Below are positions 1-34,105 of a stretch of DNA of 34,105 nt, in pieces. A program made the translations under genes and the position numbers. Below the pieces are notes generated by a model. The model did no database searches. It was not told the DNA's origin and saw nothing but the letters and a program-made list of their open reading frames with translations. Each line of letters begins with the position of its first letter. Position 1 is the stretch's first letter. Location of the stretch: positions 1-34,105 of the forward strand of contig JAKQWO010000006.1 of the NCBI GenBank assembly GCA_029561955.1. The letters run 5' to 3'. Source of the DNA: Candidatus Cloacimonadota bacterium (GTDB lineage: Bacteria > Cloacimonadota > Cloacimonadia > Cloacimonadales > Cloacimonadaceae).

Positions 1-40
1 TTTTGTTTCTGGGGATCCCAATACCTGCAATGTGTGCCAA
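1..40 (-). CDS. rpsM: 30S ribosomal protein S13, N-terminal fragment
   Basis: The first 13 codons of S13 are visible before the window edge. They read (TTG)AHIAGIGIPRNK, which matches the family N-terminus (MARIAGVDIPRNKR). The start is a TTG at 40, preceded at 47-53 by a strong AAGGAGG ribosome binding site that overlaps the rpmJ stop codon. This suggests translational coupling with rpmJ. S13 sits in the 30S head and contacts the P-site tRNA and the 50S subunit. The rest of the gene and the alpha operon lie outside the window. Confidence 0.9.
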   Translation of the reverse strand, partial: MAHIAGIGIPRNK

Positions 41-51
41 GTTGGTCCTCC

Positions 52-168
52 TTATCCTTGTCTTTGTTTATGTTTAGGGTTAGATTTGCAGATAACACGG
101 ATCACGCCGTGGCGTTTGATGATACGACAGTCTTTGCAGACTACTTTCACGCTTGATCGCACTTTCAT
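52..168 (-). CDS. rpmJ: 50S ribosomal protein L36
   Basis: A 38-codon gene beginning [20 protein letters not shown], the same length as E. coli L36. Cys11, Cys14, Cys27 and His32 form the classical zinc ribbon, so this is the zinc-containing form. It lies 27 nt downstream of infA and 11 nt upstream of rpsM, the usual infA-rpmJ-rpsM order. L36 is a late-assembling 50S protein that stabilises 23S rRNA folding near the peptidyl-transferase region. The gene is short enough to be missed by length-filtered gene calling. Confidence 0.96.
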
Positions 169-195
169 TGTTTATCTCCTTGATCCATGACAGTG

Positions 196-414
196 TTATT
201 TATATCTATATGTTATGCGTCCCCGGGTGAGGTCGTAAGGTGAAAGCTCTACCTTGACCTTGTCGCCTGGGAGGATACGTATATAATGCATGCGCATCTT
301 TCCGGAAGAATGAGCCAGTATCTCATGGCCATTTTCCAGTTGGACACGAAATTGTGTGTTTGGAAGAGCATCGACTACGATTCCTTCCACTTCTATAACT
401 CCGGATTTACTCAT
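196..414 (-). CDS. infA: Translation initiation factor IF-1
   Basis: A 72-residue single OB-fold protein, exactly the usual length. The core reads [20 protein letters not shown], then [20 protein letters not shown] and [16 protein letters not shown], nearly the family consensus. IF-1 occupies the 30S A site during initiation and acts with IF-2 and IF-3. The start at 414 directly abuts the map stop codon at 415 with no spacer, and a GAGGT ribosome binding site lies inside the end of map. The two genes are probably co-translated. Confidence 0.98.
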
Positions 415-1182
415 TTAGATACCTCCTGCACAGCTTAGTATTTCTGCTTCATTGGCTGTGATCAAAATGCTGTGTTCAAAATGCGCAGACAGGCTTTGAT
501 CTGCGGTAAAGAACTCCCAGCCTTTTTCAATTACTCTGTTGGTGCCGATATTTACCATGGGTTCGATGGCGATCGTCATTCCTTCTTTCAATCTGGGGCC
601 TCTATCCGGCATGCCCACATTGGGAACCATCGGCTCTTCATGCAGCGCCTTGCCGATGCCATGACCGGTCAGATCATCTGCACAATAAAAGCCCGAAGCA
701 CGCACAAAGCTTTCGATGGCATGTGAGATGTCTCCCACACGCTTGCCGGCACGTGCTGCATCAATGCCGATATAGAGAGCTTGATTGGTCACATCCAACA
801 GCTTGGATGCAGCCTCACTCACGCTTCCCACCTTGTAGGTGCGAGCGGTATCAGAATAGTAGCCATCAAGCTCTATCCCCACGTCCACGCCAATGATATC
901 ACCTTCAGCCAAGATCGTCTTACGCGAAGGAATGCCATGCACGATGCCATCGTTTACGCTGGCGCAAATAGAGCCAGGAAAGGGTGGCAGGCCGGGAATC
1001 GTGTAGCCCTTGAACGCAGCTCTGCCTCCGTGTTTCCGGATGAAACTATCGGCAAAAGCGTCCAATTCATGGGTGCTGATTCCAGGCGCAATCATGGCTT
1101 CCAACTCGTCCAAAAGCAAAGCCAAAACTCTGCCGGCTGCTTTCATCTTCTTGATCTGGATGGGTGACTTGATCAGGATCAT
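415..1182 (-). CDS. map: Methionine aminopeptidase, type I
   Basis: A 255-residue cytoplasmic metalloprotease that removes the initiator Met from nascent proteins. The pita-bread fold metal ligands are all present by motif: Asp100 (GVDVGIEL), Asp111 (GYYSDTART), His174 (LTGHGIGKALHEEP), Glu207 (GMTIAIEP) and Glu236 (HFEHSI). His82 (DGIVHGIP) is the substrate-binding His. There is no N-terminal zinc-finger extension, so it is type Ia-like. It starts one base after the secY stop. The adk gene that often lies between secY and map is absent here. Confidence 0.97.
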   Translation of the reverse strand: MILIKSPIQIKKMKAAGRVLALLLDELEAMIAPGISTHELDAFADSFIRKHGGRAAFKGYTIPGLPPFPGSICASVNDGIVHGIPSRKTILAEGDIIGVDVGIELDGYYSDTARTYKVGSVSEAASKLLDVTNQALYIGIDAARAGKRVGDISHAIESFVRASGFYCADDLTGHGIGKALHEEPMVPNVGMPDRGPRLKEGMTIAIEPMVNIGTNRVIEKGWEFFTADQSLSAHFEHSILITANEAEILSCAGGI

Positions 1183-1183
1183 A

Positions 1184-2512
1184 TCAACCGCCGGAGGAGC
1201 GTCCTCTGAGCTTACCCTTCTTCATAAAGCCGTCATAGTGTCTCATCACCAAATGGCTTTCAATCTGCTGCAGCGTGTCAAGAGCCACACCCACCACAAT
1301 GATGATACCGGTTCCACCAAAATAGAACGGCAATTTAAAGAGGGCGGTCATCAGCTCGGGCACCAAAGCAATGAAGGCAAAGAACACCGCTCCGGGCAAG
1401 GTGATGCGGGTGAGCACTCTGCTGATGTATTCGGCCGTCTTTTTACCGGGTTTCTTGCCGGGGATATGGCCACCGTATTTGATCATGTTTTCAGCCATTT
1501 CGGTGGGATTGAGCACTATCGCCGTGTAGAAATAGGCAAAGAAGATGATCATGGCTACGTAGAGGATGGTGTAGAGCCAGTGTCCGGGACTGAACATGCG
1601 CTGCAAGGTCATCCAGAAGCTGCCCTCAGCCTGCTTGCCGATCATGGTGATGATCGTGGCTGGGAACATCAGGATGGATTGGGCAAAGATGATGGGAATC
1701 ACGCCAGCGGTATTTACCCTCAGGGGAATAAAGGTGCTCTGGCCACCATACACTCTGCGACCCACGATGCGTTTGGCATATTGGACGGGAATCTTGCGGA
1801 TGGCTTCGGTCACAAAGATCACGCTGCCAGTCACCAAGACCATCACAACTATCGCCACGGCGGTTCTGAGGATGTTTTCAAAGCTGGGATTTGCTGCAAG
1901 CAGCTTGAACATCTGCACAAATCCAGCGGGATAGCGAGCAATGATGCCGGCAAAAATGATCAACGAGATGCCGTTGCCAATTCCATGTTCGGTGATCTGC
2001 TCGCCCAGCCACATCACGACCATCGTGCCTGTGACGAGGGTGACGATACCGGTGAAATGAAAGAGGAAACCGGGATTGGGAACCACGCCAACGAGGCTGG
2101 AGAGCCAGGTGGTGATGGTGATGGCGTTAAACGCTGCCAATCCAACGGTTGCATAGCGTGTGATCTGGTTAAGCTTCTTCTGGCCATCAGCACCCTCTTT
2201 TTTGAGCTTTTCAAAATAGGGGATGATGGAGCCCAAAAGCTGGAGCACGATGGATGCCGTGATATAAGGCATGATTCCAAGGGCAAAGACGCTGGCTCGC
2301 TCGAAGTTTCCACCCACAAAGAGGTCTAAAAGGCCAAAGAGGGTGTTGCCTTTTTCAGCAGCTCCGGCAAAGAAAGCTCCCAGAGCCGTGGCGTCCACAC
2401 CCGGGACTGGAACGAAGCTACCCAAACGATAGAGCACTAAGAACAGCGCCGTGAAGAGTAGCTTCTTTTTCAAGTCCGGAATCCGGAATATGGTCATTAT
2501 CTTTTCGATCAT
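1184..2512 (-). CDS. secY: Preprotein translocase subunit SecY
   Basis: A 442-residue polytopic membrane protein (E. coli SecY has 443), the pore of the SecYEG general secretion channel. The N-terminus has the typical amphipathic segment and first membrane helix, followed by RLGSFVPVPGVD at the plug region. The family-typical segment IPVQYAKRIVGRRVYGGQST is followed by FIPLRVNTAGVIPIIFA. About ten hydrophobic helices can be picked out. It starts one base after the rplO stop. It would serve as the inner-membrane step for the secreted and outer-membrane proteins encoded elsewhere in this window. Confidence 0.98.
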   Translation of the reverse strand: MIEKIMTIFRIPDLKKKLLFTALFLVLYRLGSFVPVPGVDATALGAFFAGAAEKGNTLFGLLDLFVGGNFERASVFALGIMPYITASIVLQLLGSIIPYFEKLKKEGADGQKKLNQITRYATVGLAAFNAITITTWLSSLVGVVPNPGFLFHFTGIVTLVTGTMVVMWLGEQITEHGIGNGISLIIFAGIIARYPAGFVQMFKLLAANPSFENILRTAVAIVVMVLVTGSVIFVTEAIRKIPVQYAKRIVGRRVYGGQSTFIPLRVNTAGVIPIIFAQSILMFPATIITMIGKQAEGSFWMTLQRMFSPGHWLYTILYVAMIIFFAYFYTAIVLNPTEMAENMIKYGGHIPGKKPGKKTAEYISRVLTRITLPGAVFFAFIALVPELMTALFKLPFYFGGTGIIIVVGVALDTLQQIESHLVMRHYDGFMKKGKLRGRSSGG

Positions 2513-2513
2513 G

Positions 2514-2972
2514 TCAGATTACCTCTGCCTTGCCACCGTTTGCTTCGATCAGCTCTTTAGCACGACGTGAAAAAGCGTTGGCCTGGATATTGACCTTCTG
2601 GGTGAATTCTTGATCATCCAAAGTAGCCAGGACTTTTACAGGGCTGTTGCCTTTCTGGCCTTTGGAGGGGATCAGACCCATCACTTCCAGTTTGGCTATG
2701 TCATAATCAGTTTCAGAGAGACCAATCAAGCTTCTCAGATTGAGGATCCTGTATTCCACTCTGAAGATGTTTTTGAAACCGCGCTTGGGCAAGCGACGCT
2801 GCAAGGGCATCTGTCCACCTTCAAACCAGATGGGGACATTACCGCCAGCGCGGGCTTTTTTACCCTTGTGACCACGGCCGGCTTGACTGCCCCAACCGCT
2901 GCCTTCACCCTTACCCAGACGCTTTCTTGCCTTGCGACCGGCAGGTTTGCCAAGATTGTGTAATTTCAACAT
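2514..2972 (-). CDS. rplO: 50S ribosomal protein L15
   Basis: A 152-residue protein (E. coli 144). The N-terminal half is the Gly/Lys-rich rRNA-binding tail: GRKARKRLGKGEGSGWGSQA, then GRGHKGKKARAGG. The C-terminal globular half contains the VLATLDDQEFTQKVNIQANAF region. L15 is a late 50S assembly protein. It lies 3 nt after rpmD and 1 nt before secY, the standard spc order. No anomaly seen. Confidence 0.97.
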   Translation of the reverse strand: MLKLHNLGKPAGRKARKRLGKGEGSGWGSQAGRGHKGKKARAGGNVPIWFEGGQMPLQRRLPKRGFKNIFRVEYRILNLRSLIGLSETDYDIAKLEVMGLIPSKGQKGNSPVKVLATLDDQEFTQKVNIQANAFSRRAKELIEANGGKAEVI

Positions 2973-2975
2973 CTG

Positions 2976-3158
2976 TTACTCCTGCACTTCTTCTACTTTT
3001 ACGAGATATGAAACCTTGTTGATCATACCTCTGATACATGGGTTGTCATTATGAACACGGCTTTTGCCGGGTTTGCCCAAACCGAGGGCTTTGATGACAC
3101 GTTTATGATTTTCCTTACGGTTAATTATACTACGCACTTGGGTTACTTTGATCTTCAT
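2976..3158 (-). CDS. rpmD: 50S ribosomal protein L30
   Basis: A 60-residue protein with the short bacterial L30 fold. It begins [20 protein letters not shown] and continues with the conserved [20 protein letters not shown]. The start codon overlaps the rpsE stop by 4 nt (ATGA), and a GGGAGG ribosome binding site lies within the rpsE end, so translation is probably coupled to rpsE. L30 binds 5S/23S rRNA in the 50S subunit. Confidence 0.96.
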
Positions 3159-3679
3159 TTTGCCTCCCGACCAGTGATCTCGGCTATACTCTTGTTTCTA
3201 AGACGAGAGATGTCTGAAAGGGTGCGCATGCTCTTGAGACCGTTGACGGTGGCTTTCACCACGTTTGCGGGGGTGTTGGAACCCAAGGATTTGCACAGGA
3301 TGTTTTCGATTCCTGCTACTTCAAAGATGGCACGTGCGGTTCCACCAGCGATGATACCGGTACCGGGAGCGGCAGGCTTCATCATCACTCTGCTGGCAGA
3401 GAAACGCGTGGTGATCTCATGAGGGATGGTTCCGTTGATGATGGGAACCTTAAACATGGAGCGCAGGGCTCTTTCTTTGGCTTTGCGGATCGCATCCACG
3501 ATCTCGTTGGCCTTGCCGTTGCCCACGCCGATGTTTCCAGCACGGTCTCCGACTACCACGATGGCGCTGAAACTGAAGTTACGGCCACCTTTCACCACTT
3601 TGGCTACACGCTTGGTCTCGATGATCTTCTCGATCAAGACATCTTCTTCTGTATTCATATTTCTTTGTTCGTAATTCAC
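3155..3679 (-). CDS. rpsE: 30S ribosomal protein S5
   Basis: A 174-residue protein (E. coli 167). The N-terminal double-stranded RNA-binding-like domain includes [18 protein letters not shown] and [20 protein letters not shown]. The C-terminal domain includes [21 protein letters not shown]5 shapes the mRNA entry channel and takes part in decoding accuracy. The start is a GTG at 3679. It is preferred over the ATG seven codons further in because a perfect AAGGGAGG lies 6 nt upstream (3686-3693), overlapping the rplR stop. Confidence 0.97.
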
Positions 3680-3691
3680 AGATAACCTCCC

Positions 3692-4063
3692 TTAGAATTT
3701 CAAGCCGGCTTCACGAGCGCCATCGGCCAGAGCTTTCACCCGGCCATGATACTTGTATCCAGCACGATCAAAGGCCACTTGAGTGACACCGGCTGCGAGG
3801 GCCAGCTCACCCAGCTTCTTTCCCACGAGAGCGCTACGCTCTGTCTTCTTCAGGCCTTTTTCCGCTTCAAAATCCTTGGCTTTATCGCTAAAGGAAACGA
3901 TGGTTTTGCCGCTGACGTCGTCTATGATCTGGCCATAGATGTGTTTCAAAGAACGAAACACCACCAGACGTGGACGCTCGGCTGTGCCACTGAGGCGTTT
4001 GCGAATCGCAGCACGGCGGCGGGAGCGAAGGGCATGTTTTCTTATATTCGTTGGTTTTATCAT
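3692..4063 (-). CDS. rplR: 50S ribosomal protein L18
   Basis: A 123-residue 5S rRNA-binding protein (E. coli 117). The basic N-terminus RKHALRSRRRAAIRKRLSGT leads into ERPRLVVFRSLKHIYGQIID. The C-terminal signature VAFDRAGYKYHGRVKALADG is followed by AREAGLKF. Together with L5 (encoded upstream) it builds the 5S ribonucleoprotein of the central protuberance. Gaps are 14 nt to rplF and 12 nt to rpsE. Confidence 0.97.
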   Translation of the reverse strand: MIKPTNIRKHALRSRRRAAIRKRLSGTAERPRLVVFRSLKHIYGQIIDDVSGKTIVSFSDKAKDFEAEKGLKKTERSALVGKKLGELALAAGVTQVAFDRAGYKYHGRVKALADGAREAGLKF

Positions 4064-4077
4064 TTCTTCACACCTCT

Positions 4078-4650
4078 TTATTTGGTTCCTGCTTTACCGG
4101 CTTTGATGACCACATATTCATCTTGGTAGCGGATGCCTTTGCCCTTGTAGTTTTCGGGCGGACGGCATTTGCGGACTTCTGCGGCAAAGTGACCCACCAA
4201 CTGCTTGTCTATCCCTTTGATACGGATGATGCTGGTGAGGTCGTTACGTGTGGTTTTGCTACGAGGTGCAGCTTCGGCTTCTACTGTGAGACCTTCGGGA
4301 ATCTCCATCACGATGTCGTGAGAAAAACCCAGATTGAGTTTCAACCAAGGACCCATCCGCTCGGCCATATAGCCGGTGCCGATCACATGTAAAGTAATAG
4401 TGTAACCGTCTGTTACACCCGTGACCATGTTTTGCAACAGAGCGCGGGTGAGACCGTGGAGAGCACGCAGGCTCTTGCTGTCGTCTTGGCGCTTCACGTG
4501 CAGAACACCGTCTTCGATATCGAGGCTGATGCCGTCTTGAAGCTGATATTCCAGCTTGCCCAGCTTGCCGCTGGCGGTCACCAAACCCTCTTTGGAAACT
4601 TCTATTTTCACATCATTCAGTTTGATGGGAGCTCTTCCTATACGTGACAT
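4078..4650 (-). CDS. rplF: 50S ribosomal protein L6
   Basis: A 190-residue protein, slightly longer than E. coli L6 (177). It begins MSRIGRAPIKLNDVKIEVSK. The C-terminal signature (RPPENYKGKGIRYQDEYVVI, then KAGKAGTK) corresponds to the family PEPYKGKGIRY motif. L6 lies at the base of the L7/L12 stalk near the sarcin-ricin loop. The extra length is spread over the first domain and linker rather than being a fused domain. Confidence 0.97.
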   Translation of the reverse strand: MSRIGRAPIKLNDVKIEVSKEGLVTASGKLGKLEYQLQDGISLDIEDGVLHVKRQDDSKSLRALHGLTRALLQNMVTGVTDGYTITLHVIGTGYMAERMGPWLKLNLGFSHDIVMEIPEGLTVEAEAAPRSKTTRNDLTSIIRIKGIDKQLVGHFAAEVRKCRPPENYKGKGIRYQDEYVVIKAGKAGTK

Positions 4651-4661
4651 ATCTCTCTCCC

Positions 4662-5075
4662 TTACCAGACCTTACAGATGTATTCTCCACCGACACCGTT
4701 GATTCTGGCATCACGGTCGACCATCACTCCGCTGGATGTGGAGATTATGGCGCAGCCGGTGTTGTTGTAGACACTTGGGATATTGGCAGCTTTTACGTAA
4801 ACACGCCTTCCCGGTTTTGAGACACGGTCAATTCCTCTCATAACAGGTGCTCCGTCATTGGTATAACGAAGGTTTACGAGGATGCGACGGTAGTTGATTT
4901 TTTGTTCCGGATCTTTCTCAAGCACCTGGGCGCTGTTTACGAAGTTCTCATCAGCGAGGATCTTCACAATGGCTTCGGTGAGCTTATTGTGATTGACTAT
5001 CACCTGAGGATGTCCGGCACGATATGCATTGCGGATCTTGGTCAATGCATCAGCTATCGGATCAGATATGCTCAT
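4662..5075 (-). CDS. rpsH: 30S ribosomal protein S8
   Basis: A 137-residue protein starting MSISDPIADALTKIRNAYRA, the conserved S8 N-terminus. An open frame extends 30 codons further upstream, but the ATG at 5075 is chosen because it matches the family and has GGAGG at the right distance; the extension overlaps rpsN. The C-terminal motif reads ISTSSGVMVDRDARINGVGG, then EYICKVW. S8 is a primary 16S rRNA-binding protein and in E. coli is the autogenous repressor of the spc operon. No repressor site could be identified here by eye. Confidence 0.96.
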   Translation of the reverse strand: MSISDPIADALTKIRNAYRAGHPQVIVNHNKLTEAIVKILADENFVNSAQVLEKDPEQKINYRRILVNLRYTNDGAPVMRGIDRVSKPGRRVYVKAANIPSVYNNTGCAIISTSSGVMVDRDARINGVGGEYICKVW

Positions 5076-5095
5076 TATTTTCCTCCAATAATGGC

Positions 5096-5281
5096 TTACC
5101 AGCTTGCACGTGTGACTCCAGGGATCTTGCCCATGGAGGCATACTTGCGGAAGCAGAGACGGCACATGCCAAAGTCTCTCATATAGGCACGGGGCCTTCC
5201 GCAGACCATGCAGCGGTTGTATTTTCTTACTTTGAATTTAGGGGTGCGTTGTTGCTTTAGGATCATGGATTTCTTTGCCAT
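5096..5281 (-). CDS. rpsN: 30S ribosomal protein S14, zinc-binding short form
   Basis: A 61-residue S14 of the short (S14p/S29e, zinc-plus) type. Two CxxC pairs are visible: Cys24/Cys27 in [18 protein letters not shown] and Cys40/Cys43 in [20 protein letters not shown]. The paralogous zinc-free type is about 100 residues long and lacks these cysteines. S14 is in the 30S head. Gene order rplE-rpsN-rpsH is standard for the spc operon. Confidence 0.97.
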
Positions 5282-5292
5282 CTAAATCCTCC

Positions 5293-5838
5293 TTATTCTT
5301 TACGCTCAAACGGCATGCCCATTTCTCTGAGCAGCTCGCGGCATTCTTCATCGGTGTGTGCCGTGGTCACGATGGTGATATTGAGTCCACGGATGGCATC
5401 TACCTTATCATATTCGATCTCGGGAAACACGGTCTGTTCCTTGATACCCATGCTGTAGTTGCCTCTGCCATCAAAAGCATCAGCGGGAACGCCACGGAAG
5501 TCCCTGATACGAGGGATGGTGATGGAAACAAGTCTATCAAAAAACTCATACATCACTTCATCACGCAGAGTCACTTTGCAGCCGATGGGCATGCCCTGGC
5601 GCAGTTTGAAGTTTGAGATGGACTTGCGTGCGCGGGTGACGATGGCTTTTCTACCTGTGATCTGCTGCATATCTTTGACGGCATTATCCAGGATAGCCTT
5701 GTTTTGAGTGGCGCTTCCCACACCCATGCTCACGATGATCTTCACCATCTTCGGCACTTGATGAGGGTTTTTATATTCAAAGCGCTTCCGGAGTGCCGGA
5801 ATCACTTTGCTCTTGTAATGTTCTTTCAAACGTGTCAT
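5293..5838 (-). CDS. rplE: 50S ribosomal protein L5
   Basis: A 181-residue protein (E. coli 179). Conserved blocks include [40 protein letters not shown] and the C-terminal [21 protein letters not shown]5 binds 5S rRNA and contacts P-site tRNA from the central protuberance. It lies 11 nt from each neighbour. No irregularity seen. Confidence 0.98.
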
Positions 5839-5849
5839 TTCATGCTCCT

Positions 5850-6170
5850 TTACAGCTCGTCATGAGTCTTGCTGCACACACGAATGCGGCTGCCGTCTGG
5901 ACGGGTAATCATCATCGGTTTGGTCACCATATTTTGCTTTTCATTGAAGAGCATCACGTTGGAAGCGTGAATGGGAGCTTCCTTGTTGATGATCCCACCC
6001 TGGGGGTTAGTCTGCGAAGGCTTGGCATGTTTTTTGATCATGTGCACTCTTTCCACGATGACTCTGTTGGTCTTGGGGAAAGTCTTGAGGATGCGGCCTT
6101 TCTTGCCTTTATCCTCACCACTGATCACGATCACAAAATCGCCTTTCTTGAGTCTTAGCTTTTCGGACAT
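5850..6170 (-). CDS. rplX: 50S ribosomal protein L24
   Basis: A 106-residue protein with an N-terminal KOW motif: [20 protein letters not shown]. This is followed by [20 protein letters not shown] and [20 protein letters not shown], the bacterial L24 signature. L24 is one of the two assembly-initiating proteins of the 50S subunit and lies near the exit tunnel. Gaps to rplN and rplE are 9 and 11 nt. Confidence 0.97.
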
Positions 6171-6179
6171 TTTCTACTC

Positions 6180-6548
6180 CTACAACACTTCAGGTGCCAA
6201 AGACACTATCTTCATATATTGGGCATCACGCAGCTCACGTGACACGGGGCCAAAGATGCGCGTGCCTTTGGGTTCGTGTTTATCGTCGATGATCACAGCG
6301 GCGTTATCTGCAAAACGAACGTAAGAGCCATCAGGACGACGCACTTCTTTGGCTGTGCGCACGATCACGGCTCTTTCGATGGTGCCTTTCTTGACTTTTC
6401 CACCGGGTGTTGCAGATTTGATGGCCACCACGATCACGTCACCTAAAGAGGCATACTTACGTTTGGAGCCGCCTAACACCTTGATGCACATAGCTCTTCT
6501 GGCACCAGAGTTATCGGCAATATTCAGGACGGTTTGCACTTGAATCAT
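6180..6548 (-). CDS. rplN: 50S ribosomal protein L14
   Basis: A 122-residue protein (E. coli 123). It begins [20 protein letters not shown]. The family signature is visible in [20 protein letters not shown] and [20 protein letters not shown], with the usual [13 protein letters not shown] near the C-terminus. L14 forms intersubunit bridges and, with L19, the RsfS silencing-factor contact surface. No anomaly. Confidence 0.98.
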
Positions 6549-6559
6549 TCCAAACTCCC

Positions 6560-6814
6560 TTATTTACTTCTTTCGATGACCTTGTGAAGGGTCCAACGTT
6601 TACGGGCGCTCATGGGGCGTGATTCCATAATCTGGACGGTATCGCCTTCATGGGCTTCATTGAGTTCATCGTGTGCCATAAACTTTTTGTGACGGCGCAC
6701 GGTCTTCTTGTATAATGGATGGATATACTGGCGTTGTACACGGACGACGATGGTTTTGTCGTTCTTATCGCTTACCACTATCCCTTGTTTGATCATTTTA
6801 CGGTTGAGAGACAC
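6560..6814 (-). CDS. rpsQ: 30S ribosomal protein S17
   Basis: An 84-residue OB-fold protein, the same length as E. coli S17. Conserved blocks are [20 protein letters not shown] and [20 protein letters not shown]. The start is a GTG at 6814 ([11 protein letters not shown]) with GAGGT upstream; it lies 5 nt after rpmC. The alternative ATG seven codons in would cut the N-terminus short. S17 is a primary 16S-binding protein. Confidence 0.95.
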
Positions 6815-6819
6815 TTTGT

Positions 6820-7020
6820 TTACCTCGCTATCTTTTGCTCTTTTTCTTTGGCGATGGTGTGAATGCGGGCAATTTCCCTTCTCACCTCGCGGAGTCTATC
6901 TGGTCTATCGATCAGGTTTTTAGCTTTTTGAAAGCGAAGGTTGAAAAGCTCAGTTCTCAGCTCTTCCAGCCGTTCCTTGAGTTCTTCCGGCTTGAGTTCA
7001 CGAAGTTCGTTGATCTTCAT
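6820..7020 (-). CDS. rpmC: 50S ribosomal protein L29
   Basis: A 66-residue, almost entirely alpha-helical protein. It begins [20 protein letters not shown] and contains the diagnostic [11 protein letters not shown] and the [16 protein letters not shown]-terminal helix. Its start overlaps the rplP stop by 4 nt, so the pair is probably translationally coupled. L29 sits at the polypeptide exit and with L23 forms the docking site for SRP and trigger factor. Confidence 0.96.
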
Positions 7021-7436
7021 AGCTCTACTCCTTCCCTGGCGACCAGCTTAGTCTTGATAGGTAGTTTGTGGGCGGCTAAGCGCAAAGCTTCCTTGGCAAC
7101 ACTGAGATCGACTCCATCCAGCTCAAACATCACACGGCCGGGTCTGACTACGGCTACCCAATACTCTGGGGCGCCTTTTCCCTTTCCCATGCGTGTTTCA
7201 GCGGGTTTGGAAGTGATGGGTTTATCCGGAAATATGCGAATCCACACCTTACCCACACGTTTCATATGACGAGTGATAGCAATACGGGCAGCCTCAATCT
7301 GACGGCTGGTGATGAAGGCATCCTCAAGGGCGATCAGGCCGTAGTTTCCAAAGCTCACTTCGTTTCCTACCCAGGCCATGCCTCTGCGGCGTCCCTTCAT
7401 CATCTTGCGGTGTCTTACTTTCTTTGGTGCTAACAT
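7017..7436 (-). CDS. rplP: 50S ribosomal protein L16
   Basis: A 139-residue protein (E. coli 136) that helps position the A-site tRNA. The start [20 protein letters not shown] is followed by [20 protein letters not shown]. The signature [20 protein letters not shown] is intact. The gene is 11 nt after rpsC and overlaps rpmC by 4 nt. Confidence 0.98.
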
Positions 7437-7447
7437 CTTAACATCTC

Positions 7448-8095
7448 CTAATTCAGGATGTCGCCTTTATAGATCCACACCTTGATGCCGATCACGCCGT
7501 AGGTGGTATTTGCTTCCACGATGGCATAGTCGATATCGGCTCTGAGGGTATGGAGCGGGGTGCGACCCTGTTTATAACGCTCGGTTCGGGCGATTTCTGC
7601 GCCGCCTAAGCGTCCTGATACCTGAACTTTCACGCCCAGAGCGCCATCTTTCATCACGTTGCGCATAGCCATCTTCATGGCACGGCGGAAAGATATACGC
7701 TCTTCAAGCTGACGGGCAATCTCATAGCCCACCAGACGGGCATCCAACCACATCTTGTCGATCTGTTCGACGTTGATCTTCACCACGATGGGGTTGCTAC
7801 GTTTCTTGTTGACCAACACATACATCTCATTACGCAGCCTTTCGATGTCCTCTCCCTTCTTGCCGATGACGAGTCCAGGACGGGCGGTGTGAATATTGAT
7901 GGTGATAGAGTTGGTCTTTCTACTGATATGAATCTTGGAAACCATCTTCTGGTCAAGGCGCTTGCGGATATACTCACGGATCTTGATATCTTCCTGCAGG
8001 TAATCCACATAGGTGTTACCTTTGGCAAACCAGATGGAATCGGTATTTCTATTGACGCCGAGGCGATACAGTATTGGATTGATCTTCTGTCCCAA
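7448..8095 (-). CDS. rpsC: 30S ribosomal protein S3
   Basis: A 215-residue protein (E. coli 233; the difference is the variable C-terminal tail). It begins [21 protein letters not shown] type II KH domain is visible with the GxxG loop in [18 protein letters not shown]. The C-terminal domain includes [20 protein letters not shown] and the [18 protein letters not shown] ending. S3 forms the mRNA entry tunnel with S4 and S5. Its start is one base after the rplV stop. Confidence 0.98.
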
Positions 8096-8096
8096 T

Positions 8097-8444
8097 TTAT
8101 TCCTCCTCTTCCTGGCTCTCGATCTTGAGGGCTATATGACAGGTGGGCTTGCGAATCTCAAACGCACGGCCTTGAGCACGTGGCATATAACGTTTCATCT
8201 GTGGGCCTTCGTCTGCCGTAGCAAGAGTCACATACAGGGTTTCGATATCCAGTTTGGGCTCCTTCTGTTGGGCATTGGCGATGGCCGAATCCAGTAGTTT
8301 ATTGATGATTGCGGCAGAGCGGCGACGTGAGAACTTGAGCAAACGCTGCGCTTCGGGGACACTCTTATCACGAATGGTATCCAACACCAAGCGCGCTTTA
8401 CGAGCTGAGCCGCGGACAAATCTAAGTTTTGCTGTTGCTTCCAT
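8097..8444 (-). CDS. rplV: 50S ribosomal protein L22
   Basis: A 115-residue protein (E. coli 110). It contains VRGSARKARLVLDTIRDKSV near the N-terminus. The beta-hairpin tip that lines the nascent-peptide tunnel is in KRYMPRAQGRAFEIRKPTCH. Conserved AAIINKLLDSAIANAQ is present. Mutations in this hairpin give macrolide resistance in other bacteria; nothing unusual is visible here. Confidence 0.97.
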   Translation of the reverse strand: MEATAKLRFVRGSARKARLVLDTIRDKSVPEAQRLLKFSRRRSAAIINKLLDSAIANAQQKEPKLDIETLYVTLATADEGPQMKRYMPRAQGRAFEIRKPTCHIALKIESQEEEE

Positions 8445-8456
8445 GTTTACCTATCC

Positions 8457-8732
8457 TTATCTGCCTTTCTTCTTTTTATCTTTGTGACCGCGATAGGTGC
8501 GCGTGGGTGAAAACTCGCCCAGCTTATGACCAACCATATTCTCCGTAACATACACGGGGACAAACTTCTGGCCATTGTGCACCGAAAAAGTGTGGCCGAT
8601 AAAGGAAGGCAGGATCATTGAGCGGCGCGACCAAGTCTTGATCACGTTTTTCTTGTTTGTTTCATTGAGGACGTCCACCTTCTTGAGCAGGTGATCGTCA
8701 ACAAAGGGGCCTTTTCTAATTGAACGTGCCAT
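8457..8732 (-). CDS. rpsS: 30S ribosomal protein S19
   Basis: A 91-residue protein (E. coli 92). It starts [20 protein letters not shown] and contains [20 protein letters not shown] and the [20 protein letters not shown] signature. S19 lies in the 30S head next to S13 and contacts the 50S subunit. It lies 13 nt after rplB and 12 nt before rplV. Confidence 0.98.
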
Positions 8733-8745
8733 TTTCTATTCTCCC

Positions 8746-9576
8746 TTATCTCTTTTTAACCGCTTTCACGATGTATTTATCACTGTATTTCTTGGTCTTA
8801 CGAGTCTTACCGCCCTTGGCTGGCTTGCCCCAAGGCGAGACAGGATGACCACCACCGGAGGTCTTACCTTCTCCACCACCCATGGGGTGATCCACAGGGT
8901 TCATCGCCACGCCACGCACGGTAGGACGGATGCCCATCCAGCGTTTGCGGCCGGCTTTACCCAGGGAGATCAGGCTATGGTCACTATTGCTGACACTTCC
9001 CAAAGTGGCAAGACACTCTTTGCGGATCAGATGCACATCGTTTGAGGGCATCTTCACATGGACGTAATCGCCATCTTTGGCCACCACTTGACCGAAGGTG
9101 CCGGCACTACGGGCGATCTGACCGCCACGACCACGCTTGAGCTCGATGTTGTGCACTGTGCTTCCCAAGGGAATCTTTTCCAGAGGAAGGGCGTTCCCAA
9201 TCGCTACTTCAGCATCGGGACCACTCATTACTTTGCTGCCCACTTCCAAGCCTTCAGGAGCGATGATATAACGCTTTTCGCCATCTACATAATGCAGCAG
9301 AGCTATACGGGCTGTGCGGTTGGGATCATATTCGATGGTAGCGACTTTGGCAGGAATGCCGATTTTGTCTCTCTTGAAGTCGATGATCCTGTAGTGACGA
9401 CGGTGTCCACCACCAATATGACGGCAGGTGATGCGGCCTTGGTTGTTGCGTCCACCGCTTTTGCGAACGGGTTTGAGCAGAGACTTTTCTGGTTTGGTGC
9501 AGGTGATCTCCTCGAAGGAGTAACCTGTGCGAAAGCGCATAGACGGGGTGATAGGTTTGTATTTCTTAATTCCCAT
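8746..9576 (-). CDS. rplB: 50S ribosomal protein L2
   Basis: A 276-residue protein (E. coli 273), a universal 50S core protein essential for subunit association and peptidyl-transferase structure. The start [19 protein letters not shown] is typical. [20 protein letters not shown] and [20 protein letters not shown] are near-invariant and include the conserved functional His. The basic tail [20 protein letters not shown] completes the family pattern. Confidence 0.98.
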
Positions 9577-9589
9577 TTTAATACCTCAT

Positions 9590-9877
9590 TTATGCTTCAA
9601 AATCGGCGATGGTATCGCCTTCTCTAAGGGTGACAATCGCTTTCTTCCAATCCGGACGTTTGCCATTGTAGCGTCCCAAGCTCTTGGGCTTGCCAAACAT
9701 GCGGATGGTGTTGATATTCACCACTTTCACTGAAAACACATGTTCGATGGCTTTCTTGATCTCGATCTTGTTGGCATTCATGCTCACCTTAAAGGTATAG
9801 GTGTTGTTGTGAGCGGCCTGATGCGAGCTCTTTTCCGTGATGATCGGAGCGATAACTATATTGCGTGGATGGATCAT
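9590..9877 (-). CDS. rplW: 50S ribosomal protein L23
   Basis: A 95-residue protein (E. coli 100). Conserved elements are PIITEKSSHQAAHNNTYTFK, VSMNANKIEIKKAIEHVF and NTIRMFGKPKSLGR. L23 sits at the nascent-chain exit and docks trigger factor and SRP. Its start overlaps the rplD stop by 4 nt (ATGA), suggesting coupled translation. Confidence 0.97.
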   Translation of the reverse strand: MIHPRNIVIAPIITEKSSHQAAHNNTYTFKVSMNANKIEIKKAIEHVFSVKVVNINTIRMFGKPKSLGRYNGKRPDWKKAIVTLREGDTIADFEA

Positions 9878-10509
9878 TTTGCAAAGACCTCCTCGACTTT
9901 TTTGAGTGCTTCCTCGGTGAAAAGCAGGTAGCTGCTTTTGAGGATTTCATAGGCGTGCAGGCTGTCCGCACGGTCTGTCATCACATCCGGAATGTTGGCA
10001 AATGATTTCACGGTGGGGATATGATGTCCGTCGGTAATCACAAGTTTGCGACCACGTTCCGGAAGCATGCGGTTGAGCAGTTCCACGGCACTCCTGGTGC
10101 TTGGTTTATCAAAATTGAGAGATTCCACGATGAAGATGCGGCCTGCACGGGCTCTATCCGTGAGAGCCACCTTGAGGGCGAGACGCTTCTTGGTGCGTGG
10201 GATCTTGCGATACCAATCTTTGGGATAGACCGCAAAAGCACGGCCACCATGCACGCGGACGGGTGTCCGACGTGAACCCATACGGGCACTACCCGTGCCT
10301 TTCTGCTTGAATAGCTTACGGGTGCTACCAGCGGTCATCGCACGGTTCTTTTTCTGAACGGTGCCCTGACGCTGATTGCCCAGATACATGGTGATCACTT
10401 CGTGCAGCAGCACTTTGGGGGAGTTTACATCGACATCAAAGATCGCAGAGGGGAGTTCCACTTCTGCGACTTGCTGACCGGTTGCATCAAACTTTATTGC
10501 TTTAACCAT
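9874..10509 (-). CDS. rplD: 50S ribosomal protein L4
   Basis: A 211-residue protein (E. coli 201). The tunnel-lining extended loop is visible as KLFKQKGTGSARMGSRRTPV, then RVHGGRAFAVYPKDWYRKIP. The C-terminal globular domain includes RAGRIFIVESLNFDKPSTRS. In E. coli L4 binds the S10 leader and represses its own operon by attenuation and translational control. Whether the structured leader upstream of rpsJ here is an L4 target cannot be decided from sequence alone. Confidence 0.97.
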   Translation of the reverse strand: MVKAIKFDATGQQVAEVELPSAIFDVDVNSPKVLLHEVITMYLGNQRQGTVQKKNRAMTAGSTRKLFKQKGTGSARMGSRRTPVRVHGGRAFAVYPKDWYRKIPRTKKRLALKVALTDRARAGRIFIVESLNFDKPSTRSAVELLNRMLPERGRKLVITDGHHIPTVKSFANIPDVMTDRADSLHAYEILKSSYLLFTEEALKKVEEVFAK

Positions 10510-10520
10510 GCTATCTCCCT

Positions 10521-11153
10521 TTAACGCTCTTTCTGGATCAGGACGAGGGAATTGCGATGGCCAGGCACGGCGCCTTTGACCATGATCAATCCATTCTCAA
10601 GATCCACTTTGGCCACTCTCAGATGGCGAACGCTGACGCGCTCATCGCCCATCTGACCGGGCAGTTTAGTGCCTTTAAAAACGCGAGCGGGTGTGGCACA
10701 CTGGCCGATGGAGCCGGGCCCACGAAATGACTCGTGTACGCCATGACTCTGTTCGAAGCCGCCAAAATTGTGCCTCTTCATCACACCGGCAAAGCCACGA
10801 CCTTTGGAATTGGCTGTGACGGTGACGGTATCTGAAAGATCGAACATATCGACCTTGAGCTCGGTTCCAACTTCATATGCGTCGATATCTTGTCCGTAAC
10901 TGGGGCGGAACTCGCGCAAATAACGATATAAGGGGCTGCCATTCTTCTTGAAATGACCAGCCACAGGACGGGGACAATTCTTTTCTTTGATCTCTTCATA
11001 ACCCAGTTGAAGAGCCTCATAACCATGATCTTCCACGCTGCGTTTGCTCACGACACGGCAAGGACCGGCCTTCAATACGGTGACCGGAATGACTCTGCCG
11101 TCGGAGTCAAATATCTGCGTCATGCCTATTTTCTTTCCAATCAATCCCAACAT
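10521..11153 (-). CDS. rplC: 50S ribosomal protein L3
   Basis: A 210-residue protein (E. coli 209). The start [20 protein letters not shown] and [20 protein letters not shown] are canonical. The long loop reaching toward the peptidyl-transferase centre reads [20 protein letters not shown], followed by a [20 protein letters not shown] segment. L3 is one of the two 50S assembly initiators. It lies 3 nt after rpsJ with GGGAG upstream of its ATG. Confidence 0.98.
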
Positions 11154-11156
11154 GGC

Positions 11157-11483
11157 TTATCTCCCGGCGTTGGCCTTGATCTCGGCATGAACGCCAGCAG
11201 GCAAATCCAAATTCTTAAGCGCATTGGTCGTCTGCTGGGTAGGATTCATGATGTCGATCAGTCTTTTGTGGACCAGCATCTGAAACTGGTCTTGTGATTT
11301 CTTATCAACATGAGGTGAACGCAAGATCGTGTAAACAGACTTATCTGTGGGAAGGGGAATAGGGCCGATAACCTTGGCGCCTGTGCCGCGGGTGCTCTTT
11401 ACTATTTCTGCCACAAAATGGTCAAGAAGACGATGATCGTATGCTTTCAACTTTATGCGGATGCGGTTGTCGTGTTGACTCAC
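11157..11483 (-). CDS. rpsJ: 30S ribosomal protein S10
   Basis: A 108-residue protein (E. coli 103) of the 30S head. Family motifs are [40 protein letters not shown] and [20 protein letters not shown]. An upstream in-frame GTG at 11495 would add four residues. The GTG at 11483 is chosen because TGGAGG at 11489-11494 lies 5 nt before it, while the 11495 codon overlaps that binding site. The chosen start overlaps the stop of a 59-codon leader ORF (GTGA). S10 is the first ribosomal gene of the operon. No rpsL/rpsG/fusA/tuf genes precede it. Confidence 0.95.
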
Positions 11484-11659
11484 TGGTTCCTCCACTTATT
11501 AAGCTTGAAAAACCCCCTTACCAATAAAGGACAGAGCAAGGCTCCACCCTCGTGCAAGGGAGCTCGATCGTAATAATGATTACAATTGGATTCGGCAGGG
11601 GACATTCCTCCCCCGCCACCATGATACTCTATCAGAGTACCCCGGTGAAAGGATAACAT
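11480..11659 (-). CDS. Candidate 59-aa leader ORF overlapping rpsJ
   Basis: I do not recognise this ORF. It starts at ATG 11659 with a near-ideal AGGAGG at 11666-11671 (6-nt spacer) and runs 59 codons without a stop. The TGA at 11480-11482 overlaps the rpsJ GTG start as GTGA. The product begins [20 protein letters not shown] and contains a five-Gly run and the patch [12 protein letters not shown]. The segment GGAGGAACCA is repeated exactly before both this ATG and the rpsJ GTG. Three hairpins lie inside the ORF (11623-11641, 11594-11617, 11541-11563). The alternatives are therefore a translated regulatory leader coupled to rpsJ, a genuine small protein, or a structured untranslated leader that is open by chance. 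Confidence 0.45.
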
Positions 11660-11705
11660 TTGGTTCCTCCTAAAGAACTATAAGTCCTTGCAATTGTCAG
11701 GACTT
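11541..11705 (-). promoter_or_regulatory. Structured leader of the S10 operon
   Basis: Four inverted repeats precede rpsJ. At 11682-11705 AAGTCCT pairs with AGGACTT around a 10-nt loop, ending about 11 nt before the leader-ORF ribosome binding site. At 11623-11641 GATACTCT pairs with AGAGTACC (one G-U) around a 3-nt loop. At 11594-11617 GGC and GGGG pair with CCCC and GCC with one bulged base. At 11541-11563 CCCT pairs with AGGG, extended by GCT/AGC. Ribosomal operon leaders commonly carry autoregulatory RNA structures, so an autogenous control element is plausible. The binding protein is not identifiable by eye. Confidence 0.4.
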
Positions 11706-11837
11706 GTGCTACGCGGTATTACTATTTTTTACGCAGTGGGGATCATCGTTTACGGGGAGGCCTTTTCTGTCAATCACTATTTTGATTTTTGAAGAGAAAC
11801 TCACAAACGGGCAGAGCCTAAGCTATAGTATTGCCGA

Positions 11838-11865
11838 TAAATACGGCTTTACAGCTTTTTGCCAA
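11838..11865 (-). promoter_or_regulatory. Candidate promoter for the S10 operon
   Basis: On the minus strand TTGGCA (11860-11865) and TATTTA (11838-11843) are separated by 16 nt, an acceptable sigma70-type pair. A perfect TTGACA also occurs at 11768-11773, but no good -10 lies at the right distance (only TAAACG at 15 nt). Transcription must start somewhere in this spacer because the upstream operon ends at 12496 and rpsJ begins at 11483. Which box is used is uncertain. Confidence 0.3.
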
Positions 11866-11995
11866 AAGCCCGCGTTCTTTCGTGGAAGAATCCTTGGTGC
11901 TTATTGTCTCCTATCCCAGCTTTGAGCATGCGTATCTTGGAAACCTGCGAAACTGCTCTCCCTCTCTCCCTCTTGCAGCACAGCCGCATCACCCA

Positions 11996-12092
11996 CTCCT
12001 TCCTTGCTTACCCGCAGGGCGATGCCGTGGCGATACTCGGGTTTTTCCCGAGTGGCACCGAGTAATCACCGGGCGGGTAAGCAAGGAAGGAG
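11996..12092. repeat. 97-bp palindromic element, copy A
   Basis: The ends form a perfect 20-bp terminal inverted repeat (11996-12015, starting CTCCTTCCTTGCTTACCC, and 12073-12092). The middle carries a second perfect hairpin, ACTCGGG-TTTTT-CCCGAGT. A near-identical copy (same interior with a handful of differences) lies in another spacer at 21894-21984. No transposase is present. It looks like a non-autonomous, MITE- or REP-like interspersed element. No clear target-site duplication was seen. Confidence 0.8.
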
Positions 12093-12106
12093 CAGGCGCC
12101 CAAGTA

Positions 12107-12131
12107 TGTAGCCGGCGGTCGCCGAACCGCC
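12107..12131 (-). repeat. TACA-flanked hairpin, copy 1
   Basis: Read on the minus strand: GGCGGT-TCGGCG-ACCGCC followed by GGC and TACA. A 6-bp perfect stem with a 6-nt loop. It belongs to a hairpin family with copies at 12292, 12321, 22057 and 22170, whose stem sequences differ but stay paired. Confidence 0.6.
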
Positions 12132-12291
12132 GCCAGCGAGCAAAGCTCGCTTCTCATATAGGGGTAAAGCTGCTATCTACTTTACTATTGCGAGTATCGG
12201 CAACTGCGTCAGTTCAGCAGTACGGTTGCTTACCCCATAACGACCCTTCCCATGCCGGCAGAGATGACACCTGCAGGCTGCGTTTAGATGC

Positions 12292-12315
12292 GGCGCTACG
12301 GCGAGCGCCCGTACA
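12292..12315 (+). repeat. TACA-flanked hairpin, copy 2
   Basis: GGCGCT-ACGGCG-AGCGCC followed by CG and TACA. Both stem arms differ from copy 1 in a matched way (CGGT/ACCG becomes CGCT/AGCG), preserving all six pairs. Confidence 0.6.
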
Positions 12316-12320
12316 TTTTT

Positions 12321-12345
12321 GGTCGCTCCGACGAGCGACTCTACA
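12321..12345 (+). repeat. TACA-flanked hairpin, copy 3
   Basis: GGTCGCTC-CGAC-GAGCGACT followed by C and TACA. The stem is seven Watson-Crick pairs plus a closing G-T. It is closely similar to copy 5 at 22170-22194. Confidence 0.6.
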
Positions 12346-12349
12346 TCAC

Positions 12350-12481
12350 ATAATCCGTGTAATTCGTGTAATTCGTGGGAAAAACAAAGAACTCCAGAGC
12401 TGTCCGGATCTTAGCTACCAGCACACCCATCCCCGAAACTTACGCAGCGACTGACTACTGACGACTGGCTACTGACTACTG
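12350..12481. repeat. Low-complexity intergenic repeats
   Basis: Two short simple-repeat stretches. Around 12353-12379 the unit GTGTAATTC occurs twice in tandem within ATCCGTGTAATTCGTGTAAT. Around 12447-12481 ACTACTGAC/ACGACTGGCT-type units repeat imperfectly up to the end of the VWA gene. Neither encodes anything recognisable. Confidence 0.5.
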
Positions 12482-12495
12482 GGCGACGCAGTCGC

Positions 12496-14481
12496 CTAAA
12501 GCATCCCCCACCTTCTCCTGAAGAAGAGCTCCACGCCAAAGGCAATCAGAAACAGCGCAAGCACATACCATTTGCGATACAAGGGCAGCTCAAACATACT
12601 GGTCTCCTTGATCGCTTGTGCTTCGGGCGGACTCAGCTTTTCCACCTCGCTTTGGTTCAGCACCCGGGCACCGCTTTCAGAGGCCAGCCATTGCAGCAGT
12701 GGCAGATTGTAGTGCAGATCACGTTCTTCCAGTGAGCCTTTGGCCACGTTGAAGCTGCCGGCTATCTTCTCTTTGGAGGCGGGATCGCTGATTTCAAAGC
12801 TGTAATTGCCCGCTTTGCCCAAACTGAGCGTAGCCTGATAATCCTCTTCCCCATGCGTCATAAAGTCGCTATAAACATCCTTGCCATTTTCATCTTTGAT
12901 CTTGAGCGTGGGGCTCAGGTCTGCCCTCACCTCCTTGATGGCATCTTCGGCTCTGAGGCTGATGGTAAACTGTTCATTTTGGAAGTAGCTATTCTCATAA
13001 ATGGCTCTGAAAGAGGAGGCCGAGCCTTTGCCCAACCAAGTGAGCATATTGGTGAAAATATCCTTGTAACTGGAGCCCGGACTCTGCAATTGCCAGCGCC
13101 AGAGGTTGAGAAATCCAAGGTTGATCACTTTGCCGGAAGTGGCTCTGAGTGCGATTGCGGGCGGTTCTGCCTGTTGATCTATGGTAGCGAGGATCTGCGC
13201 ATCGGGTGAGGCTTTAAGGTAGTAAAAATCCAGAGGCGGGATATTCTTCATCTCACCGCTTTCGATATTGATGAGCGGATAGGCTTGGTTTTGCGAGGTG
13301 AGTTTGAGGAAGCCCTGATAGTTGCCGCTCACGTTTGAGGGCGACAGTGCAAGGACAGATGACAGCTCGGCTAAGGGCATGCCCTGCCAGAGGATACCGC
13401 TTCCAGATGCATGCGCTCTGCGCACCAAGTCCACCAGTTTGGCATCCGCTTTCAGCCCACCGTTGTTGATTACTACCAAGACCGCCGGCAGCTTGGAACC
13501 AAAAGCGTTCACCTGCCTCTCACCCTGCTTGATCACACCGTTTTGCAGCGTGAAGTTGGTGCTCTGCCAGCGGTTGTTGGCCAGGATCACATCGCTGATA
13601 AACTTGTTGTCCCAGGCGATCTTATCCGTGATCAGATAGATCTGTTCTTTATCCGCCAACACTTCCACCGCGGTGGGATAGGAGTTGTTTCCCAAAGCCT
13701 TCTCTTTGATTCCGGCTGCATGGATGCGCACCTGCAGGTTTTGGAAACCGAGGCTCTGGAAGGTATGATTGAATTCCACGCTCTGCGCCTCGTCTGCCGT
13801 CAAAACTATATCCTTGGAGAGCAGCACCTTATCCCTGATGAGGAGCTGCACCTGCGCCGGCCCGTTGTAGTTGCGGGACATCACTTCTGCCTTAAACAGC
13901 GCCGGCTCTCCCCTATAGGCATGCCGGTTGTTGCGCAGGCTGCTCACCTCAAGATCGATCTCTACAAACTTGCTGCTGTCTGCGATGGTGCTAATGGGCA
14001 AGCCCAGTTGTTTGATCTGCCCCAAATCCTCATCCTTGAGCCAGCCATCGCTGAGCAGCACAATGTTTTGCACCTGCGAGAGATCGTGAGCAGATGCCAG
14101 TTCCTGCAGCGTGGGTGTAAGGCGGGTGTCGGATTTGTCACCATTCAAGCCGGAGGCAAAGTTGTGCTTGAGCACCCGGTAGCCCGCCTGATTGTATTTG
14201 TCCTCCAACTCTCTGGCCTGCTGTTTCATAAATGCGCTTTTACCGCCATTTTCCATGCTCTGGGAATTGTCGGTCAGCAGGATCACTTCCGGCCTCAATT
14301 TACGGGTACGAAGGAAACTGTAGACCGGGCTCAAGAGCAGCATCAGGGCGATGAAGAGCGTGATCGCCCGGAGCGCGGTGAGGCTCAAGGCTCTGCCTTT
14401 GCTGATGGCAGGCCGGGCACGGTGGTACAAAAACACCGCCACCAAAGCTGAGATCAGCAAGCTAATGACAAAGACCAGCAT
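12496..14481 (-). CDS. Membrane-anchored von Willebrand factor A domain protein
   Basis: A 661-residue inner-membrane protein. Two N-terminal membrane helices (about residues 1-19 and 38-57) are followed by a VWA domain whose metal-binding motif is intact: DNSQS at 71-75, Thr122 and the Asp of LLSDG at 145. A long beta-rich region follows, and a C-terminal helix (about 637-654) precedes RRRWGML. This layout resembles BatA-like and DUF4159/glutamine-amidotransferase-like membrane VWA proteins of Bacteroidota, which scaffold protein complexes. It is last in a four-gene operon, and its ATG overlaps the previous stop by one base (TGATG), so expression is likely coupled to the outer-membrane protein. 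The ligand is unknown. Confidence 0.8.
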   Translation of the reverse strand: MLVFVISLLISALVAVFLYHRARPAISKGRALSLTALRAITLFIALMLLLSPVYSFLRTRKLRPEVILLTDNSQSMENGGKSAFMKQQARELEDKYNQAGYRVLKHNFASGLNGDKSDTRLTPTLQELASAHDLSQVQNIVLLSDGWLKDEDLGQIKQLGLPISTIADSSKFVEIDLEVSSLRNNRHAYRGEPALFKAEVMSRNYNGPAQVQLLIRDKVLLSKDIVLTADEAQSVEFNHTFQSLGFQNLQVRIHAAGIKEKALGNNSYPTAVEVLADKEQIYLITDKIAWDNKFISDVILANNRWQSTNFTLQNGVIKQGERQVNAFGSKLPAVLVVINNGGLKADAKLVDLVRRAHASGSGILWQGMPLAELSSVLALSPSNVSGNYQGFLKLTSQNQAYPLINIESGEMKNIPPLDFYYLKASPDAQILATIDQQAEPPAIALRATSGKVINLGFLNLWRWQLQSPGSSYKDIFTNMLTWLGKGSASSFRAIYENSYFQNEQFTISLRAEDAIKEVRADLSPTLKIKDENGKDVYSDFMTHGEEDYQATLSLGKAGNYSFEISDPASKEKIAGSFNVAKGSLEERDLHYNLPLLQWLASESGARVLNQSEVEKLSPPEAQAIKETSMFELPLYRKWYVLALFLIAFGVELFFRRRWGML

Positions 14482-15725
14482 CAGATACCAGTTCTAAACG
14501 AGAATCCGAAAGAGAGACCTTTGGTTTTATAACCTGGGAACAGGGAATTGATGGATTGCATGCCAAGGCTCAGCTCAATTGGTTTGGCGCGCAATCCCAC
14601 AGAGTAGGCAACCCGCCAAGGGGTGGTGCTGTTGCCGGTGGAAAAACCCACCCTGATGGGTAAAAAGCTAAGTTGCTTAAATTCGGCACCGAAGCTTAGG
14701 TTTGGCGTCTTGGAGGTGAGTTGCGATTCGCCAAAGCCCTGCTTGATATCCGCCGACAAGCTCACCATCTTGGCATCATACAAGGCTCCCAAATTCAGCT
14801 CCATCGGAAATCTGGTACTGTATGATTTGATCTTGAAGTCTTCTTGTTTACGCACGATGTACGCATCTTCCAAATTCGCCACATACACGCTGTCTGCCGT
14901 GATTTTGTAGTGTGTTTCTTCTTTGCCCAAAACCCACTGGATATTGCCTAATATGTTATCCAACGTGAGCCCAACTTTGAGGTTGTCGTCCAATTTGCCA
15001 GCAAAGCCAACCATCCCTTTAAAGCCAAATCCGCCTATACCCTTTCTCATAACCACATCCTGGCTGAGATGGAAGCCATCAAAATCTGAGCGTAAAACAC
15101 CGTTGAACTTGGTGGTCTTCATCTCATGTATGCCCAGCAGGAAACTGCCAGACCAGCCAAACTTGACCTCTGGATACTTCTCGGGCAGTGGCAAAGCTAT
15201 ATCTCCCAAGCCCACGGTGACATCCGCAAAGGAGAGCGAGGCAAGGTTGTTGTGCCTGTGTTTGAATGTATATTCATCTTCTGCGTTGCCATAGAGCAAG
15301 AGTTTGAGGTAGTTTTCGCTAAAGGCAGCCTTGTTGCAGAGATGGAAGGATGACGACAATGCCACGCCACCCATGTTGACGCCCAACAAGCTTGTTTGGG
15401 CTAACATTTGCAGCCTGAGGCTACCATCCATCTTCTTGATCAACAGGTCCTTATCCTCATTCGAAATCTGGCCCTTTTCCATGATGCGGTTGTAAAATTC
15501 CAGATCGAAGGTATTGTTGGAAATCATCATCCCTGTATCCAGCAGCGGCCACCAAACATCTATGTTATGCACGTTTAAAAGTGCGGGATTCCAATACATT
15601 GCCTCGCTACCATGCGCACGCATCATGTAGCTGCCGGCAAACATCATCGGCCTTCCGGTAAAGCTTCTACCCAACAGAGGCAGGGCTAAGAGAAAGATCA
15701 GCAGCAGGAAAAGGAGGCGTCTCAT
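14481..15725 (-). CDS. Outer-membrane beta-barrel protein, PorV/TraF/DUF5723-like
   Basis: A 414-residue protein with a signal peptide (MRRLLFLLLIFLLALPLLGR). The mature N-terminus contains a GSEAMYWNPALLN segment, the Trp-Asn-Pro-Ala motif seen near the N-terminus of PorV/PorQ, UPF0164 and DUF5723 barrels. The rest alternates hydrophobic and polar residues in strand-length blocks and ends in FGFSFRTGI; a terminal aromatic-rich strand is typical of outer-membrane barrels. It overlaps the lipoprotein gene by 4 nt (ATGA) and the VWA gene by 1 nt. Family placement is by motif and general pattern only. Role unknown. Confidence 0.7.
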   Translation of the reverse strand: MRRLLFLLLIFLLALPLLGRSFTGRPMMFAGSYMMRAHGSEAMYWNPALLNVHNIDVWWPLLDTGMMISNNTFDLEFYNRIMEKGQISNEDKDLLIKKMDGSLRLQMLAQTSLLGVNMGGVALSSSFHLCNKAAFSENYLKLLLYGNAEDEYTFKHRHNNLASLSFADVTVGLGDIALPLPEKYPEVKFGWSGSFLLGIHEMKTTKFNGVLRSDFDGFHLSQDVVMRKGIGGFGFKGMVGFAGKLDDNLKVGLTLDNILGNIQWVLGKEETHYKITADSVYVANLEDAYIVRKQEDFKIKSYSTRFPMELNLGALYDAKMVSLSADIKQGFGESQLTSKTPNLSFGAEFKQLSFLPIRVGFSTGNSTTPWRVAYSVGLRAKPIELSLGMQSINSLFPGYKTKGLSFGFSFRTGI

Positions 15726-17272
15726 ATATCCTCCGTCACGTGCAGATCGGCAATGATCATGCTTTTCACTCTCACGTAATCTGCGGGCGAGCCTTTGATG
15801 GTGATGGGCTGATCTGTCGATTCCATGGTAAACACCAGGTTGAGATAGAGGGTGGGATTGGTGAATACTTCCATCTCCTCCTGGCTGAGACTCAAACTGA
15901 TGAGCTGTTCGCCGTTACTATTTACACTGGGGTGATTCGGATTGTTTTCCACCCACTGGAAGGAGTGCAGCGTCACCTCTTTTTTGAGCAGATAGGTACT
16001 GGGGTCAGTGTGATCCACCACCGGTTGCGTGGAAAAGAGCATCTGCAGATCACAGCCCAAGGGCAGCTTGTTGAGCACCAAAAACTGAAGGTCTGCATTC
16101 TCCACATGGTTTTCAAACAACTTCCGGTTATCCTTATCAATCGTCAGCTCTATGGGTTCCTTCAATTTGAGGTAGGAATCAAGGATGATCATCGTGAAGG
16201 GCACGTCCACCTGATAATTTGCCAAAACCCTATCCGTATAGCGCAGCGAACCAATCCCATCCATCAGATCATTTCTGACGATGTATTTCATATTGAGCAG
16301 GCTGACCTTATTGGGCATGATCTGCATCATTTCGCCAATGCCGTTCTCGATGATGAATACTCCCTCTCCCGGCCCATTTGCGTCTGAGGGAGGGATGGTC
16401 AGATTGTTGCCCTCATTATCCACCAAAGGAACTATCACCGTTTCGCCGGTATCCGTCCTTTCCGCTTTCATCGTGCCTTGAATCTCACAGGCAAAGCCAA
16501 CTTCATTTTGGATACTAAGCTTGAGCTTGGCCTCTAAAAGGCGGATGGCGTTTTCCATGTTTTCGGGATAGTTAATCTCTATCGTGCCGGCATTTTCCAA
16601 AACGGGGATATCAAAATTGTGGAGTAAACCGTGCAGTTCCGCCAGGTGGATTTTCTCATTTAAGCGCAAGTCCAGCGTTCCCACGTTGGTTCCATTTGGC
16701 AGGCTGGATTGCACCGTAACATTCACATTTAGTTGTTCAAGTTCAGCAGACAAATCCGCATTGCCAATCGTACAACCCGCCAAAGAATGAGACACCCACT
16801 CCGTGCTGCCATCAAAAGCGATCTCAAAGACGCTGCCATCCGGCCTGCGAATATCGTTGAAAGTGAGCTTTGCCTGCTGCAACTGTGGACTGACGTTGCT
16901 GAAGCGTGCCTTCACCACTCCAGAGCTGATGATGCCATACCAAAGCTCCACCCTGTTCTGAGCATCGGCTAAGGGAGCGCTGAGCGGCTGCTGCATCCCC
17001 GAAATCAAGGGAACATTGGCAACATTAACCTGAGGCATAAAGTTCACTTTGACGTCTTGCTGAGTGTAGGCAAAACCCGTGCCTCGCAAAACCAACACAT
17101 CATCATCACCCAAGACGATATTGACGCTATCCACCAGATCGGAAACAAAAAAGCTCCGATTCATCAGCGGAACCTGCAATTTTACATCCCACTCAGGGAA
17201 TACCGGCTTCTCGATCTCACAACTGACTACAAACAGCAGGATAACCAAGAGAAACAAGACTGCGCGCTTCAT
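15722..17272 (-). CDS. Large secreted lipoprotein of unknown function
   Basis: A 516-residue protein with a lipoprotein signal peptide: MKRAVLFLLVILLFVVSC, lipobox VVSC, with Cys18 as the lipidation site. The mature protein starts EIEKPVFPEWDVKLQVPLMN. It is rich in predicted beta structure, with repeated patterns such as TLDLRLNEKIHL and LEAKLKLSIQNEV, and has no catalytic motif I can recognise. The start follows the radical SAM stop by 20 nt with TAGGAG upstream. It is followed by an overlapping barrel gene. A lipoprotein/barrel pair suggests an outer-membrane complex, but this is inference. Confidence 0.75.
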   Translation of the reverse strand: MKRAVLFLLVILLFVVSCEIEKPVFPEWDVKLQVPLMNRSFFVSDLVDSVNIVLGDDDVLVLRGTGFAYTQQDVKVNFMPQVNVANVPLISGMQQPLSAPLADAQNRVELWYGIISSGVVKARFSNVSPQLQQAKLTFNDIRRPDGSVFEIAFDGSTEWVSHSLAGCTIGNADLSAELEQLNVNVTVQSSLPNGTNVGTLDLRLNEKIHLAELHGLLHNFDIPVLENAGTIEINYPENMENAIRLLEAKLKLSIQNEVGFACEIQGTMKAERTDTGETVIVPLVDNEGNNLTIPPSDANGPGEGVFIIENGIGEMMQIMPNKVSLLNMKYIVRNDLMDGIGSLRYTDRVLANYQVDVPFTMIILDSYLKLKEPIELTIDKDNRKLFENHVENADLQFLVLNKLPLGCDLQMLFSTQPVVDHTDPSTYLLKKEVTLHSFQWVENNPNHPSVNSNGEQLISLSLSQEEMEVFTNPTLYLNLVFTMESTDQPITIKGSPADYVRVKSMIIADLHVTEDI

Positions 17273-17292
17273 CTTAAAACTCCTAATTGCTC

Positions 17293-18324
17293 TTATTTAA
17301 AGTTCGTTATATTGTTACCACGCTCTGCTTTGGCAGTATCCGACTTAACCAGCTCCACCCGAGATCCCGGTATCCGCCGCTGCAAAACCTCAAGATACAT
17401 CTTCTTGTTCCCCATTATTAGTGCCCATTGTTTTTTGTCCAGTTTTATTATCGAATCCGGTTCATTTTGTTGCTCTAAAATGCGTACCAAGAGCTCCGCT
17501 TGCACCAACTGACCGAAGGCTGGATGCCAAGGCCCCGCCACAATGCTGCTCTGATCCATCTGCGAAGGCAAACCCATCTTGATTATCTTCACTCCCACCC
17601 GCTCACAAAACTGCTGCCAGTCAGCACACTGAGCCACCGCCTCCTCCAAACTCAAGGGCTGATATTCACCCCGCAGCCATATCTGATGCAAGACGGTGCC
17701 CCGGATCACGATCACGGGATACAAGCGTAGGAAATCCAGCTTCAGCCGCTCTACTTGTGTTTGATTGAAGATGAGACTGTCCGGGCTGGATCCCGGCAGC
17801 CCCGGCATCAACTGCACCCCCAATTCCAGCCCCGCATCCTTGACCAACTTACAAGCTGTAACTGCTTCCTCCGTGGTATAATTGCGCCCTGAAGCTCTCA
17901 GCACCGCCTCATCAAAATCCTGAATGCCCAGCTCTATCGTCTTGATCCCACTCTCTTTGCACCAGCGGGTTATCTCCTCATTGATAAACAGAGGATGTGT
18001 GGAAATCCTGAAGCTCGCCTCCTCATCCAGATAGCCCTTCAAGGCCGAGATGAGCGCATCCCTTTTACCCTGCTCCAAACCCGTAAAAGTTCCCCCATAA
18101 AAAGCCACCTGCCTCGCTTTGCCGCTATGCGCCTGCAGGAAGGTCTTGGCCAGCTCAAGCTGCTGATCATAGTCTATAGCCTCATCTGAGGCTATCAGAT
18201 TCTGATCACAATAGATACACCTCTCTCTGCAGCCTTGCATTGGCAAAAAGATGGGGAATATCAGGGTCTTGGTCTTTCTTTTCATGATCCGCTCAATATC
18301 GCTGTGTGTAGATGATGGGGGCAT
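17293..18324 (-). CDS. Radical SAM protein, Elp3/COG1243-like
   Basis: A 343-residue protein with the radical SAM cluster motif CRERCIYC (Cys32, Cys36, Cys39), the SAM-binding GGTFTGL at 77-83, RISTHPLFI, ELGIQDFDEAVLRASGR, and MPGLPGSSPDS. The later RLYPVIVIRGT, YQPLSLEEAV and AGPWHPAFGQLVQAELL match the COG1243 family of Elp3-related radical SAM proteins without an acetyltransferase domain. The start is the first ATG, which has AAGGA upstream; an internal Met14 lacks a good site. It is the first gene of the operon with the lipoprotein, barrel and VWA genes. Its substrate is unknown, and the link to the envelope genes may be only positional. Confidence 0.85.
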   Translation of the reverse strand: MPPSSTHSDIERIMKRKTKTLIFPIFLPMQGCRERCIYCDQNLIASDEAIDYDQQLELAKTFLQAHSGKARQVAFYGGTFTGLEQGKRDALISALKGYLDEEASFRISTHPLFINEEITRWCKESGIKTIELGIQDFDEAVLRASGRNYTTEEAVTACKLVKDAGLELGVQLMPGLPGSSPDSLIFNQTQVERLKLDFLRLYPVIVIRGTVLHQIWLRGEYQPLSLEEAVAQCADWQQFCERVGVKIIKMGLPSQMDQSSIVAGPWHPAFGQLVQAELLVRILEQQNEPDSIIKLDKKQWALIMGNKKMYLEVLQRRIPGSRVELVKSDTAKAERGNNITNFK

Positions 18325-18417
18325 TGTTTTCCTTACGTGGCTATGTGTAAAACGTTTTCTGATAAGTGAGGCGGGCAGTCTGGCCAGTTACCGGTTGTGA
18401 GCCAAATATAGAACCGC

Positions 18418-18464
18418 ACTGAAAACTTCAAATGTCCATGTGATGGCAATTTGACGTTTTCAGT
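18418..18464. repeat. 22-bp-arm imperfect palindrome
   Basis: Arms 18418-18439 (ACTGAAAACTTCAAATGTCC...) and 18443-18464 pair at 19 of 22 positions around a 3-nt loop. It lies in the 214-nt spacer between the 964-residue protein gene and the radical SAM gene. There is no U-run after the hairpin, so it is not a textbook terminator. It could be an operator, a Rho- or processing-related structure, or a short mobile remnant. Confidence 0.65.
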
Positions 18465-18538
18465 GTCGGTCTATTACTTTGAAATGTCTGTAGGTCTCCT
18501 TACGGTCAGTGCGATTTTCGTCCTATACGCCCTTAACC

Positions 18539-21433
18539 TTATTTTATCGAGGATACCCGATAAAACATGTGCTGTTGGCTCTGTCCCAGAGGATAGGTCA
18601 CAATCCCGTCTTCAGTATCATTGTCGATCACCGAGCCGGGGAAAGCCGTCCAAGGTCCCTCGGGTACTGTGGCATAGTAAACCTTGTAGCTGGTGGCATT
18701 GGGAACCTGGTTCCACTGCAGCGTGAGGGCGTTGTTCGGGCCAACCGTGAGGATCAGATTCACCGGCGGAGCCAGACCTTCATTGATGTAGATATGTCTG
18801 CTCCAGGCACTGCCGTTGTAAGCTTGCCAGACACCATCGACGAAAGGATCGGCGTTGTATTGTTCCAAATACTCATTTGTTTGCGCATGTCCGTTGAAAT
18901 ACCACTGTCCGGCACCAATCTCCGAGACCAGGACAAACCCTCCCTGGGAGGTCACAGTGCAGCCGGGATACAGCTTCAAATTCTGATCCACGTTCCCATT
19001 TATATAGGTTCTTTGGTTGGACATGGTGCCGTGGTTGTGCAGGTCGCCCTGAAGGTAGATCTGCAGGTTGTTCCAGCCAGGGTAATTTCGCAGGGTGCCA
19101 TAATTGTTCAGCCTGTTGGTTACATTGAGGGTGTAATGTGAGGAAGAATCATTTTGCAGCACGGCGTAATTGTGCATGATGCCGACCACCACTCCGCCTA
19201 AGCAGTTTGCTTCACCAGTGAACTTGGCTTCATCGACTACCAGATTTGACAGTCTGCAGCCGCCGGCAAAATTGAGTGTGGATGTGCTGTTTCCTTGGAT
19301 CACCGCGTTTTTCAGTTGACTCCCAGTAACGCTCAGGGTGTAGGAAGCGATTGAAGTGAGGAGGCGCAGGGTCCGCCCGCCAAGGTCCACCGTGCAACCA
19401 TTAAATCTGAGATTGGACATCAGTTGGATCGGCGTGTCGGTCACCTGGGCGGTAAAATTCTGGCAGGTTATAGCCGGCGCATTGGCTGACTGCCAGAGTA
19501 TTTGCCTCCGGTCGCCGCTGAGGTTGATGGTTTTATTGCTCAAGGTACCATAATTGTAGAGATCGCCAGCCAGATCAAGCGTCAGGGAATTATAGCCGGG
19601 GTAGTTCTGCAGGGTGCCATAGTTGTTCAGCCTGTTGGTTACATTGAGGGTGTAATGTGAGGCGGAATCATTTTGCAGCACGGCGTGATTGTGCATGATG
19701 CCAACCACCACTCCGCCCAAGCAGTTCGCTTCGCCGGTAAACTTGGCTTCATCGACTTCCAAGTCTAACAGTTGGCAGCCGTTGGCAAAATTGAGTGTGG
19801 ATGTGCTATTTCCTTGGATCACTGCGTTTTTCAGTTGATACCCAGTAACGCTCAGGATGTAGGAAGCGGTTGAAGTGAAGAGGCACAGGGTCCGCCCGCC
19901 GAGGTCAACCGTGCAACCGGTAAATCTGATATCAGACATCAGTTGGATCGGCATTGCGGCCTCCTGAGCGGTAAAAAACCGGCAGGTTATATCCGGTGAT
20001 TCGTTGTCCTGCCAGAGTATTTGCACTCCGTCGCTGCTGAGGTGGATGGTTTTATTGCTCAAGGTACCATAATTGTAGAGATCGCCGGCCAGATCAAGCG
20101 TCAGGGAATTATAGCCGGAGTAGTTCTGCAGGGTGCCATAATTGTTCAGCCTGTTGGTTACATTGAGGGTGTAATGTGAAGCGTAATTATTTTGCAGCAC
20201 AGCGTGATTGTGCATGATCCCAACCACCACTCCGCTTGAGCAGTTCGCTTCGCCGGTAAACTTGGCCTCATCGACTTCCAGATTTGAAAGTATGCAGCCA
20301 CCGGCAAAATTGAGTGTGGATGTGCTGTTTCCCTGGATCACTGCGTTTTTCAGTTGATACCCAGTAACGCTCAGGATGTAGGAAGCGGCTGAAGTGAAGA
20401 GGCGCAGGGTCCGCCCACCGAGGTCAACCGTGCAACCGGTAAATCTGATATCAGACATCAGTTGGATCGGCATTGCGGCCTCCTGAGCGGTAAAAAACTG
20501 GCAGGTTATATCCGGTGATTCGTTGTCCTGCCAGAGTATTTGCACTCCGTCGCTGCTGAGGTGTATGGTTTTATTGCTCAAGGTACCATAATTGTAGAGA
20601 TCGCCGGCCAGATTGATCGTCAGGGAATTATAGCCGGGGTAATTTCGCAGGGTGCCATAGTTGTTCAGCCTGTCGGTTACACTGAGGGTGTAATGTGAGG
20701 CGTAATTATTTTGCAGCACGGCGTGATTGTGCAGGGTGCCGATGCTCACTCCGCTGCCGATGTTGCAGCTTCCCTGGATATTAATCTCGTCTGCGGTCGT
20801 GTTCGACAGGTTCACGCTGCCCGTCAGGTTGAGGCTGCCCCCGTTGGTGCCCTGAATAGTCATGTTGGTGATTGTGCCGTTATTAATTGCCAGTTGACGG
20901 CCGCCGCCCAGATTCAGGGTTCCGCCGTTGAAGTTGATCTGGCAGTTTTCCAGGTTGAGGTCGGTGAGCGGGGTCACCGTACCAAGATTTGAAGTTTTGG
21001 TAAAGTTGGCAGGCTTGAAATTGCCGGAGGCATTGATGGACTGGTTTCCGGTGCCTGACATGATAAGTTGGTAGGGGATAAACTGGCTGCTGCTGACAAT
21101 GTTTCCCGCGCAGTTCAGCTTGAGATTGTACCAGCCGGGGTAGTTGTCCACCGTGCCATAGTTGAAAACGTTGCCGCCAACGGTCAACGAGATCATATTG
21201 ACGCTCGGATACAGCCTGGCGCCGGAGTAAACGGTAAGATTGTGACAGTTCAGGTTGGCATTCACGCTCACGGGACCATGCAGGAAAACGTTGTCTGCCT
21301 GACCCGGAACGATGCCGCCCTGCCAAGTGGAACTATTGGTCCAATTTCCGCCTTCTGGGGTGGAATGAATATCCACTGCCCAAGAGCTGGCAAATGCCGC
21401 TAATACAGCGATGATTGTCAAAAATAATTTCAT
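18539..21433 (-). CDS. Secreted surface protein with 519-bp tandem repeats
   Basis: A 964-residue exported protein; the signal peptide MKLFLTIIAVLAAFASSWA is clear. Residues 25-60 (GNWTNSSTWQGGIVPGQADN) match the start of many FCB surface proteins with G8-like or beta-helix modules. Residues 236-754 are three nearly identical 173-residue repeats with LNNYGTL, LAGDLYNYGTLSNKTI, VDLGGRTL and IQGNSTSTLNFA motifs. Residues 755-805 start a fourth unit, and about 63-235 form a diverged unit. A beta-solenoid is likely. Residues about 877-964 form a fibronectin III-like domain (LTLQWNQVPNATSYKVYY). No sorting domain follows, so T9SS export is unproven. It appears monocistronic. Confidence 0.75.
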   Translation of the reverse strand: MKLFLTIIAVLAAFASSWAVDIHSTPEGGNWTNSSTWQGGIVPGQADNVFLHGPVSVNANLNCHNLTVYSGARLYPSVNMISLTVGGNVFNYGTVDNYPGWYNLKLNCAGNIVSSSQFIPYQLIMSGTGNQSINASGNFKPANFTKTSNLGTVTPLTDLNLENCQINFNGGTLNLGGGRQLAINNGTITNMTIQGTNGGSLNLTGSVNLSNTTADEINIQGSCNIGSGVSIGTLHNHAVLQNNYASHYTLSVTDRLNNYGTLRNYPGYNSLTINLAGDLYNYGTLSNKTIHLSSDGVQILWQDNESPDITCQFFTAQEAAMPIQLMSDIRFTGCTVDLGGRTLRLFTSAASYILSVTGYQLKNAVIQGNSTSTLNFAGGCILSNLEVDEAKFTGEANCSSGVVVGIMHNHAVLQNNYASHYTLNVTNRLNNYGTLQNYSGYNSLTLDLAGDLYNYGTLSNKTIHLSSDGVQILWQDNESPDITCRFFTAQEAAMPIQLMSDIRFTGCTVDLGGRTLCLFTSTASYILSVTGYQLKNAVIQGNSTSTLNFANGCQLLDLEVDEAKFTGEANCLGGVVVGIMHNHAVLQNDSASHYTLNVTNRLNNYGTLQNYPGYNSLTLDLAGDLYNYGTLSNKTINLSGDRRQILWQSANAPAITCQNFTAQVTDTPIQLMSNLRFNGCTVDLGGRTLRLLTSIASYTLSVTGSQLKNAVIQGNSTSTLNFAGGCRLSNLVVDEAKFTGEANCLGGVVVGIMHNYAVLQNDSSSHYTLNVTNRLNNYGTLRNYPGWNNLQIYLQGDLHNHGTMSNQRTYINGNVDQNLKLYPGCTVTSQGGFVLVSEIGAGQWYFNGHAQTNEYLEQYNADPFVDGVWQAYNGSAWSRHIYINEGLAPPVNLILTVGPNNALTLQWNQVPNATSYKVYYATVPEGPWTAFPGSVIDNDTEDGIVTYPLGQSQQHMFYRVSSIK
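19020..20728 (-). repeat. Tandem 519-bp repeats, three full copies plus a partial
   Basis: Full units are 20210-20728, 19691-20209 and 19172-19690, with a partial fourth down to about 19020. The landmark GCCTGTTGGT recurs at 19111, 19630 and 20149 and as GCCTGTCGGT at 20668, exactly 519 nt apart each time. Long stretches are identical, including synonymous positions. The period equals 173 codons, so frame is kept. Confidence 0.93.
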
Positions 21434-21460
21434 TTTTGCACCTCATTCTAAATTTCGGCC

Positions 21461-21488
21461 ACGGTATATGGGGACTTAAATCTGTCAA
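21461..21488 (-). promoter_or_regulatory. Candidate promoter of the 964-residue protein gene
   Basis: A perfect TTGACA (21483-21488) lies 16 nt before TACCGT (21461-21466) on the minus strand. This would give a 5' leader of only about 20 nt, which includes the GAGGTG ribosome binding site before the ATG at 21433. The -35 is strong and the -10 is mediocre. Confidence 0.45.
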
Positions 21489-21711
21489 GCAATAAAACGC
21501 TAACAGGCTTTAGTAAGCTGTCTTCTGAACTGTTGTTTTGGGACTTCAACTCCCTTGAGGACGCAGAGAATGCGGATTGAGGCTGCTACGGACTTCAGAA
21601 GCATGTTCAGCGAGCTCTATATCTTTGTGAGTGGCGAGTCCTTGAGTTCTCCTATTTCCCGCAAAGATGAATGTGCTCAGAGCATGACAAGACTCAATCC
21701 CGGGCTTCCGT

Positions 21712-21782
21712 GGTTTTGTGCCTCACAAAACGCTTTTTCTGCGGCACAAAATCCGTTGTGCCGCACAGGTGAGGCACAAACC
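21712..21782. repeat. Nested double inverted repeat
   Basis: The outer arms GGTTTTGTGCCTCAC (21712-21726) and GTGAGGCACAAACC (21769-21782) pair over 14 bp with one bulge. Inside them TGCGGCACAA (21740-21749) and TTGTGCCGCA (21756-21765) form a perfect 10-bp stem around a 6-nt loop. The core GCGGCAC/GTGCCGC and GTGCCTCAC/GTGAGGCAC are related sequences, so the structure may have arisen by inverted duplication. Confidence 0.75.
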
Positions 21783-21893
21783 TACTGGATTGACCCAGGC
21801 AGTGGGGTAAAAGTGGTTGAGCATAGTCCTATACTTGGGCGTCTGTTTTTCATCAAGGGCTGATGTGCAACCCCGAGTATTACACTCTTCTTC

Positions 21894-21984
21894 CTTCCTT
21901 GCTTACCCGCAGGGAGATGCCGTGCAGATACTCGGGTTTTTCCCGAGTATCACCGAGTAATCACCGGGCGGCTAAGCAAGGAAG
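21894..21984. repeat. 91-bp palindromic element, copy B
   Basis: Terminal arms CTTCCTTGCTTACCCGC (21894-21910) and 21968-21984 pair at 16 of 17 positions. The interior holds the same ACTCGGG-TTTTT-CCCGAGT hairpin and the same CACCGAGTAATCACCGGGCG stretch as copy A at 11996-12092. The single arm mismatch and the few interior differences show the copies are not identical, so this is not an assembly duplicate. Confidence 0.8.
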
Positions 21985-22056
21985 AGGTAGGGAGGATCAC
22001 ACTGAGGCTACTGAATTATTGGGAGTTATGAGGCAGCAGGCCAGCGAGCTGGCAGT

Positions 22057-22080
22057 TGTACGGGCGGTCGCTGAACCGCC
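22057..22080 (-). repeat. TACA-flanked hairpin, copy 4
   Basis: On the minus strand: GGCGGT-TCAGCG-ACCGCC then CG and TACA. It differs from copy 1 by one loop base and in the spacer before TACA. Confidence 0.6.
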
Positions 22081-22169
22081 GTTTGCCGGAAAGCAGGAGA
22101 AACCAAGCCGCGCTGAGAAACGATAATGGGAGAGTTTTGTGGAATAGCTGGGAGGCAGAGGTAGGCAGT

Positions 22170-22194
22170 GGTCGCTCCAGCGAGCGACCCTACA
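22170..22194 (+). repeat. TACA-flanked hairpin, copy 5
   Basis: GGTCGCTC-CAGC-GAGCGACC then C and TACA: an 8-bp perfect stem. Its TACA is directly followed by another hairpin, GGCGGT-ATGGCA-ACCGCC (22197-22214), which may be a diverged member facing the other way. Confidence 0.6.
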
Positions 22195-22221
22195 GCGGCG
22201 GTATGGCAACCGCCGGCCACC

Positions 22222-22248
22222 AAAAAGGCCACCCATAGCGAGCGGCCT
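22222..22248 (-). terminator. Intrinsic terminator of the T9SS-linked operon
   Basis: Read on the minus strand, AGGCCGCTC pairs with GGGTGGCCT (nine pairs, two of them G-U) around loop GCTAT, followed directly by TTTTT. It lies 24 nt past the stop of the PorE-like gene. This is a standard Rho-independent design. Confidence 0.8.
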
Positions 22249-22271
22249 AATTTCTATAGGATTATGATTGC

Positions 22272-24194
22272 TTATTCTATCACTTTCACTTCGACGCGGC
22301 GGTTGAGAGCGCGTTTTTCGGGGGTGCTGTTATCGTTGAGGGGATCCGTTTCGCCATAGCCTTTATACTCAAGGCGTTTTCTGGAGATTTTCTTGCCTAC
22401 CAGGTAGTCGACCACAGCCTTAGCGCGGCATTCTGAGAGCCTTTGGTTGTAATCCTCATCACCGACGCTGCAGGTGTGGCCGGAGATTTCCAGGGAAACT
22501 TCGGGGTTGTTGAGCAGGGTGAGCGTGATGTCATTGAGGACTTCGTGTGATTCTTCCATGATAGTGGCTTTATCAAACTCAAACTGGATATTGTTGAAGA
22601 CAAAGACCTTATCCGGCAGCAGCGCTTTGATGACGAAGTTGAGCTCCACAGGTTGATTATCCTTGGGGGCGGGTACACTTTGCTGATGGATCATATAGCC
22701 ATCGGGATTGATCACCACGTGATAGGGATCGGCCCAAGGGAGTTTGATCTCATAGCTGCCATCTCTGTCGGTGGTAACCACCTTTTTGTAGAGCTTGTCA
22801 AAGGGATAGCCGCTGAAGTTGATGTCTGCCACCACGGCTCTGCTCTGTTCATCGGTGAGTCTGCCTCTGAAGGTGATGAATTCGGGCTGGGTGGGTTCTA
22901 TGGCATCCCTGCCATCGCCTTCCTGCGGATCGATGGGGATGTAGATGCGCTCTCCGTCTTCAGTTTCCTGCACCTTGTAGCCGGGAATGGTGAACTGGGT
23001 GTAGGCGACAAACATCTTTTCGAAGCTAGAGGCGTCGCGGTCGCTGCTGAAAAAGAGCTGGTTGGAATCCGGGCAGAGGTTGAAGTATCTGTCGTCACGG
23101 ATGGAGTTGATGGGCAGGCCGAGGTTTTGGGGCAGGTTCCATTTGTCCCAATAGGGGCCTTCATGCACGGCTTTGAAGAGGTCATAGCCGCCAAAGCCAC
23201 CGTGTCCGTCAGAGGCAAAGAAGAGTGCCATTTCCCGATAGGGCCTGATCTTGCCATCCACCACGATCTCCTCTTCGATGCAGATCATAGCGGGTGTTTG
23301 CTCGTTTTTGGGTGTATTGATCTGGGGGCCGGCGTTGACGGGCTCTTGCCATTCTCCACCTATTTTAAGGGAAAACCAGATGTCTGTGCCGCCATAGCCA
23401 CCCTCGCGGGAGGAGGTGAAAAACATGATCTTGTCGTCATAGACGAAGGGATGTGTGTCCACGGCAGGAGAATTTACAGATTCCAGGTTTTTGGGCTTTG
23501 ACCATTTGCCGTCAAAGGTGCTGGTGTAGATGTCTCCATCAAGCTTGCCTTTTTCATAGTTGCCAAAGAGATAGGCGGTCTTTCCATCGGTGGAAAAAGA
23601 GCCTATGGCTTCGTTGGCATCGGTAGACCAGGTGGTCATCAGCTCAGGTTTGCCAAATCCGTTTTGGAAGGCTTCGGCACGCCAGATGTTTTCCTTGTCC
23701 TTCCTGGCGGGGCGCATGGAGTTGAAGTAGAGGTAGTTGCCCTGAGGCTGCAAGACGGCACCGTAATCTGAATTGCGGCTCTGGAGATAGGAGGGCAGGG
23801 GGCGCATCTCAAAGCTTTCAAAGATCTTATCCGAATGGTTGATGATCTCTTGGTAGCCTCTGATTTCCTCAGCGTAGGTCTCTTCCCCACTTTCCAGATA
23901 CTGATCCATCCAATAGAGGGCGTTGGGGACGTCCTGCACGGCGATATGCAGTCTGGCCAACCAATAGTGATAAAGCGGCACGCTGCCGTTGGCGGCATTG
24001 TTGGCAGAAGTAAACTCGCCGATGGCACGCTGGTATTGGCCACGGTTGTAGTATTCCACACCTTCCTGAGCATAGCGGGCACCCTTTTGAGCAGAGAGGC
24101 TGACGCTGAAGGCCAAGAAAATGAGCAGCAGAATTGGCACCTTGGGAAATGGCTTGGGCATCCCACGGGGTTTGATGTTTTGATAGTTGATCAT
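22272..24194 (-). CDS. PorE-like OmpA-family protein of the type IX secretion system
   Basis: A 640-residue periplasmic/outer-membrane-associated protein. Order of parts: signal peptide (to about 36, LSLSAQ-like end VSLSAQ), TPR-like helices (37-128), WD40-like PD40 beta-propeller (about 135-400; YLYFNSMRPARKDKENIW, MFFTSSREGGYGGTDIWFS, ALFFASDGHGGFGGYDLF, LFFSSDRD), carboxypeptidase-regulatory-like domain (436-525), and OmpA C-terminal domain (530-640). This TPR-propeller-CRD-OmpA order is that of Porphyromonas PorE, which tethers T9SS to peptidoglycan. Two oddities: no lipobox Cys, although PorE is a lipoprotein, and the usual GHTD Asp is Cys (GHTC, 572-575) while Arg590 of LSxxRA is kept. 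Start supported by GAGGTG. Last gene of its operon. Confidence 0.85.
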   Translation of the reverse strand: MINYQNIKPRGMPKPFPKVPILLLIFLAFSVSLSAQKGARYAQEGVEYYNRGQYQRAIGEFTSANNAANGSVPLYHYWLARLHIAVQDVPNALYWMDQYLESGEETYAEEIRGYQEIINHSDKIFESFEMRPLPSYLQSRNSDYGAVLQPQGNYLYFNSMRPARKDKENIWRAEAFQNGFGKPELMTTWSTDANEAIGSFSTDGKTAYLFGNYEKGKLDGDIYTSTFDGKWSKPKNLESVNSPAVDTHPFVYDDKIMFFTSSREGGYGGTDIWFSLKIGGEWQEPVNAGPQINTPKNEQTPAMICIEEEIVVDGKIRPYREMALFFASDGHGGFGGYDLFKAVHEGPYWDKWNLPQNLGLPINSIRDDRYFNLCPDSNQLFFSSDRDASSFEKMFVAYTQFTIPGYKVQETEDGERIYIPIDPQEGDGRDAIEPTQPEFITFRGRLTDEQSRAVVADINFSGYPFDKLYKKVVTTDRDGSYEIKLPWADPYHVVINPDGYMIHQQSVPAPKDNQPVELNFVIKALLPDKVFVFNNIQFEFDKATIMEESHEVLNDITLTLLNNPEVSLEISGHTCSVGDEDYNQRLSECRAKAVVDYLVGKKISRKRLEYKGYGETDPLNDNSTPEKRALNRRVEVKVIE

Positions 24195-24215
24195 GGCATC
24201 ACCTCACACCTCGTG

Positions 24216-25205
24216 CTAAAAGCGGAAGATCAGGGAGATGATGTGATCGTCACTGAAGATAGCGTGGTTGTTGAGGCGGAAGGCGTAATCGAGTTGGAAG
24301 TTTCTGAATCTGACGCCGGTGCCCACTGAGAATCTGTTTTGGCCTTCTTTTTGGTTGAAGCCAACGCGGATGCCCGTCTGGGCGTAGGAAAAGGATTCCT
24401 TCCAGGTGTTGCGTTCTTTGACGGTGATCACGTTGAGCTGAGAATCTGCCTCGGGGTCTTTGCCCAAGGAAGTCCAGTATTCAGCTCCCAAAGCGGGATA
24501 AGGCTTTTCATCCTGTTCCCACTTGAGGTCGGCTGCAAAAGTGACACCGATGAAGGGATAGGCTGCAATGCCGACACTGGCTTCCATGGGGATCTTGTCT
24601 GCCTCATCTTCGAAGGTGCTGTAGAGGTCTCTGACCATCACGCCGGCTTCCAGGTATTGGCTGAGGTCAAACTTGGCACCAACATCAAGGCTGAAGCCGC
24701 TTTCGGTTTCATCAGCCAGAGTGCTGAGGTAATACTTGGGCGTGAAGCCAAAATGGAGGCGCTTGTATTCATTGGCATAGCTGAGGGCGATGCTGTTGTT
24801 TCTATCGCTGAAAGTGCCGGTGGGATTGCCGGCGGCGTCATAGCCATCGATATTTGAGGTGCCGGCATTGATCCAGTTGATGGCGATCGCACCGAATTTC
24901 AGGCGACTGCCAAGAGCGACGTGAGAGTGGTTGCGGTCGAGATTCAGGCCAAAATTGTACATAGTGGCGATCTCCACATCTTTGAGCAGGGTGAGTCCGG
25001 CGGGATTCCAGTATCCAGAGCAGACGTCACGGGTAACGGTGGTTCCGGCCTCGCCCATGGCGATGATCCTGGCTCCCACGCCCATTCTCATATAAGCTGC
25101 GGCAGAGTTGTTCACCGAGAGCAAGGTAGAGGCCATGATCAGGATGGCCATGATCATCAGTGCGTTGCGCAGGGTGCGCGGTGTGTTCATGTTTATCGTT
25201 TTCAT
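24216..25205 (-). CDS. PorV/PorQ-family outer-membrane barrel protein
   Basis: A 329-residue protein with a long N-terminal signal region (to about residue 36, ending NNSAAA). It is followed by the family hallmark AYMRMGVGARIIAMGEAGTT and SGYWNPAGLTLL. The remainder is FadL-like barrel sequence ending in HIISLIFRF. PorV carries T9SS cargo from the translocon to the attachment complex in Bacteroidota, and PorQ and PorP are relatives. It sits 12 nt after a gene whose product has a T9SS-type sorting domain and 21 nt before the PorE-like gene, so a role in handling that cargo is likely. I cannot separate PorV from PorQ by eye. Start supported by AAGGAG. Confidence 0.82.
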   Translation of the reverse strand: MKTINMNTPRTLRNALMIMAILIMASTLLSVNNSAAAYMRMGVGARIIAMGEAGTTVTRDVCSGYWNPAGLTLLKDVEIATMYNFGLNLDRNHSHVALGSRLKFGAIAINWINAGTSNIDGYDAAGNPTGTFSDRNNSIALSYANEYKRLHFGFTPKYYLSTLADETESGFSLDVGAKFDLSQYLEAGVMVRDLYSTFEDEADKIPMEASVGIAAYPFIGVTFAADLKWEQDEKPYPALGAEYWTSLGKDPEADSQLNVITVKERNTWKESFSYAQTGIRVGFNQKEGQNRFSVGTGVRFRNFQLDYAFRLNNHAIFSDDHIISLIFRF

Positions 25206-25217
25206 GGTTCGTTCTCC

Positions 25218-28200
25218 TTACTTCACCGAGATTTTGATCACGTACTCGGTCTTGGTTACGGAATCGCTGGCGGTGACTCTGGCAAAATAGGTGCCACGAC
25301 CAACCTTCTGGTTGTCTGAGTTTGTCAAATCCCAAGGGACTTCGATGAGGTTGGATGTGGTTGTGGGCACGGTGAGGGTTTTGATCTTCTTGCCGGCAAA
25401 GTCGTAGATGATGATGGTGGCAGTGACGTTGTCGTTACGCGTGAGCACCAGTCTGAAACGGGTGGCATCAGTGGCTGGGTTGGGATAGGCGTGGCTGGCA
25501 CTGCTGATCTCCAGAGCCTGGGAAAGATAGACCACCACGGTGCTGGAGCTGGGTAAGCTCTCTACATCGTCATAAACCGCCGTCACGCGATACTCGTAGG
25601 AGCGGTTGATCTGGATGTCGTAGTCGTCAAAATACCAATCTTCACCGATCTTTTGGCTCAAGGGGATGAGTGAGCTGTTGAGCCTGGTGAAGCTGCTCTC
25701 ACTCAAGGCACGCCGGTCGATATTGAAGCCCTGCAGACCTCGGATCGGGGTCGCAAAGTTCCAAAGGACGCGGATGTAGCCGCCGTGCGTGAAGGCTCTC
25801 AGGTCGATGGGAATTTCCAATACGGAGTAGGTTTCGGAGCTCGCTGCGCTTTCGATCCAGTCAGGTTTGAAAGCCTTGGCGGTGATCACTTTATCGATGG
25901 TGAAGTGGGGGATTTCCACAGTTTCGCCCTCAGCCAAGATGGGTGAATCCTGGGTGGGGATGCTGCCATCGGTAGTGTAGTGGATGGTTGCACCGGGGAT
26001 TTCACAGGTGATGGAAACCGCTGGAGGTTGAGCATAGAGGCCACCGGGGAGGCTGAATACAGGAGAGGGCAGGGTGCCGGTGATCGTGTAAACAGCAGAG
26101 CTGATCTCGCTGGAAACCCAGCCTTTCATAAAGCCCTTTACCTTGATGGTGGTGGAGCTGTTGAGAGGCAGGGAAATGGGTGCCTGGTAAGCGGGTGAGC
26201 TCTCGGTGGGCTCGCTGCCATCCAGCGTGTATCTGAGCGTGGCATCTGCGGGCAAGGTGGCAGGTGCCAAGGAGACGGTCTGAGCACTCTGATAGGTTCC
26301 GGGTGCAGGTGTAAACATCACTGCAGGCAACTGAACCTGACCGGTGACCTGGTAGATACCGGTGACGATCTCACCTGCATCCCAATCTGTCACATAAGCT
26401 CTGGCCTTGAGGGTGAGCGAGCTGTTGAGGGCAACTTCTATGGGGCTGCTGTAAATTGGTGAGGATTCGTCAGGATCGCTGCCATCGGTGGTGTAACGGA
26501 TAGTACCACCTGCGGGGATAGTGTTGGAGACGATCTCGACCATTTGAGCGGTGGTATAGGGGCCGGGCGGAGGGTCAAACACGGGGTCTGTCAATGCTGC
26601 CTGACCGGTCATATGATAGTTTGCCGTGTAGGTGGGGCTGGGGGTCCAGTCGGTGAGGAAAGCTTTGGCCTTCACCTGAATATCTCGATCCAACTGCAGC
26701 AGAATGGGTCTATTATAGATTTGAGACGACTGGGTGGGATCATTGCCATCCAGGGTGTAGCGGACTGTGGCTCCAGCGGGAACGGGTGTATTGATAGTGA
26801 GCATCTGGACTGTGCTGTAAGTTCCACTGGGAGGCGTGAATACCGCTTCGGGAATCTCTACCTGCCCGGTGATGGTGTAGTTTGCCAGATACACTTCAGA
26901 AGGCAGCCAGTTGGTGGCAAAAGCGCGGACTTTGATCTGGGTGCTGCTGGAAACTGAGATGGGGCCTGTGTAGACGTGTGAAGCGGTGGTGGGATCTGTG
27001 CCATCCAGAGTATAGCGAACCACTGCGCCTACGCCTGCGGGTTGGGTGGTGTTGATCACCACGTTTTGAGCTGTGGTGTAAATACCAGCGGCGGGCGTAA
27101 AAACGGGACTGGCAATGGTAAGCTGACCGGTGACGGTGTATTGGGCGGTATAGGTCACACTGGGCGTCCAATCCGGCTTGAAAGCCTTCACCTTGATGGT
27201 CATAGTGGTATTGAGTGGCACAGGGATGGGTGCGCTATAGATGGGCGAGCTTTCTGTGGGCTCGGTTCCATTGGTGGTATAGCGGATGGTGGCTCCGGGC
27301 TGAATGGTGCTGTTGACAGTCACACTTTGGGCTGTGGTGTAGATTCCGGGCGAAGGATCAAACACAGGGGTGATGAAGCTCAGTTGACCGGTGATGTTGT
27401 AGATGCCGGTGATGGTTTCACTGGGAATCCAGCCATCCTTGAAGCCTTTCACTTTCAGCGTGGTAACTTGACCGGCAGGGATAGTGATGGGACTGATGTA
27501 GGCGGCAGAACTCAGGGAGGGTTCGCTGCCATCCAGAGTGTATCTGAGCGTGGCATCTACAGGTAAGGTGGCAGGTGACAGGGAGACGGTCTGAGCACTC
27601 TGATAGGTTCCGGGTGCAGGTGTAAACAAGGCTAAGGGCAGCTCGACCTGTCCAGTCATATTGTAGATTGCGGTGTAGACGGGGCTGGGCTCCCAATCCG
27701 TTTTATAAGCTCTCACCTTGAGAGTGAAGCTGGTATTGAGGGGTAGGTTTATCGCTTGCGTATACTGGACTGAGCTTTGGGTGGGATCCGAGCCATCGGT
27801 GGTATAATAGATGGTGGCATCAGCCGGATAAGGTGTGTTGACGGTGACCTGCTGGGGCGTGGTGTAGGTGCCGGCAGCAGGTGTGAACACGGGATCGTGG
27901 ATGACGACGGAGCCAGTGATGATGTAAGTATTGGTCTCGATGTCGCTGGGCAGCCAATCGGTCTTGAAGGCACGAGCCTTGATCGTGGTGGTGCTATTCA
28001 GCGGCAACGCTATAGGCTGGAGGTATCTATAGGAATCACGGGTGGGGTTGCTGCCGTCTGTGGTGTAATAGATGCTGGCATCTTGGGTGGCGGTTTCCAA
28101 ACTCAGGCTCTGAGGCGTCTGATAGGTTCCTGCGGGCAGACTGAAGATCACCTCGGCCACGGTTCCGGTCACCAAATAGTAAGCTGAGGCCACTGCGGAA

Positions 28201-30077
28201 GGATTGTAACCATCCAAGTAGGCGATGGCTTTGATGAAAAGGCTGGAATTGCTGGGGATGGGTATCGCTTGAGTATAGACGGTGCCCGAGGTGGGTGTGG
28301 GATCGCTGCCGTCCGTTGTATAGCGGATGGAGGCTCCGGTGGTGGTGGTGGAGAGGGTCAGGCTCTGGGGCACATAATAGGTTCCGGAGGGGAGCGAGAA
28401 GCTCACAGCAGAAACGGTGGGAACGATGATATTGATCACATAAGCGCTGGAAATCACCTGGGAGGGGTTCATACCTGCTTTGTAGGCGATGGCTTTGATG
28501 TTGACGCTTTCGTCTACGGTGATGTGATCGGTGTAGAGTGTTCCGTGGGTTTCTGATGGATCGCTTCCGTCGGTGGTATAGCGGATTGAGGCACCGTCGG
28601 TGGCAGTGGCAATGCTCACCAGTTTAGGCTCGTTATACACTCCAGCAGGAGGTGTGAAAGTAGGAGAGTCCACAGTTTGGACTGGGATCACGATAAAGTA
28701 TTGAGCTACGGCGATCTCGGAAGGATTGTATCCGGCTTTGAAGGCTCTGGCTTTCACCGTGGTGTTTGTACTTACCTCAAAGGGTGCGGTGTAGGTGAAG
28801 CCATCGGTCAGGGTGGGCTCGCTGTTATCTGTGGTGTAGCGGATCGTGGCTCCCGGTGTGGGAGTGCTGATCAACACATCAATGGCGCTGGTGTAGAGCC
28901 CGCTGACAGGCTGGATGCTCAGAGCTGCCACATTCGGTATGGGAATATCAATGGTGTAAGTGGCAGATGTGACAGGAGAATTGTGCCAGTTAATCCTCTG
29001 AGCCAAAGCCGTGATCGTCGTAGTCTGATTTATCACGATGGGGTTACTGGGATTGTAGAGCAGGCTGGATCCTACAGTTGGGGAAGTTCCATCTAAAGTG
29101 TACCAGATAGCTGCGGCAGGGGTGGGTGTGCTCAAGGTCACGGTCTGAGCCGTATAGTAAGTTCCTTGAGCTGGGCTGAAGCTCACCGGGCTGTTGTGCA
29201 GGTTGTAGATGGCTGTCTGGACTGCTGAAGGAGGATAGTTTACCAGATAGGCTCTGGCTTTGAGAGTGGTATTGCGGTTGATCAAAATAGGGATGGTGTA
29301 GAGTGTTCCGTTTGTAGGGGAAGGCTCGCTGCCGTTTGTGGTATAGTAGATAGTAGCCACCGCGGGAACAGCGCTGATGCTCACGCTGAAGGTGTTGTAG
29401 TAGTTGCCCGAAGCGACGCTGAAGAAGGGGCCGGCGACGGGAGGATTGATCACGTAGGTATGCGTCACGATAGCGGAGGTGATCCAGCCATCCAGATAGG
29501 CAATGGCTTTCACCACGGTCGCTTGGGTGGTATTGTTGATCAGAATGGGTGTGCCGGAATAGATTTGGCCAACGTTTTCGCTGGGATTGCTTCCATCTGT
29601 GGTGTAGCGGATGTTGGCTCCGGGGATGTCCACGCTCAGGGTCAGGTGTTGGGGTGTGGCAAAGGATCCGGAAAGCACGCTGAAGGTGGGATTGGCCACT
29701 CTGAAGAAGTATTCAGCGCTTCCGACATCTGAATCCGGATAGCCATCTTTGACGGCAAAAGCCTTGATCACGGTGTGTTCATTTACCGTTATAGGAGTGG
29801 AATATACGCTGCTGGTCTCATCCGGAATGCTGCCATCGGTGGTGTAATAGATGGTAGCATCGGCGGGAACAGCATGGATACTCACATCCACGGGAGCATC
29901 GTAATAGCCCTCAATGGGCGTAAAGCTGGGTGTGCTCACCTGGCGGTTTTGCCTCTCGATGCGCTCTGTTGCTTCCGTTGTTATCCTATCGGAGCGCAAT
30001 CCGAGAAACTTCTGTGCTTGTGCAGATAACCCAATTACGGAGCTCAGCACAAGCAAAAACGCTATGACTCGTTTCAT
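25218..30077 (-). CDS. Giant T9SS-type secreted protein with 16 CHB_HEX_C-like repeats
   Basis: A 1619-residue protein. Signal peptide 1-20 (LSSVIGLSAQ). Residues 48-1423 are 16 repeats of about 85 residues with the pattern F-x-P-x-x-G-x-Y ... A-x-I-x-YTTDGS-x-P-T ... PI ... IKA-x-A ... W-x-P-S ... Y, the chitobiase/beta-hexosaminidase C-terminal domain family (PF13290-like). Residues 1424-1519 look like a fibronectin III domain (YIRVLWNF ... YEYRVTAVYDD). Residues about 1525-1619 (HAYPNPATDATRF ... KVGRGTYFARV ... IKISVK) are a FlgD-like type A sorting domain, marking T9SS export and surface attachment. No catalytic domain is present; it is probably an adhesin- or stalk-like surface protein. 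First gene of the operon with the PorV-like and PorE-like genes. Confidence 0.88.
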   Translation of the reverse strand: MKRVIAFLLVLSSVIGLSAQAQKFLGLRSDRITTEATERIERQNRQVSTPSFTPIEGYYDAPVDVSIHAVPADATIYYTTDGSIPDETSSVYSTPITVNEHTVIKAFAVKDGYPDSDVGSAEYFFRVANPTFSVLSGSFATPQHLTLSVDIPGANIRYTTDGSNPSENVGQIYSGTPILINNTTQATVVKAIAYLDGWITSAIVTHTYVINPPVAGPFFSVASGNYYNTFSVSISAVPAVATIYYTTNGSEPSPTNGTLYTIPILINRNTTLKARAYLVNYPPSAVQTAIYNLHNSPVSFSPAQGTYYTAQTVTLSTPTPAAAIWYTLDGTSPTVGSSLLYNPSNPIVINQTTTITALAQRINWHNSPVTSATYTIDIPIPNVAALSIQPVSGLYTSAIDVLISTPTPGATIRYTTDNSEPTLTDGFTYTAPFEVSTNTTVKARAFKAGYNPSEIAVAQYFIVIPVQTVDSPTFTPPAGVYNEPKLVSIATATDGASIRYTTDGSDPSETHGTLYTDHITVDESVNIKAIAYKAGMNPSQVISSAYVINIIVPTVSAVSFSLPSGTYYVPQSLTLSTTTTGASIRYTTDGSDPTPTSGTVYTQAIPIPSNSSLFIKAIAYLDGYNPSAVASAYYLVTGTVAEVIFSLPAGTYQTPQSLSLETATQDASIYYTTDGSNPTRDSYRYLQPIALPLNSTTTIKARAFKTDWLPSDIETNTYIITGSVVIHDPVFTPAAGTYTTPQQVTVNTPYPADATIYYTTDGSDPTQSSVQYTQAINLPLNTSFTLKVRAYKTDWEPSPVYTAIYNMTGQVELPLALFTPAPGTYQSAQTVSLSPATLPVDATLRYTLDGSEPSLSSAAYISPITIPAGQVTTLKVKGFKDGWIPSETITGIYNITGQLSFITPVFDPSPGIYTTAQSVTVNSTIQPGATIRYTTNGTEPTESSPIYSAPIPVPLNTTMTIKVKAFKPDWTPSVTYTAQYTVTGQLTIASPVFTPAAGIYTTAQNVVINTTQPAGVGAVVRYTLDGTDPTTASHVYTGPISVSSSTQIKVRAFATNWLPSEVYLANYTITGQVEIPEAVFTPPSGTYSTVQMLTINTPVPAGATVRYTLDGNDPTQSSQIYNRPILLQLDRDIQVKAKAFLTDWTPSPTYTANYHMTGQAALTDPVFDPPPGPYTTAQMVEIVSNTIPAGGTIRYTTDGSDPDESSPIYSSPIEVALNSSLTLKARAYVTDWDAGEIVTGIYQVTGQVQLPAVMFTPAPGTYQSAQTVSLAPATLPADATLRYTLDGSEPTESSPAYQAPISLPLNSSTTIKVKGFMKGWVSSEISSAVYTITGTLPSPVFSLPGGLYAQPPAVSITCEIPGATIHYTTDGSIPTQDSPILAEGETVEIPHFTIDKVITAKAFKPDWIESAASSETYSVLEIPIDLRAFTHGGYIRVLWNFATPIRGLQGFNIDRRALSESSFTRLNSSLIPLSQKIGEDWYFDDYDIQINRSYEYRVTAVYDDVESLPSSSTVVVYLSQALEISSASHAYPNPATDATRFRLVLTRNDNVTATIIIYDFAGKKIKTLTVPTTTSNLIEVPWDLTNSDNQKVGRGTYFARVTASDSVTKTEYVIKISVK
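25809..29936 (-). repeat. 16 diverged in-frame repeats of about 250-265 bp
   Basis: Protein-level repeats of 82-88 residues run without linkers through most of the gene. DNA identity between most units is modest, so they are old. The exception is a segment of units 10 and 15: ATCTGAGCGTGGCATCT at 26231 and 27542, continuing nearly identically for about 90 nt, 1311 nt (five units) apart. Units 8-15 share the ending (I/M/V)TG(Q/S/T), which units 1-6 lack, so the array grew in at least two phases. Confidence 0.85.
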
Positions 30078-30196
30078 GTTCTCTCCTTGTAACGATATCT
30101 ATCCGTTGTCGCCATCAAACCGACAGTCTAGTATGGCCTACTCCGTTTAGGTTTGTTTAACAGACATCTTTCCACATAGTACAACCTTGTGAAGAT

Positions 30197-30225
30197 AGTA
30201 TAGTCCCAACTCTGGGGCTTGACAA
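30197..30225 (-). promoter_or_regulatory. Sigma70-type promoter of the T9SS-linked operon
   Basis: On the minus strand TTGTCA (30220-30225) and TATACT (30197-30202) are separated by exactly 17 nt, each one base from consensus. Transcription from about 30190 would give a leader of roughly 110 nt before the ATG at 30077, which has AAGGAGAG upstream. The spacer contains the small palindrome CCCA-GAGT-TGGG, a possible operator. Confidence 0.7.
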
Positions 30226-30287
30226 AGAATATCTCTATAATGCTCAAAAATGCCAAGTATAAACCTGGTATTGATGAGAGTTGTTTC

Positions 30288-30322
30288 AAAAACCCCGCTT
30301 ACAGGTTATCTGCAAGTTGGGG
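30288..30322 (-). terminator. Second terminator-like hairpin
   Basis: On the minus strand CCCC-AA-CTTGCAG pairs with CTGTAAG-C-GGGG (11 pairs including one G-U) around loop ATAAC, followed by TTTTTG. It lies about 150 nt beyond the strong terminator at 30471-30498. It may be a fail-safe terminator or the 3' end of a short transcript from the intervening sequence. Confidence 0.6.
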
Positions 30323-30470
30323 CGCACAGCCACCTTCGGTGCTTTCTACACCAAAGCCCGTCCGCTACACTTCTCATATGGAATGGATGCAGATTCTTTC
30401 GTTCTACGGCTTGATTGGTTCCCTACTTTGTTGCTTATTAGTCTTATGCCCAACGAACCCCTAACAGAAA
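30323..30470. other. Short spacer bounded by two terminators
   Basis: About 148 nt with no convincing gene. On the minus strand a 36-codon open stretch ends ...SVADGLWCRKHRRWLCAPTCR, lacks a ribosome binding site, and stops inside the next hairpin. No promoter of reasonable quality was found. It could encode a small RNA or be an inert repeat remnant. Confidence 0.3.
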
Positions 30471-30498
30471 ATCAGCTCCCAGATAACTGGGAGCTGAT
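30471..30498 (-). terminator. Strong intrinsic terminator of the ExbB/ExbD/TonB-like operon
   Basis: A perfect 12-bp stem, ATCAGCTCCCAG and CTGGGAGCTGAT, around a 4-nt loop. On the minus strand it is followed by a TTTCTGTT tract. It lies 16 nt downstream of the transducer stop codon. Confidence 0.93.
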
Positions 30499-30514
30499 CT
30501 GTCATTTTCATTTA

Positions 30515-31984
30515 TTAACTAAATATAATTGTAAAGGTATAGTCAAATAGTCCGCTTACGCCGCCAAGACTCCAAGAGGATACAACTTGCTTGACTTCGT
30601 TTAGGAAAGAGGTGGGCAAGTTTCCGGAAGTGGGGATAACTTGCACGGCTTCTATCTTGTTTCCGGTACCGTAAATCCTGATGTTTACTGATCCACCGCT
30701 GCTTTGTATAGCTGCGGTTTTTCTGTAGAGACTTGTAATCTGGCTCTTACGGCTATTGACTGCCCTTCTGAGTGCTTCATTGACTGATTGCTGTTCTGGA
30801 GATGCAGAAGCAATGTTGCCTTCTGAGATCGCAGGGGCTCTTTGAGAAATCCTGGCGATCGCTGCACGTTCGCTACTTGTGACTGCAACAGGCTTGCCCA
30901 AGGTAGCGATCTCCGCTGCAGAAAGATTGCCTCTTACATCCACACGTCCTGATGGTCTGGCGGTAGTACCGGCCAATCCACCAACAGGAGAGGCTGCCGT
31001 GAAGTCACTCTGTTGATAAGTGACAATAGCATTGGGGTCGAAAGTAGAGGCCATACCGCCACCGGTTCCTCCGCCACCACCACCAAAACCGGTTCCACCG
31101 GTTCCAGTACCGTATCCACCACCACCTGTGCCTCCCCTGCGGGAAGCTGCCACGAATTCACGTGTGGAAGTGATAGCGATGGGATCGCGAACTACAGCGT
31201 TGGGATCAAATTTCCCCACTCCAAATAGAGAGGAAGCTCCGCGTGCCGTTGCACCGGTTGGTCTCCGAGTTGTAGCGGTAGTTTTTTCAGCTTTGGCAGC
31301 GGCTTCAGCAGCAGCTTTTGCGGCTGCTTCTGCGGCTAACCTTGCGGCTTCATCATCCTCACGCTGACCCACGGGTACCTCTTGTTTAAAGGCTTCCACT
31401 CTTTGGGCAGACCTCAGCCGCCTCAAGGCGGCCTCTAAGGTTCCTTCCGCTACTTTAGCGGGCTTGAGAGCCAAATCATAAATGCCCAGAAACACTATTG
31501 TAATGAAGAGGAAAAGGATAATCATAGACCGCCCAAATTTCTCTTGAGGAGTGCTTTCGGCTCTACGGGAATAGGTGGCTACGATCTGCTTTTCTTCTTC
31601 GGTGAGTACATAAGTGTAGGGCTCTCCAAAGCTATATTTAACCTGCCAATCCGGATGCAAGGTGAGAGTGCCTTCCATATCATTTTGCAGCAGAAGGCTA
31701 TTCCCACTGAGCAATCGCTGACCGCTAAGGGCTGCTTGATCCATGTTTTGCCCGTGCTTAACACATTCGAGTTGGCTGCCAGGCAACAGATTTAGATATA
31801 GCTCGTTCCCTTTTTGGGTAACTAATTTGTGCTTATCCGGAAAGGAAGGTAGCAGCACCTGCCAAAGCAGATGTTTGTTTGAACCTATGAACCATTCTTT
31901 CTTGAACAAGCCTGAACCATGCTTGATCTTGTCCAGGTCTTTGCCTTTATAGTTTAGCTCAAGGTTGAGTTGTGTTTTTGCCAT
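30515..31984 (-). CDS. TonB-like energy transducer with AgmX/PglI-type C-terminal domain
   Basis: A 489-residue single-span membrane protein with an N-terminal cytoplasmic domain. Residues 1-135 form a beta-rich domain that could be FHA-like (WFIGSNKHLLWQVLLPSF); this is tentative. A membrane helix follows at 153-171 (SMIILFLFITIVFLGIYDL). Next come an Ala-rich coil (213-232), a Gly-rich flexible stretch (284-310), and FDPNA(V/I)V occurring twice. The C-terminal domain at about 400-489 (ALRRAVNSRKSQITSLYRKT ... VVSSWSLGG ... YTFTIIFS) matches the AgmX/PglI and TonB pattern. Such proteins use ExbB/ExbD to transmit the proton-motive force across the periplasm. It is last in the operon, 9 nt after the second ExbD gene. 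Confidence 0.8.
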   Translation of the reverse strand: MAKTQLNLELNYKGKDLDKIKHGSGLFKKEWFIGSNKHLLWQVLLPSFPDKHKLVTQKGNELYLNLLPGSQLECVKHGQNMDQAALSGQRLLSGNSLLLQNDMEGTLTLHPDWQVKYSFGEPYTYVLTEEEKQIVATYSRRAESTPQEKFGRSMIILFLFITIVFLGIYDLALKPAKVAEGTLEAALRRLRSAQRVEAFKQEVPVGQREDDEAARLAAEAAAKAAAEAAAKAEKTTATTRRPTGATARGASSLFGVGKFDPNAVVRDPIAITSTREFVAASRRGGTGGGGYGTGTGGTGFGGGGGGTGGGMASTFDPNAIVTYQQSDFTAASPVGGLAGTTARPSGRVDVRGNLSAAEIATLGKPVAVTSSERAAIARISQRAPAISEGNIASASPEQQSVNEALRRAVNSRKSQITSLYRKTAAIQSSGGSVNIRIYGTGNKIEAVQVIPTSGNLPTSFLNEVKQVVSSWSLGGVSGLFDYTFTIIFS

Positions 31985-31993
31985 AATACCTCC

Positions 31994-32536
31994 CTATAGC
32001 TGCTGCGCTTCGTTTTCTAACCAGTTGGAATCCTTCAGCGTGCTAAAATAGACGTACTTGTAGTATGACCCTGTGCCTATCTCCACAATTGCAGTGATCA
32101 CTTGGGCAGTAATCGCCTCGTCGGCTTGCACCAAGAGGCAGGGCTCGCCCCTGTTTTCATCTTCTTCAATCTCCAAAGAGAGACGGCTCAGGAATTCGTG
32201 TAAGTCGGCACGTTTTTTGGGCTCCATCAATAGGTCCTCAGGCTTCCCAAAATAGATATTATCCACGCCGACCAAGATTTGGTCAGGATATACCTTGATC
32301 ACCGTGGTGCCCATATTCTGCTCCAGACTTTCCACCGTCATGGTGGTAGGGAAAGTCATATTTTCTGGAACGGTAAGTTTCTGGGCGTCCAAAGAAATAT
32401 TCTTGATAAGGAAGACCAAGACAATGGTCAAGATATCAAGTAGAGATGTGATGGATAAGGCTTGCACTTCATCAGAAATTCTTCTGGTGACTCTTGCTTT
32501 CTTACCGCTCGCTGATGCTTTTTCTAGTATTCTCAT
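31994..32536 (-). CDS. ExbD/TolR-family protein, paralogue 2
   Basis: A 180-residue protein with a short basic cytoplasmic N-terminus, one membrane helix (about 29-45, ITSLLDILTIVLVFLIK) and a periplasmic domain. The essential membrane Asp of the family is present as Asp34 in SLLDILT. The periplasmic part contains EPCLLVQADEAITAQVITAI, the usual ExbD/TolR region (V-x-A-D-x-x-x-x). It would pair with the ExbB-like channel to harvest proton flow. Gaps are 9 nt on each side. Confidence 0.85.
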   Translation of the reverse strand: MRILEKASASGKKARVTRRISDEVQALSITSLLDILTIVLVFLIKNISLDAQKLTVPENMTFPTTMTVESLEQNMGTTVIKVYPDQILVGVDNIYFGKPEDLLMEPKKRADLHEFLSRLSLEIEEDENRGEPCLLVQADEAITAQVITAIVEIGTGSYYKYVYFSTLKDSNWLENEAQQL

Positions 32537-32545
32537 AATAATCTC

Positions 32546-33103
32546 CTAAAAATAGCCAATTCCAACGGGCTTATACATCACATTGGTAAAGCTGTTATGC
32601 TTGCACAGGTCGATGGTTTTGATCAGGGGACCATACAATACGCTTGGATAGGGACTTACGCTGATCTGAGTCTGACTTGGATTTCGCTCGCGAATCTTTT
32701 TCAAGACCTCATTTAAAGCTTGGAAATCATATACATAGCGGATCACTTCTTTGCCGGAGTCATCTCTGAACTTCTCCGTATCTGCAGCTTCAATCTTGAC
32801 AGTTTCTTGCCCGGGCTCTCTTATTTCAAAGCCTGGGAAGAGTCCTTGATCTGATGTTCGATCCATAATGTAGATTTCAATCTTCTTTTCTTCAGCTCCG
32901 CCTCCACCTGGGCCTTGGACTCCCCCGCCTCCACCACCCGATGGGGTGAAATTTAAGGCAACCAAAGCTAACTGGAATATCACCAACATGTAAAGCATGA
33001 AGGGAATAATAGTCAAAAAGAGGTTCATGAGCGGGACTATGTCCGGCTCTTTAGGACCTCCAGCGAGTCTTCGGTTCCTTCCGGCAGAAGGACGATAAGC
33101 CAT
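32546..33103 (-). CDS. ExbD/TolR-family protein, paralogue 1, with Asn at the Asp position
   Basis: A 185-residue protein with a single membrane helix (about 28-50). The family pattern before and in the helix (D-x-x-P-L-x-D-x-x-x-x-L) reads DIVPLMNLFLTIIPFML, so Asn27 replaces the proton-carrying Asp. A Gly-rich linker (56-69) leads to the periplasmic domain (VLKKIRERNPSQTQISVSPY). The C-terminus VMYKPVGIGYF fits the family. It lies 4 nt after the ExbB-like gene. It may be a structural partner of the Asp-containing paralogue in a mixed ExbD dimer. Family assignment is firm for the context and moderate from sequence alone. Confidence 0.8.
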   Translation of the reverse strand: MAYRPSAGRNRRLAGGPKEPDIVPLMNLFLTIIPFMLYMLVIFQLALVALNFTPSGGGGGGVQGPGGGGAEEKKIEIYIMDRTSDQGLFPGFEIREPGQETVKIEAADTEKFRDDSGKEVIRYVYDFQALNEVLKKIRERNPSQTQISVSPYPSVLYGPLIKTIDLCKHNSFTNVMYKPVGIGYF

Positions 33104-33107
33104 ATTA

Positions 33108-33866
33108 TTATCCCTTATTTGCCATGCTCAAGGCATTCATAATTTTAACTGTGTGTTCGTCAATATCGGCAAGGATCTTCTGGGCACGGCCAAAGAGTCC
33201 GCCATGAATCAATGAAAGAGGAATAGCAGCGATCAAGCCCATGGCAGTGGTGCCAATGGCTTTTGCGATTCCTTCTGTAAGCACCTGGTTTTTGAGGTGA
33301 TCTGGAGCACCGGCCAAGCCATAGAAGGCTTCCAGCAGGCCCCAAATGGTTCCCAACAATCCAAGATATGTGCATACCTGAGCCAGAGTGGTGAACCAGG
33401 AAAGACCTGAGTCGATCTTGTAAACAGTCTGAAGCACAGATTCTTCAAATGCGTTTTGAACGACACGATCCATCTCTTCACCTCTTTTGTTGGCTTTACG
33501 CATGTCACCAAAGGCTTTCAGACCACTCCAGAAGATGAAACCGAGTGTGGTGCCCTTGAAGCTCTCGGCAATCTTGGTGGCTTCTTCGATCTGATCGTTT
33601 TTGATGTAGCCTTTCAGTTTGAGATAAAACTTCTGTGCGTCCACTTTTTCACGCTGATAAAGCTGAATATAGCGCACAATACCATACACGAGACCAATCA
33701 CGAATACGAGAATAATTGCATAACCCCAATATCCACTGTCATGAACGATACGTCCAGGTGTGATTTTAAACTGCGCGGTATCTTGAGCAACGGGGGCTTC
33801 TTGGGCTACCAATGTCACGCAGAAAAGCATGACCATTAGCGCTAATAGAATGTGTTTTGTTTTCAT
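33108..33866 (-). CDS. ExbB/TolQ/MotA-type proton channel protein
   Basis: A 252-residue inner-membrane protein. The ATG at 33866 is chosen over the one six codons upstream. It gives a clean signal peptide (MKTKHILLALMVMLFCVTLVAQ), has GAGGAG correctly spaced, and overlaps the previous stop as ATGA. Three membrane helices follow: 46-66 (GYWGYAIILVFVIGLVYGIV), the TLAQVCTYLGLLGTIWGLLE region, and AIGTTAMGLIAAIPLSLIHG. The LGLLGT-x-x-GL and T-x-x-GL-x-x-AIP motifs are those of the MotA/TolQ/ExbB family. An N-terminal signal peptide is common in Bacteroidota-type ExbB. With the two ExbD-like proteins it forms a proton-driven motor unit. Confidence 0.92.
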   Translation of the reverse strand: MKTKHILLALMVMLFCVTLVAQEAPVAQDTAQFKITPGRIVHDSGYWGYAIILVFVIGLVYGIVRYIQLYQREKVDAQKFYLKLKGYIKNDQIEEATKIAESFKGTTLGFIFWSGLKAFGDMRKANKRGEEMDRVVQNAFEESVLQTVYKIDSGLSWFTTLAQVCTYLGLLGTIWGLLEAFYGLAGAPDHLKNQVLTEGIAKAIGTTAMGLIAAIPLSLIHGGLFGRAQKILADIDEHTVKIMNALSMANKG

Positions 33867-34105
33867 TTTGACTCCTCTAGCCATTTATTTCTTATTTCTT
33901 GCCATCTGGTAAGTTGTTGTTTGCTCACCTGTTGGATAACTTCCAACAGTGCTTTGGGAAAAGCATAGTGCCCTTCCCGGTTATAGGTATCTGTCTTGTC
34001 TTTAAAGGTAGTAATGTCAGGGATGAAGGCCTTGATTTGTATATCTAATACTTCGGTCTCCACGATTTCCCTCACATTTTCGAAACCACGGGGAGGAGTG
34101 CTAGT
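33863..34105 (-). CDS. Unknown protein, C-terminal part (runs off right edge)
   Basis: The reading frame is open to the window edge, giving at least 80 residues. The first visible ones are TSTPPRGFENVREIVETEVL and the end is LTRWQEIRNKWLEESK. An internal GTG at 34075 could be mistaken for a start, but no good ribosome binding site is present and the frame continues upstream. The visible part is mixed alpha/beta, charged and soluble-looking. I do not recognise the family. The TGA stop overlaps the ExbB-like start (ATGA), so it is the preceding gene of the same operon. Confidence 0.6.
   Translation of the reverse strand, partial: TSTPPRGFENVREIVETEVLDIQIKAFIPDITTFKDKTDTYNREGHYAFPKALLEVIQQVSKQQLTRWQEIRNKWLEESK

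Follow-up and report, generated by a model that had tools for sequence, protein, structure and literature searches.

The hairpins analyzed here are very probably REP sequences of the GTAG-tagged super-family, with the tag GTA(C/G), that were spread through a Cloacimonadota lineage by a RAYT. The window, 34,105 nt long, is the whole of contig C18 of genome G000 (2.13 Mb, 81 contigs, 99.5% complete), which belongs to an uncultured bacterium. We compared G000 with five congeners of the same genus (G001–G005) and with other members of the family, including G018 from another genus. G000 was sampled as stretches of ~340–370 kb and was also searched as a whole genome.

Hairpins in the window

A preliminary description of the window placed five hairpins beside TACA at 12107, 12292, 12321, 22057, and 22170. 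We scanned for TACA lying no more than 3 nt from a perfect stem of 6 bp or longer, which recovered all five and no others: 12113–12132 (−), 12292–12309 (+), 12322–12339 (+), 22063–22080 (−), and 22170–22189 (+). The stems were 6–8 bp, the loops 4–6 nt, and the gaps to TACA 1–2 nt. In Markov shuffles of the window the chance level was 0.8 sites, with a maximum of 2, and stems of at least 7 bp, of which the window had three, were found at a level of 0.15. Read on the opposite strand, the TACA flank becomes the 5' foot of a 25-nt unit with the form TGTA-(C/G)-G-stem-loop-stem and small variations, and a degenerate sixth unit was found:

12107–12132, + strand: REP unit, a variant with one extra base; foot TGTAG, then CC and the hairpin CGGCGGT/ACCGCCG; 23.7 bits
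12291–12315, − strand: REP unit TGTACGGGCGCTCGCCGTAGCGCCG, first of a tandem pair; 37.7 bits
12321–12345, − strand: REP unit TGTAGAGTCGCTCGTCGGAGCGACC, second of the tandem pair; 32.2 bits
22057–22081, + strand: REP unit TGTACGGGCGGTCGCTGAACCGCCG; 41.7 bits
22170–22194, − strand: REP unit TGTAGGGTCGCTCGCTGGAGCGACC; 38.2 bits
22196–22220, − strand: sixth REP unit, degenerate; damaged foot GTGGC, stem GGCGGT/ACCGCC

The units at 22057–22081 and 22170–22194 lie 88 nt apart with their feet outward, as a REPIN-like pair. The gene for ribosomal protein S10 lies directly before the first hairpin site (12107 region). An OmpA-family gene has its end just after the second site (22057 region). A search of the window against Rfam gave no family match.

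The window also holds other repeats. A second family of dispersed palindromes of ~90 nt, CTTCCTTGCTTACCCGCAGGG...GGGCGGSTAAGCAAGGAAG, was found at 11997–12092 and 21892–21984; both palindromes were strongly folded (z of −8.6 and −7.3), and for the family, which often adjoins REPs, ~20 copies were counted in ~370 kb of G000, and the G003 loci examined had one. Two more short dispersed repeats, of the TAATTCGTGTAATTCGTGG and TGACTACTGACGACTGGC types, lie beside REPs at 12345–12390 and 12440–12490, and each had several further copies in the G000 sample. Large ORFs at 18539–21433 (519-nt period) and 25218–30077 (~260-nt units) are built of repeats.

Copy number and distribution among genomes

The genome-wide search for stem-loop-TACA that had been proposed as a check yielded matches above chance. 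In 308 kb of other G000 contigs we found 22 sites where 10.3 were expected (10 vs 2.0 for stems of at least 7 bp), and 20 of the 22 were recognizably of the same family as the window hairpins. A 25-nt profile in which the variable stem positions were left open had 66 matches in 342 kb of G000, compared with one in shuffled sequence. Close copies in the G000 sample numbered 37, with 28 distinct sequences. A strict stem pattern matched the window's own two copies only; it missed other copies because the stem varies, and a covariance model was therefore used instead. Copy numbers from this model are lower bounds, with 150 candidates scored: G000 had at least 161 copies at E ≤ 0.01 and at least 182 at E ≤ 1, while G002 and G003 had at least 110 and 115 at E ≤ 0.01.

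The model found no copies in G001, G004, and G005. Within the genus, the repeat thus occurred in G000, G002, and G003, a RAYT in G002 and G003, and neither of them in the other three genomes. Across the rest of the family, the same model gave 109 copies in G018 and at most 18 in the remaining genomes; a link between copy number and RAYT presence at this level is only suggestive, because the RAYTs of other lineages adjoin different hairpins.

Arrangement and gene context

Some repeat units stood alone, and others formed tandems or REPIN-like inverted pairs. Among oppositely oriented neighbours, nine pairs had outward feet (39–158 nt apart) against one with inward feet, and same-direction tandem neighbours were frequent, mostly 1–43 nt apart. 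At least 31 of 49 copies lay outside ORFs of at least 100 aa, although these ORFs cover 87% of the sequence sampled. Of those that hold the remaining 18 copies, several sit in intergenic gaps and are probably not genes. For 27 intergenic copies in the sample both neighbours were called, and 14 of these copies lay between convergent ORFs. At two places, L101 1530–1554 in G000 and L046 5253–5277 in G003, a REP unit forms the end of the upstream gene, namely its final codons (CTGGR) and its stop.

Covariation of the stem

The stems had been described as changing in matched pairs. Among the 37 close copies this held at two positions: position 8–23 was G-C or T-A and position 11–20 was G-C or C-G; each of the four possible combinations was seen. 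Pairing was kept in 30 of 37 copies at 8–23 (shuffle mean 17.1; one of 20,000 shuffles as high) and in 34 of 37 at 11–20 (shuffle mean 18.4; none of 20,000 as high), and a per-pair count agreed with covariation and dropped once the partner position was slid. The picture of many independent compensations was not borne out, as the variation consists mostly of two binary switches recombined over subfamilies of related copies and therefore of few independent events. One exchange could be followed between genomes: where the window hairpin at 22196–22215 has GGCGGT/ACCGCC, its G002 ortholog has GGCGCT/AGCGCC, and the first hairpin beside it is otherwise identical. This G-C/C-G swap is the exchange of a pair at one place, through mutation or unit replacement. 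The foot was kept as GTA(C/G), being GTAC in 27 and GTAG in 9 of the 37 close copies.

RAYT transposases in congeners

The search for a TnpA-REP/RAYT-like transposase, also proposed beforehand, found a RAYT in the congeners G002 and G003 and none in the window's genome. Pfam Y1_Tnp matched 221-aa proteins in both congeners, and these proteins matched NF047646, the model for REP-associated tyrosine transposases, at 1e-17 to 1e-20, although just below its curated cut-off. In an alignment of twelve relatives, the best solved relative was TnpA-REP 4er8 (E of 6e-11), with the HxH motif and the catalytic Tyr aligned. By HUH motif, catalytic Tyr, and family profile, the G002 and G003 protein is a RAYT.

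In G003, one RAYT gene (L046 5886–6551, on contig C20) is flanked by the present repeats in a REPtron arrangement; it lies in a cluster of these hairpins, and the next unit starts 10 nt past its stop. The other G003 RAYT gene lies in a cluster of the loop variant TGTATGGTCGCTTGCCATAGCGACC, and in G002 the nearest covariance-model match is ~500 nt from the RAYT. RAYT genes of other Cloacimonadota adjoin different TGTA-tagged hairpins (L057 4756–5769; L043 1436 and 2165; L061 5519 and 5570), which suggests that RAYT/REP pairs are lineage-specific in the phylum.

Orphan REPs in G000

Neither a Pfam Y1_Tnp search, which detected no Y1 protein of any kind, nor a RAYT profile search found a RAYT in G000. 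A weak RAYT-like match (C33, E of 0.2) was spurious, lying inside a presumed polynucleotide phosphorylase gene. We compared two of the three RAYT loci with G000; the third is near a G003 contig end. At the C20 locus, G000 is contiguous and 83–88% identical on both sides, with the REPs kept and the RAYT absent: between REPs on both sides, G003 has the RAYT (L046 5253–6762) and G000 an Nmad3-domain gene (L101 1530–3070, contig C22). The RAYT locus of G002 spans 2.7 kb; the corresponding stretch of G000 is 595 nt long and contains REP-matching sequence. Both loci run through in G000, and the RAYT is therefore missing there and not hidden in gaps. The RAYT of G000 may have been lost, or it may be missing from the assembly, with a gap elsewhere being possible. 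G000 thus carries an orphan REP population and not a REPtron. Since it has no detectable RAYT, mobility there is either past or through an enzyme not seen, and its copies are probably now immobile remnants.

Evidence for movement

In G003, ~210 nt with REP units interrupt a conserved gene for a radical SAM protein and leave its reading frame intact (L092 5695–5952, ~70 codons). This segment was absent in G000, G002, G001, and G004 and is therefore a derived insertion in G003, which shows that REP-bearing segments insert. The insertion is a composite and does not define the exact mobile unit. Further differences were found between G000 and G002: intergenic region A had large unaligned blocks between flanks 83–92% identical, and in region B an additional REP-bearing segment was present in G002 relative to G000.

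Alternative explanations and proposed mechanism

We considered three other explanations. Chance stems near TACA can practically be dismissed: a window of this size should by chance hold about one 6-bp stem near TACA, but sequence, stem, loop, and foot are common to well over a hundred copies in three congeners and to none in three others, and the profile matches (66 vs 1) together with the covariance-model counts refute chance. The hairpins could instead be retained for a function in RNA (as terminators, as attenuators, or to protect 3' ends), their spread being incidental, which we consider unlikely. The mostly intergenic copies, 14 of 27 between convergent ORFs, and the T-rich sequence that follows the unit at 12292–12309 would fit such a role, but the remaining window units have no T tract, the repeat is absent in three congeners that have the orthologous genes, one array lies inside a coding gene, and a terminator needs neither a conserved foot nor a conserved loop. 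As the main explanation, an intrinsic terminator was rejected, since a G+C-rich stem with a direct T tract was seen in just one of five units; an extra RNA role alongside spreading by RAYT may exist.

It is also very unlikely that another enzyme, such as an IS200/IS605 transposase or an integron-type recombinase, moves the units and that the proximity of RAYT is coincidental. Although the window's genome has no RAYT and IS200-type Y1 proteins occur in relatives, G004 included, among the Y1 enzymes, which the search covered, G004 combines an IS200-type one with zero repeat copies and G000 has none of any kind, and the G003 RAYT genes lie inside hairpin clusters.

We therefore return to REPs spread by RAYT. 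Structure-guided mobility by a TnpA-REP/RAYT-like enzyme, as the preliminary description had suggested, is supported by the high number of dispersed structured copies, the covariation, the outward orientation of paired feet, the RAYT genes within the same hairpins in a congener, and the insertion confined to G003, and we infer that RAYT moved the units; in the window's own genome, which has no detectable RAYT, this mobility would be past or due to an unseen enzyme. Besides that absence, GTAC as the main tag, the sub-cut-off NF047646 match, the ~500-nt distance in G002, the frequent tandems, and the composite nature of the insertion count against this reading. RAYT, a single-strand HUH (Y1) endonuclease, would recognize the folded hairpin together with its 5' GTAS foot in single-stranded DNA, make a nick next to it, and carry the unit or pair to new sites. 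Stem pairs would be kept because, as we propose, only folded units get copied. The cleavage chemistry is taken by analogy from TnpA-REP studies in E. coli, Stenotrophomonas, and Marinomonas (PMC8266576), and strand-specific REP binding and cleavage by the G002 and G003 RAYT are putative. Tag and hairpin both matter to TnpA-REP, and some of the enzymes tolerate tag changes (PMC8266576), which would fit the GTAC tag.

Relation to known REP/RAYT systems

Di Nocera et al. (2013, PMC3733652) describe GTAG-tagged REPs as palindromes of 20–40 nt with an unpaired tetranucleotide at one end and RAYT neighbours; these REPs form dimers and clusters, and their sub-families differ in complementary residues of the stem. 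The REPtron arrangement, including repeat-specific RAYTs, is described there as well, and tandem (head-to-tail) REPs are reported to be rare in most genomes. Like those REPs, the present repeat is a high-copy short palindrome, mostly between genes, with complementary stem changes, clusters, and RAYT neighbours, but unlike the REPs described there it has mainly a GTAC tag and frequent tandems. Cloacimonadota is not among the phyla named in that survey, and the likeness is by described features, not by its 24 consensus sequences. REPINs (Bertels and Rainey 2011, PMC3116915) consist of two inverted REPs around a spacer and lie mostly outside genes and near RAYTs, and the doublets found here share these properties; unlike in REPINs, the spacers vary from 39 to 158 nt and tandem and single units are as common as doublets, the likeness being by outward feet and not by a palindromic spacer or larger hairpin. 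The congeners' RAYT resembles TnpA-REP (4er8; PMC8266576) in its aligned HxH and catalytic Tyr and in the placing of the G003 gene among cognate hairpins, but differs from 4er8 in its 221 aa, with ~95 residues ahead of the matched domain, and in its absence from the window's genome.

We found no relevant publication on REPs or RAYTs in Cloacimonadota in a literature search. The repeat stays within the REP/RAYT class despite variations in its tag (GTAC), its frequent tandems, and the exchange of RAYT for Nmad3 between REPs. Unusual by comparison are this tag, the orphan state, and the presence of the Nmad3 gene between REPs at the position of the G003 RAYT. A further reading is tentative and rather doubtful: a GTAC-tagged REP/RAYT branch in Cloacimonadota whose REP arrays enter coding genes in frame and also act as exchange boundaries, so that entire genes, such as RAYT in one species and the Nmad3-domain gene of another, are swapped between the same flanking REPs.

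Our findings extend REP/RAYT systems to a phylum outside the main survey consulted (PMC3733652). One genus offers a natural comparison of genomes with RAYT and repeats, with repeats but no RAYT, and with neither, which makes it possible to test how a REP population fares after loss of its transposase and whether the cleavage site is set by the fourth tag base (GTAC or GTAG).
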